Made by a program: the position numbers and the translations under genes. This document shows positions 1-64,000 of a DNA stretch of 64,000 nucleotides, one piece after another. The notes under the pieces were generated by a model, which worked only from the letters and a program-made list of their open reading frames with translations, was not told the DNA's origin and did no database searches. Positions within the stretch are counted from its first letter, which is position 1. Each line of letters begins with the position of its first letter. Source of the stretch: Paraphaeosphaeria minitans (lineage: Eukaryota; Ascomycota; Dothideomycetes; Pleosporales; Didymosphaeriaceae); contig WJXW01000006.1 of assembly GCA_015832175.1 (NCBI GenBank), forward strand, positions 558,001 through 622,000. The letters are read 5' to 3'.

Positions 1-2
1 CT

Positions 3-983
3 GTTGGAGATGGACAATGCGGTACCGTGTATGCGCTTCGTGGTACGACCATGGTTGTGAAGCTTCCCAACAATCCACAAAAGTCAGACGAGCTGTTCAG
101 GGATTTCCAAATGCACTTAACTATACAGAACGCATTCAACACTCTTCCCGAGAAGCTCCGTGCATCGTACAACATTAATGTCCCTGGCGTGAAAGTGTGG
201 GTTGATCCGCACAGCGACCACTTTTGGACCGAGCATGCGTCAATGTTCCCTGGCACGGGCGTTCCTGTCCCCAACTATGACCTTGTCTCAGAACGCATAT
301 ATCCCCTTCCTCTTCCCGTGCGCTCCGCCATTGTGGATGCTCTTTGTCCCAAAGAGATCCAGAAACAGAAGACCGAGTTTCTCGCAAGGTCCGACAACAA
401 GGATTGCCTCGTTCGCATCTACCTCAGGCGCCACAGCCGCGATACTCCGATGACGGCTGGAAATGTGCGCCTGCGAAACTTTCCGTTACATCTTGACCAG
501 ATGCAATTCTTGAAACTGGACGTGAAAATGTTCGCGCGCACAATGGCACAGGCTTTGGCAGTCCTTCACTGGAAAGTTGGCGTTGACGCTAACGATGTGG
601 AATTTGTGCTGGGAAGCACTCCACAGATCAGCCTCAAGCCGCCGGGGGATGCCATGCGGACGGCGACCAAAGACACAGCTGCCCGATACTACATCACCGA
701 TTTCAAGCACAGGACGATTTCGATGTGGGTACTTGATTTTAACCAATGCAAGAAATTTGAGAAGAACATGGTAGGATTGAAGCAACTTGTGGACGGGTTC
801 TGGTGGAACGACCCGTATTATCCTCATCCTGACAATAAGGAACTCTGGTCAACCTTCAGTGAGCATTATCTGAAGACGAGTTTTGAATTCATGAAAACCC
901 TATGCCTAAGGCATTTATTGACCGAGTTGTTGAGGAGGGCAAGAAACGATCAGGAGGGGGGCTGTTCGGATAAGTCGAATTGA
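3..983 (+). CDS. DUF3669 kinase-fold-like protein, 5' partial, apparently frameshifted near its end
   Basis: The frame is open to the left edge of the window, so the start lies outside it. The first visible residues read VGDGQCGTVY and then MVVKL, which matches a glycine-rich loop (GxGxxGxV) followed by a beta-3 lysine as in protein kinase folds. The rest resembles the fungal DUF3669 family (often annotated as zinc finger protein), for example YYITDFKHRTISMWVLDFNQ around residues 230-250 of the visible part. Function is unknown; DUF3669 proteins are common in Pezizomycotina. The last 27 codons of this frame look unlike protein. Another forward frame, from about 899 to a stop at 971-973, reads PMPKAFIDRVVEEGKKRSGG, which looks like the natural C-terminus. 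This suggests a one-base deletion in the run AAAACCC at 894-900, or a sequence error. The family call rests on memory of DUF3669 patterns. Confidence 0.72.
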   Translation, partial: VGDGQCGTVYALRGTTMVVKLPNNPQKSDELFRDFQMHLTIQNAFNTLPEKLRASYNINVPGVKVWVDPHSDHFWTEHASMFPGTGVPVPNYDLVSERIYPLPLPVRSAIVDALCPKEIQKQKTEFLARSDNKDCLVRIYLRRHSRDTPMTAGNVRLRNFPLHLDQMQFLKLDVKMFARTMAQALAVLHWKVGVDANDVEFVLGSTPQISLKPPGDAMRTATKDTAARYYITDFKHRTISMWVLDFNQCKKFEKNMVGLKQLVDGFWWNDPYYPHPDNKELWSTFSEHYLKTSFEFMKTLCLRHLLTELLRRARNDQEGGCSDKSN

Positions 984-2282
984 CGAGCAGGTGGAAAGTA
1001 CATCAAAGGCTGCTTCACAAGCCTTCTGAATTTTTTTCCATCCCGCTATGTGCACTGCACGAATTTTCGCTGACGAAACCATGGAAGTTGACTTTTTGGA
1101 AGTTCCAAGCGTGAGACAGTATAGCAAAAGGAGGAGATGGGCGTTCAATGAAGTTCTGCATACGCAAAGGGCTATTGCGACAGTATGTAAGCCTCATCTT
1201 GCAGGGAAAGGAAGTCAAGCAATGTCTTGGTTGAGGAATAATTGCTAGGCAGGCCTACGATGGTACTTGCTAGACTGCTCACGGAATATTTATATGCCAA
1301 TTTCCACACCATGAGTGCAGTAAAATCTCGTCAAGAAGGCTTCTTCCAGCCACACGAGGTGGAAAGAAAATCAAATTGGATTCTCAGGGGTTATGAAGTG
1401 TTAGGATAGGCTATCAAGTTATACTTCTACAACTTTTTCATGTAGTGAGTTCCTAAATGATAAGCTATTGAAGCGACCAATCTTTCGTGGCAGCCACTGT
1501 GAGTGACATCAGGTAGGTGGGAAAATACAGCATATCTATGTTAGCCAGGATATGTATTCACGTCTTCTACTTGTGAATCTATGAACTGCCACTGCGTCCC
1601 TACAAACGGGCTCGGCCGGTAAAAACGCCCATCAACGACTTTCGGCATTTTACCGTTAACAGAGCGCCCACTACCCACCGAAAAAGCTTCAAGGTACGCG
1701 AGAGTCAACAGCGCAGTCACTCCTGCAGACATATCGAAACTCAGCATCACTCGAGGTCAGGGTCGAAAGCATTCAATAAGGAGCCCGTGATTATTGAGAA
1801 TGAACGTGGACTCCGCTCTCCCCTAAGGAGATTGAATGGAAGAAACTCGCTTCTGGCCGACGCCAGGTTCGCAGATTCGCCTGCGCCCGTTGATGTTGAG
1901 GCAAGTAGACATGGCTACATTCTCTTTAGCCAAGCAGTAAGAATCCCAGAGGCTTTATCATGGGAGAATTATGACGGGGGGCAAGAATAGCGAGAACAGA
2001 CACGCATATTGCATTGAAGGACACCGCACACGCTCTATTTAAGCACATTACACATTACCATTGCAGACCGATAGAGCCATTTGAGCGTGATCTCAACTAA
2101 GCTTGAATACTCTTAAGCAGTGCTCACAAGGACCAACCCATCCCAAGGCCAGATACACTAGACCTCCTGTCATAAACGTCCCATATAGCCAAACGGGTCC
2201 AAATACACACTCAACATGGGAGCACACTGTAGAACAGAATCCAAACTCCAGCCATGCACACCAGTCGACCCTCACCCCACCG
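984..2282. other. Intergenic region, no gene seen
   Basis: Only short open frames of 60-80 codons occur here, with no recognisable domain and no consistent splice structure. It lies between the DUF3669 gene end and the PRI2 stop codon, so it holds two 3' flanks. No tRNA or repeat was recognised. Confidence 0.6.
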
Positions 2283-3905
2283 CTACTCCTCCATCCTCTC
2301 CCCACCCACGACCCCCGCATTCCCCTCTCCCAAATGCTTCAACAGCCAACTCCGCTTAAAATACGTATTCGGATGCACAATGGTGTCCAAATCCGTCGCA
2401 CTCCAACTCCCCTCATCCTTCACCTTCTTAATCTCCTTCTTGTGCACGGATTCAAACACGCGATTGCACGCAACATGATACCGCTGCTTCTTGACATCCT
2501 CCCTCACACCCTGCAGCGTCTCCCTGTCCTGCACGCCCACGCGCTGAAGCAAGCCCGTGAGATTCTCCACCGTGAAGGTGCGGTACGGACACCCGTGCGT
2601 CTGGCCGGGGCCCGGCAGCGCCTCCGTCAGGATCTTCTGGCACGAGTACGGCGTGTACCCGCGGCCGCGGCGGTTCGCGTCGCCGCCGACGTCGCCGTAC
2701 GAGTGGCGGATGTTGTATTTGTATTCTTTGTGGAATTTGTCGTCGGTCATGAGCTTGAAGGAGCGCCGCCAGAAGAGGATGCATTCTTCGAGGCTGAGGC
2801 CGATGCCTTTGAGGAAAAGCGTGTACTGCAGACGGCCGTAGTGCTTGAGGTGCGAATTTGCGCGGAGCGTCATGTGCAGGTTTTGCATGCAGAGGGGGAA
2901 ATTTTGGGAGAGAGTATCAATTGCGCCGGCGTTGATGGCGGAGAGGCCGTCGATGTTGGCGTCGGAGGAGGAGTAGGCGGCTTCGGGGGCGGTGAAGGAT
3001 TGGGAGAGGTGCGCGAGAATGGGGGCGAGGCGGTCGTCTTCGTCTAGACGGGGAAGCGCGCGGGCGGTCAACTGTTGTGGGTGTTAGTATTTGTATGTTT
3101 AGGACTCTGATCGTGGTCATGTGCACCTCGAGCTGCTCGTCTAACCGCTTGGTGAACTCGGCCACCACGAGACTTGTCTGTTCTCGTGCCGGCACGTATG
3201 CCATTCCCCGCTTCAGAAGCACTTTTCTGTGGCCAACGAGCTCTGGTACCCTCTCCCAGTCAACTTTGAACCAGTCCTGCTCCTCTCCCTTTTTCGACCC
3301 AATCGCAGCCAGCATCTGGTCATGCAGCTCCCTCTTCTCATCCTCCCCAACCTCCTCCCACTCTAAATCTAGAGTCCTTACGAAATCCTGTCGCTCCCTC
3401 GGGTCATCTTCCTTAAAACGTAATCGGAATAATATCGTCTCCAAATGTGAAAACCGCCGCCGTAGATCTTCGGTGGAAGAGAATGCAAGGCGGAGGATGA
3501 AGTGCGAGTAGTGATCTCGTCTCCTTTCCTCCTGAAGATTCGCCCCTCGTGATGAGTTCGATCGCAGTGGAAGGTATTTGTTCAATATGCTCGTCATGTA
3601 TTCTGCGGTCTCCTCTTGGCTGCGGTTGCGGAAGCTACACGCCTCCAATTCGGAGAGAGCTAGGGTAGGACGTCAGCTTTTGATATGACACTGATCGACC
3701 GAGATCGCTGCGCACCTTTCAACCGATTGATTGCCCACGTCTCGAACTCTTCGAGCGTGATCTCTGCCGTCGGCGGCAACGTATAGAAGTTGAGCCGGTG
3801 CTCGTAGTTCTGTTGCGCAAACTCGGCTTTGGCGAACTGCCGCTTTTTGGGATCGATGTAGGCGCGACGCTTCGGGTCGACTCGAGAGTAATCGTGGCGG
3901 ATCAT
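2283..3905 (-). CDS. PRI2: DNA primase large subunit
   Basis: Three exons on the minus strand: 3905-3716, 3659-3127 and 3071-2283. Introns are 56 and 55 bases, GT-AG, and the second has a tactaac-like branch site. The 503-residue product fits PRI2 (yeast Pri2 is about 530). It is the regulatory subunit of primase in the polymerase alpha-primase complex, which makes RNA primers at replication forks in the nucleus. The C-terminal half shows the four cysteines that bind the 4Fe-4S cluster, in the contexts FPLCMQN, YSCQKIL, HGCPYRT and HVACNRV. The N-terminal exon has the conserved YEHRLNFYTLPP region. The start is the first in-frame ATG (3905); the frame before it begins only with TTG. A single-copy core gene is expected. 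Confidence 0.95.
3072..3126 (-). other. PRI2 intron 2
   Basis: GTGCAC donor and AACAG acceptor on the minus strand, with a TACTAAC-like branch site close to the acceptor. Removing it joins QLE to LTARALPRLDE in frame, inside the conserved primase large-subunit core. Confidence 0.85.
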
Positions 3906-4202
3906 GGCGGTATGTCTGTCGATGCGTCTCAAGTCTGCTTTGTTTGTGAGTTACTGTATGCGTGCTGTGGGTTCGGAGGTGCGCGTAAAGTGGGACGCGA
4001 AACGCCGAAGGCGCGTCGTGGTCGCGTCCTTAGCTAAGCGCAATTGGGACGCGACGCGACGCGACGCGATTTAGGCGCGTCATGCGAGGGTGCGAAGTGC
4101 CGATTTCATAATTGACCATGTTCAAATCGTGTCTAGGCTTGTGTTCTATTGCTAGTTCTAACCTAGGAACGCCATAACGGTTGCCCTTCAGTACGCTCAC
4201 GT

Positions 4203-5368
4203 TCAACCCAGCAGATCGCCAATGGCATTCACGTATGCCGACGGCACCGTCTCCGCACCCTCTGCAAGGAAGTCCTCCTTCTTACTTACACCAGTCAACA
4301 CAGCCAAAGTACCACCCAGCTTCCCGTCAATGCCAAACTGGATGTCCGTGTTCAGCCTGTCGCCAATCATGCACGTCCTCCTCCGGTCCAACTTGAATTT
4401 GCCCTCGATGGCGTCCATCATAGCTTGACTGGGCTTGCCAAATGACACAGGCGTCTTTCCAACTGCCTTCTCGAGAGCAGCACCACTAGCTCCAGCTCCA
4501 GGAAAGAAGCTATGTGCCATGGGCAGCGTACTGTCAATGTTCGTGGCGAAGTACTGTGCGCCGCGCTGCACGTACTGGAATCCGATCGCCGTCTTCAAGT
4601 AATTCATGTGGAAGTCCAACCCGGCGAGCACAATGCCTACGTTGGGGTCTAGCATGGACCCGTTCGCGATGTTTGTAAAATCCTCCGGCTCAATGTCGCG
4701 ACGAAGTGCAGGGTCTGTGCCTCCGATGTAGGGCACCCCTTCTGACTCAAGCTCCTGCTCGATACCGCTCTCGCCCATGACGAATACTTTGTTTTTCGGA
4801 GCCGGGAGCTTCATAATGCGAGCGATGTATACGGCAGCGCTGTACGATGAACCGAAGACCTCGTCCTGTGCACGCACGTTAGATAGAAACGCGTTAGAAC
4901 AGAAGCGCGACCTACAACTTCGGCAGGTATGCCCAGCTTATCGAACTTCTTCTTGTAGTCTGCGCGCGACTTGGTGCTGTTGTTCGTGACGAAGACTAAT
5001 CGCTTGCCTTTGCGCCCGCATTAGTCAATTACCAGTCTTGCAGACATGTATCGTACCTTTACTCCTCAGCATCTCCAGTGTCTCGGGGACCTTGTCGAAC
5101 ATATGATCGCCAGACCAGAGAACGCCTATCCTTCTTCAACGTCAGCGGTGTGCTCTGGCACATTTTCCCGATTCGAACTGAGGCGTATAGGGCACAGCAA
5201 CTTCATATAAGAATTGGTCGCACGCACCATCGCAATCGAAGAGAAAGACCTGTTCGTGGCTGTTCAGCTATGCGAATAGCACTAGAACGAGCTGTTACTC
5301 ACATCGAATCGGTCGAGAAACTCGTCAATGCCCGCCTTGTCGCCAGATAGGAACGTTGGTTGTGACAT
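4203..5368 (-). CDS. PHO13: 4-nitrophenylphosphatase / phosphoglycolate phosphatase, HAD superfamily
   Basis: Five exons on the minus strand: 5368-5303, 5249-5228, 5125-5057, 5007-4916 and 4865-4203. Introns are 53, 102, 49 and 50 bases, all GT-AG. The model gives 303 residues (yeast Pho13 is about 312). HAD motifs are clear: the nucleophile loop FLFDCDGVLW, motif II FVTNNSTKSR, and the C-terminal IGDRLNTDIQFG metal-binding loop. The fold is the class IIA capped HAD phosphatase. Family members remove toxic side products such as 2-phosphoglycolate and 4-phosphoerythronate in the cytosol. The second exon has only 22 nucleotides and encodes the core of the catalytic DxD motif, so an annotation that skips it would destroy the active site. 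Confidence 0.93.
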
Positions 5369-5604
5369 GATCTTTCGAGCTTCTCTTTTTGAGGAGAAAA
5401 GCTGTCTGAGGCAAGAAGAACGACGTGGTGAGGAAGTTGTTGGTGAGCAACACTTTGGTGGGGTGCTTGGCGTTGGGACTGGTCAGACTCGGAATTGTTC
5501 GGGAAGAATTCCGAAAGTACTTTCGTGCACGTATATTTGTTACTAGGGTATCTACTCGTGTTGCCCTTGATGTAGTTCTCCACCTATAGCTTCGAACTTT
5601 CTAG

Positions 5605-7362
5605 TCAATCAACAATAATCTTCTTCTCAAGATCTTCGAAGTGCTGAAAAAAGCTCTCGAACAGATTGATAGCATACTCAACGTCATGCGCTCCACCAGT
5701 CTCCCTGATGCTGTGCATACTCAATTGAGGGTTGCCCAAGTCTAGTGTGCGCGCGCCCATGGCGGCTGAGAGCATGGGTCCGATGGTGCTTCCGCAGGAC
5801 GAGTCGTTCCTCACTACGAACAGCTGAAGTGGTACGCCTTCTTTTGCAGAAGCAGGGCTTGCAGAACCTTTCTTAGCCAGGCGAGCTGCCTCTTGCACTA
5901 ACACTATGCCGGGCGAATTTGTCGCGTACCGGGCGTTGGCGTTGATCTTGATCACAGTGCCCTTGTTCATCTCGGGCCGATGCTGTGACTCGTACTTGCC
6001 GGGGTAGTTTGGGTGTACAGAGTGGGCCATGTCGGCGGAAATCAGGAAAGACGTCGCCAAGGTTTGCTCGTAGACTGTTGCCGAGTCGACATCTAGCTTG
6101 TCGTAGGACTTGTCGGAGTGTGAGCTCTCAGAAGGAGGTAGTACAGAAAGACGACGAATGACAGCGGGGAGGACTAGATGAGAGTTAGACGAGGGGGCGG
6201 AAGTGGGGAGCATGTAACTCACGGTTGGAGTCCGCGCCCTGTGCGGTTCGGCTTCCTATCTCCTCGTGGTCGAAAAGAGCTATCAACCGAATCGTGGAAT
6301 CCTTCTCCAAGGAAGAAGGCGACGTGAGACTGTGGATCAGACCCTCCACGCTGCAATAGGACATCATCAGGTTATCGAGGCGCGCGGAAAAGATAAGCTC
6401 GTTGTTCAAACCGCCCACGACAGCTTTCTGGGTGTCATATAGGACCAGCTCAAAGTCTACGATATCGCTGGGGTTCACTCCGGCCTCCTCGGCAACTATC
6501 TCGACCAGGTACGTGTGGTGCCTCTGCATAGGAGCAGCCAGCGGTCCAACAGGGCTCTCCTTGCTCTCTTCTTCTTTGGCAGCTTCAGCGGACTTGCCCT
6601 GCCTGTTCAACTCCGCCGCGACCAAGCCAGCAATCGGGAACAGTTGAGCCTCCTTGTTGAATTTAAAATCTTCCTGGCGATCGAGATGGATAGCCAAGGT
6701 CGGGACGCGCAAAATGGGTCTCTCGACCTTGACCAAGCGGCTCTCGATGTTGCCCTGCTCGGTTCGGACCATAAGCCGGCCTGCGAGGGATAGGTCTCGG
6801 TCGAACCATGTGTGCCAAAGGCCACCGCCATATGTCTCGCATGCCACCTGGAGGAACCCGTCGCTCTGGCGTTTCGAAACAGGCTTGAGACGAAGGCAGC
6901 ATGAGTCGGTATGCGCCCCGATCATGCCGATGGGGTTGCCCGCTTTCCAGTTCTTGCCGATGGCGAATGCTACGATGGAGGAGCCATTTCGGGTAAGGTA
7001 GTACTTCCCGCCGGGCTGCAAGGTGGACGCCCACGAGTCGCGCTCCTATGGTGTAACGGGTCAGTGCTCTGTGTGCTTGCAATGTGCATCGACTGAGAAG
7101 CCGAGCCCGTCCCCCCTACAAGAGTGAAGGGGCTCCTGGGACACATGCTGTGTTCTCCCTATGACGATGCGACGGCACAACTCACTCTGATCTGCTTGAA
7201 GCCGACCTTCTCCAGGCGGTCCTTGGATGCTTTAACAGCGTGGAAGGCTATGTACAGTTAATGCAGACCTCTTTCCCATCAATGGTGGAGCATACGGGTG
7301 GGTGAATTGTTAACAAAGGACAGGAAGTCGTTAGCGGCTGCGAGCGACGGCTTGGTAGACAT
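5605..7362 (-). CDS. Aspartyl aminopeptidase, M18 family
   Basis: Four exons on the minus strand: 7362-7296, 7247-7186, 7045-6223 and 6173-5605, giving 506 residues. Introns are 48, 140 and 49 bases. The N-terminus FVNNSPTPFHAV is the classic M18 opening. Metal and catalytic positions are visible: GAHTDSCCLRL (His, Asp), FSARLDNLMMSY (Asp), FDHEEIGSRTAQGADS (Glu-Glu), SADMAHSVHPNY and MHSIRETGG (His). The enzyme removes acidic N-terminal residues from peptides. In yeast, Ape4 is cytosolic and vacuolar and is carried by the Cvt/autophagy route. There is a low-complexity insertion rich in Lys, Glu and Ala (around residues 190-210) between conserved blocks. The gene diverges from the CDH1 homologue and shares a 0.9 kb upstream region with it. 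Confidence 0.95.
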
Positions 7363-8288
7363 GATGCGTGCAGTAAAGGATGGGATGAAAGGCAAAGCGA
7401 CGCGTGTGCTGCTTCGCGGACCAGTATGCAGTAGAGCAGCTCGCAGCGGTTTGAGCATGGGACGGGATCACTGATAGGACGTGGCGGCTGTAAAGGTTGG
7501 GGTGGGGTTGACGGTGCACAAGTGACAGGGTCGCGACTGCTGCTGGCACGGCCGGGGGTGGCTGCCGCGTTTGGTTGGGTGGCAGGAACGGGGGGGTGAG
7601 GCGGGGGGCACGCGTGCTGGGAGGCAGGAACATCAAAACAGCGACAAGCAAAACAGCTGGACGTGACCAGCCCCGACCGCGGGAGCTTCGCGCGTCTTTC
7701 CATCCGACCTCCAGCATCCCGCACCCAGCATCCTCTTCGGTCCTCCCTCTGCCGTCCCACGCATCGCTCGAGCTTGCCCTGCGCTGTCCGCCCGCTGCAT
7801 CCACGCCGCTCCCGCTCCCGTTCCTTGCTGCTGCAACCGGCGAGCGTTGCCCTAGCGCCTCGTCCCAAGAGGCGTCAAAACAACATCGGCCGCCTGCACA
7901 ACAGCCCCCGCATCCTGCCCGCCGCCGCCACCGCCGCACAATAGCAAACAATACCGATTCGACTGCCATGCGCTTCGCTTGCGCATGAAGAGGAGGATCA
8001 TTGCGATACTTTCTGTGCGCTCCGACGAGTGCCGCTGGCTGAGCGCGCGGTGACGCAGCACACAGGGACACACGTCCGCCTGCGATCCCGCCTTCACCCT
8101 ACAACTGCATCCTTCCCGGACCACATCACTACAGTGCACAATTACCAGAAGCCTGGTGAAGCTGCCGCTCCAGTCGCTCTTTCTTCCGTGATATTTAACC
8201 CCGCCCCCACCGACAGCGTGGTCCCTCAGATCGCTCCCGCCCTTAGACCACGAGTGCGCTGCTCGCGACAAGGCACACAGCCACTGCA
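7363..8288. promoter_or_regulatory. Shared divergent upstream region of the M18 peptidase and CDH1 genes
   Basis: This 926-base stretch is C-rich on the plus strand, with many CCGC, CCCGC and CTCCC runs. All six frames show long open stretches here, which is a composition effect. It must hold both promoters and the 5' leaders. No TATA box is obvious on either side. Confidence 0.55.
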
Positions 8289-10249
8289 ATGGCTTCCGAA
8301 GATACCGTGGCCCCTGTTGCGACGACAGAGCGCATTGCCGACGATGCGCGTACGCCTGCGCTCATCTCACCGCCCGAGTCCAAGACACCGCCAACGGCGA
8401 CCCACAAGCGCAATCAAGCCGACTTTGCGCAAGACCGGAGTTCAGAACCAGTGGATGCTTCCGCCTTGAGCAAGGCTCTGGAACACTTTGAGCGAGCAGG
8501 GCGCGTCCAGGAGCGACCCATTGCAAGTCCCAGTCGCAAACGCCAGCGTATCTACGGTGATAGGTGAGTTTGCTAGCAAACAAATACATAGCGTAGGCTG
8601 ACAGGTGGCAGGTTCATCCCCAATCGTGCTGGTCAGGATCTACAGGCGAGCTTCTCACTGCTCCATGATGACGCTTCACCTGCAACGCCCTCACGAAGCG
8701 CGAAACGCGCCCCACATAACGAGTTGCACTTTCAGCGGAGTGAGTTGAGCCTGGTGATGCAGAATGGATGTCCACTGATGATTGCGCAGCTGAGGAAGCA
8801 AATCGGACCTACTCGGCCGTCCTACGGCAGGAGTTATTCGAGGCATCTGTACCCCAAGCCTTGCCGCAGAGTCTGTCTCCCACCGACAGTGCTGATCTGC
8901 GTCGCTCCGGGCGCTCACATACGCCACCAGCGCATGCAGCAACATCACTACCAGCGCCAAATCTGACACCCTCGACACCACACAAGAATTTCTTCAACTA
9001 CTCAGGCCAACCGACGCCCTCAAGAACTCCCTCTAGCCGACATGGAATCAATTTCAATGCGCAATCTGATCTCTACAGTTTGTCACCCATCAAGTTGAAC
9101 AGCCAGCGCATGCTTCTCAGCCCACAAAGGACCCCCCGCGCCGTATCCAAAGTGCCCTACAAGGTACTCGACGCACCGGACCTAGCAGACGACTTCTATC
9201 TTAATCTAGTGGACTGGGGGAGTCAGAACATCCTTGGTGTCGGACTTGGGTCTTGCGTGTACATGTGGAACTCTTCAAGCGGGCGCGTCACGAAACTTTG
9301 TGAACTCACTGACGATTCTGTGACAAGTGTCAGCTGGATACAACGCGTAAGTTGCTCGGTGTTTGAAGCTTTCAACATGACTGACACAACATAGGGCTCT
9401 CATCTCGCCATCGGTACCAATCGAGGTTTCGTCCAGATCTGGGATGCAACTACCCAGCGTCGTCTACGAACTATGACTGGTCATTCTGGACGTGTTGGTG
9501 CTCTTGCTTGGAACGAACATATCCTTACTTCTGGCTCGCGAGATCGGTCGATATATCATCGTGATGTCAGACAACCAGAACAATGGCTTCGAAAACTTGT
9601 TGGCCACAAGCAAGAAGTTTGCGGACTGAAGTGGAACAATGACGACATGCAACTCGCGTCAGGCGGAAACGATAACAAGCTCATGGTCTGGGAGAAGCTT
9701 AACGCAGAACCAACCTACAAATGGAGCGAGCATCAAGCCGCTGTCAAGGCCATTGCTTGGAGTCCACATCAACGCGGCCTGTTGGCTAGCGGTGGCGGTA
9801 CGGCCGATCGAACCATCAAGTTCTGGAACACACTCGTCTCTTCCAATGGACCTTCGTCTGCATCGCTTGCCGCCGCCTCATCCGCAGCGTCTGCGTCAGG
9901 ACCTGGCGACGTGGACTTTCAGCAGACTGCACCAGCTAACCTCATTAGAAGCCTAGACACCGGTAGCCAGGTCTGTAATCTGGCATGGTCGAAGAACAGT
10001 AACGAAATCGTATCGACCCACGGATACAGCCAAAATCAGATCATCGTTTGGAAGTATCCCAACATGCAGCAAGTTGTTTCGCTCACTGGCCATACATACC
10101 GTGTTCTTTACCTGGCCATGAGCCCAGACGGTCAGACTATTGTTACTGGTGCCGGAGATGAGACCCTTCGTTTCTGGAATTGCTTCAAGAAGAAAGAGAG
10201 AACCGGAAGTCTCAACCATACCATGGACAAGTGGGGTGTCATTCGATGA
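8289..10249 (+). CDS. CDH1: CDH1 / fizzy-related WD40 activator of APC/C
   Basis: Four exons: 8289-8563, 8612-8739, 8790-9346 and 9395-10249. Introns are 48, 50 and 48 bases, and the product has 604 residues. The N-terminus carries the C-box DRFIPNR (around residues 91-97), created exactly across intron 1. The next exon junction restores FQRTEEANRTYSAVLR, typical of Cdh1. YKVLDAPDLADDFYLNLVDW leads into seven WD40 repeats that bind degrons, for example HILTSGSRDRSI and QTIVTGAGDETLRFW. The protein ends in Ile-Arg, the tail that docks on APC3/Cdc27. It recruits mitotic cyclins and other substrates to the anaphase-promoting complex in late mitosis and G1. A serine/alanine-rich insertion lies between blades (about 9837-9905). 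CDC20 is the alternative paralogue, but the N-terminal motifs favour CDH1. Confidence 0.94.
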
Positions 10250-10790
10250 TGCCCCATCGCTGCGGTGATCACCAGTCTTCCCAACGCGACTGACACCAGC
10301 GTTTATTCTTATTCTCTCCAAAAGCAAGCTTGCAAACCTGGGCTACTTGAAAAGTTTTTTCCATCATCAGCATTGGGCGGTATTACAAGGCGTACAAGGC
10401 GCAAGAGGATCCTTGATACCACATTCGATCATCTTCTGGCATTTTCACTTGAGCATATGAGTTTTGGGTTCAGCGGATTGGGTTATCAATACGACATTAA
10501 GCATTTGGCGAGACACGACCTTGCCTCTCGTCTGCGAACGAGGACTACTTGGATGTGGGTCATCTGGGGGAGAAATGTGCGGATAACCTTACTGGCATTT
10601 GCTTCGGCGCGCTTTGGACCGTCGAAGCTGGAGTTCTGGGCATATGGTTGGCGCTTCGGTGGACAAGCGGGAACCGCGGCTGATTTTCATTTGATGACCA
10701 CGATTGTACATTACTCAAAGATACCATCTTGAACGACATTTTTAACCTCATGAAAACTACATATGGATGCTGTTTGGTGAGTGCCTGCTA
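10250..10790. other. Convergent 3' intergenic region
   Basis: This lies between the CDH1 stop and the stop of the minus-strand cupin gene. A 155-codon open frame exists on the plus strand but has no recognisable content, so I read the stretch as two 3' UTRs. Confidence 0.55.
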
Positions 10791-11526
10791 CTACACGCAG
10801 TGAGGCTGTGGGTCACCGGGCTTCGCGCCGTAGGTGATTCTCCCAGCAGGCAAGAAGAACAGGGCGATCAGCGCACCGCCGCGGACTTCTGGGTAACTGT
10901 TCCCTTGGTTGGTACTGACTTCTCTTCCCGCCAAATACATATACATTCAAATTCAGTCCAACTTACTGATGCGTCCCCGGCCCGGGACTCGTCCAGCCAG
11001 CGCCCTGCCAGCCCTGCATCCCCATGAGCTCTGCGCCGGGGTCCAGCTGCACGACGCAGTTTATCTCGCCGTACGGGTGGCTGTGGTACTGGCCTTTGAA
11101 GACGGCGTCGCTGTTCATGTACACGGTTGTGATGCTTATGTAGCGTGTGTCAAGAGAGGGCAGGGCGATCTTGGAACGGCGGTAGTCGGGGCCTGCCTTG
11201 ATTACTTGAATGTCTGATAGGAATCGCGACGGATGCAATCAACACCGAGATGAGAGTTGTGCGCGGGAAATAACAAATCAAAGAATGTTACCATTGATCT
11301 CAATGTTGGCGACCCATCCTTCCTCCAGGCCTTTGCGTGTCAGCGCGCAGAGGTCGTCGTAGATCGGGTTGCCCGGGCCGTAGGCTTCGTTCAGGTGGGC
11401 TTCGAGGGCGTGGCCTGGGGTGAGGTTTTGGACCTCGTCGAAGAAGTCCTGGACGCGGGACAGGAGTTTCTGGGCCGTGGGGTGCGCGGCGAAGTCGATG
11501 CCTTCGGTGCCGGTGTAGTCGCCCAT
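10791..11526 (-). CDS. DUF4863 / 4-hydroxylaminobenzoate lyase-like cupin protein
   Basis: Three exons on the minus strand: 11526-11292, 11213-10967 and 10896-10791, with introns of 78 and 70 bases. The product has 195 residues. The second exon contains a cupin-like stretch, YHSHPYGEINCVVQLDP, and then GMQGWQGAGWTSPGPGTHH. Splicing the last intron restores HHYPEVRGGALIALFFLPAG. This pattern fits DUF4863, whose bacterial members include 4-hydroxylaminobenzoate lyase (conversion of 4-hydroxylaminobenzoate to protocatechuate and ammonia). Histidines of the HSHPYGE segment are plausible metal ligands. In fungi the true substrate is unknown. No nitroaromatic pathway partner is visible nearby. Without splicing, the frame stops within the conserved motif at GTHQ. 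Confidence 0.7.
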
Positions 11527-14170
11527 TGTGGTGTATCGGAGCTGCGACTTGTTTGCACGTGCAGTGGGTTTGGCGAAGGTAGGTAATTGCGATGAGTGGT
11601 ATGAGACGTATTGGATGATGTTAAGCTTTACTGGGTGAGGAGCTTGAGTTTCCTTGAGAGTTCACCGAGCTGCCGTTGTCAGCCGATGCTGATGCTATCG
11701 TATCGTGAAGGTTGGGACTGGTGACTAAGGTGCGGACTGCCTTACCTACCTACCTAACATCAAGATCTTGGGACTGTGTGATTAGATCCCGCACGCTATC
11801 TACAGGGGTTCACATAGTAATGCAAGTCGATATCACATGATACTGCGAGCTGGCGCCAGCCGTTATTGTGGAGCATGTCAAGCTCGCGGTTGGCCTTACC
11901 CCGCAATCTTAGGAGCCGGGAGATCGACTCGGGAGGTGGAAGACTAAGCAAGTGCGATACGCGGCGACAGAAGTTGTAAATCAGGTTCGACCATGGAGAT
12001 TAGAAACAACTCGTCTTCATGCAGTCTAAATCTTAAGACACTCGTCCTGCAAATTGATCCAGAAGGTGTACATTTCTCTTCTACATCAACATCTTTCAGA
12101 AACACGATGCACAAGACCGCTCATCTCCTACAGTCAACTCTCGTGCGACTGTCCACTGTAACCAGCGCGTATTACTAGACATTTCATATGCACGTTTGTT
12201 GAGAATATATTCAATCTCCTCTTTGCAACACACCAATGTTGGGTTATCACTAGTGAACTCTCCTCCCAACATGTCATCAGGAGCTCTCGGAAATTATGCA
12301 GGATAAGCATGGAAATTGAGTCACGAGAGTAGCTGCGTTGTTGAGTTACATCGAAACAACGAGCCGCATGCGAAGTTCGAACGTGATACGTTGCCTTTTG
12401 ATGCCCCATCCGCGGTATCACAGGCAGTTTTGCCTTCAGTGCTCTCACGGTCCGATTGATAAGCGCAAGGCGTTATGTCCTGGTGACACGTACTTTGGGA
12501 GTCTCCTTTACATTGGGATTTCGCACATGAGTCGAGAGTCCACGATCGCCAGCTTTATTGTTTGGTTGGTCTAGACGCGGGCCAAATAAGAAAATCATCG
12601 TCAGGCATGAGGTCTTCACGTCTGGCATAACTTTGACTGACTTTTCCCTTCACTGATCTTGTGTTGTGACTTAGGGGCAGCGGTGAGCTGTAAAGAACGT
12701 GAAGGCCGCGGGGCGAAGAACGTGGGTAATGTACCGATAGCCTATTACGGACTAGCCCATTCATCACAAGGAAGGTGGTGCTCGAATGTAGACCCATGCT
12801 TTTCTCGATTTCCATCCTCCACCTATCACGTCTTAAGATTCCACGTACTGAAAGCAATTTCCTTCTAGTGCACGGCAATCTTCAGGTACGCACATGCAGG
12901 GTATGGACGTCTACCCCGGATCTCGTTTCGAAGACGCGCGGTCCAGGTTGCAGACTTCATTTTCCCCCGCCTGAACCATGTCATCTTTGCTAACCGACTT
13001 ACCAGAAAGCCTACCATCTCACATGTCACTTTCGTAATCACCTGCAACGTAACCCCGTCATCCTTCGACCTAACAAGGTCACGCGCACGCGCTTGTCGCG
13101 TGCAGTCTACGAGAGTTTTACTATAGCGGCATGATCTTGCCTTGTGCGCGAACGGCTCCTACGTTAATCTAGCTTGGGCGCTGAGCCTGTCTGTGCTGCT
13201 TGCGACCGTAGCAGTCTGAATACGTTGACTAATGCGCTCTGCTAAACGCAGGACCGTGGACCTAGCGTGACAACATGGACGCCCAATTGCCGTCGCCGAA
13301 GTCACCGACAAGATGAAGGTCATATGCACGAGCAAATCAGGACAGTGGAACTTTAAAGGCGAATTACCCTTGCTCTAAGGCGACTTCTTACTGGACTAGG
13401 CCCAGCCCCCTACTACTTTAACTGCCAGTGCAACCCTCCTTAAAGTAGGACGAATACAAGGGTCAAACCCCCGTATTTACCAATTAGCGTATTTGGGGAT
13501 CTTTACCGCGGTCTAGGTTAATGGACAAGGCTACAGTGAGCTCCTTAGAGGATGGTCGAATGGCTGAAATAAGGAGTGATGAGAGACCCGTCTTGAAACG
13601 AATATCAAGAATATAATTTCACCAACCTGCCTCATGATGGAACCGCGGAGATGAATTGAGTATGATCATGATCAACGACCGAGCAATAATTTTAGCAAAT
13701 CTTGGGTTCGGGCCTCGAGCGGGCTAGGTTCTCCTTCTCAACATCACACTCCACTTAATTGCTAATTAGGTGGTTTCGTAACTGGGAACAGCTGTCTAGA
13801 CCCGTCAGCCGGCATACTCACAAGCGCCATTATGCACCTGAACTTCCTACTTTGGTTGCTCTTCCGTTCTAACCCTGCACATTGAGTCGCTGTCGAACGG
13901 ACGAGAGCGTCAAATGTAACGGACCACGGCGTTGACTGACATTCAGGCTATGCCCAGGAATAAGGGATAGATCCTTCAGAGACATGGTCATCACCTGGTA
14001 TGCCTTGGGCATGAACATGGGATGCGCTGTTATGTCTGTGGAGTATCTGTGCTATTCTCCGCGGGCTGCACCCAGATCAACATATAAAGAGAACTATAAC
14101 GGTCATATTTATGATCATCACTATCTTACATTCCACTCTTAGCCGGACGATCTCGTATATCAACTCAAAA
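11527..14170. other. 2.6 kb gene-poor region
   Basis: No supported gene was found. Open frames here are short (60-107 codons) and featureless. A CTACCT run lies near 11743-11757. Near 13450-13480 there is an imperfect inverted repeat (aatacaagggt, spacer caaa, cccccgtatt) in a stretch that could be a degraded mobile element, but no transposase remnant was recognised. The last 100 bases are the GH16 promoter. Confidence 0.5.
14083..14088 (+). promoter_or_regulatory. Probable TATA box of the GH16 gene
   Basis: TATAAA lies 83 bases before the chosen ATG at 14171, in a locally AT-rich leader. It supports a highly regulated promoter, as is usual for secreted hydrolases. Confidence 0.5.
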
Positions 14171-15494
14171 ATGATCTTTAGAGCTGCTATCGCTTCGATC
14201 CCACTCTTGGGAAGCGCGGTCGCGTCTCCTCTCAACCAGCCGCCGCTTAAGCCTTCTGATCAGAAAGTATCTCCGGCCCGAGGGCCAAGCTTTATCTTCA
14301 ATGAGACTTCGCCGACAGTCGAGCCTGACTTCCATATCGAATCAGTACAAGCATATTCTTTGCAAGAAACTTATGACGCGAGCAACTGGTTCTCAAAGTT
14401 CGATGTCGAGAACGTGTGCTCCCCTGCTCCTAAAGATTTCTCATACTGACCAACATACAGATTGCTGACCCAACTCGTATGCTTCGTGGCCTCTTTGAGG
14501 TCATGTTCTGTGGCTAACTTCATCAGATGGATTTGTGAACTACGTCAACCAGGCCACAGCGCAGTCGAAGGGCCTCTACAGGACGCAAAACAACCAAGTC
14601 TATATCGGTGTCGATTCTAGCACCGTCTTAAGCCCTAACGGCGTGGGTCGCGACTCTGTGCGCCTCAAAAGTAACCAAGCTTACACCCATGGCTTGGGTG
14701 GGTACATCTGTTATCCCGCATCCAAATGGACACTAACATATACGCCCCAAAAGTCATCGCTGATTTTGCGCATGTTCCCGGCTCAATTTGCGGGAGCTGG
14801 CCAGCTTTGTAAGCATCATTCTCCGCTGTTGATTTTTCAATTCTGACTTCCACAGCTGGATGGTTGGGCCAAACTGGCCTAATCAAGGCGAGATTGACAT
14901 TTACGAAGGTGTCCACCTGAACACTTACAACCAGATGACTCTTCACAGCTCGCCAGGTTGTGTACCTGTGTACGACCAGAACGGAGGTCAGACCGGCACT
15001 CACGTCTCCGAGGCAGATTGTGGCGCTGGAGGCGGTTTCAACGGCTGCGGTGTTCTGTCGAACAGCCCCACTTCCTACGGCACCGCTTTTAACGCGAATG
15101 GGGGCGGCGTGTATGCCACCCTCTGGACATCTTCAGGTATCAAGGTCTGGAATTTTGCTGCGAGAGATGTTCCAGCAAACATCAGGTCCGGCAACCCCGA
15201 TCCCAACACTTGGGGCACTCCCCAGGCCAACTTCGCTGGCTGCAACTTTGACGCGCAGTTCTCCAACATGAACATTGTAAATGGAAACTCTGCCACATGA
15301 TGTGAGTGGAATTGCTGACATGTCTGACGCAGATCTTTGATATTACCTTCTGCGGCGACTGGGCTGGAGCTGTTTGGGGCACCACGTCTTGTGCCTCGAT
15401 CAACCCCAGCTGCAACGCCTACGTTGCCCAGCAGCCTCAGTCTTTTGGGGAATCATACTGGCTGGTCAACTCCATCAAGGTTTACAGCGTCTAA
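14171..15494 (+). CDS. Secreted GH16 endo-1,3(4)-beta-glucanase
   Basis: Six exons: 14171-14413, 14461-14476, 14527-14697, 14754-14808, 14856-15276 and 15333-15494. Introns are 47-56 bases, and the product has 355 residues. A signal peptide (MIFRAAIASIPLLGSAVAS) precedes a short linker, then YSLQETYDASNWFSKFDVEN. The 16-nucleotide second exon supplies IADPT before GFVNYVNQ, as the family expects. The catalytic GEIDIYEG motif (nucleophile Glu and acid/base Glu about residues 174-179) follows GSWPAFWMVGPNWPNQ. The enzyme cleaves beta-1,3/1,4-glucans outside the cell, in cell-wall remodelling or plant-glucan use. I chose the ATG at 14171 because it begins the signal peptide; an in-frame ATG at 14111 would add 20 residues before it. 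Confidence 0.93.
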
Positions 15495-16167
15495 TGTACC
15501 TGTGACGACGACATTTGAGTACCTTGCGCTATGCGCGCTTTCGATTCTTGGTCTATACTTGGCTTGTTTTCCTGTGCATATTGCAAAGCCTGTCATGTAA
15601 ATACTTTGAGTGTGCAGACAGATCGCATTCGCTTGATAGTATCGCCTCTTCCCAGAGGCGACCTGAAATGATTAGTATACCCACAATATAGTTCTCTGAA
15701 CGGTTAGGATGCTCACCCCAGACATTGAGCAGCAAATCACGACAAGGTAATTGCTTTCAGGGGCCATGATTATTACTACACCACGCCCATCGTGCAGCTT
15801 TCTACTCGTCCCGAGTACGAAATTAGGCTTGATGAAAAGCATCTGACGTCACACTAACGGACAGCTGTAATAGATAAATGGCTATTTGCAATGTGGGATC
15901 ACCCACTGGGATCTGCGCGTGGTGTTGAGCCTAAAACAGCTAGACCGATCGATTTCCACGATTGTCAGATCTGGAGATCTGGAATGCAGGGTCTGTGCAC
16001 ACTAGATCTACGCCATCTTTGGATCTTCATGACGCACTGCTTCGTAAACTTGGAGGAACAAAGACAATCGCCATGGCAGTGTCAGAAGGCTAGAGTTTAG
16101 ACACTTTGCTTTCCTCCCCATGCCGCTGCGACGTGCACGCGAAACTGATCCCATCCTACCCACCAAC
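15495..16167. other. Intergenic region, no gene seen
   Basis: GH16 3' flank and upstream region of the FAD oxidoreductase. Only short open frames, with no motif, repeat or RNA gene recognised. Confidence 0.55.
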
Positions 16168-18007
16168 ATGGCTACCAACGGGAAGTCTGGCACTGGGAAG
16201 AAACGCGTCCTGGTGGTTGGAGCGGGAGCTGCTGGTAAGTGCATTCACGAGCCGGGTGAGATTGCTGTTTTAAATATTTCCAGGCATGTCATGCGCTCAC
16301 CATCTTGCCAACCATCGCGACAAGTTTGATGTGACCTTGATCGATGCGGTTGATTATTGCGGCGGGCAGGCCTTTTCGATTCCAATCGACAAAGAACGCC
16401 ATGGCGCAGGCTGGTTGAACCAGGGCGTGCAGGGCGGCAGCTACATCTTCCACCACACAATGACCATGTTCGCGCGCCAGGGCTACCACGCGGATCCAGT
16501 GAAGCTTCACGTTTCCTTCGGCAAAGGCGACCAGTTCTGGAGCAACGTTTTCCCCACGAAGCTTCTCGAAAGACATCAGAAAGAGATCAAACGGTTCAAG
16601 TGGATAGTATCCTTTGTCCGCATGTTTGAGGTGTTCTTCGCACTGATACCTATCAAGATTTTGATGAAGATGTTCTTCTTCTCGGAAGAGTTCACTAATA
16701 CTGTCGCCTTGCCTATGGTCGCATTGTTCCTCGGTACTGGCCAGTATGCGCCGGACGTTCCCGCCATTATTCTGGAAAGACTCATCACTAGCCCGACATA
16801 CGGAATGTGGTATCCCGGTGATAAGCTGAGCGTCGCAAGTAATCAGCCTCCGATGGTCGTTTTCCCAAGATTCGAGCACTTTTATCAGAGTTGGAGGAAA
16901 GACTTGGAGTCAAAGGGTGTGACTGTGCGATTATCTACTGAACTCACACAAGTGGTAAAGAGGGACAAGAACGGTGTACTGGTGAACCTCATCAAGCGCA
17001 CGCCACAACCGGATGCACATAATATCAACAGTGCATGGGTACCGCAGGAATCCGAGACTGGGCCTACCGATGCCGATGCAAAGGAGGAGACTGAACATTA
17101 CGATGAGCTTGTTCTCTGCGTCTTGTAAGTGAGATTATTCTTTGTTTGAGATCTTTAGCTAACTCAGCTCAGGGCAGATACCGCAAAACGCATTTTGGGC
17201 TCCTCGGGAAACTTCCGCGAAAAGCATGTCCTTGGCTCTGCCAAATTCGCAGACGACATCACGGTAACTCATTGGGACAGTGATTACATGAAGAAGCACT
17301 ATGAAAACTTCTACAATGAAGAACAATCTGTTGAGAAGTTGTCCGGCGTTGACCAGAGCACGCGGGTTGACTTCGCCAAGAAGATGTTCAAGCCTATGTA
17401 CTACATCAAGATGTACCCTCAAGACCTTTCCAAGCTGGAGATGTGCTTTGATTGCACCAACTACCAGAGCCAGTTCCCGCCTGAGGTTCCGTTTGACAAG
17501 CATGTTTTCCAAACCATCTATCTGAACAAGAACTGCGAGAAGCTCTGGTCCATCGACGAAATTGACGAAAACAAGATCATTCGAAAGGACTGGTGGCATC
17601 AGCTTTGCCACTCGTGGACGCACTACGCGTTCGTGGTGCCATGGATGTGGCTGCTCAATGGTCGCAAACACACACGTTTCGCTGCAGCATGGACCCTAGT
17701 CAACGCCCACGAAGTCGCTGTCATGAGCGGCATTGCCGCCGCAGTGGACCTTGGCGCCCAATATCCTGAGGATCTAGAGCGCGACAAGTTCGCTTTGCTA
17801 TGTTTCAGGCTCTACTATCTTCTTACCTACGGCAAGTGGTACCGTAAGAAGGCGAATCCAGAGGGCGAGGGCAAGGATTGGGCCAGTGGCGAATACGGAA
17901 GTGTCTATAAGGGACCTGGCGTCGTCAGCATCGAGAGATTGACATGGAGGGAGGAGAACGGAGTCAAGGAGCATGAGGTTAACGATGTTCAGCGCATTTT
18001 GGAGTGA
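16168..18007 (+). CDS. FAD-dependent oxidoreductase (NAD(P)-binding Rossmann / amine oxidase-like)
   Basis: Three exons: 16168-16234, 16284-17124 and 17173-18007, with introns of 49 and 48 bases. The product has 580 residues. The dinucleotide-binding motif VLVVGAGAAGMS is interrupted by intron 1 and is restored by splicing. It is followed by LIDAVDYCGGQAFSIP, as in FAD proteins of the COG2907 or flavin amine oxidase type. The substrate is unknown. Hydrophobic stretches near residues 130-165 (WIVSFVRMFEVFFALIPIKI) suggest membrane association. An in-frame ATG at 16120 would add 16 residues, but 16168 has the better context (CAACATGGC). The gene is followed on the same strand, 368 bases downstream, by an aldo/keto reductase, so a shared oxidative or detoxification role is possible but unproven. 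Confidence 0.8.
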
Positions 18008-18375
18008 CTTCGGGCAACGTAATTCGGACAGTCATTTGGTCGTAATACTAGAACAAACAGAGTATGCAGTTCAACGCTAGGCTTGATTCAACGTGATGCA
18101 AGTTGCTGACCGCTACTAAGCGCTAAAGGAAGGGGCCCCATCACTACCATCATGGCAGATAGTGCTTTACGTCCGCTAAAGTCCGACAAGGTCCTGCAGT
18201 AAGTCCACGGAGCCACAACTGCAGTGGGCTCTGATCAATATACCACACTGGGAGAAAGGAATAAATCATTCGATGAAATCATGCAATACTCTTCACCGGT
18301 GCTTGCTTTCCAACATACTGCAGAATCCCTCATTACCACTTGGCCACGAGACTACCTTGGCCATCTACTGACGAA
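18008..18375. other. Short intergenic region
   Basis: It separates the FAD oxidoreductase from the aldo/keto reductase on the same strand. No gene or clear promoter motif was recognised. Confidence 0.5.
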
Positions 18376-19439
18376 ATGGCTCCTACCACCAAGCTCGACA
18401 TTGTCTTCGGAGCCATGACATTTGGTAAAGAAGGTACGCATGGTCGTCGCGCGTACTGAAGCTCCGTTTTTGACACCAGCTAGGTGAAGAACAAGTCCGA
18501 ACCTCCAACCTCTCCGACTGTGCAGCCATCCTCGACACCTTCCAAAAGCACGGCCATGCCGAGATTGATACCTCCCGCTTCTACGGTGGAGGTACTTCCG
18601 AACAATATCTCGCCGATCTCAAATGGCAAGACCGCGGACTTGTCATGGACACCAAGTTCTACCCCAACGTGCACGGGCTCATGGGCCGCCCCATAACCCA
18701 TCTCGACGCCGAAAGCATGCACGATGGCCTATCTACCTCTCTCCAAGCGCTAGGCGGCGCCGAGAAAGTCGATCTGTGGTACCTGCACGCACCCGATAGA
18801 AGTGTCGCGCTCGAAGAAACACTCAAAACCGTCGACGCACTGCACAAACAGGGAAAATTCGAGCGCTGGGGCGTCTCAAACTACATGTCCTGGGAGGTCG
18901 CTACAATCTGCGAGATCTGCGACCGGGAAGGCTACAAGCGCCCGGACGTGTACCAAGGTGTGTACAACGCACTGAACCGCACCATCGAGAACGAGCTCCT
19001 CCCTTGCCTGCGCAAGTACAACATGTCCTTTTACGCGTTCAATCCGCTTGCTGGCGGGTATCTAACGGACCGATATCATCGCAACATCGATGACTCCTCC
19101 ATCGAGGCAGGCAGTCGCTTCGATCCGAGCAAGTTGCAAGGTAAGATGTACCGCGCACGCTATTGGAATGATGAGTTCTTCGGTGCTCTCGAAATACTAC
19201 GTACAGCAACGAAGCAGGAGGGCATCCGGGAGAGCGAAGCTGCACTGCGGTGGATGATGCATCATTCTCAGCTGGACAGGAAGTTTGGCGACAAGGTTAT
19301 TATCGGAGCAAGCAGTGAAAAGCAACTGCAGCAGAATTTGGGAGACTTTGAGAAAGGAAGCTTGCCTGAGGGGGTACTGGCGGCTTTCGATCAGGGGCGA
19401 GACATGTGCAGGGGCGTGACGTGGAAGTACTTCCATTGA
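18376..19439 (+). CDS. Aldo/keto reductase, AKR7 / aflatoxin-aldehyde reductase type
   Basis: Two exons, 18376-18433 and 18484-19439, with a 50-base GT-AG intron. The product has 337 residues. MTFGKEGEEQ leads to HAEIDTSRFYGGGTSEQYL, holding the catalytic Asp and Tyr region. Next come DLWYLHAPD (active-site His) and FERWGVSNYMSWEVA. The C-terminal VIIGASSEKQLQQN is the NADPH-binding segment. AKR7 enzymes reduce aldehydes and dialdehydes with NADPH in the cytosol. Here the physiological substrate is unknown, and there is no mycotoxin cluster in view. Length and motifs are complete, so the enzyme should be active. Confidence 0.92.
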
Positions 19440-20380
19440 ATGATACTTTAGGATAGATAGTCTTAGGCCCATGAAAACGTTAATAACGGCCTACCAACTG
19501 CTGTTACGTATCATCATGACGACGGGCAGTCGGGTAGGTTGTCACTTCCCTCAAAAAGAAATCTTAATCTTGTAGTAGTTGCATGCACAGCCCGATGGCG
19601 ACCGTAATGCATATTTGTGAGGAATAGCATTTCCCATTGCGGCTACGTCTATGATTAGCAGTCATAGAAATAGCAGCGATTCCAATGAGGCCCACTTGAA
19701 ACCCGCATATGGAAGAAATATTCTAGAAAAGATTTCACTGGGCCCTCTGACCCTATTCCCCAATCCACTGCTAGCTAATCATAGCCAACCGTTCGCTAGC
19801 ACTGATCGCTCCCTCACCAAGGTGCATGTTTGCGCAAACATAACCAGTGGGAAGATTTTCTTCTTTTTGCAGAAGCAATCCGCAAGAAGCAACCCCAAGG
19901 CCTATAAAGCTGCCGCAATTGCATCTCTGGATCCTCCAAGCCGTCAAGCGCAGACATTCTCCGAATTTCTTCTGGCTTCATACCTTCTGCTGTGTGCTCA
20001 AAGGGCCGGTTTAGAGGTAGCGTCCATTGACCCCAGGTTTCGTGATCTCGCTACACGGTAGTTTTTGTTTATTAGTAAATCCAGATCCGGCCGTGCAAAT
20101 CATGCGACGACGCTACAAAATCGTTGAACAAGAGCTCTCGAGTCAACACGAACACTAGACATAAAGTGGAGCTTCACCAGCGTCGCGATACTCAAGCCTA
20201 GCATGGCGCAGGCTATTATCTGCATTTAGAAGTCTGGCATTACATGGTATCTCCGGTGCTCATGTAAACGCGAGGGCGAGAGCTGGTTGGAGAGGATGAC
20301 GTGCCAGGAATGAGTAGCCTTAGAAAAACCAACACAGCCACCCTGCTGTCGCAAAGTTCTTCTGAAATTCGAGCCTTGGC
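19440..20380. other. Gene-poor region downstream of the aldo/keto reductase
   Basis: A 136-codon open frame (19651-20061) is present but has no recognisable domain or signal, so I do not call it a gene. No RNA gene was seen. Confidence 0.45.
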
Positions 20381-20389
20381 AACGTACTC

Positions 20390-21690
20390 GTAGTACCTAG
20401 ATACCTAAGCGAAAGGCTCCAGCAGTACCGACGCGGTTGTTCAGGATTATTTTCTAAGCAAATCCGTCGTGTCCTTGCTAAGAGTACCGGTCTTCATAGA
20501 ACACTGGCTGAGGAGCCAATACCTAAACCTTTGCTCGTTTAGAACATTGTAGAACCAGCGACTAAGCGAATCACAGTCTTTAGAGAGGTACGCCACAGTA
20601 TTTCTTTTCTTTTCTTTTCTTCCCCCCCCCCCCCTCAAAAAAAGACTTTTAGCAAGGTCAGACTGGGTAGGTAATGTCAAAGCTCTTCAAGATCTACCTC
20701 AGCAAGACGATCGAGGAAATGATCCGCAGAGTACCTACCTACCTTAAAGAGATCCAATACTGATAATGGAAAAGTCCTGCTCCCAGAACAACATCCAGCC
20801 GCCGGTGCGAACGGAGAGAAATGGAGGTTGCTTGCGCGAACATTTCCAAGACTCTGCAATCGACCCCTTGTTCCCATTAGCCCTCTTGCGAGATTTTCGA
20901 AAACGCGTGACATCCGATTCAGACCGCCCGATCAATTTGCCGACATCCTCTTGCGTTGTGACGGACGCCTTCCCTCTCCGTGCTACGGAGCCCCTCTTTA
21001 ACTTACTTAGGGATTCGTCTAGCGCTTATTTCTAGAGTTGCGTTGCCTGAGCTCACAATGCTACTCGGCCATTTTCGCCTATACCTACGAAAGTGTCAAT
21101 GGTAGAAGGTTGAGACGTGGCGAGGGAGCTGAGATATGGCATCGAGCTGAGCCACGCAGTCGTCGTGGCCCACGTGAATGCGAGGACCAACACCTACCTA
21201 CCTACCTACCTACCTAGAATCTCGAGTGCGCACACGTACCGTACCTACTATCCAGGGCGTTCGTTTCGAAAGCCATCTCTGCCACGCCTCTGCAACGATT
21301 AAACTGTAAAGTGCTTTGGGGATTTACGAGAAGAGAAGGGAAGGGAAGGGAAGGGTCTGGAGGAAGGCACGCGGCCGCTGCGGTGAGTTGCGTACCTACC
21401 TAGGCCAATCAGGGGAGACTTTCCAATACCTACGGTACCTACCCAGATAGGTACTCAAACATACCGCAAATCCACCGGAAAGTACCGGAGTCGTCGTGCT
21501 ACGTACGTCCAGCTCCGAGGGAAGGCATGTTCAAGTTTTCCAATACCAGTCGTGCATTGCTTTGCTTCCTGCCGTTCAAAGAAGCAGTAGCTACAGTACT
21601 TCACGAAGCCACATTCCTTACCTAGAGCCCTGGCTGGTACCTACACAGTACCTGGGTAGGAAGTGATGCAACTACCTAGGTAAAATTGCC
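20390..21690. repeat. Region dense in TACCTA/TAGGTA motifs with simple repeats
   Basis: Clusters of TACCTA, TACCTACC, GGTACCT and TAGGTA recur through this 1.3 kb. Examples lie near 20390-20410, 20730-20745, 21188-21216 (ACCT repeated about six times), 21395-21460 and 21615-21690. A poly-pyrimidine tract of TTTTC units followed by 13-14 C lies at about 20604-20640. A GGGAA repeat lies at about 21333-21355. No gene is supported. Such motif-rich tracts are common between genes in filamentous ascomycetes. Confidence 0.6.
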
Positions 21691-21699
21691 CCGGCCGAA

Positions 21700-23860
21700 C
21701 TCACCCTCGAAAAAAACGGCAGGAAAATAGCGATCGACGCTGCTCCTCGAACAAAGTCAACAAAGCCGCGCGTCGGAGACTCCTCGCATCCTCGATGTTC
21801 ACTTTGAGCCTATCTGCTGCCGTGACGTAAGAAGACGACCGCGACGACCCTATCCAGAAGCAGCGCTGTCTCTCGTTTCTAATAAGCCGTGCGATGGCGA
21901 ACCTAGAATCCTCGCATGTACTCGGGGTCGGTCGAGACGACATGCCGCATTTCGTCACCATCTTACTGCGGTTGCAGCCACATCTTCTTCGCAGCGGAGA
22001 CGTCTTACCCACGGTAAGCCCAGCAGCAGACGCTAGGCTAGTAGCGTTTTTACAACACCCAAAGAGGCATGCGTCTGACGTTTCGAAAGTCATCTTCATC
22101 CCTTTGGTACGGTTTCCTACTTTCCCAAATCACTCTGCGTCATTCGGCGGATCTACAGACCGAAGCGCAGGCGTCGTAGCTGCGACAACGCAGAGATTCC
22201 GCGGTTGCACCGGCCAATGCGTCTGCGCGATGCGATTTGATGTGTTTGGGATGGACGGCTGGGAGAGCTTTGGGAAGAGAGTGTGGGCCGCCAGTGTAGG
22301 TACGCGGAGACTATACACGAAGCGGCGCTGGTTTCGTACAAGTTGCTGTGATACCGTACTCAATCGGTCAGTGGTGAAAGGGGCACGGCTCTGCAGAGCT
22401 TGCGAGAGGATGGCCTTCCACGAAGGAAACCTCGATTTCCCACGTTGGAATCCGAGGGTAGCTCACCTATTTGATGTTCCCATGGCGCTGGACTGGCAAC
22501 CGTTGTATCTTTTTAGGGGTACAGAAAACCCCACGCAAAGCAGGCGCAGAAAAGCGGATGGCAAAGACGGATCCTTGACGAAGTGCAGGCGCGAGGCCTC
22601 TGATGCCCAGTCGTCCCGCGAATCCGACCTCTGTCAACCTCGATACCCATGTCGAATCGAAGCCAACATGACAGTGGTTTGCATCAACGAGCCCTCCATG
22701 CCTAAAATAACTCGCGGCTAACAAGCGCAGGATGCACATGTCCTCACCTAGACGCCCTAAAGAAAAACCTTGTCTCGCAAAGCAAAACAATACGCCTCTC
22801 TGATCCTGCTAAGACAGCGCAGCACAGCACAGCACGGCACATGTGGACCCTGGCTCCCAGCTAACGGTTCACTCAAGCTTTCCCATTTCGCCGCTAAGCA
22901 CATGGAAAATGCAATGTTGGCGGGTATAAATAGTCAGCCTGTCTACCCGCCGAGGATTCACAGATCCCTTGCTGGCACGGGCTGGGCCGCAACTTGATCG
23001 AATGGCGCGCTATCGAAAATCTCGGCGCCACTTCTGCACGCGGGTCTGCAGAACCAGCCACGTTGCCAGGGCTCGGGCTCAGGAGCGCGTGGCGCACCGC
23101 GGGCCTGAGGCCAGGGCAAGAGTCAGGTGACGTTGGGGTTCGGGGGTGGCTGCTGCGTTGTGGCAAAGCAGCGCACGTCTGCCCATTGGATGCTCTAGTC
23201 GCCCGATTGAGCCTGGGAAATTGATTGTATTTGAGATTATGCGGCATTGGGCTTCGAGGCCGCCCGTTTCGAATTTTCGACGAGGCCCTGCACTCGGGGC
23301 ACGGTAGGCATAGGCGCACGAGCCGGGGAGTGGTGCGGGGCCAGAGTTGGCAAACACAGCTAAGCTTTCTGCGGCGTGTCTTGGCTACTCGGGCACAGGT
23401 GTCGGCGGAGGAGGTGCTTGGGGCTCCAGGCGTGGGCGGTGGAAAGTGTTTGGGGCTCCGCGTGTGGGCGGGCGATGTGACAGGTCGGGTGGAGAGGTGA
23501 CAAGTCTGGTGGAGAGGAGGATGACAGGTCGGATGGAGAGGAGGGTGACAAGTCGGGCGGAGAGGCGAGAGTCGACAGTCAAGGCGGGTGTGGGCAGGAG
23601 TGAGTCGACAGTCAAGGCGGGTGTTTGTGTTGGCGGGCAGGCGCGGGGCAGTGGAAGTGGCAGGGGCAGGGGTGGCAGTGGCAGGGGCGTTCGGCGAGGC
23701 CTCAGCCTGTATGGAGGGAGGCTAAGCTTCAGATGTGAGACAGGGACTGGACTGGGATGAGAAAGCTTGATGGTTGCATTGGCGGGCTGGGCGGGCTGGG
23801 CGGCTGACGGGTGAATGCGCTGCTGTGCCGGATGCAATGCACGTCAGCACGAGTCAACGG
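21700..23860. other. Gene-poor region with one long uncertain open frame
   Basis: An ATG-started frame of 275 codons on the plus strand (21894-22721) has no recognisable domain, signal peptide or low-complexity bias. Overlapping frames on the other strand are shorter. It could be an orphan gene or chance. From 23000 on, the sequence is G-rich on the plus strand, and open frames in all readings reflect composition. Confidence 0.4.
22925..22932 (+). promoter_or_regulatory. Orphan TATA-box-like sequence
   Basis: TATAAATA in a GC-rich context (gggTATAAATAgtc). No supported coding exon follows within several hundred bases. It may drive an unannotated short or non-coding transcript, or be chance. 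Confidence 0.25.
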
Positions 23861-23877
23861 CAGTGCATGGTGGCGGC

Positions 23878-24105
23878 GGCGGCGGCGGCGGTGGTGGTGG
23901 TGATGGTGAGGGTGGTGGTGAGGGAGGTGACGGTGGTGAGGGTGGTGAGGGTGGTGAGGGTGGTGAGGGTGGTGAGGGTGGTGAGGGTGGTGAGGGTGGT
24001 GAGGGAGGTGAGGGTGGTGAGGGTGGTGAGGGTGGTGAGGGTGGTGAGGGTGGTGACGGTGGTGACGGTGGTGACGGTGGTGACGGTGGTGGTGACGGTG
24101 GGTGA
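23878..24105. repeat. GGTGGTGAG minisatellite
   Basis: A run of GGC/GGT triplets passes into about 20 near-perfect copies of the 9-base unit GGTGGTGAG, with GAC variants at the 3' end. All three frames on both strands stay open (for example PPS and HPH repeats), which is a direct effect of the repeat and no evidence of a gene. Tracts of this kind are expected to vary in length between isolates. Confidence 0.9.
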
Positions 24106-24408
24106 AACACTGAAACACTGAACGGCACCGGCTGGCCTCGGGCTGCGCGACGTGAGGGTTTCGCGACACGTCCAACTCAAGGAAGGCACCGCCGGCCAAT
24201 AGTTGCCGACTCGGCCGCACCCCCCTCATGCGCCGGACCTCCTCCGTACGCACCGCCCAATCCCACGTCGCCAAAGCATCGGTTGCGGGAGGCACCTTCG
24301 CCAGCTTGCCCCTGACGGTTGACGGTTGACCACCACCGCTCGCATGCACTGAGGCCTAGCCAACAAACCACCACGGCCCAGCGCCCTCGACAGCCTCGCC
24401 GTTGGGCT

Positions 24409-24475
24409 GTTACGCTGTTACGCTATTACGCTGTTACGCTATTACGCTGTTACGCTATTACGCTGTTACGCTATC
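24409..24475. repeat. 8-bp tandem repeat (G/A)TTACGCT
   Basis: About eight copies of an 8-base unit alternating GTTACGCT and ATTACGCT. No coding context. Confidence 0.85.
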
Positions 24476-24499
24476 ACGGTGTAGCTACCTAGCCACCAC

Positions 24500-25478
24500 T
24501 ACCTCAAATCCTCCCTCATCCCTCGTCCAGGTTACGGCTAGATAGCTGCCACCACGCCCTCGTCCCTCGTCCCAAATGCGCCCGCCCCAACGCAGGGCCG
24601 CAATCTAGCCCCGCGCTCGAGGGATGCTGCTGCTTCTGCTGACGGGCCAGAAGTGTCTGCTCGTGACCTGGCCTGTACTCGGGCCTTTTCCCATCTATTG
24701 ACGCTAACCGTGGACGCCGTGGACGCCGTGGACGCCGTGCTCCCTGCGCTGCGCCAGCTTTTATCGTGGTTGATCGTCGTGTAGAAAGGTGCCTGTCCCG
24801 CCGTCCGCCGCCGTTGTACGCATCCACGAACCACGCTGTTTGTTTGTCTCTGCATCCCCCTCCCCATAATTTCCGGATCCCACGGCTGCTAGTGCAAGGC
24901 CTGCCGCAGAGAAACCTCTTGTGAAGGAAACCAAAAAGCTTCAACGTTGCGCGTCTTGGGTGCCGACCTACGCAGGGCTGCATTGTTTCCGCTTGTTTCC
25001 CCTCCAGCACGCCTATTATACATAGCACCCTGCCGCCCGCCCTTTCGCTGCTTTCCCTGTCTCTTGGGCCCCTCTAGCACTTTGAAAAGAAAACACCACT
25101 GGAAAGAAGCAAGAGTGCATCCGACGCGACCAACCCAACATCCTACCTTGCCAATCCGGTTGAATTCCACGCCAACGCTCGCAACGACGGCAAGAGCTAT
25201 CCATTGGACCCCGACGGCACCGATTGCAACAACGGCAAGAGCTATCCATTGGACACCGACGGCACCACAGCGCACCACAGAACAACGCCGCCGTTGGCAC
25301 ACACACATACAACACCACATCGCCACCCGTGCATCCTTCTCACCCAACAGGCTCGTCTTGTTTTGATATCTAGTCTCTGCCGCGCGGCACAGCACCTTCC
25401 TCCCTGGAGCGGACGACCACTTCATATTCTCTACCTGGAACCACCTCCTTCCGAAATCCCACACACAAACCACGCGCC
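24500..25478. other. Upstream region of the membrane-protein gene, with short duplications
   Basis: This contains three copies of a 9-base unit (CGTGGACGC) near 24709-24740. It also contains a 45-base direct duplication at 25181-25225 and 25226-25266, sharing GGCAAGAGCTATCCATTGGA. Open frames occur on both strands but none shows a domain. The last few hundred bases are the promoter and leader of the gene that starts at 25479. Confidence 0.5.
25181..25266. repeat. 45-bp direct duplication
   Basis: Two adjacent copies differing at a few positions, beginning GCAAC(G/A)ACGGC and ending GACGGCACC. They lie about 215-300 bases before the ATG at 25479, so they may sit in its promoter or leader. Confidence 0.75.
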
Positions 25479-26402
25479 ATGCTTTCCAAAACCTTGCTCT
25501 CGGCGCTAGCCAGCGCCCTCCTCCTCTCCACAGCGGCAGCACTCCCATCGAGAACTCACTGCCGCTGCACCATCACCCCCGCCGATGCCGCCCCCTCGCC
25601 CCCCTCCACCTACCACGACTCCCTGGAAAACCCAGACACCCTCGTCGCGTCCACCCCCACGCCCCCGGACCTTTGCCTCGCCCTCGGCCCGTCCCTCGAG
25701 AACCTGCGCACCGCAAACCCCGCCCTGTACGCCTCGTACATCAGCAAAACCGACGCCCAGCAGCTCGCCGCCGCGACCACGGCCCACACGCCCCTCAGCA
25801 CCACCATCCTGCTCCGGCTCGCCGCCCAGCAGGGCTTCCAGAACCTCGGCGTCGTGCTGCCGGGCGCGCCGCCGCAGGACGGTGGCGAGCGCATCGCGTG
25901 TCGCGCCGAGACGGAGACGGGAGGGGAGGAAGCGTGGTCCGCGTACCAGGTGAGCTGGGTGACGCTGGTGGTGCTGCAGGTCGTCGTCATCTTGGTCGTT
26001 GTGGCGTGCGTGGCCGAGGGCGTCATGTTTGGCATGCGGTGGTGAGTTCTACCCCCTACCCCTTTTTTGGCTGACTCTGCCTCTGCCTCTGCGGGCAGCA
26101 CAGCAGAGTAGAGCAGAGCAGATGTGGGATTCGAGACAGCGATGCTAATTAGTAACAGGATGGCTTCACGCACACCCCCAGCTCTCATCACACTCCCGCT
26201 GACCATCCCCGGACGCCCCGCGCGTCTCCGCCTCAGCGGTGAAGAGCGCCGCCTCTTCGCCATCCCCGTGTCCGACGACTTTGACACGCGCAGCCCGGGC
26301 GTCGAGAAGAAACTCCGCGTCTATGCCTCGCTGAGCTGGCAGGCGCAGCGGTACGCCTACATTGAAGACGAGGACGACGAGTTCAACAGACCCGTCATGT
26401 GA
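25479..26402 (+). CDS. Type I single-pass membrane protein, unknown function
   Basis: Two exons, 25479-26041 and 26159-26402, with a 117-base GT-AG intron. The product has 268 residues. The start gives a signal peptide (MLSKTLLSALASALLLSTAA). A Pro/Thr/Ala-rich extracellular region follows, with three cysteines (two in the CRC of HCRCTI, one in DLCLALG) and later IACRAE. A strongly hydrophobic segment (WVTLVVLQVVVILVVVACVA, around 160-180) is the transmembrane helix. The intron falls just after it. Exon 2 encodes a soluble tail of about 80 residues, ending in an acidic stretch (YIEDEDDEFNRPVM). I do not recognise the family. Codon use is very GC-rich. The two exons join in frame at Trp, which supports the model. 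Confidence 0.65.
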
Positions 26403-27758
26403 TGCCTCATGTCATGTCATGTCTTAATTAATTAATCCATTCTTCCTTCACGCCCCGCGTTGTAGCACTTCTCGTATCCAATCAATGTTATGCCATGCTA
26501 TGGACGTTTACGAGACGCAGGCGTCTTGCAGCCTCGCTCTCGTTGACCCTCGTCTCGTCTCCCTCCTCCGACCTTCGCCCCGCCCCGGAAAGGGAAAGCG
26601 CGGGGCCGATGGTATAGTAGTCACACGACCCGCATTCCACTGGCGCGCCTATCTAAGTGAGAACCGCGCGTTGCCGACCGATGCTGTTGTTTTTGCTGCT
26701 GTTGGCTGCTGATGCTGGGGTATATATGGGCGCGTCGGATGTGTAGTCGCGCATCAATCTCGTGCGTGCGTGCGTGAGTGAGTGGGCGAGCGAGCGGGGA
26801 ACGCCGAAGAAGAGAAAAACAGGTTTCTATCTACGCAGAAAGTCTCAATGGCGTTTCACGGCCGACGAATGCATGATGGGAGGGAGGTGCGGAGGGGGGG
26901 GGGGCGATGGTGCAACTCCGCCAGAGTACGGTACGGTACGGTACGGTATCGATCGTACGCACAGGGCATGCATCGGGAGCGGTGTGGCAGCCGTATCTTC
27001 ACCTTTGCGTGCGTCGCTTGCACCGATGAGCAGATATATACATACAACCGAAAGGTGTGCAGCACAGGATGTAGGGAAGTCTATAGTAGAGAAGGGGTTC
27101 GGGTGTCTTTATTAGTGCCGGCGCCAGGCCGGCGGTCGCGCGGGACAAGGAACTGTCTGTCGCATGGAAACGGTGGCTTGGAGTGGAGGAGCCGGGCAAT
27201 GTCGCTGGGAAAGTGTCGCTGGGAAGTGTCGCATGGGCCAGCCAGCAATGCAGGGTCGAGGAATGTCCATCGTAATGGACGGTTGTCGCATGGGTATCGT
27301 AACATGGTCGTAAGGTCGTGATGGGGTATTATAGTGAAAAATCGCGTGGGTCGTAAGGTCGTCAAACATCACCGGTGATGCTGGGTAGGTAGGTTGGTGG
27401 AACGTCGTTCATTACAATCTCGTAAGAACAGGATGATGGCGGTGTCGACACCGCCATCCGAAAGTAGGTGTCGCATATCGAAGCGTGTACAGGTCGTAGA
27501 GGTGCGGCGTCGAGAGCGATTGGGCCGTTGAAAGTAGACTGTAACTCCGTGCGCCGTAACAATGATCGCAAAAATACAGTGCAACAAGATTTTAGAGACA
27601 AAAAAGGATAGGCTGAAGGACGGATTGGTCGAAGGGTAGGGGCGGGTGGAGGTCATTACGGCCTCCTACGGTAAGGTAGGGGTGAACTTCTCGATCGTAG
27701 CAACGATCAGGACAATGCCGACATTGCTTTTTAAAAGAAAATGCCACGGCATGCTCGT
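26403..27758. other. Intergenic region with simple repeats
   Basis: This contains a GTGC/GTGAG run near 26762-26790, a G tract near 26893-26904 and a GGTAC repeat near 26928-26950. A TATATA lies near 26722 without a supported gene behind it. Open frames are short and overlapping. I see no gene. Confidence 0.5.
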
Positions 27759-29898
27759 CTATCTGACGAAAGGGTTTGACTTGTAGCCTTGCTCGTCGAT
27801 GACATCGACCCAGAAGACGCTGTCGCCATTGTCCTGGCGACGCCAGACCTCCTTGACGAGGTCGATCATCCCACGGAAGGGCTTCGCTGGCAAGCGTCTG
27901 GAGTACTCCTGCAGACGCTTGACGGCAAACTCTCTCGACTGACACACCCTCGTGTCGTTTGCATAGACGTCGAAGAAGTCCACGGAAGACACGAAGCGGA
28001 GTTCAGAGGCAGCGCTGACGATCAGGATGTGCTGGATGCAGATGGTGCCGGATGATGATGGAATCGAATCGATGAGATCCAAGATGTGCATGGCCAGCGA
28101 GTTGAGCCATAGTTTGGTGTCCGTATCTTCGTAAGCTGTCTCGAAGCGAGGCATAGGAAACGTATTGAAATCTACAAGCTCGCCCGAGTGGGAGTCCTTC
28201 GTTCCCAAACGCTTTCGAAGTATAGAGGGGAAGACGCGGTAAATCTCCAGCAGGCCAGCGCAACGGTAAGCTTCGGCAACGGCGACAAAGTCTTGTTTTG
28301 ATGTTCTCTCATCGCCCAGCTCTGCTATCTCGTCCGTCGTGGGGTACTCAGCAGCGAGAAGGTCTTCTTCCAGAGTGGCAGCGTTCAAAAGGTTCTCGTG
28401 ATGACGTCGAAAGTCGACGCTGGCGTTCCCGTCACGCATGCGCTCTCTGCGAACAAGTCTTCCAACCTCAGCGAACAGAATCATGATGGTAGGGGCAATG
28501 CCAGTCCATGGATGAGGCATGATCTTCCCGTCGGGCTTTCTTGCCGAAGGAATCTTCTTGGGTCGGGAACGTAACCCACTGGGAGCAAAGGTCATGGCGT
28601 CTGGGTTGACGAAGCCCATGAGCATCTCCCAGTATATCAGAGATTCTTCAAAGAACTGGGTCTCCCGCTGCTTTCCTCCATCACCCTCGGCATTGTTGAG
28701 AAGCTTTGGGAGAATCAAGCTCCGAGCCGCAGACAAGAACTCTTCGCCAAGGATGTCGTTGTCGTGCCAGCCTGTTGTGGTACCAAGGAGCATGGTGCTT
28801 AGAAACGCCTTTGTGCAACTGATTGAGTCATTATGTGCAAGCGGGAGCTCGGTCAGAAGCGCGTCGCGAGCTTTGCGCTGCATGTCTACGCCAAGTTGCG
28901 CCATGTAAGGAAAGGTATTGGCCAGGTGGGCGGCCGCCATGGACATGATACCATAGTAGATGGAAGGTGTGTGTTGATAGATGCGACCAATGGTGGTCCG
29001 GAAGGGATTGAGATGAGAATCGAAGCAAGAGAAACGGCCACAAACTTCTTTGAAGTAGTGCTGAACTAAAACCGACTCGAGATCGTCGGCAGTTGAGGAA
29101 GGAGAAGGACTTGGTAGGCGGTAGAAGTCAAGAAGCAGCGACCGAGACAAACGGGGGCTGGAGCCGGTATCGTCATTTGCAGCTTGCGACGGTTCTTCAG
29201 CGTTGTAGTCAATACACTCCGATGGTCCTGGACCAATGTCAAACCCGTCTAGAGGCCCAAATGTGAGATCATCGTCTGGCATACCCACGGCGTCAACGAG
29301 GTCATCCATCATCAGGGGATCGAGATCGAGGGGATCGTCGAAGAAGAGCGGCTCAGGTAGCTGATCGAGCTCAGGAGGTGAGCCATCACTAGGCTCAGGC
29401 GTCGAGTCCTCTGAGGAAGTGAGAGAACCTACGACCATCGGCGGTGGTGACTGCTGGTGTGTCTCCGTGTGAGCTGCGTCGGGCTGCTTGCCTGCAGGCA
29501 GGACAGCAGCCAGTGCTTCAAAGTGACGCTCCATGTCAGGTGGCACTTGGAGAGACTTCTCCTTGGGGCTCGCCTTGGTGACGATGGCCGTGGAGCCATT
29601 CTTGTGTGGTGCCGGAGCGAAATGTGTTGGTTGAAAGACCTCATACTTGGTAGACCACTTGAGTGTCTTCTCATAGCCTGGGCAGGCTACGTTCCTTCTC
29701 TTGCACTGGAGGCACCCGGGCGCCGTCTCGTCACACTTGAGCTGCGACAATGTCAGCGAGTGGCTTACGTGGCCAACAGCGGGAGGAAAGACGCACCCTC
29801 TTGATCTTGCACCTCCCGCATCCGTTTCTGCTTTTTGTCTTCTTCACCTTGACATCATTGGTAGCATGGTTGGCCTTGACCTGAGCCAATGGGGGCAT
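27759..29898 (-). CDS. Zn2Cys6 transcription factor with fungal-specific domain
   Basis: Two exons on the minus strand: 29898-29797 and 29741-27759, with a 55-base intron. The product has 694 residues. The binuclear zinc cluster is split by the intron and restored by splicing: Cys at about 27, 30, 37, 44, 47 and 54, with the spacing CX2CX6CX6CX2CX6C. A basic stretch (KVKKTKSR) lies before it. An acidic middle segment (FFDDPLDLDPLMMDDL) could activate transcription. From VLVQHYFKEVCGRFSCFD on it matches the fungal-specific regulatory domain of the Fungal_trans_2 type. It is a nuclear DNA-binding regulator with unknown targets. The MFS transporter 1.4 kb downstream in map position, on the same strand, is a possible target. 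Confidence 0.9.
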
Positions 29899-31338
29899 AT
29901 CGGCTAACGAGCAGGGTGGGGGAGGGTGGTGAAGCGGTGAAGCGGTGAAGTGAACAAGACGAATATGGGCTGACAAGAGCGTGATCCGGGGTATTTTTAA
30001 ATAATGTGCGTTTGACGAGCTAGGTCAGCCGATGGGAAACGGTGCTGATAGTTTCGTCGGTCATGATACGCAGCAGCTGATAGATAGCGACGTGGTCGTT
30101 GGGTTGGATGGCGGGCAGCCGAGAACGGAGCATCTGTGCTGCACATTGTCTAGGGCGGCGGATATTGGCGAGGGGCACCAAGTTGCAAAGTTGACCTGAG
30201 GACCTCGCTCCAACGCATGTGCAGGCGGCCGGCTGCAAATCGACGGCACGCATTTTTTGCGGGTTGATTTGATGCGTGTTCGCCTGCCAAACTGCGAAAA
30301 ATGACGCTGGTGATGTTCGGCAACGGAGGCTCGATTTCGCACGATCGGCGGACCCCACTTGACTTGCCCCAACATCCAAGTGGATGCAATGGAAAGCACA
30401 GCCCGATGAGGGAAGGCGCGCGTCCGTCCGCCGTGGCTTTCCCCAGAGGCGCTGCATCATCGCCACCTCACCACCAATGACACTCTCCACCATGCATGGA
30501 TGCCCTGGCGCCACGACATGGAGAAACTCCTCTTGTGCATCGGCATGACCTGGTCGACCTCGCTCTGCGTCTGAGGGGGCAATGCCTTCAGTCTGGACCC
30601 TCTGTCGACGGCCGCCAACCCCTTCGCGCCCTCTTGCGAGAACTACCGAAGCGCTACAAGCCTTCTAGCCTTCTTCCATGCGGCCAGCGTAGCGATAGAG
30701 AGAGGCCTTTGACCGTCGGACGAACCCGTGCCTCAAAGAACCGGGAACCCGTGCAGCAGCAGGCCGGAGCAGCCCAGGCGAGGCTTTCTCTACCAACTGA
30801 CAACACCTTCATCGTAAGCTTTGTTCCACACTGGTCCACCACCCCAGCTTCTCGTTGAGTAGTGCGGCCGGTCCCACCTCGGAAAGAACGTTACTGCCGC
30901 CACCCAACACAGAGGCTGTCGCGTGAGATAGCCTAGCGTCTCGAAGGCTTCGAGGCAGCTTTGAAGTCTCTGCGATAGGAGCACACGCAGAGATACGGTC
31001 TCATCACCGAAACGCGGATCCGCATTCTTTATCAGTTACACCGCCCCATACCCGCGAGTCAGCGGCTAGGTGTGGATAAGGTAGATCAAGATTGTCTTGC
31101 TAACCTACACGTGCAATGGTGCCAGGACGAACGTCTGCTTGAAACGTGGGCCGACTTGTTACAGCAGAATTTGTGGTGGTGCAATGTGCGCGGCCTTATC
31201 AACGCGTATAGAGTGTATTCGTGGCAAGTGGAAGCGCCTTGTACTCCACCCTTGCTAGTTGTAGTTTATGGGCGTTGGGTCGCTGCAGAAAGAACGGCAA
31301 AATTGCAACACAGCCGAAAAGCGAGCCTGTCTGCCGCT
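29899..31338. other. Intergenic region, no gene seen
   Basis: Upstream region of the Zn2Cys6 gene and 3' flank of the MFS gene. Open frames of up to 164 codons occur on both strands with no domain, so I treat them as chance. No repeat of note. Confidence 0.5.
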
Positions 31339-33976
31339 TTAGAACTTCTCCATAAAGTTCTTCCTGACTGTCCACATCCGCGCACGCTTGCCGTAAATGT
31401 ACATGGGAATAGAAAGAAGCATGCAACCGAGCTGTATACCGCCTACGGCGATGAAAGTGTCTTTGGGGCCGCTAGCCGCAAGCCAGTGGGTGAAAAACAA
31501 TGAGAAAATGAATCCGTGAAGAATGTCTGGGTGATGTCAGCAAATGGTCGCTGTTAGGAACGTGAAGCAAGCATACTTTTGGAGAAGTTGAGGGTAACAA
31601 GCGCCTCCCCGGCGTATTGTCGGTATGAGTCGACCACAAAGGTGACCGAGGTGGTGGATCCAAGAGAGCAACCAAAGCTAATCACGCCGAAGAAAACGGT
31701 GGGTACAATCCAATTGTCCCTTTCTTCCGCGCTCCACCCAAAACCCATGAGACCAATGACGGTGCTGATAGCAATTGGGAGCGCCATGACCAGACGAAAC
31801 TCTGGTTCATAGACTCCATCATTGCGACGTGCCATGAAGCGCACAACGATATCACTGATCTTGCCTGCCACTGCTGTGCCAAGTACTCCTCCGACGAACG
31901 GAGAGACGTAGACCAGACCAACTTGGAGCGGCGTGAAATTGTACGACTCGTGATTCTGGTAGATCTCGGCCACCGATTCGCTGAGCACAATCAACCAGCC
32001 TACAGCCAAGGCGTACACCATCGACGACCATAGAACGGCGGGGTAAGCATAGAGGACGAAAGGGCGCATCATGACCTTGAACCATTTGTCTCTGACCAGA
32101 CGACCATTCCAAGGCTTGAGTGACTGCACGTATGATTTCTGGGGTGCCCCCCGGTAAAAATCGGTATAGTGTATAGCCGAGACCACGGATGCATGGTCAG
32201 TTTCAGCATGGGACTCAGGTTCGGTCGTGTTCAATGCACGATCCGTATTAGCATCAGGATGCTGATGTTGCTTTTCCGAATCACTGTTGATGGCATATGA
32301 CGCGGCATTAGGCATGGAAGCGTCGTTTGGGGAAGCAGTGTGAGAGACGGATCCAAAGTAGTCGTGATCGGTATCAGTCGCCAAGATGTTACTTTCTGTC
32401 TGTGATCCTGGGTCGGAAGCGAAGCCCACTCTATGTGCTCTAGGTGGTCGCGTCGGGTTGGCCACTGGGGACACCGGCGAGGACGCGGTGAGCGGTACAG
32501 AGGCATGACCTGTACCATCTGGCTTTCGATGGCTCTGTCGTGACGGTAGATGGAAGTGGTGGCGTGCTCCAGGGCTACGACTGCGCGCTCTTCTTGAGCT
32601 CCGACCTCGGGCATGCGGGGTGCGGTCCCAGAACGTCTCGGGCACGCAGAAGAAGATCAAAAAGAAGCAAAATGCAACAACGATAGCCACAATCCTGATC
32701 AATGTTAGTCTCGCTGCACTCTCATGCGTCGGAGTCCTCAAACGATTTGTGATGCCTTGCACAGAATGGCATCCGATATTTTTACCAATACAGGGGAGTG
32801 CTCTACTTACTTGAAAACCCATCTCCAGCCCATAGATTGAACCACGGCTGCGCTGACCAAAGGAATAAGGTTCTTGCCGCCTAAAAGTAGGAGTGTGTAT
32901 ATTCCTAATCGGTAGGCACGCTCGTGCAGAAAAAAAATCTCGGCAATGGTCGCGGAGGGTAGGCATTCTACTGGAGAGACTGCCATTCCTTGAACGATGC
33001 GGGCCACGACGAGTGAAGCATCTGATGGGTTTGTGAGAACTGCCCATCCGTCCCAGGGCTGATGACTTACAATTAGGTGAATACGCGCACCAGACAGAAG
33101 CTAGACAGAAGAGGACGATTGCAACAAGGTACACTATGTTTTGTTAGCGTATGCTATGCTGCATTGTGGACGGCCTCACCAGGTCTTTTGCCCCACAGTA
33201 TGGCGGTGGGTGAGGCCACGACGCTGCCCAGGCCCAGACCCAGCATATAGAGTCCCGTCGTCAGAGCGACCTGGGGAACCGTGACGTCGTAAGTTTCGGC
33301 AACATTTTTGAAGCCTAAAGTGTGGTGAACAAAGTCAGTGAAATGGTCAAACGCGAGGGAATTGAGCAGGAAGGGGGAGTTTTCGTCTCAGCTTGTTACT
33401 AAAGTCTGAAAATTTCAGCCATCATTAACAGCAAGCGCAGAAAACAACCACTTTATACCCCGGCCATACGTACCCGCTGCCAGAACGGGTGTCATGCCGC
33501 CACCGACCATACAGTATAAACCGAGCGAGATGAGGGCGGCATCGCGACGCAGCTGTTTCCAGTTTAGAGGATCGTTGGCCGAGTCCTCTGGCTGCGGTTC
33601 CAAGATGAATTTGCCATCTTTTGTTCGCTTCTTTTCCTGCTGCCGAAGCTCTCGCGACTTGGCCGAGCCGCGCGAGCCTGTGGAGGAGCTGCGAGGTGCG
33701 GGTCCGTATGGAGATGGAAGGGAAGAGGACGAAGTGCGGGCGTGCGCGTGCTGTAGACCAAGCGGTTCGTTCCTCTTGTGGACGCTGGAGAGCAGGATCA
33801 CGGAGCCTGCAGATTCTCTTCAGTCTGGGTCCGAGGGAATGTGTGTCGCATTGCTCACCAGGGACTTCATCAGTGTCGGCGGTCAGGATACCGAGACGAG
33901 ACTTCCTTGCTGGACGTTCCTTCTCAGTTGGGTGGTCTGGCGCCTCTGTCGCTTTCCTCACGAAGAATCTCGCCAT
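31339..33976 (-). CDS. MFS transporter
   Basis: Seven exons on the minus strand: 33976-33859, 33806-33474, 33314-33180, 33133-33071, 33021-32811, 32694-31577 and 31526-31339. Introns are 52, 159, 46, 49, 116 and 50 bases. The product has 721 residues. PEDSANDPLNWKQLRRDAAL is the usual entry to the first helix of fungal DHA1/HOL1-like transporters. Twelve helices are plausible, for example YDVTVPQVALTTGLYMLGLG, SLVVARIVQGMAVSPVE and SVTFVVDSYRQYAGEALVTL. A long hydrophilic loop, rich in Ser, Arg, His and Asp (about 32100-32620), lies between the two six-helix halves. The substrate is unknown; relatives carry polyamines, drugs or small metabolites across the plasma membrane. I chose the ATG at 33976, the first in the frame that leads to the transporter core. 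Confidence 0.88.
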
Positions 33977-35178
33977 GGCGCTGTAGGTGACGGCGAGATA
34001 TGCTTCGAGGACCAAGTTGATTCAGGGTGCCGCATGAGCAAGCCAACGGGGGCAAGAATTTCGGCACGGTGCGGACGCGGCGGTCTTATCCAGGAGCAGG
34101 GCCGTCAGAAGAAGTAGGGCGGCAACAGAAGGCTGCAGATGTCACATCTATCGCAGCCATGGTGTACGGCGGTGAGGGGTCCACAGTTGCCAGTGTGACA
34201 CGGTAACGTGAGAAGGTTGTTGTGGGTACCTCCTGGTGGTGGTGGGTCTGGTTGGTGTTGTCGGCTAGGACTGACATCATTGCGCTAGCTTTTAGCGCAG
34301 CTGATCGCTGCCCCGTGACCTCGAGCAGAAAGCTCATGTGACTGACCGCGCTCAAGCACCATCTTTATCGCGTTTACCGCGCGTGTTGCAGTGCTTGTCT
34401 TAAGAAGCCCTGCCGTTCTATCCATGTGCACAGCCATGCTGCATGTACGCACATCGATCTGCAGCACCATATAAGTCCGAGTCGATGTTATTGTTGCTCT
34501 CCCGCACGCATCACAAGTTGCGTGACAACCTCATCAATCCTGGGCTCGTCTGAAGACGGTGAAGCACACAAGGATATTGTGACTGTGATGCCGCGGAAAG
34601 TGTGACTGACAGGTCGGCTTCAGGGCTAGGAAATACGTAGGACGACAACCATGTCTGCCGAGCACTTGTAGCCTGAATCAATGCCGGATCTCATGATACT
34701 GTGCTGAGTCTACTGTGCTGATATCTATAGTCTACTGTGCCGGTAGTCTATAGATAGTCTGCTGTGTAGGTAGCAACAGTGGAACAACTACCTTGCTGGT
34801 TGCCAAGGCGAGTCTAACCAAGATGGGCAGCCGAGACCCTGAAAGCCGCGCTGAGCCGCACAGACGCATGCTCGCCCACCAAAACACCACACACGCCGAC
34901 CGCTGATCTTGTCAGAGCTTGGGTGGATCTGCAAGGCCTTAAATACACATCATTCGGCCCGCGACGCTGCAACGCCTACACAGTACGTCGATTCACGCGA
35001 TAGCCTTCAACAACACGACAATACTCATGCTTCCACCGCTTCTGTTCCGCCGCGGCACCTCGTCGCCACAACTGCCCTATCTACCTAGCGCCCAACCGAG
35101 CCGGTCAATGAATCCTCCGCACCTTGGCTTTTCGCCCTGCTCCGTTGCTCCGCCTTATCTCTCACCGTGCCGCTTCAA

Positions 35179-35393
35179 CAAGTCGCCGACGACACATTGA
35201 TTTGCCGTTTTGCAAGTCGCTGACTGCACATTGATCTGCCGCTTCCCAAGTCGCTGACTGCACATTGATCTGCCGCTTCCCAAGTCGCTGACTGCACATT
35301 GATCTGCCGCTTCACAAGTCGCTGACTGCACATTGATTTGCCGCTTTGCAGGTCGCCAACTGCACATTAGCTGTTGCTTGGCAAGTCGCGAGG
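35179..35393. repeat. 34-bp minisatellite, six units
   Basis: Units begin at 35179, 35213, 35247, 35281, 35315 and 35349, each starting CAAGTCGC or CAGGTCGC, followed by the start of a seventh. Three inner units are almost identical; the outer ones are more diverged. The unit length is not a multiple of three, so it is not a coding repeat. Confidence 0.92.
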
Positions 35394-35667
35394 CGTCGAA
35401 TCGTCTTAGGAAAACAATCAGCCTGATTATTAGCATGAGATGGGAATAACCCGGCTGCCACCATCTGCAACCATCGCATGTTACCCCTGCCAAGCACAAC
35501 TTTGCAACCGACCGTCGCCTAGCCCGAGGCATCGCTTCTCACGAACACGTGCTAACAAGAGCTTTTGGCTTGGTGATGCGGCTGCAGCCCGCCATGGGAA
35601 ATGAGAGTTTTGTGCTGTGAGGATTCTAGGGAACAACACATTCAAGCGGACCGCGGCTATTTTACTT

Positions 35668-35724
35668 GGACCATGGTCCCTCGCATATCAATTTATGGAC
35701 CATGGTCACTCGCATATTAATTTA
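35668..35724. repeat. Two 28-bp direct repeats containing a GGACCATGGTC palindrome
   Basis: Copies at 35668-35695 and 35697-35724 share GGACCATGGTC, CTCGCATAT and AATTTA. The first contains a perfect 12-base palindrome, GGACCATGGTCC. It lies about 700 bases upstream of the chitinase ATG and could be a paired binding site. Confidence 0.6.
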
Positions 35725-36414
35725 CAGAAGTCTGGCCAGGCGAGGGAGTACAAGGCGAGGTGAGAGGTTGCGGCAACTGTACAGTATTGGTACATGAAAC
35801 CGTTCTCGCGAACGCCCCATCTGGTTCAGCCCTAGCGTCTAGCCCTCAAAAGGTCCACGATACAACTTTAACCTGCCTAACCGAGCACTGTTGCCTACCA
35901 GACATCGTTCGCGCGCCAGTCAGACGAACTACAGCAAGCCACAACGGGGGCCAATTCACACATTCTACGGCCCTTTCGACCCGTCCAGCCGCTTGATTCT
36001 CATGGGGTGTGCTAATGCACAGTCACACCTTGTGCGATTCGTCTGTTACTCAATCCCTCCAAGCCGACTGCACGAATACGAGGGGAGGCGGCAGCATGAC
36101 CCACCGAGCCTATTTCGATGCCGCCGCGCCTTAGCAGGTACCGAAGATGATGGAAAACTAATAATCATGCAATTTCCCATGCCTTTTGTCGGTTTCTGTC
36201 CCTGCTGTCACTCAGTCGTTCAGTGCTTCGTAAAAAAGGCTGAACTAGGTCACTCCTAGTCCTCCTCCCACACTCCCTAATCCAACAGCAGCCATTTGGC
36301 TTGCGTCCTTTCTTTGTGGAAATCGTCCATCACACTCACTACTGGCCATACCTCAGGCCGCCAATCGCTATCACGATATTGCCATCGCGTATAATCCCTA
36401 ATATTTATTCAATC

Positions 36415-39400
36415 ATGTTTTCTCGATCTCTCGCCCTTGGCCTCCTGGCCTCGACCGTCTCAGCATTTGATGCATCCGCCAGCAACAATGTTGCCATGTA
36501 CTGGGGTCAGGGAAGCAACCAGATCACTCTCAAGGAGCTCTGCAACGACCCTAGCGTGGACATTGTCAACTTGGCTTTCGTAAATCAGTTCCCTACCAAA
36601 AGGGGCGAATATCCCGCAACCAACTTCGGTATGTAAGCACATGTACCCCTTCATCATCCTCTATCACCAGCATCGAGTACAATTCTTGGATCATTGGCAG
36701 AGTGTTCTGAGGCTAATTGCTCCTAGCCAACGCTTGTGATGACATCTTCTACAAGGACGACTTCGGCAATGAGTCAGGTCTCCGCTCAAGCTGCCCCACA
36801 ATCATAGAAGGCATGCAGACATGTCGCGAAAACGGCAAGAAAGTGTTGCTTAGCATCGGAGGAGGTTATCCCACCGACTACTACCTCAAGACCAAGGACA
36901 TCGCAGAATACCTTGCAGACTTCCTCTGGGGTGCTTTCGGTCCCCCTGACTCCACGTGGACGGGACCGCGTCCATTCGGAAAACAGTACGTCGATGGCTT
37001 CGATCTGGACCTCGAAGCCTTGATGACCCCGGAACCGTTTACCGGATACTTGTCTGCCAACTACGAGCACCTCGTGAACAGGTGGAAGAACGTCCTTTTC
37101 CCGACAAAGGCAGGCAACTTCTACATTTCGGGCGCACCCCAGTGCATTGTTCCGGACGTAAGACTGGCCGATGCTATCAGCAAGTCGCACTTCGACTTCG
37201 TGTTCGTGCAATTCTACAACACGGCACTTTGCAGCGCACGCAGGGCATACGAAGGCGTTGTGGCTAGTAACGGTGTTGTGACTACATTCACATTCGACAA
37301 CTGGGTCACCTGGCTCACGGCCAACTCCAAAGTCAACCCTAATGTCAAGCTCTACCTTGGTCTACCAGCGGACAAGGGAGCCGCACCGAACGACCAAACC
37401 TCCTATCTTGAACCTATTGAAGCCAACAAGGTCCTCACGTTTTACAAGAACAAGTACCCGTCGATATTCGGCGGTGCGATGCTGTGGGAAGCCACCTTCA
37501 ACGCAAAGAATACCTGCAATGGCCCGACTTACTCGACCAACATTAAGGCTATCCTTCAGGGCTCCTACAAGCCTGCCACCTGCCCCACGCCTACCTCGTC
37601 GTCCATTGCATCAAGCAGCTCCTTCCCGACCCCGACCGCTATCAGCCCTGGCGGACAATGTGGTCCCGAAAACGGCTACGGCTGTGCGGAGTCGCTGTTC
37701 GGTGACTGCTGCAGCATTTACGGCTACTGCGGAAGCTCGGCGAGTTACTGCGGAGCCGCCTACTGCAACCCCAAGTTCGGCAAATGTGGCATTTCCAGCA
37801 GCAGCAGCAGCTCAGTGCGTCCTACTATCACTTCCAGCTCTTCTTGGTCTTCCTCTTCGTCTGCTAAGCCAACGTCCTCCGTCAAGACTTCGTCTTTCAT
37901 CGGATCTACATCCTCCGCGAAGACTTCGTCGTCCATCAAGACCTTGTCGTCCGTTAAGCCCACGAGCTCTGTGAAGCCGACGTCCCGTTCCGCGATACCT
38001 ACCTCCTCAGTCAAGCTCTCATCGTCTGCGAAGCCTTCATCGTCCTCTGGTAAGCCTACGTCATCCGTGAAGCCAACATCGTTCTCCGTCAAGCCTACAT
38101 CGTCATCTGTTAAGCCTACGTCCTCTTCCACAAAGGCTTTGAGCTCCACCAAGACGTCGTCATCCTCTGTCAAGCCTTCATTATCTTCTGTTAAGCCTAC
38201 AACTTCTGCGAAGCCTTCGTCTTCCGCAAAGCTTACATCCTCCACAAAGGCTTTGTCTTCTTCTGTCCAGCCTTCGTCGTCCTCTGTTAAACCTACGTCC
38301 TCGGCCAAGCCTACCAGCTCGGTCAAGCCTACCAGCTCGGTCAAGCCTACCAGCTCGGTCAAGCCTACCAGCTCTGTCAAGCCTACCAGCTCTGTCAAGC
38401 CTACCAGCTCGGTCAAGCCTACCAGCTCGGTCAAGCCTACCAGCTCGGTCAAGCCTACCAGCTCGGTCAATCCCACGTCTTCTGTCAAGGCTTCGTCGTC
38501 CTCTGTTAAGCCTACGTCGTCCAAGGCTGTTTCCCCATCGAAGGCTGCCTCCACGTCACAAGCTGCATCCACGTCGAAGGCCGCTTCCTCCACCAGGTCC
38601 ACTAACATCTCTTCGCGCGGCGCGGCCTCTTCTCTGGGCAGCGTGGTTTCGAGCAGCGCAATCGTCTCTCCAAGCCTTGCCTCCAGCACCGGTCCAGCTG
38701 TGACTTTGACTCCCAGTGCCTCCGTTGCTCCCGTGAACAGCACTATTGTTACTCCTGTGCCCACGGACACTGGTTCTTCCAGCATCATCAGCTTTTCTTC
38801 GGCGCCCTCCAATGGCTCATACTCTGCGTATCCCACAGTCAATTCGTCGACCACTGAGCACAGCTATCCTGTTTATACTGGACCCGGTTACGGAGTCCCT
38901 ACCTCCAAAACGGTTGAGGATTATGCTGTTCACTCCTCCAAGACGTACCCCGTGGATTCTAGCCAAGGTCATGGCAAGCCGTCCGTCACTAGCAAGCCTG
39001 AGGCTGCTGGGACCACCACCTACACCACATCGTACGTCGATGTCTGCGAGACTGGCTTGACGACCATCACTGCGACCGTCACCAAGACCTACACTGGCAT
39101 TGCCCCAAATCCTACGTACAACGAAGTTCCCGAGGGCTGGTACACCACTGTTACTGTCTGCACCCACTGCGGACCAGCAACCACAACTGTCACTTTGACC
39201 AAGCCCTACCAGACCCCCACGGAAGCGGCGTACCACGCTCCATCTGCTCCGGCAGGTTACTCTGCAGACAAGGGTTCTTACTCCGAAGCCAAGCCGTCCA
39301 AGGCGGCGTACGTCCCCCTCCCTGACATGGATGCAGGCGAGGAGCCAGCCAGTGCGACGAGCAAAGTCTACGTAAATGTGGTTCCGGTTCCCGCGTCCGA

Positions 39401-39620
39401 AGCCCCTGGCTACCAAGCCACTCCTGCGCCCCACGTCCCTGTCACCACCGCGGCGTACGTGCCCAGCGGAATGGCGAGCAGCACCAAGGGCGCGGCAAGC
39501 TCCACCGGTGCCCCCGTGCCTTCTTACACACCTCCTCTTTTCGAGGGTGCCGCGAGCAGGTTCAGCGTGGGCGTGAGCAGCGTCATCGTGGTTCTTGCCG
39601 CGGGTGTTCTTCTGCTGTAA
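36415..39620 (+). CDS. GPI-anchored GH18 chitinase with CBM18 domain and Ser/Thr repeat stalk
   Basis: Two exons, 36415-36628 and 36727-39620, with a 98-base intron. The product has 1035 residues. A signal peptide (MFSRSLALGLLASTVSA) precedes a GH18 class III (plant-type) domain, with VAMYWGQGSNQ, LLSIGGG and the catalytic DGFDLDLE (acid Glu about residue 168). A hevein-type chitin-binding domain (CBM18) with the usual cysteines lies at about 380-425 (GGQCGPENGYGC). A long Ser/Thr/Pro/Lys stalk follows, including about ten KPTSSV units at about 595-655, which is likely heavily O-mannosylated. The C-terminus (VGVSSVIVVLAAGVLLL) is a GPI-anchor signal. The enzyme likely acts at the cell wall in growth, septation or remodelling. 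A 364-codon open frame antisense to the stalk is an artefact of the repeat. Confidence 0.94.
38296..38470 (+). repeat. 18-bp coding repeat (KPTSSV) in the chitinase stalk
   Basis: About ten tandem copies of AAGCCTACCAGCTCGGTC, with one-base variants, lie inside the chitinase coding sequence. Units are in frame, so copy-number changes alter stalk length by six residues without breaking the gene. Confidence 0.93.
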
Positions 39621-41503
39621 ATGTCTCGGTGGATAGTTTCTGGATTTGTTTCCCTCGGCAGCTTGTCTGCGGAGCCGGTTTATTTTTATTTCTATTCTTC
39701 ATTTCTTCATGTGCTCAGATTTGATGAATGGATGTATAGATGGATGTATGGGCTTGATGATGTTGGGTGGATTTTGAGGATATGGTTTGCATGCAATGGG
39801 TTTTGCTCGAGCTCCTGCGTTGCGCAAAGCGTGCGAACAGTTTATAATGTACTAGGTATCTAAATTGTCATGTGTATGCCGACTTGGGAGTCGATGGTGC
39901 GGTGGTGATGGCTGTTTTGGTTCGCGTAGGTACCTACCTGAGACGTGCATGTGAAGCAGGGAGTCGGTAATACGGTGATGATTCGCATGTCTACCTGAAA
40001 CCTGCATGTGAAGTCGGTACGAGTACAACGAGGGAGTCGATACTATGGTGATGATGGCTGTCTCGGTTCGCGTACTTGAGACCTGCATGTGAAGCAGGGA
40101 GTCGGTAATACGGTGATGATTCGCGTACCTACCTGAAACCTGCATGTGAAGTCGATACGAGTACAACGAGGGAGTCGATACTATGGTGATGATGGCTGTC
40201 TCGGTTCGCGTACTTGAGACCTGCATGTGAAGTAGGGGGTCGATAATACCGTGATGATGGGAGAGTCGAGATTCCGGCATGCTTCGCTTCCACGAGTTTG
40301 TTCTTTGGACGCAGGGAGGATCGAGCAGCCGAGGTTCTTTGATGTCATGTAGCGTCCCAATCTCCCGCGATGCTAGCATAGGGCCGATGCGAGGGAGAGG
40401 GCTGTTTGCGGCGGTGATTGGCTGCCCCGCCGGGTCCAAGGCGAGGGAGAAGTCATGGCAAAAACCGCGTCTCAATCGGCGGCCATCCTTGCTTGCCTTT
40501 GTCGAGTCTTCTGCTGCAGAGACACTCCGTCTCCATGTCCATGGATCTCTGCCCTCGTTCGCGTGTCTCGCCGGCCATGCAATGAACACGCCGCCGCGCT
40601 CCTCGCAGACGGAGCCATTCCGAACCGAGCCTCGGGCGACATGGGGACATGGCGCCAAGTATGCAACATGCGCTGGCACGACGGACGGCCCTGAGGACAC
40701 TCGTCGCCTAGTTGCAGCGCACACTGTTCACTGTCAATTGCGCATGCATCCGCTACTCAGCGCTCTGCAGGCCCCAATTGACCCGTCGACTTGATCCCAG
40801 GAGCAATCCGCGTCCGCCATTGCCCAACCGCGACCCGCGATCCGCGACCCTCGACACCATGGCCAGCGCCTGACGACGCCTGTCTCCAGACCCATTGCCC
40901 CCCGCCGTCGCAGCGTAGCGCAGCGCAGCGCCCTATCGTCACCCGCACAGCCGCTGTGGCTAGTTGCCGTTGCCGGCGAGCAGACGTGAGAGGAGAGGAG
41001 GCGGCGAGGGCACGGCGGTGACGGTGGCTGCCGTCTCGATACGCGACCACCTGGCAGCGCGCGCGGCAACACGCAACCGCACCGGCGGCAACAGCAGAAG
41101 CATTTGCGCAGAAGAGTCGGTGAAGCATGCCCGGCGACTCGTGGGGCATTTCTTGTTTGCGACAGCGTAAGTATACGTCGTCTCGCAGCGCGTCCCAGCC
41201 TCCCCATTACGGCCCACGACCGCACCCACCAACCACCCCAACCCCCCAGCTATTATCTTGTGCCCCCGGCAATGGCACTGCTCCCTGCCATCGCCCTCAC
41301 TAACAGCGTGCTCTCCAGGCATTGCAGCATCCCTTCAGCCCGCCCGCTAGTCCCAGCACTGCCTGTGCCCCCTCGGACCCAGCGCTCCACCACCTGTCCC
41401 ATCGGTCAACACCACCACCACCACCACTCGTCCTCCTCGTCGTACCGGCGCCCGTCGCCTCTGGGGTTGCCCGATTGCGCAGCAGCACTCCGCGCTCGCC
41501 ACA
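39621..41503. other. Intergenic region with 138-bp tandem repeat
   Basis: This contains the 138-bp tandem repeat at about 39889-40260. It also probably contains the leader and first exon or exons of the coiled-coil gene at 41504-44017. A good donor (GTAAGT at 41169) and acceptor (CTCCAG ending at 41318) could frame a 150-base intron there. A CAC-triplet run lies at about 41412-41428. No gene is otherwise supported. Confidence 0.5.
39889..40260. repeat. 138-bp tandem repeat, about 2.7 copies
   Basis: Matching landmarks (GGCTGT then TTCGCGTA) occur near 39911, 40057 and 40195. The spacing is 146 bases, then 138 bases. Each unit contains two copies of CCTGCATGTGAAG in slightly different settings. 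On the minus strand the last two units stay in frame and would encode an identical 46-residue block, but I see no other sign of a gene. Confidence 0.8.
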
Positions 41504-44017
41504 TTGACGACTACGGCGCTCGACGCATCCACCCTGTACCACCCCACCCAGCCCATCTCTGACGATACCCACGATAACGACCCTTCCGCCTTCGAGCCTT
41601 ACATCTCATCGCTACAGCAACGCCAGCAGCAGGCTGCCGACTTCTTCAGGGCCCAGCACAACTACTCGCGAGCCTCGAGTTCCGACGGCAGCGCCGCCCA
41701 CAGCCTCAGGCGCACCCCGAACATCGAAGACGTTCGCCAACAGTACCGCACGACATCAGCCGATCCAGCGCCGCAACACCAACAGCGCACCGTCCGCTTC
41801 GCCTCCGAGTATCCGCACTTGAGCCCTGGTCTCTCTGGCAGCTTTCGCGCCCGCAATTCAGACCCGCAATTCGACCCGCACCCCGCGCTCCGCATCTCCC
41901 AGCGGACTGCGTCTGCGATCCGCTTTGTGCTCGAAGTTGCCATCCGGACCCCGTATCCCTTGACCCCAGATCTTGCTGAGGAGAACGCGTCCATGGCGGA
42001 ATTGACAGCCGGGGGCAATGGTCGCGCTGCCAATGCCGGCGCGCGCGCCGGGGGACCGTTTCCAGTCACCAAGGAGGACCGCCCCAACATCCTGACGCCG
42101 CAGATGATCATGAACAATCGTCGCCAGCGAGAAGCGCGCCGAGAGGCTGAAGAGGAGCGAAAGGCACAGGAAGCACGGGAAGAGCGCAGGAGAAGTGCAG
42201 AACGGAGAGCCCAAGCTGCTGGCGTTGTAGGCGCCCCCACAAATCCCGATGCGGGGATACAAAGACAATCGCAACCTCAGCAAACGTACGATAGTGGCTA
42301 TGGCTCATACGGACCACAGGGCGCCAGTGCGAGGCAACCTGCACCTCAAGCGGCGGCCACACTGCCACCATCAGGACGTGCACATGATACAACATCCGGC
42401 GCGCAGTCTAATAGGCCGCGTGCAAATTCACAATCGCAGCAACAGCCTCGTCCTATCCAGCAACCCTCTATCACACAAACTGGCTCCTCGCGACGGCCAC
42501 CGCCCGCGCAGCATGCCAGAACCCCCTCTGCTCCTGCCGCGTCCGCGCAACCAGCTTCTTTTGCGCCTGCGCCTGCTTCGGCCTTTCCAGGTACTTCCTC
42601 CTCTCAGCAGCGCCAGTCTATCACTTCGACATTTCCACATGCCTTCGAACGATGGGAAACGCTGTCGTCCCATTGGGAAGGCCTCACTTCTTACTGGATA
42701 CGCCGATTGGAGCAAAATACAGACGAGGTGCGCGGCGCACCCCTTGCTCAGCAGATGTCCCGCCAAATCACCGATCTCTCAGCCGCCGGCGCAAACCTAT
42801 TCCACGCTGTCGTTGAGTTGCAACGGCTTCGAGCGTCATCGGAGCGCAAGTTTCAAAGATGGTTCTATGACCATCGACAAGAACAGGAGCGGGCGCAAGA
42901 ACGCGAAGCACAACTCGAAGTCACAATAAGAGAGGAAATTGCCGCGCGAAATCAGGCTGTGGCCGATATGGAGCTTCTCGCCACGGAAAAGAGAAATGCC
43001 GAACGATCTGTGCAGGAGATGAAGCGCGAATTGCAAATCTCCAAGGAAGAAGCCAGAAGAGCATGGGAAGAGCTCGGACGGCGTGAACAAGAGGAACGTG
43101 ACCGTGTCTTTTCCCTACGAGAAGGTCAGCCTACCATGATAGGCGGCGTTCAGGTGCTTCCGACGGCTCAAGCCATGGGCAGGCATGGCAGCGTCCGTTC
43201 GCACGGAGACGAAACGTATGGTGCAAGCTCAGCTGGTCAAGGGATCGAGCAGCATTATTCCTACGAAGAGGGACAATCGCCGACTGACACCGACCCTTTT
43301 ACCGAGGGACGGCGGCACGAGCCTGAGGCCAAACCGGTCGCTCAGGGCACGTACGTCCCCTCAGGTGCCGGTCCCTCATCTCTATATCAGCCTGGGTATT
43401 CCCAAGCCTCCGAGCAGCCCCAAGTCCCTGCGCCTCTCCGTACCCAACAAGCGTCGAGTGGTCACCAAGGACCCATCAACCCCCAGTCATTCTCCAAAGA
43501 CCCACATATCTCGCAGCCAGAAGCCTTCTACCAGCAACCGGAAGTCTACCTCCACCGCGACGCTGCCGCCTCCCCCGAAGACGAGCGCTCCACCATCCTC
43601 TCTCACCCCGAGGAGGACCCCTCCGACGCCGAAGACGAATACGCCATCGACGAGAACGGCAACTACATCCTCGACGCCGCAGGCCACCGCGTCCCGTTCC
43701 GCGCGCTGCGCCAGCAGCAGCAGCAGGACTCGGATGACGAAGATGTGTCTGAGGACCGGCGCAGGGAGCTCGAGCACTTGCATCGTTACGGGAGTACCGC
43801 GACGACGGTGTACGGGAGCACAACTGCGACGACGAGTGCGCCCCCCCCGCCGCCGCCTCCGCCCGCGGATTATAGCGGTGATGGGTACGGGAGTGAGTGG
43901 GTGGGAATGCGGCATCATCATCCCACGCGGTTGAGCGACGTCATGGAGGAGGACGAGAGGAGTAGGACGAGCCCTAGTCGCGCGAGTCAGGCTAGTCGCG
44001 GGTGGGTGAGGGATTGA
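41504..44017 (+). CDS. Large coiled-coil protein, conserved-type fungal hypothetical, start unresolved
   Basis: The open frame runs for 837 codons and clearly looks coding, but it has no ATG at its upstream end; the first in-frame ATG is at 41993. The true N-terminus is probably joined from an upstream exon that I could not fix. Upstream frames at 41319-41480 (QHPFSPPASPS, Pro/Ser-rich) are candidates. The protein is disordered and Gln/Pro/Ser-rich at the start. It has a charged helix (RRQREARREAEEERKAQEA) near 210-245 and a compact block HWEGLTSYWIRRLEQN near 395-415. A long coiled coil (ERAQEREAQLEVTIREEIAA onwards) spans about 460-545. The tail is acidic and holds a polyproline run. The role is unknown. 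The layout suggests a scaffold. Confidence 0.7.
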   Translation: MTTTALDASTLYHPTQPISDDTHDNDPSAFEPYISSLQQRQQQAADFFRAQHNYSRASSSDGSAAHSLRRTPNIEDVRQQYRTTSADPAPQHQQRTVRFASEYPHLSPGLSGSFRARNSDPQFDPHPALRISQRTASAIRFVLEVAIRTPYPLTPDLAEENASMAELTAGGNGRAANAGARAGGPFPVTKEDRPNILTPQMIMNNRRQREARREAEEERKAQEAREERRRSAERRAQAAGVVGAPTNPDAGIQRQSQPQQTYDSGYGSYGPQGASARQPAPQAAATLPPSGRAHDTTSGAQSNRPRANSQSQQQPRPIQQPSITQTGSSRRPPPAQHARTPSAPAASAQPASFAPAPASAFPGTSSSQQRQSITSTFPHAFERWETLSSHWEGLTSYWIRRLEQNTDEVRGAPLAQQMSRQITDLSAAGANLFHAVVELQRLRASSERKFQRWFYDHRQEQERAQEREAQLEVTIREEIAARNQAVADMELLATEKRNAERSVQEMKRELQISKEEARRAWEELGRREQEERDRVFSLREGQPTMIGGVQVLPTAQAMGRHGSVRSHGDETYGASSAGQGIEQHYSYEEGQSPTDTDPFTEGRRHEPEAKPVAQGTYVPSGAGPSSLYQPGYSQASEQPQVPAPLRTQQASSGHQGPINPQSFSKDPHISQPEAFYQQPEVYLHRDAAASPEDERSTILSHPEEDPSDAEDEYAIDENGNYILDAAGHRVPFRALRQQQQQDSDDEDVSEDRRRELEHLHRYGSTATTVYGSTTATTSAPPPPPPPPADYSGDGYGSEWVGMRHHHPTRLSDVMEEDERSRTSPSRASQASRGWVRD

Positions 44018-45810
44018 ACGTCCCAGTACTGAACTAAGAAGCGGTCGTGTGCAAGAGGTGAGATCAGGGCAGCGGAGATGGGGGTTTCTTCTTCGAAAAG
44101 GATATATTTTAGCGTGTGTTTTGTCTGTGCGTGTGTAAAGTGCTAGAGTGGACATGGCATTTGCGAAGGCGTCATTTCTGATCAGGTTCACAAATTTGTT
44201 CCAGCGAGCGAGTCGATGTGTGTTTTGTTGGAACAAGCGTATGTCGTTGGGTGTCATAGTAATGTGCCATGGGTGTTTGCAGAGCGAGGAAATTAGCGGG
44301 GGCGAGGGGTGTGTGTGTAGGGGGGGCAGGGGAACAGTAAGAGGGAGAATATATTCTCGTTCATCGTCAGGCTTTTTGCATCTTCTGGGTATGTATCACT
44401 GTGGTGATGGCTAGATCTCACGAATCCACATATCCCGTGGGAAAGCTTCAAGCCGACTGAGCACGATCAAGCTATAGCGGACGTGTGGAAGTTTTCAACA
44501 AGTGAAGTTGTTTCGACTGCTGTTCGTTTCGACTTGAGCAGTCTTCGAAGTCTACGCACGCTTAGGGATGTGGGTGATGGGCTACTCATGTTTGCTGAAA
44601 TCATTGTTCGGATCGGGAATAGGTTGTCTAGGTGTGGCCATTGCTACGAGGATCGTGAATACTACACCTGACATTGGCGGCTTGATAGATACTATCGCTC
44701 GCAAGTGGGCATGGGCGTAAGTCGGCCAACATAGATACACGACACCCAAGTCGCAAGACCAGTAGGTGATGTTAACACGGAGAAATTGACAAGACGGAAG
44801 TGCCCTCCTCCCATGCAAATACAAATAAGCCCGAAATCTCGAATAAAACAATTGCAAAGGGGTAATGTTTGCAAAGCCACAGACACACAATAGCCGGTCA
44901 TGTCCCTATCTCCGATCCAAGAATCACCCAGTCAGCAACGTAACAACAAAGCGCACGAAATACAGCGTCTCAAAATACGTCAGAAGTCGCGAATACATGC
45001 GCTAGGCAATTCCGCATCGTAGAGTAGGAACGGCGAGTGAATTTTCGGGTTTTTCATCCTCGTGCTAGATTTTTGGGGTTTTTTATTTTAAAAATTAAAA
45101 TAAGGATTAAAAAAGTTTGTATAACTCACGGTTTCAAGTGACCAGGGGCTATCTAGTCGTCTAGTACTACCAGCTCGACCTAGATGGAGACATGGAACGG
45201 TGACAAAAGGGGGAACAGGTGCGGGGACTCCCGGAGCTGGAGAAAAACAACACCGCCGTGTCCGTAAGTTGCAGGGAGGGAAGCTTCGAAAGAGAAGAAT
45301 GGGCATTGAATAGGTTGTCCAGAAATTTTTACATGACGGTAATCTAGAAGAGCCCTTGATTCTCCATGATACGGAACGGCTAAAGGTGAGGTAGAATGAG
45401 TCATGGTGACTACGAGTGATGCCACATGCCGCTCTGAAACCGAGGAACCCTCACCGAAACTGTCTAAATGTTTGTGAACGACAACATATGCCTCTGCAGT
45501 AAGGATTATCGGAAAATGTACGCTATACATTCGCTTCGAAGATCTGTTCTGCCAGTCGAGGAGATAATCGGCGTACTGTGCCATCTTTCTCGAGATTGCA
45601 GCGTCCTGTGCTTGCAGCCATAGAATGGTGTACCTCTTAGCTGCAAATATCAAGAGTAGCCCGCGCTAGGCTGATGCTTGCGGAGATCAGGACATGTTAA
45701 TGACCTCACAATGTTCGAAAACGTGTATGTAATCACGAATGCTACAGGCGTACATGACTGCGCAGCCATCAATTGAGTGAACGAGAATCTCGCGTCTAGC
45801 ACAAGTAATA
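44018..45810. other. Intergenic region
   Basis: No clear gene. An AT-rich hairpin (TATTTTAA and TTAAAATA arms at 45084-45102) sits next to a stretch of T and A runs. A minus-strand frame at 45180-45653 is listed separately. Confidence 0.45.
45180..45653 (-). CDS. Possible hypothetical protein or gene remnant
   Basis: This 157-codon minus-strand frame opens with TTG, not ATG; the first ATG is 23 codons in (MAQYADYLLDWQNRSSKRMY). The first half looks protein-like (ILWLQAQDAAISRKMAQYAD), and a TTTGCAG just before it could be a splice acceptor. No family is recognised. The second half is less convincing. It could be a gene remnant, a 3' exon of a gene I could not assemble, or chance. Confidence 0.2.
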   Translation of the reverse strand: MIFAAKRYTILWLQAQDAAISRKMAQYADYLLDWQNRSSKRMYSVHFPIILTAEAYVVVHKHLDSFGEGSSVSERHVASLVVTMTHSTSPLAVPYHGESRALLDYRHVKISGQPIQCPFFSFEASLPATYGHGGVVFLQLRESPHLFPLLSPFHVSI

Positions 45811-48806
45811 CTACGCGTACTGACTCCTATCCTTCCACGGCGGCTGCAAAGCCCCGCCATCAATCATGTCGAAGCCAAATCCGCTCTGATACTTCCCATA
45901 CCGAATCAGCCGCAGAGAGCTCAGCTTAGCGCCAGCCTCGGTCTGTGCCCATAGAGCGACGCTCAACGTGTTCTTGCCGCGCGTGTTGATAATGCCGGGG
46001 GGGATCGGGAACCGGGTCTGAGGTCCGATGTGCGGGACAAATTTGCCGTATTGATAACCGTTGACGAAAAGCAGCGCTCTCGCAATCATGCTTGGTGGAG
46101 CGTCCACCTCGATACCGAGCGGGACGTCGAGGTCCCTGTCGATATCCAGCTTGAACGTGGTGGTGAACCACTTGATGCCCGCGCCCTTCACTCCATCTGT
46201 GACTGGGCTGGCTTTGGCCCACTTGGATGTGTCGAAGCCAGGGAGATGCCATCCTAGACGTTCGCCGTATAGACCTCCTTCGTTCATGGGTCCTCTTACG
46301 GGATCGATGTTCTCCTCTCCACCGGCATTTCCCTGAATCTTCCACTGGCTGAAAGATCCACCCTGAAGCTGTGCACCAAGAAGCCCGCGCGGGTTCTCGA
46401 CGCCTGCGGGTCCGGTGGAAGTCTGGTCGTGTCCGGTGTAGTCTGTGACTACAGTCAAGACGTTGTTGTCGGACAGATTTGCGCCCTTGAAGGAGAAAGT
46501 ACCCGTCGTTGACTGGTGTGAGACGTTACCTGGGTGGTAACCGACAAATTGGCCGTTGAGCCAGGCGTTCCATCCTGCTGCCACGCCACCTTGAGCCGTG
46601 ATGTTCGCACCAGTGACATTTTGTCCGGAGAAATAGCCACGGTATATTTTTGCACCTGTGTAAAATTTGTAATCGCTGCTGAAAAGGACCGGGAGCGTCA
46701 GAGGTTTTACGGGACTCAATGTCGTCATCTTATTGGCGACAATCCAATTTTTATCGTCATAGGACGGCGACGCCTCGGGAACCGAATCAGCTACTCTGAA
46801 GTCCGTCAGAGCCGGAAGAGAGATTTGGCGGTCTTCGGCGCCGAGGATGCTGGCAGTAAGCGATCCGTAAGCAGTCTTCGTAGTCTTGATCTCGTCGCCA
46901 TTCCAGGATATCGTATTTGCCTTTTTCCCTGCGTACACTTCGATCATTGTAGAGTTCGCATTGTCGCCAACGATATTGACAGTATCGCCATGAAGCTTTG
47001 CCGATCGAACGAGGTATGCACCGAAAACAAAGATCTGCTCGTTGGGTTTCACCGTTGGGCTAGATGTGATGGAAGGAGCAAAAAAGGTCCAAGCAGTGGG
47101 GATGTCGAGACAGTAGGCTAATACACCATTCGAAAAGAGAACAGCTGTCAAACCTTTCGCCTGGGTGTACGTAAACCCATCTCCAGATTGCGTGGCCTTG
47201 ATACCCGACTCTGCGCCGTAGGTCTTGAAAGTGACTTTCTCAGCGCCCTTGAAGGCAAATTGTCCTTTCTGGCCTTCCCGGAGGTAGAAAACGACAACAG
47301 GTTGATCGAAGGTACCATATGTGAGCACTTCTGCAGAGGAATATGATAGTGTCACTTTTCCAATCGCATAGTCGGTCACGACCCATCTGCTTTGCCTACC
47401 AGCAAGCTGCAAACCAGGGATGGTCACGTTGCCCCCTGAAGTGTTGACCGTAATAGAGAAATCAGTTACCGAGCGCGAGTTTGTAACGTTGTGCTGGGCC
47501 AGGTAGAACCTTGAGTTAGTTTTTTTATTCTTGAGCACCCAAGTCCACAGATCAGTATTGCCCGTCGCAACGGCACTGCCGTTTGTTTCCATTACCGTAT
47601 TGGCCAAACCTGCGCTCACGCGGGTGAATAAACTCAACAGCTTGTATTGCTTGAACTTGTCTTGTATCTCGCGAGTTTCCCGCAATGGCGCAGAATAGTC
47701 ATAAGAAGTATAAACCTGTACTCGGTTTCATAAGATGCACACAAACGATCGAGGCTGTGACATGGTGTATAAGCACTTACCACTGGTGCACCACTGTGGC
47801 CCCAGTTAGTACCACCGAAGGCGACATAAAGATTGAGCAGCGTAGCCCTCTGCGCAACGATACCCTTGTAAAATACGTCGGCGAACTCAGGACTATGTTC
47901 TGCCTGGCATGTGTCGTAGAAGTATCCTCCCCAAGGCTGGAAGTACCCGCCTTCGAATTCAGGAAGGTACTGAGGTTGAGAGGGTGACACGTCGTGGAAC
48001 CACTGGTAGTATGTATACGGTAGATTAAAGCCCGAATTAGGGTTAGTACAGCTCATGCCACCAGGGTAACTGTCAAGGCCATAGATGTCGACTGCGCCGC
48101 CGACGTTGTTGTACTCCGATGACCAGCTTTTGCTTCGGAACCCCTTTTCGTTGTGTGAAGTCGGCACGATCAGGCCAGCTTCTTTGAAGGCGTCTTCAAG
48201 CTGTATCATGTACTTGACAAGGGTGTTGTTCGGATCATACTGGGTTTCTTGTAGCTCATTCTCGACCTGAGTGAGAATGACCGGGCCGCCATTGGTAATT
48301 TGGTTTTTCACAATAATGGCTCCGACTTTGGCGATCCATTCCGACCAGGCCTGATGATATGTTTCGTCAGATGTTCTGACACTACCCATACTTCCATCAC
48401 TGCCCCATAGGGCCAATCCTCCTCCATTCGTTTCCGCGTTGCAGTAGGGGCCGGGGCGCGCAATGACGTAAAGCCCAGCTTCTTTCGCCAGATCGAACAT
48501 ACGTTGGATGTCCTTGCCCGAGGTGGTGAAATCGTATGTACCTTTCGATGCAGAATGAAAAGACCAGAAGAAATAGATGCTGACAGTGTTCATGCCGTTG
48601 GCTTTGAACTTTTGGAAGACATCAAGCCACAGCTCCGGCACGGGCAGACGCTGATAGTGGAATTCGCCGCTCATCACCATGATGCGCTCACCATCAATGA
48701 GAAGGCTGCCGCTATCCCAGGAGACATCTTTCTGACTTCCATTATCGATCGCGCTGACTGCAGCCAGGACGCCCGAGAGGGTTGCGAGCAGCCACAGAAA
48801 CATCAT
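45811..48806 (-). CDS. Secreted GH35 beta-galactosidase
   Basis: Two exons on the minus strand: 48806-47781 and 47715-45811, with a 65-base intron. The product has 976 residues, close to fungal LacA-type enzymes (about 1000). A signal peptide (MMFLWLLATLSGVLAAVSA) starts at the first of two ATGs at 48806; the frame continues upstream but only to a TTG. LLIDGERIMVMSGEFHYQRL is the GH35 opening. The acid/base Glu lies in QVENELQ (about 184) and the nucleophile Glu in LPEFEGG (about 283). The intron is followed by VYTSYDYSAPL, which restores the family motif. Later beta-sandwich domains contain many N-glycosylation sites. The enzyme releases terminal beta-galactose from plant galactans or glycans outside the cell. 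Confidence 0.94.
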
Positions 48807-49487
48807 ATTTTTCTGCAGAGAAAGGCGAATAGCCGGTGATCGGGTCCTAGAGAGTGTACCATCGTGCCTTTCTATAGATAATGCGTGGATATATGCGAGG
48901 AGGCAACTCAAGGCTTCGGATGCTCGGTACTATCCCCTGAGAAACTGGCAGACGGCTCAAATCATCTTCATGTCCCTGTTGGCGTAGAGCTATTATTGAC
49001 GGTCTTTGAATTTAACGCCGGTAGAGCTTCCGGAAGATTGCCCTCACAGCGAAGGCCCGGGCACCTGGAGATGATGATTGCGGGGATCGCGCATGGCAGG
49101 GACATCATCGCACCGAATTGCCGAGGCAAGGAGCGCGTCATGTTCCCCTGCTAGCAACACACCCGTCCTATACCTAAGGCACACACAATCGATGAGGTTC
49201 TCGAAGTCGTAGTCTTCATGATCGGAGTGGTGCGACCTGACGAGATGCAACAGAGAAAGGAAGTAGGTACCAAGCTTCCGCGATCTTTGGCCAAGGAAGC
49301 CGCGATGCCCAGCCTAACCCCCGCCCTCGCTCCCGCCCCCGCAATCTTGCGAGAGCTGGGGCGATCGTACCTACAACAGCCCTCGCTGTGCCCACTGTTG
49401 CTTCAACTCTCATCCCTGCATTCACCCATAGGATCAATATCCTTCTGTACTCATCTCAATTGGCCCGAACCCGCGGTCAGAGGCCTC
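48807..49487. promoter_or_regulatory. Divergent upstream region of the GH35 and CAX-type genes
   Basis: This 681-base region lies between the ATG of the GH35 gene (minus) and the chosen ATG of the antiporter gene (plus). The antiporter frame stays open back to 49218, so part of this stretch could be coding if an upstream start is used. No TATA box was recognised. Confidence 0.45.
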
Positions 49488-51001
49488 ATGTCTTCGAACC
49501 ACCTGAACAGCTCGGAATCCACGCCTTTGCTGCACCGCATTGTGCCTTCTCATGTGCACCCCGACGGTGAGAGCGGACGACGTGGCTTTCACCTAGGCCA
49601 TTTTCTCAATGTTTCATGGCGCAGTGGTTCTACCATGGCGAAATATGTAAACCTTCTATGGTTGTTCGTCCCCGTGGCAATTGCCCTGAAAATAGCGACG
49701 CCGGGGCTTCCTCTCCTCGTCTTCGCGTTCAGCTACATTGCGATGATCCCAGTAGCAAACCTGCTGGGATTCGCGGGCCAAGAGTTTGCACGAAAGATGC
49801 CAAAAGTGTCTGGGATTCTCATCGAGACATCCTTTGGCTCCCTCGTCGAGATCATCTTGTTTCTGGTCCTCATCGTCAAGCACAATTCTGCGGAGGGCTC
49901 ATCAGAGCATGGCAACCTGATTCCCGTCATTCAAGCAGCAATCCTTGGGTCCGTGTTGACCAACCTGCTGCTCTGTTTGGGTGCGTGCTTTTACGTGGGT
50001 GGCCTGCGGCAAGCAAGCCAGAAATTTCACGCCTCCATCAGCGAAGTCGGAACTGGATTGCTATGCGTGGCAGGCTTCGGTTTACTGATCCCGAGCGCAT
50101 ACTACACAGCGCTAAAGGGATCCACTGTGCCGGTAGGCATTGGCCATCACACGTTCACCGAGGCGGTACTGCACTACAATACCCTCAAGATCAGCCAGGT
50201 AACGTCGATCCTGCTCATAATTGCCTTTGGAATGCAAGTCAACCCCATCAAATTGTCAACATGGGCTAATGATCTGCAGTTTCATCTTCTACAATGCTCG
50301 CTCGCAACACTCCATCTTTGACGAGGTTCTCGAAGCCGATGAGCACCACGACCTAGACCGCTCTGAGGATCTCGCGAAGCCCAAATTCACCTTCACTGAA
50401 TGCATTGTCGCGTTAACCCTGTCTCTCGTGCTCGTGACTTTGCTTGCAGTATTCCTTGTTGAGCGCATCGAGGATGTCGTTGAAACAGGTGTGCCAGATC
50501 AGTTTCTCGGTCTGATTCTTCTTCCACTCGTCGAGAAAGCGGCTGAACATCTCACGGCGATTGATGAAGCCTGGGATGGGCAAATGGTAACTTTCTCTAC
50601 ATGTAATTCCTCGACTACGCTGACAATGTCGAAGAACTTTGCTCTTTTCCATTGCATCGGACCCTCGATCCAGACCGCACTCTTTAACGCGCCTTTGGTC
50701 GTCATCGTCGGCTGGGTTTTGGGCAAAGATATGGATTTGAACTTTGAGGTCTTCATGGTCGTCCTGCTGGTGCTGTCGATTGTCGTAGTGGGCAACTTCC
50801 TTCGGGATGGCGAGTCTAACTACCTCGAGGGCGCTCTTCTGATCGTAAGTATGCTTGAGAAGTACTGCATCACACGGCCTAATCCTTCGGCAGATCATCT
50901 ACATCATCATCGCGGTCGCATCGTGGTACTATCCCAACCCAGACGTCGCAACGTCGAACGGCCTCGGAAAGTCTTCGTCGTGGGGAACTTATGGACCTTG
51001 A
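49488..51001 (+). CDS. CaCA-family cation/proton antiporter, type-II CAX (VNX1-like)
   Basis: Four exons: 49488-50233, 50280-50586, 50635-50844 and 50894-51001. The product has 456 residues and about ten or eleven membrane helices. Intron 1 (46 bases) starts with GCAAGT, a GC-AG intron; using it gives IAFGIFIFYNARS in frame. Intron 2 is 48 bases, in frame and without a stop, and is inferred because removing it joins AWDGQM to NFALFHCIG as expected for the family. The alpha-1 repeat reads ETSFGSLVEI and the alpha-2 repeat LPLVEKAAEHLTAIDEAWDGQM. Both lack the GNAxE core of VCX1-type Ca2+/H+ exchangers. This points to the VNX1-like group of vacuolar monovalent-cation/H+ antiporters. Upstream in-frame ATGs exist (for example in AAMPSLTPA), so the N-terminus may be longer. 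Confidence 0.85.
50234..50279 (+). other. GC-AG intron 1 of the antiporter gene
   Basis: The donor is GCAAGT and the acceptor CTGCAG. No GT donor nearby gives the correct frame: GTCAAC four bases downstream would shift it. GCAAGT is the usual form of the rare GC donor class. Confidence 0.75.
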
Positions 51002-52168
51002 TTGAGTATACCTATTACAAGCCCCTACCGCGGGTCTGTTTACCATGGTGTCGGTCCCGTTTTGTGTTGTATCATGTCGTTTCTCTACGTGTAACACACC
51101 ATGGTCACGCATCGGTGCATATATGCTACCATATCTCATCCGTCTGGTAATTCCGCATCGGTATCTACTATCGAACATGAGATGAACGGGAGACTACCTT
51201 TGGCGCCACCGAATGCAATCTTTCAAGTGAGCATTAGCTTGCAAAGATTGTTAGCCGCTATATGCAGCGAGACCACAGCCCAACCCAGGACCATGTCGCG
51301 GGGCAGAGCCGTCTTGGGGATAATATCGATCCCCGGGATATACTACGCAGGTCGCATGGGTGGCGACTCAACGACATGGGGCCAAGCACGGGACGTCGCA
51401 CAACCGTAGCCTTACCTACCGTACGCCTCTTATTCCTGTTCGGCTGGCAGGCTGGGGAAATGAAGTACTCAGTAACAGAGCTTGTCTGAGACCATACCTA
51501 CCTATGCCGTGTTTCCAGACGTGCTCACTCGCAACTCTCTGTTGCTCTCGTGTGTCGCGTCTGCCATCCTCGTACCTACAAGAGCACCTGGATAAACAAT
51601 GCCCAGTCCCAACGGCACGGCCGAGGAAGCTTGGAAGTGCGGCGCGGGTCTTCGCGGAGCTTCGACGGTGTTGCTATCAGGGCTGTGTGCACGCAATTCC
51701 CACTCGTCGTTCGCGCCTTCCTGAAGCGGATCTAGCTCGATAGCCTTCACCGAATAAATACCTGGAAGATGGACTTGGCTATGCAGCAGCAATAACAATC
51801 GACCGCGACCAAGCTCCAACAAGCATGGACCGCTCAATACCAAGAACGAGGACTCCTGATCTGCCTGGTGCCTGCCTGGAATGCAAGGGATACGAGGCGG
51901 GGTCAGTGTTGGCGGTTGATTGCAGACCTGCCTTGAACAGCAAGGCCAACAGCGATTGCGCGGATAACGGGTCAGCGCAGGCGACGAGATGATTCTGGGG
52001 TGATTGTAAGCCCATTGCATCATTTGGTGCGAACATATAAAGAAAGTGACCGGCGTCCAGGTGAAGAAGGACCCCGTGGCTGAGCCTTCCTGCCCAGAGC
52101 TCCCCTCGCTCCACCCACCTTTCCGCCGGACCTCACTTCTGCCCTGCACGCAATCGGCTCCATTCACC
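51002..52168. other. Intergenic region, no gene seen
   Basis: Antiporter 3' flank and sedolisin promoter. TACCTA motifs occur at about 51413-51420 and 51495-51503. A 224-codon minus-strand frame at 51502-52176 has no domain and overlaps the sedolisin start, so it is not called. Confidence 0.5.
52036..52041 (+). promoter_or_regulatory. Probable TATA box of the sedolisin gene
   Basis: TATAAA in the context gaacaTATAAAgaaa, 128 bases before the ATG at 52169. Confidence 0.5.
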
Positions 52169-54091
52169 ATGCACATGTTCGCGTCCGCTTTGCTGGCGGC
52201 AGCAATGGCTGCGCACGCCGTCGTCGCGTCGCCAATCCAAGCGCGCTCTCCCTACACCGTCAAGGAGACGCACTTTGCGCCGCGCGAGTGGACCAAGCTC
52301 GACCGTGCCAACGGCAACAAGCTGGTGCAATTGCAAATTGGCCTCAAGCAGGGCAATATGGACGGGCTGCTTGAGCATCTTGACCAAGGTACGATGAGCG
52401 ACGCCGCAGAACACCGACACAATTGCAATTGCTGACCATGAGCAGTCTCGGACCCGGACCATGCGCGCTATGGAGCCCATTTGAGCGCCGACGAGGTCGA
52501 CGGAATGGTCCGGCCCGCGAAGGAGACTTGCGACCAGGTCGAAGACTGGCTGCGCGAAGCCGGCATCGGCGACGTCAGCTACAACACGGCCAAGGACTGG
52601 ATCACTGTCAACCTGCCCATTGACTTCGTGGAGAAGCTCCTCGACACCGAGTACCACAACTACAAGCACGAGGATGGGTCCATCATCTCTCGCACCACGC
52701 ACTGGTCTCTCCCTCGCCACCTGCACGGACATATTGATGTGATCCAGCCGACTACTTCCTTCTTCCGTGGAGCCGCCAACGCTGCCACCTATGTCAAGAC
52801 CATCGACAAGGTGCACGACGAGGTTGCCAGCCTGAGCTTTGCCAACGGCCAATACGAACCGAGCGAGATCTCAAAAGTGTGCAATGTCAGCTCCGTCACT
52901 CCAGAGTGCTTCCAGACTCTCTATAAGACCAAGGGCTACAAGACTAAGGCTGCGCATAAGAACAGCATCGGCTTCACCAACTACCTTGAGGAAGTGCCCA
53001 TTAGGCCCGACACTGAGCTGTTCCTTAAGAAATTCCGACCTGAAGCCGTGTCTACAGCTAAGGACTTCAAGACCTACTCCATCAACGGCGGTCCCTTGAA
53101 CGACGGGCCTTTGACCGCACAGGAGCTTGCCGACGACAAGAGCCACGAGGCTAATCTCGATGTCCAGGCCATCGCAGGAATCAGTGATAGGACGCCCATT
53201 TTTAGTTACTCCACAGGCGGCCGTCCTCCGTTCATCCCGGACCTTACCGTGGTGGAGAATGACAGCGAGCCGTACCTCGTCTGGGTCAACTGGCTTCTGC
53301 AACAGCGCTCTATTCCCAAGATCATCAGTACCTCGTACGGCGAGCCCGAGCAAACCGTACCCCGCAGCTACGCCGAGCGCGTTTGCAAGCAGTTTGCAGC
53401 AGTTGGAGCTCGTGGCACCACTCTGTTCTTTTCCTCTGGGGATAGAGGCCTTGGAGGAACCGACAAGTGCTACAGCAACGACGGCAAGAACACCTACAAG
53501 TTCCTTCCTGCGTTCCCTGCGTCCTGCCCATACGTCACGACTGTCGGCGCTACTAAGAACTTCGAGCCAGAGGAGTCTGCGTACCGCGCTGCGCGCAACG
53601 TCTCTGGCGTCTTCCGCGACTTGTATTCCAGCGGCAGCGGCTTCAGCGATTACTTCAAGCAGCCCACTTGGCAGAAGGATGCTATTCCCAAATATGTTAA
53701 GAGCATCGGGGGCCTCTACAATGGCCTGTACAACCCCAGTGGTCGCGGTTACCCGGACCTCGCCGCCCAGGGTCTCTATTTCGCATACTTCTGGAATGGC
53801 ACCGAGGGCACCATCAGCGGTACTTCGGCGTCGGCACCGCTCACTGCTGGCATCTTTGCCATCGTCAACGACGCGCTCATCGCGTCGGGAAAGCCTACGC
53901 TGGGCTACCTTAACCCGTGGCTGTACAAGAAGGGCTACAAGGGTCTGACTGACATTACTGTCGGGTTCAGCTACGGCTGTAATGTGCAGGGCTTCCCGGT
54001 GACCAAAGGCTGGGACCCGATCACCGGCTTTGGTACCCCAATCTTCCCAGAGCTTGTGAAGCTGGTTGGTGGGAAGGGTGTTGGTTATTAG
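52169..54091 (+). CDS. Secreted sedolisin / tripeptidyl-peptidase, S53 family
   Basis: Two exons, 52169-52388 and 52446-54091, with a 57-base intron. The product has 621 residues. A signal peptide (MHMFASALLAAAMAAHAVVAS) starts at 52169; an upstream in-frame ATG is ignored because it would bury this signal. The prosegment (WTKLDRANGNKLVQLQIGL to HLSADEV) is the S53 activation domain that is cleaved off. Catalytic residues are visible: Glu and Asp in HEANLDVQAIAG, the oxyanion-hole Asp in FFSSGDRG and the nucleophile Ser in ISGTSASAP. A C-terminal calcium site (DITVGFSYGCN, GWDPITGFG) is present. S53 enzymes are acid proteases, often releasing tripeptides, and serve extracellular protein digestion. 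Confidence 0.95.
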
Positions 54092-55140
54092 AGCTGCTTT
54101 GGATGCCGAGCGTTGCATGGACTGATTGCTAGACTACCCAGCTACCTAACTCCAATTTATAATATCGTTCCTGACATGAAGTCATCTTGAGCTGGTCTGT
54201 ATGATGTGAGGTAAAGTAGAATTGGAACATCATCAACGCTTTCCTCAGCTAACTCGCAACACTAGATGAATCGAGGTTAGCGCAAGCCACTGAAACGTGC
54301 AAGGGAGAACGAGATGTGGACGTTCCCTCTTCCTACTTCGACTGCTGATCAAACACGCGCGCACAAGAAGGGCAGCGATGTGCGGATGATAGTCCACGGT
54401 GCATTGTGATGTAGCAGAGCCGACGCTTCGCCATCGAAGATGGCACCACGCGACAGTAGGTAGACTAGGTAGAGTTCAAGAACCAAGTCTGCCATACCCT
54501 CTTGTCTTTTCCACGCAGAGTACTTCGTTTACATGACTGTGTATGTAACTTGGGAGGACACTGTTGTCGCGTGCATGCATGGATAAATTCTCCGATCGGC
54601 TTCCAGCGATCGACACGGCTCCACACGATTAACAAGTCTGACATGTCGGGCGTTTGAAGTCGTGCGGCTCTTGCGGCAGCAATGCATGCTGATCTGCGTA
54701 GGAACTGCTGTGGATCGCACCGGATCGAGCAATCCACTGCGGAACCGCTGGGTCGGGAAGATATCACGGGCATCGTGGGAACTGGACAGTGGGGAATTCA
54801 CTGCGTGAGCGCCTTCCTGGCGTGTTGTGTACTTTGGCATGGTGCATGGTGGGTGATCAACCATCAAATCTGGAAGATGCTGCACGGCGGAGGGGGGCTT
54901 AGGAACATATTCGCCGAGTTGGTGCCGCGATCTTCGGGGTGGAGGTATAAAGATTGGTCGTCAACAGGAAGATTCCTTCCATCTCTTCGCTCGTCACTTC
55001 TCCTCTACCTTCCTTTACTTCTCGACACACCTGCGATTCGGACTTCTTTTCGTTCCTTCTTTTGATTGTACATACTGCTGTGCGGTACCTTCACTACATC
55101 CACTCTTTTCTCGAAGAACATCATCGTAACAACTTCCAAT
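54092..55140. other. Intergenic region
   Basis: Sedolisin 3' flank and promoter of the next secreted-protein gene. Short open frames only. A TATA box is listed separately. Confidence 0.5.
54946..54951 (+). promoter_or_regulatory. Possible TATA box of the Kex2-site protein gene at 55141
   Basis: TATAAA (ggaggTATAAAgatt), 190 bases before the ATG at 55141. A CT-rich stretch follows it, as is common in leaders of strongly expressed fungal genes. Confidence 0.4.
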
Positions 55141-56131
55141 ATGAAGATCTTTGCCTCTGCTGCTGCCGTCGCGTTGTTCGCCATCCCCCTCGTTACGGGT
55201 GCGCCTGTCGTATGTCCTCGCAGTACCAATATAACCCAGAGCCACTCGCTAATAGACTTGCAGGAATCCAAGCGTGAAGTCGACCAGCTGCTGCAAGGTG
55301 CAACCGGCACAGCAGGAAACCTCGTGGGCGGCGTCACTGGGACAGCTGGTGATGTCGCTGGTGGAGTCACGAGTGCGGCAGGCGACGTCGTCGACGGTGT
55401 CGGCACCACAGCCGACAGCGCCGTCGGTGGAGGTACCGCTGGCCAGGCTGTCGGCGACGTGACTGGTGCTGCAGGCAGCCTCGTCTCTGACCTTCCGAGC
55501 ACGGCTGGAAGTGAGGCTAGAGACGTGGGAAACACTGCGGGTGCGGCGACTCGGGGCGCACGTGGGCTGCTCAGCGGCTTGCTCGGCCGGAATGTAGAAA
55601 GCCTCAGCGATGTTGAGAAACGCCAGCTCGACTCGCTGCTTGGTGGGGTGACAGGCACTGTGGGCGATCTAACCGGGAGTGTCGGGGACCTAGCAGGAGG
55701 CGCGAAGGGTGGTCTTACGGGCGGGTCTAATGCCAATGCGCAGGGCGCTGCGACGGGAGATGTGGGAGGCTTGCTTAAAGGGCGTCTGGGTCGTGATATG
55801 AAGGAGCCTAGGAACGTCGAGAAGAGGCAGCTTAATGGCCTCGTGAGTGGACTAACCAGCACCATTGTCGATCTTTCTGGCAGTCTTCCTGGTGGCCTAG
55901 CAGGCGGAAACAGTGGAAATGCTGCGGGTGGTGCTGGAGCGTCGGGAGCTGCTGGTGGAGCTGGCGACCTCCTCGGTAGTCTGACTGTAAGTTCTCTCTC
56001 CAAATCTTTAGGTTTTCCTCTGACGATCTCTCTAGGGCTCGCTCACCGGATCCGATGCGAATGCTGGCTCAGCGCAAGGCACTGCTGGCGCGGGCGCAAG
56101 TAGTGCCTCGAATGCGAGCGCAGCCGCTTAG
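55141..56131 (+). CDS. Secreted Gly/Thr-rich protein with three Kex2 sites, KEP-like
   Basis: Three exons: 55141-55209, 55264-55986 and 56036-56131, with introns of 54 and 49 bases. The product has 295 residues. Intron 1 is in frame and stop-free, so an unspliced reading is possible, but its GTATGT and TTGCAG ends are good. A signal peptide (MKIFASAAAVALFAIPLVTG) is followed by ESKR and then by low-complexity Gly/Thr/Ala/Asp sequence. Lys-Arg sites lie at about 26-27, 142-143 and 210-211. Each is followed by a related segment: EVDQLLQGATGTAGNLVGG, QLDSLLGGVTGTVGDLTGS and QLNGLVSGLTSTIVDLSGS. This is the layout of Kex2-processed repetitive secreted proteins. The predicted fragments are about 115, 68 and 84 residues. 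There are no cysteines in the mature part. Cell-surface or hydrophobic-coat roles are possible but unproven. Confidence 0.7.
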
Positions 56132-57331
56132 AGAGCTTCGTATTTCCCACTTTGAGACTTTCGCAGCTGTTAGCGATGCACTGGATGGAGTTTGCAAAGA
56201 GATCTGCGTTTGAAGATGGGACTATTTTACTTTCTTATGTGCTGGCGGTAAGATATCTACGACGACTGCTCTACGACTGTGGAGAGAATCCAGCGGCAGT
56301 ATTCGTCACACTTAAGTTTCATATAGAAGTCAAGAAATACCTCTGATCATATGGTGTGTACCTATTACCCTTTCAAGACACTGTCTCGGCAATTTTTCTG
56401 CGAGTGCAACACCGGTCAAACGACCTGTATCGAATCCCATAATTTTAAGTCTTTCTTTCACGAGATCTAGGCATACTCAAATTAGCATGGGTTTCAGTCC
56501 CTACAGCTGTCGACATTTTCAGCACGTACGTGGTTTTTATTAAACGCCTCGTGAGAGCGAGCGGGATCGCAAGCAAGTAGTGGTCTCTAAGCCAAGCTCA
56601 CCATGCATTTCGAAATCACAATGCTGATACCCAGATCTGCTGCAGGAGAAATATATCCGATCTCCTACCGTCTGCCGGTGTGATTGTTCTTGCTATACTC
56701 TACGGCTTCTTCCCCGGGCGATTGCTCCTTTGTACCCGATGTTGGTAGTACGTTCAATACCTGTCCGCCGGAAAATTGAACATGGCTAGGGATAGGGCTT
56801 GTCGTCGTTACCATAGGTATCTAGGCTTGTTAATTGGAATCGTACTTCCGTTGTTATTCGTGGTCCTAGAACACCAAAACTGCAACGTGCCTCATTTTCT
56901 ATAAATACTCAATTTATACCGATTCTAGATTATGATCTAACTCTATGTCATAATCTAAAAACAACCCTCATATTATAACAGGAAAGTTTTAGTGTTCTGT
57001 ACTCTCGAAAGTACGCTACGTTGGCTGCGCTGTTTGGGGCTTTGCTCGACTGTGAGCGATGCATTTCTCATAGCAGCTAGGTTTAAACGACATGTAATGT
57101 GGATTACGGTTAAGATTTACAATACGGAACGATACGAGGGTTGAGCGAAGAACTATATAGGGGTCTGCATACGGCTGATTGAGCCACAGTTCTCCGCAGA
57201 TACAAAAGTGCCCCCTTTTGGTTTTTTCAACAACCACGTATATATTGGATGTGCATACCGTCTCTCGCTTTGCTGGGGCATGCAGCACCCTATTTGACTC
57301 CTGTGGACTTCGTGCACGCGCTCTAGGTCAT
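56132..57331. other. AT-rich intergenic region
   Basis: No gene. 56880-56990 is notably AT-rich. It includes a perfect 10-base inverted repeat (TAGATTATGA and TCATAATCTA, 56926-56957) with a 12-base loop. The composition is compatible with old repeat-induced mutation, but no transposon was recognised. Confidence 0.45.
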
Positions 57332-58000
57332 CTACTTCGAGTACTCGAATTGTACGTCCAATGAATCGATTGTGGCAGTTGCAACTTGTGCTCCAACAGG
57401 CAAAAGCCTCAGAAAGATGTCAATATTGGCTACCCCGCCTCCGTAGGTTGATGTTGCGCCTGGAGATACAGACGTAGCGACCCAATTTCCCCCAGATGGG
57501 TTCGACGGAATGATATCGCTCACATCGGACTAACGTTTTATGTGTGAGCACTATGCCGTGTGTGGTAGGTAATGTAACTGTGCGAAGAAGAGATAGGGTC
57601 TTCATACCGTCTTACCGCCCACTGTATACGCCACCTTGTAAGTTCCACCATCATTCTCCACGTAGCCCCGAATATTTGTTGCTTTGTTGATTGTGTACTT
57701 CCACTTTGAGTCCAGCTGTAGATCGAGCGTAATCACACAACGTTTTGTCTTGTCGACCTGAGTGCTATCTACAATCATGTTGTCGAATCCTACTGTAGCT
57801 CCGTCGCCGATACCGAGAACGAAAGACGCAGAATTCTCCGAACAACCTGTTCCACTCGCGGTAACGGATTTTAGAACCGCATTTGCCTCCGGTGGTGCGC
57901 GTGCAACGATTGCTTTAGCGGCATGGTAGACTGTTGGGGCTGTCGTTGGGAGTGCAACCGCAACGGCGGGCAAGAACGCGACCAGGGTATTGGAGTACAT
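57332..58000 (-). CDS. Small secreted protein, DUF4360-like
   Basis: Two exons on the minus strand: 58000-57608 and 57529-57332, with a 78-base intron. The product has 196 residues. The chosen ATG begins a signal peptide (MYSNTLVAFLPAVAVALPT); the frame upstream opens only with GTG. The mature part begins with SVTASGTGCSENSASFVLGI and contains VDKTKRCVITLDLQ. Two cysteines in these settings match the DUF4360 pattern of secreted fungal and bacterial proteins of about 200 residues. Exon 2 supplies IDIFLRLLPVGAQ and a final beta-strand (LDVQFEYSK). Function is unknown; many such proteins are expressed during host or substrate contact. A TATAAG on the minus strand near 58074 lies about 70 bases upstream. 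Confidence 0.75.
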
Positions 58001-58833
58001 GGTTGTAGTGACTAGGAATAGCTGCCTAGGTTGATCGATTGCTCCCACTACTTGAGTCGTCGCCCCTTCTTATAGAATTCCAGCCAAAAATTCCAGTCGC
58101 CTGGCTTATTTTAGCTCGAGTACATTCGAAGATTTAGATGGTGGTGTATTGACCAGATCTAGCTTCATGGAAGCCTAACTGCAGCGGCAAAGATCGATAC
58201 GATGGTATACATGCTGGGCATATTGTAAACTCAATATCGACCATTCTGGCGGGTCACTTACGAACTTTACGTCAGCGTTGCGTTGCAACAGTGTCCCCAT
58301 CTAGTCGTCTTGCATTCTGAAGCAGGAGATATAGCTTCATCATTTAAGTTAAGAATGCGGTCGCAAAGAACAGCTTTTCCGTAGTGGATCGTGGATCGTG
58401 GAATTCTAATTCTCACTAGGGGTTGGTAAGCATGCTGAATTAAAGTTCATGGGTCTACAGATCGCGGTAGCACAACAAAATTTGAGTATATATACACAAT
58501 CAACAAATATATCGAGATTAAGGAAACTTCACCCGGTGTAGTGTGGTCTTGTCTTGGTGTTTTCAAAGTTTTGTTCAGTTTAGCCGTTACATAAAGTGAA
58601 CACTGAACATAAACGTGCTATATCCGAATCCAGATATACATCCGACTTGCCTAGCCTTTTTCTGCTCATGCAATACAACGAAAAGGGTTCGCACGAAGTT
58701 GATTCCCTGAAACGCTGATCTTGCATCCGGTGCTGTCCTAAAACTCGTTGCTGACTATTTTGTATTTACATTGCAGCATTGAACAACATCAACTAAGGCC
58801 TTTGATTTGAAAGGTCTCACTCTTTTCAATCCT
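58001..58833. other. Intergenic region
   Basis: It lies between the DUF4360-like gene start and the stop of the repeat-precursor gene, both on the minus strand. It is AT-rich in places, with a duplicated GGATCGT near 58386-58400. No gene seen. Confidence 0.5.
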
Positions 58834-59271
58834 TTAGTTGTCAGGTTCGTCTGGAATCTCGAAATCGTCTTCGTCATCTTCGGATATGGCCCCCTTGGTA
58901 TCCGGTTCGTCCGGAATCTCGAAGTCATCTTCATCATCCTCCGATACGGCTCTCTTGGTATCGGGCTCATCCGGAATCTCGAAATCATCTTCATCGTCCT
59001 CCGATACGGCCCTCTTGGTATCAGGTTCGTCAGGAATGTCGAGATCATCTCCACTAATATCACTGCTTTGAGCCTCACGCCTATCAACTATCTGCGCCCT
59101 TATGGCATTGAGCGAATGGTCGGATCGGACGACAATAGCTGGATTAAATTAACTTTGCTGATACGTCAATTTTCGGATCTTACGGGACTTACAATCATTC
59201 TCAATTGCGATTGGTGAAGCGGCAACCAGGCCAGCCAAGGCAGCCAGTGCTAGAGTCTGATGGAACTTCAT
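58834..59271 (-). CDS. Secreted Kex2-processed acidic repeat precursor (KEP / RiPP-like)
   Basis: Two exons on the minus strand: 59271-59193 and 59138-58834, with a 54-base GT-AG intron. The product has 127 residues. It has a signal peptide (MKFHQTLALAALAGLVAAS), a leader of about 26 residues, then Arg-Arg (46-47) followed by EAQ. Next come repeat units separated by Lys-Arg at 68-69 and 88-89. The unit is 20 residues, AVSEDDEDDFEIPDEPDTKR. A shorter first copy ends in LDIPDEPDTKR and the last copy ends the protein. The third boundary reads Lys-Gly (108-109), so that Kex2 site is lost. Processing would free acidic peptides with an FEIPDEP core. This is the layout of fungal RiPP precursors (ustiloxin, phomopsin and epichloecyclin type) or of other Kex2-processed repeat peptides. 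There are no cysteines or tryptophans, so it does not look like an alpha-factor-type pheromone. Product and modifying enzymes are unknown. Confidence 0.8.
58841..59035 (-). repeat. 60-bp coding repeat of the precursor gene
   Basis: Three near-identical 60-base units, preceded by a partial one, in perfect register. Differences are mostly at third codon positions (for example GAT/GAC and GAG/GAA), so the peptide is kept while the DNA drifts. That is a sign of purifying selection on the unit sequence. Confidence 0.9.
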
Positions 59272-60855
59272 TTTCGCTTTATGTTTGATATGAACGTGAA
59301 CAACGAGAAGTAGGGATCCAAATAGCTAGGAATACGAAAAGAGAATGATCTTCGAATGAAGGGCGAGGATCAACCTACACTGTTGCAAACAAAGATCTGG
59401 GACACAATGTTCCTTTTGAGCGCGAAAGACTGCGCACCCTAATGTTCGATTCGGGAGACAAAACATGCTCAAGCATTTGTGGAACAAGCTTCTCCATAAG
59501 CGCTTGCTGTTATCGCCCCATGGCAAGGGCGATAGCTCCTTTTGCCTGGTACTTTTGTAGCTGGTTCATGAATAAGCGGGGCAGGGCGTCTGGCCACCTG
59601 GGCTCGGACACACTGACACTCGAACATACGATGACATGACGTTGACATCGCCATGCTTCTGGGTCATAATGGACCCCGAGAAACACCAAACGAGCCAAAG
59701 CGTGACAAAATTGTAACAGCCAAAGTGTGAAACGGTGTTCAAACTTTCCTTCTGCGGTGCTAGCGGAGGCTGCTTGTCACACTACCGTGGCGAAACCTCA
59801 TGAGTCACGACATCCGCTTATGCCATCGACAACATCATCAACACCATTCTGTTCATCTCGTCAACAAGCCTCTTTATCAGCAGGCTGTCAGGAGCTTGGC
59901 CATTAGCAGGCTGAGTCTGAGATGGGCTCACACAATCCCCGCAACCGTTGGTGCTTTTATTCCAGGACTGATGGCTCAAGCCTATCATACCTAGGTGTAT
60001 TCCATTTATATGCTTTACAAGCATAAAAAGCCAATCAACGCGGGACGTCGCGAAGACCTTCCGCAGCATATTTGACGCTTGGGCATCACATGCGGAACCG
60101 AGTTACGCCGACAGTGCAGTACAAGCTGGGCATCTGTGGTACGTTGTTAACTCATGCACCCACCTGGAACTCAAAATAGATAAACAATACCTTCCCATCG
60201 TCTACAATACTAAGCGCCCACGCCGCTGGATGAAGTGCGTCCAACTTTCCTACGTCGGTAGCAATGTAAGCATATCTCGCGCGATTACCTCGTTCAAAAA
60301 GTCTTAAAATCTATGGTGTTATTGTAAAGTTAAAGCGTCGTGAGGTTTAATCGGGATGCTTTACGGATGTTGATGCACCGGCGCTAGGCCTTCTAAGGTA
60401 GGATCACCGCTATGGTCGCAACCCTTACCGGTAAAACTATACGGTACATCGAATCAGGGTGTTCATCCTGAATGTACGGCTTGCAGGCGGACAGCTGAAA
60501 GATCTCGGGCGAATACACTCAGGGTCAGAACATCTCTCCGCTTTGTTTCATATGGCCTCGTTGCTGTACTCAGGGCCCACTGCCCTCATTTTCGGGTACT
60601 TTTCATTACACTTCACAAATTTTGCTCCAGACAGTGCGCATCATGAGGGACATTCCGCCATGAGGGAAGGGTAGGAACACGTGCATTCCGGGATATCGCT
60701 AATGAATGCTACATCACATTGCGCCTCCTGGGTACCAACGAGCTTCTTTCTTTCGTTCTTTCACGACTCCGGAGTCCCAAGAGGTTGTTTCATTTTCTGC
60801 GGCTCCATCACTTTGGCACCGCTCGCTTTCGCTCGCGTCGATATTGGAACCGAAG
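59272..60855. other. Intergenic region, no gene seen
   Basis: Several frames of 60-83 codons on both strands have no motif. It includes the promoter of the precursor gene (minus) and of the small membrane protein (plus). Confidence 0.5.
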
Positions 60856-61378
60856 ATGTCACACGTAGACAGGTCGGGGGACACTCAGGACGATATTAAG
60901 TGCTACTGCCTAGATCTCTACACTTATTCCGAAGGGTCTCAATGTCCATCGTCGCCTATCCTCACCATAGAGTCGGCACGGAACCTCGCAAAACAACTGG
61001 AGATTCCACTGCAAGCTCTTGACGACGAAGCCTCAGCCAGGATCGGTATACAAGTTCCCTTGGAGAGCGGAAACACACTCTCCACGACACAGATCGTGTG
61101 CGGGAAGGGGGACGCAGTGCAGCGAGAGTTCCCAGGCGCGTTCGAACAGCCCCACGACCCAAAGGCTCATGAAAAGTTCGTCAACCGCGTGGGATCTTCT
61201 TCGGTACTTTTGCTATTGCTAGGGGTTATTGGGCACATTCTGTGGAAAAGGTGAGTTGGGCGTGAACACGCCTGGGTCGCGGCTAATGACGAGCAATAAT
61301 AGTCGTAGAAGATGGTTCTATAGGACACTGAGCCAAAGCGAGCTCAGCAGAGGCAAGGACGAAGCATGTTGGGACTGA
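60856..61378 (+). CDS. Small single-pass membrane protein, unknown
   Basis: Two exons, 60856-61250 and 61303-61378, with a 52-base GT-AG intron. The product has 156 residues. It lacks an N-terminal signal peptide. Three cysteines open the sequence (IKCYCLDLYTYSEGSQC), and a fourth lies in TTQIVCGKG. The middle (SARNLAKQLEIPLQALDDEA) looks structured. A hydrophobic segment near 113-130 (SSVLLLLLGVIGHILW) should cross the membrane, with a basic tail (KSRRRWFYRTLSQ) after the intron facing the cytosol. I do not recognise the family. The frame is open upstream to 60706, but the ATG at 60856 is the natural start for this pattern. Other ATGs in the same frame would add a hydrophilic extension. Confidence 0.6.
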
Positions 61379-62428
61379 TAACCTCTGCACGAAAATGAAG
61401 TTTTTGACATGGGAGGGAGTAAGACATCATCAAATTTTCAGGGTAATCTCAAAATGGGTATGTCCGGGGCACTTGCCTGCAGTTAGTCAATGGGTTCGAA
61501 TTCGACGTGAAGATTAAAGTGATCTTTTATACTAAATCACACCGATGGCGACAGCCACCGAAGGGAGAAACGACGATGCGTATGTCCTAGCCAATGCTCT
61601 TCAGCGACCGAACATTCCTCTTCCCCAGACCGTTTTTTCACCCAAGCGCACACCCATCAAGCGGCATTTCAGAAGGGATAGAAGTCTCAGCAGCGATAGC
61701 GGTACAAGTACCACCAGCCTTCCTCTGCCACACACATGCACACCCACGTTGCGTCAAACACTGCGACCGCTGACACAATTTCAAGGAAATGAACAGATCA
61801 CAAGTCTCTTTCATGATTTAAGGTATTGACCGATTGCTCTCCACCTACAGCTGCATGCAACGTTGCACTCTAATTTACACGAATACTGGCAGCAAACATT
61901 TACCCGAATGCACACGAGCCGAAAACAAGTCAGCGCAATGACCTTGGGCACGAACGATTTCCTCCTATACCCGCCTGCCCTAAATGCATTCAGAACCTGC
62001 GTGCCGTTCCTTTGCAGCGTTTGTCGGCGCGGACACTACCCGACACTATCTCTTTTCAGACTACAGCGATTTCCTGAACAGAACACAAACAGTCACGTGA
62101 AGTAAACCCTCCGAGACAGGAGCCCTACTGTGGTTCTCCAAAGATAGCTCGCAGCGTGGTTCAAGCGACACAAGACTTCCACTCCGCCCTGTCTCGAACC
62201 CAGCGCTCGCTCAGATTGCCGATAGCTCCACCATCGCCGCCCACAAGTTTGTCTCGGCCTTCTACAGGGCGTCTCAGCCAGCACATCGAACCCAAGCCCT
62301 GGCACTCCACATCGTCCGAATAGTCCCACACCACCTATAAGTCCTATCCGCAAACACCCCCATTCTGCCCTTCCGTCTTCCCATTATCCACGACCCTTTT
62401 TTTGAGCCCCCTCTGTTACCCTACTGAG
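61379..62428. other. Intergenic region with an uncertain small open frame
   Basis: A 94-codon ATG frame at 61545-61829 (MATATEGRNDDAYVLANAL, then a basic stretch RTPIKRHFRRDRS) could be a short disordered protein, but no second line of evidence exists. TATAAG lies near 62336, about 90 bases before the next gene. Confidence 0.4.
61545..61829 (+). CDS. Possible short disordered protein
   Basis: The frame has 94 codons and begins with an ATG in good context (ACCGATGGCG). The product is Ser/Thr/Pro-rich with a basic cluster near residues 33-46. No signal peptide, domain or intron is visible. It could be a 5' exon, since AAGGTATTG near the stop would be a weak donor. Confidence 0.25.
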   Translation: MATATEGRNDDAYVLANALQRPNIPLPQTVFSPKRTPIKRHFRRDRSLSSDSGTSTTSLPLPHTCTPTLRQTLRPLTQFQGNEQITSLFHDLRY

Positions 62429-62997
62429 ATGGCTCCAACCCTTGCTTTTCTCGTCTCCCTCCTCTCCCTTCCCTTGCTCTCCCACGCTCTCCCTACGACC
62501 CCCGCCCTCCCCAAAACCTGGACCCTAACAAACTTCACCCTCATCCTGTCCCCTGCCCAGAACTCAACCTCCATATCCTTCACCTTCACCGACCCCTCGC
62601 CCGCCTTTCCCACCATCCTGACCTGCACGTCCAACACCACGCTCAGGACGCAAGCCTGCGGGCCGCGCAGGGACGTGCTGTGGAAGGTTAGCGAGGACCT
62701 AGGGGAGGTGGTGTTGAGGCGGCAAATGAGTCTGTGAGTATTCCTCCCTTTTTGTCCTATGCGTGATTTTCGATACTCCGTTCTCCCTCCGCGTGGGGAG
62801 ATGGGGTTTGGTTTCTATAAGGGGATGAGATGGAAGAAAAAATGCTAACGGTGCTACGTAGAAATTCCACGAATATGGGGACGGCGAGGCAGGCGACGCA
62901 TTGGGTGGACGGGGTGAACGTGACGGAGACCGGGGCGGGGCGGCAGTATGCGAAGGCTGAGGATTGGTTGTTTACCGTGAGCTCGGTGTCGGGATGA
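62429..62997 (+). CDS. Small secreted protein, unknown
   Basis: Two exons, 62429-62733 and 62862-62997, with a 128-base GT-AG intron. The product has 146 residues. A signal peptide (MAPTLAFLVSLLSLPLLSHA) precedes a beta-strand-like mature region (WTLTNFTLILSPAQNSTSIS). Two cysteines are visible (ILTCTSN and TQACGPR), probably one disulphide, and several N-glycosylation motifs. Splicing joins RQMSL to NSTNMGTARQATHWVDG in frame. I do not recognise the family. Size, signal peptide and lack of domains fit a small secreted protein of effector type, but this is inference only. Confidence 0.65.
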
Positions 62998-63397
62998 AAG
63001 AATATGTTTATCCAGGGAGTGTGGGTTCACCGAATTGAGTTAGCTAGTGCCAGTGGATACAAACAATGGAGCATCGGGACAGTGCAGCGGTAAAAGGAGA
63101 AGTGCGACTCAGAAATTCGACATGTACGTTGGATATAACTTGCAAATAACAACCCTACCTAACAATGAACAAGAAAAAGCTAGCTTGGACAAAACCGATT
63201 AAAATTTAATGGTCGAGTGGCCCCGACGCTCATCCCTTGGTCTCCAAGTGAACAGCCCCCGTAGACTCCAAGAACCGACCCAAGATGTCCGATGTGATGG
63301 AGCGGACAGCCAAGCTGCAGCGCAGACGCGTGAAGAGGCTCGTGATATTCCCCTCGTGTAGACGCACGAATAACAACCGAACAATGCAAATCCCTCT
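62998..63397. other. Convergent 3' intergenic region
   Basis: It lies between the small secreted protein stop and the Rab GTPase stop. Short frames only, no gene seen. Confidence 0.5.
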
Positions 63398-63989
63398 CTA
63401 GCAGTTGCAGCCTGCGGGGCCCTGGGTTTGGGCCGCGTCCCGCCCGAGGTTCACGCTCTGTCGGCCCTGGCCAGGGCGGAGGTTTCGCGGACCGCCTTGG
63501 TCCAGAGGGAGCTTCTTGGCGATGGCGGTGAATAGTTCCCGCACGTTCTCGCTGGTCTTTGCGGATGTCTCGAAGAAAAGGAGGCCGGCTTCGCGGGCGT
63601 ACTGTTCAGCGTCGGCGGCGGGGATGGCGCGCTTATCGGGCGACTCGGTGACAAGATCGAGCTTATTGCCAGCAAGGGCGATGATTATGTTCTCGTTCGC
63701 TTGGCGCTGGAGCTCCTTTACCCAGGCTTTCGCCTTGTCTAGTGACGACTACGGCTGTTAGCGGGGTGCGAGCCTCACGGTAGCTGACAGCACCTACAGC
63801 CTGTGTGATGTCGTACACTACCACGGCGCAGTTGGCGTTCCTGTAGTACATGGGCGCGAGCGACTTGTAGCGCTCCTGGCCGGCCGTGTCCCAGATCTCA
63901 AACTTGACTGTGGTGGACTCGTCGAGGGCGATGGTCTGGGTGAGGAATGCGGCACCGATGGTGGACTCCCGGTAGTCGTCAAATTGGTC
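63398..63989 (-). CDS. Rab5/Ypt5-type small GTPase, 3' part (5' end outside window)
   Basis: Two exons of the 3' part on the minus strand: 63989-63798 and 63748-63398, separated by a 49-base intron. A CAG acceptor at 63990 marks a further intron, and the first exons with the P-loop lie beyond the window. Visible motifs are the effector/switch I region [26 protein letters not shown] (G3, switch II), GNKLDLV (G4 NKxD) and ETSAKT (G5). The effector sequence STIGAAF is diagnostic of Rab5. The C-terminus ends GCNC, a CxC prenylation signal. Rab5 (yeast Vps21/Ypt52 group) controls fusion and traffic at early endosomes. The visible 181 residues fit a total of about 210-220. Confidence 0.93.
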
Positions 63990-64000
63990 CTGCCTATGTT

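What the first reader, a model, noticed from the sequence alone, without database searches (positions are those of the whole stretch)
58834..59271. Candidate Kex2-processed repeat peptide (RiPP-like) precursor with an FEIPDEP core
The sequence shows a signal peptide, a leader with Arg-Arg, and near-identical 20-residue units separated by Lys-Arg. The DNA copies differ mainly at silent positions. This is how fungal ustiloxin, phomopsin and epichloecyclin precursors are built, and the aromatic-x-Ile-Pro-Asp core recalls the phomopsin core pattern. Extreme acidity and the lack of Tyr are unusual. No UstYa-type (DUF3328) gene was recognised in the window, so the product may be a linear peptide or a class not yet described.
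Basis: partly seen in the sequence, partly recalled or inferred. Interest (0 to 1): 0.88.

Follow-up and report, generated by a model that had tools for sequence, protein, structure and literature searches.

The report
Acidic Kex2-processed repeat peptide precursor
A small fungal gene encodes a secreted protein made of repeated, very acidic peptides that a standard cutting enzyme probably releases outside the cell; it belongs to a known, widespread kind of peptide precursor, and no link was found to the genes that make the toxic cyclic peptides it was compared with.

Summary
On the minus strand, 59271..58834, two exons and a 54-bp intron encode 127 residues: signal peptide, leader ending Arg-Arg, four acidic units. 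The product equals a deposited hypothetical protein of Paraphaeosphaeria minitans. Correction: only two of three unit junctions are Lys-Arg; the third is Lys-Gly, so the last two units should stay fused. Units 2-4 differ mostly silently, which suggests selection on the peptide. Four relatives (P. sporulosa, Paraconiothyrium brasiliense, an unnamed sequence and, weakly, the Sordariomycete Apiospora saccharicola) redefine the core as D-D-F-[DE]-I-x-x-E-P-D; the Ile-Pro that recalled phomopsin is in 10 of 20 units. No unit has Tyr. No UstYa match (E <= 0.001) lies on the 2.66-Mb contig, though 27 lie on others, and two of ten UstYa places examined hold a Tyr-bearing precursor. Best reading: a Kex2-processed repeat protein (KEP) giving linear, strongly anionic secreted peptides, perhaps signals; the function is untested. 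Membership in the ustiloxin/phomopsin or epichloecyclin class is not supported, though a Phe-for-Tyr parallel remains. The core was not found in the papers searched; the tables of the published KEP surveys could not be opened. New member of a known kind.

The parts
59215..59271 (-). Presumed signal peptide, residues 1-19 (cleavage point judged by eye; no program run)
   Evidence: coordinates computed; a near-identical N-terminus in P0002 and P0003
59139..59192 (-). 54-bp intron, GTAAGT...CCAG
   Evidence: splicing gives a protein identical to the deposited P0001
59077..59214 (-). Leader, residues 20-47, ending in Arg-Arg (the span includes the intron)
59011..59076 (-). Unit 1, EAQSSDISGDDLDIPDEPDT + KR; begins with an X-Ala dipeptide (possible Ste13 site)
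   Evidence: GAQ at the matching place of P0002, and EAQ after two dibasic sites of P0003
58951..59010 (-). Unit 2, AVSEDDEDDFEIPDEPDT + KR
58891..58950 (-). Unit 3, AVSEDDEDDFEIPDEPDT + KG (no Kex2 site)
58837..58890 (-). Unit 4, AISEDDEDDFEIPDEPDN, ends the protein
   Evidence: each of the 5 precursors ends one residue after E-P-D or its variant
58834..58836 (-). Stop codon TAA

Best explanation
The gene is a Kex2-processed repeat protein (KEP). The signal peptide takes the precursor into the secretory pathway; Kex2 cuts after RR and the two KR sites; Kex1 trims the basic residues. This releases one diverged peptide, EAQSSDISGDDLDIPDEPDT (perhaps shortened by a Ste13-type peptidase at EA), one 18-residue peptide AVSEDDEDDFEIPDEPDT (net charge -10), and one 38-residue fused double unit because the third junction is KG. 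The products are most likely linear and unmodified, act outside the cell, and are most likely recognised through the conserved D-D-F-[DE]-I-x-x-E-P-D core as a signal to the fungus itself or to its neighbours. The architecture and conservation are shown here; cleavage, linearity and signalling are inferred.
For: Exact gene model and identical deposited protein. Four relatives share signal-like N-terminus, dibasic-separated units and core. Basic residues after the leader sit in dibasic runs: 4 of 5, 8 of 8, 18 of 26, 10 of 11 and 6 of 8 in P0001 to P0005; random placement reached this in 0.98%, 0, 0, 0.005% and 2.3% of 20,000 trials. The terminal unit of each of the five precursors ends one residue after the E-P-D position (EPDN three times, ETDE, EPDD), where Kex2 cutting and Kex1 trimming would leave most internal units; 18 of 20 units have a one-residue tail, the two exceptions being internal units of P0005. 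Excess of silent change in units 2-4. One kexin-type P-domain match in the genome. No UstYa match on the contig and no tailoring gene recognised in the 25 nearby reading frames scanned. 6120 of 7878 published KEPs also have no DUF3328 gene among the 15 closest genes (PMC7329392 section 7, read).
Against: No expression, proteomic or functional data were available. The third junction is KG, and by the published rules (three or more similar units bounded by Kex2 sites) P. minitans alone is marginal. The Apiospora relative is weak by E-value (0.023). An acidic secreted protein could act uncut. No receptor or target is known, and deletion of kep genes in the mushroom Coprinopsis cinerea gave no detectable phenotype (abstract of PMC9769878), so a signalling role is a guess. 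D-D-F-x-I resembles the dikaritin motif, and Tyr is not needed by every UstYa-type pathway (see rival 1).
Confidence: 0.68

Rival explanations
1. A Phe-type dikaritin-like RiPP: an unlinked UstYa oxidase cross-links Phe and Ile of the D-D-F-x-I core, as UstYa-type enzymes are reported to link Tyr and Ile in ustiloxin and phomopsin.
For: The published dikaritin motif EDYXI (PMC6339444 section 10) resembles D-D-F-x-I, with Phe in 18 of 20 units and Ile in 18 of 20. One P. sporulosa unit reads F-V-I-P, against the phomopsin core YVIP (PMC7329392 section 3). Victorin is reported to be cyclised through a Phe side chain (passage of PMC9233826). The genome has 27 UstYa matches on other contigs.
Against: No UstYa match at E <= 0.001 on the 2.66-Mb contig. 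Neighbours recognised look unrelated. At two of the ten UstYa places examined a Tyr-bearing KEP lies close by, so linkage is seen in this genome, though at the other eight no clear KEP was seen (one of them ambiguous). The residue between Phe and Ile is Asp or Glu in 17 of 20 units, unlike the A, V, T or F of the YXIX cores named in PMC7329392 section 9.
Confidence: 0.08
2. An uncut acidic repeat protein that works whole outside the cell, for instance by binding calcium or other cations; the KR pairs are spacing or charge features.
For: 38 of 80 residues after the leader are Asp or Glu; one junction has no Kex2 site.
Against: Dibasic junctions recur in five precursors of different unit number, and the terminal unit of each ends where most cut-and-trimmed internal units would. 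In the two Paraphaeosphaeria proteins only one basic residue of 13 after the leader lies outside a dibasic pair, the Lys of KG.
Confidence: 0.12
3. An alpha-type mating pheromone precursor.
For: Same overall architecture, and an X-Ala dipeptide after the leader's dibasic site in P0001 and P0002 and after two later dibasic sites in P0003.
Against: Pleosporales alpha pheromones carry PYG[L/M]P[I/V]G (passage of PMC6339444); no unit here has it. The X-Ala dipeptide does not precede units 2-4. A genome-wide DNA pattern for the motif, slightly relaxed, found one place only, which reads PYGFPVG in a short frame with no repeats beside a longer frame that looks like a transporter by eye; the true pheromone gene was thus not located, and this is not a strong exclusion.
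Confidence: 0.04
4. A decaying, silent member of the family: the third junction without a Kex2 site and the diverged unit 1 mark loss of function.
For: KG junction and Leu for Phe in unit 1.
Against: Excess of silent differences among units 2-4, intact frame and intron borders.
Confidence: 0.08

Closest known systems
Kex2-processed repeat proteins (KEPs; Le Marquer 2019 PMC6339444, Umemura 2020 PMC7329392)
   Same: Signal-like N-terminus, tandem units of about 20 residues, dibasic junctions, no DUF3328 gene nearby, as for 6120 of 7878 published KEPs
   Different: Core D-D-F-[DE]-I-x-x-E-P-D is not among the conserved motifs named in the main-text sections read; one junction without a site; very acidic
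Dikaritins (ustiloxins, phomopsins, asperipin)
   Same: Precursor layout; remote likeness of D-D-F-x-I to the published EDYXI motif
   Different: No Tyr, no UstYa match on the contig, no tyrosinase in the neighbouring frames scanned, mostly an acidic residue between aromatic and Ile, Pro after Ile in half of the units
Epichloecyclins (GigA)
   Same: Multicore precursor, probably Kex2-processed
   Different: Their cores are reported as cross-linked between Tyr and Ile (PMC9233826 passage); units here have no Tyr
Ascomycete alpha-type pheromone precursors
   Same: KEP layout, likely linear products
   Different: No pheromone motif, no repeated Ste13 signature, strongly acidic units

Membership tests
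KEP | N-terminal signal peptide | tested here: inconclusive
   Hydrophobic N-terminus by eye, near-identical in P0002 and P0003; no signal-peptide program was run
KEP | Three or more similar units separated by Kex2 sites (KR, RR, KK, RK) | tested here: inconclusive
   P. minitans: two separate units plus one fused double unit. The P. sporulosa orthologue has five separate units, four ending in KR and the last at the stop
KEP | A kexin gene in the genome | tested here: met
   One PF01483 match, contig C5, E 5.6e-29; the protease domain, Kex1 and Ste13 were not tested
KEP | Peptides actually released by Kex2 | not testable with these tools
   needs peptidomics
Dikaritin RiPPs | UstYa (DUF3328) gene beside the precursor gene | tested here: not met
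   27 matches at E <= 0.001 in the genome (32 candidates scored of 32), none on contig C6
Dikaritin RiPPs | Tyr in the core, Y-x-I | tested here: not met
   No Tyr after the leader in 5 of 5 precursors; Phe stands there in 18 of 20 units
Dikaritin RiPPs | Tyrosinase gene nearby (ustiloxin, phomopsin) | tested here: inconclusive
   No tyrosinase domain in the 25 nearby reading frames scanned with Pfam; not every frame was scanned, and the window below 41,351 was not
Dikaritin RiPPs | Cross-linked product | not testable with these tools
   needs mass spectrometry
Alpha-type pheromone (Pleosporales) | PYG[L/M]P[I/V]G motif in the units | tested here: not met
   Absent from the deduced protein; motif as stated in PMC6339444
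Epichloecyclins | Tyr in the core, for the Tyr-Ile cross-link | tested here: not met
   No Tyr after the leader

The most novel reading that the evidence does not exclude
The five precursors define an undescribed, ancient family of secreted anionic peptides (core D-D-F-[DE]-I-x-x-E-P-D) conserved between Dothideomycetes and Sordariomycetes, acting as a peptide signal of filamentous ascomycetes; its D-D-F-x-I shape may be the linear, Phe-bearing counterpart of the E-D-Y-x-I units from which dikaritins are made, so that linear signals and cyclised toxins would share a common ancestor unit.
Probability: 0.15. Interest if true: 0.65.

Novelty: new member of a known kind. Interest (0 to 1): 0.35.

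Why it matters
Thousands of KEPs are predicted (7878 in PMC7329392) and few have a known product or role. This one comes with exact expected peptides and masses, a core shared by related and possibly distant ascomycetes, and a producer, Paraphaeosphaeria (Coniothyrium) minitans, that parasitises the sclerotia of a crop pathogen (abstracts listed), so deletion plus peptidomics could test whether KEP peptides act as signals. It also shows that likeness to a toxin core in one species can fade when relatives are compared.

Tried and rejected
Rejected: phomopsin-like reading (see rivals). Rejected: recent tandem duplication without selection, because silent sites are saturated for the unit pairs 2-4 and 3-4 (pair 2-3: about 0.78 changes per site) while residues hardly change. 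No paralogue of the gene was found in its own genome; the weak rows of those calls outside this locus, five in all with E 0.288 to 5.95, were treated as chance, and the frame of one was read. Pfam found no family above its cut-off in any of the five precursors. Locus-tag words were in six papers: in three of them I saw the passages, which concern other tags or sample names; the other three were seen as listing only. The bacterial-type promoter and terminator scan is not meaningful for a fungus. Synteny in relatives could not be tested: no DNA of the relatives was available to me. The protein search is limited: only 7992 and 7996 candidates were scored, so the family may be larger.

A regular expression counted 19 because it missed one P0003 unit. 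The basic-residue count of P0003 starts at residue 32, before its first dibasic site. In one search the scan listed 24 reading frames in 23 sources; by eye I took three as real KEP arrays (this gene, one in L022, one in L026), one in L028 as ambiguous, and the rest as low-complexity, other frames of the same repeats, or chance.

Full report
What is there. The minus strand 59271..58834 holds a two-exon gene. Exon 1 is 59271..59193, the intron 59192..59139 (54 bp, GTAAGT to CCAG), exon 2 59138..58834 including the stop. The 127-residue product is identical over its full length to a deposited hypothetical protein of Paraphaeosphaeria minitans, PMIN02_004111, a Pleosporales fungus. The longest contig listed for that protein is 2,656,986 bases, the same length as contig C6 that holds the window, so I infer that the window is from P. 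minitans.

Anatomy. A hydrophobic N-terminus is followed by a leader ending in Arg-Arg and four acidic units: EAQSSDISGDDLDIPDEPDT-KR, AVSEDDEDDFEIPDEPDT-KR, AVSEDDEDDFEIPDEPDT-KG, AISEDDEDDFEIPDEPDN-stop. In a digest at dibasic sites the last two units stay together as 38 residues. After the leader 38 of 80 residues are Asp or Glu, with no Tyr, Trp, Cys or His. The array is far from chance.

Selection. Between units 2-3, 2-4 and 3-4, over 18 residues, synonymous codon differences number 5, 10 and 8 and non-synonymous 0, 2 and 2. Simulations placing the same number of changes at random gave so few non-synonymous changes in 0.16% of runs or fewer at each of three transition biases (10,000 runs each). 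The three comparisons are not independent, and the junction codons, where Arg stands in unit 2 and Gly in unit 3, were left out. This argues for selection on the peptide, not for a fresh duplication.

Relatives. Three protein searches (the cap) found four other proteins. P. sporulosa, 145 aa, has five units, four ending in KR and the last at the stop. Paraconiothyrium brasiliense, 203 aa, of the same family Didymosphaeriaceae, has three acidic units interleaved with poly-proline units EAQRGGPPPP.... P0004, 127 aa, from an unnamed source, E 5.6e-6 against the profile, has DFEDDFDIASEPETKR-type units. P0005, 84 aa, from Apiospora saccharicola, a Sordariomycete, has three units such as DFAEDDFDITPEPD; its E-value, 0.023, is weak and I rely on its matching architecture. 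Across 20 core-bearing units of the five: Asp at -2 in 18 and at -1 in 18, Phe in 18 (Leu in 2), Asp or Glu after it in 17, Ile in 18 (Val in 2), Glu in 19, Pro in 19, Asp in 18 (Glu in 2), and a one-residue tail in 18. The Pro right after Ile is present in 10 of 20: nine in Paraphaeosphaeria and one in P0004. The core is therefore D-D-F-[DE]-I-x-x-E-P-D, not F-E-I-P-D-E-P.

Processing. All five proteins end one residue after the E-P-D position (one reads ETDE), just where Kex2 cutting and Kex1 trimming would leave most internal units. This is the best sequence evidence that the units are cut out. The genome has one kexin-type P-domain match. Unit 1 begins with X-Ala in the two Paraphaeosphaeria proteins, and EAQ follows two dibasic sites in P. 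brasiliense, which fits the Ste13 signature (X-Ala or X-Pro) used in PMC6339444; units 2-4 lack it.

RiPP question. UstYa (PF11807) gave 27 matches at E <= 0.001 in the genome, none on the contig of this gene. Among 25 nearby reading frames scanned, from 41,351 in the window to about 20 kb beyond its end, Pfam recognised a GH35 beta-galactosidase, a sodium/calcium exchanger, a protease with a pro-kumamolisin domain, a DUF4360 protein, SacI, mitofilin, RING and Zn-cluster proteins; not every frame was scanned. By eye, two of the 10 hold an obvious KEP array with Tyr: L022 between two UstYa matches on C16, and L026 beside a UstYa match on C1. A third, L028, is ambiguous, and at the other seven no clear array was seen. 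So linked, Tyr-bearing precursors do occur in this genome, and this gene is not one of them; but the control also shows that most UstYa places examined have no recognised precursor, which leaves room for an unlinked partner. In the literature only 22% of 7878 KEPs have a DUF3328 gene among the 15 closest genes (PMC7329392, section 7). Absence of Tyr is not fully decisive either, since victorin is said to be cyclised through Phe (passage of PMC9233826).

Known kind and novelty. The gene fits the KEP kind defined in PMC6339444 (abstract, section 4 part 1, sections 9, 10 and 24 read; passages) and PMC7329392 (abstract and sections 3, 6, 7, 9, 13 read; passages). By the strict count of three or more separated repeats, P. 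minitans itself is marginal and P. sporulosa clear. The core is not among the conserved motifs named in those sections, and literal searches found it in no paper, but figures and supplementary tables were not available. Of PMC9769878 only the abstract was seen: it reports linear and minimally modified KEP peptides in mushrooms and no detectable phenotype on kep deletion. Of PMC6514808 only passages were seen. I file this as a new member of a known kind.

Verdict. A real gene and a well-observed feature, mostly ordinary in kind. The conserved acidic core and the possible reach into a second class are the interesting part.

Noticed in passing
L022:1-600 (C16 near 661,000): A KEP-like gene with QWYDITYVD-type units lies between two UstYa matches (C16:659364 and C16:662486): a probable dikaritin-type cluster in the same genome.
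   Followed up: partly
L026:1352-1849 (C1 near 83,000): Five long Tyr-rich units (VDQAFYNAAYYGLK) separated by KR beside a UstYa match at C1:81047: another probable dikaritin-type precursor.
   Followed up: partly
L028:8678-9262 (C1 near 1,109,000): A repeat of RRSSGQRTSARRRIVYQA-type units some 8 kb from a UstYa match; could be a precursor or just a minisatellite frame.
   Followed up: no
window 57602-58069: Minus-strand frame matching DUF4360 (E 6.4e-11) with a signal-like start, just downstream of the finding.
   Followed up: partly
window 35168-35389, 38300-38470, 39935-40258: Tandem repeats of 34, 18 and 138 bp.
   Followed up: no
P0003 (Paraconiothyrium brasiliense protein): The relative mixes acidic units with poly-proline, Gly/Asn-rich units, so two kinds of peptide would come from one precursor.
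   Followed up: partly
window 58891-58896: The third junction is KG instead of KR, so a fused double unit is expected in this species.
   Followed up: yes
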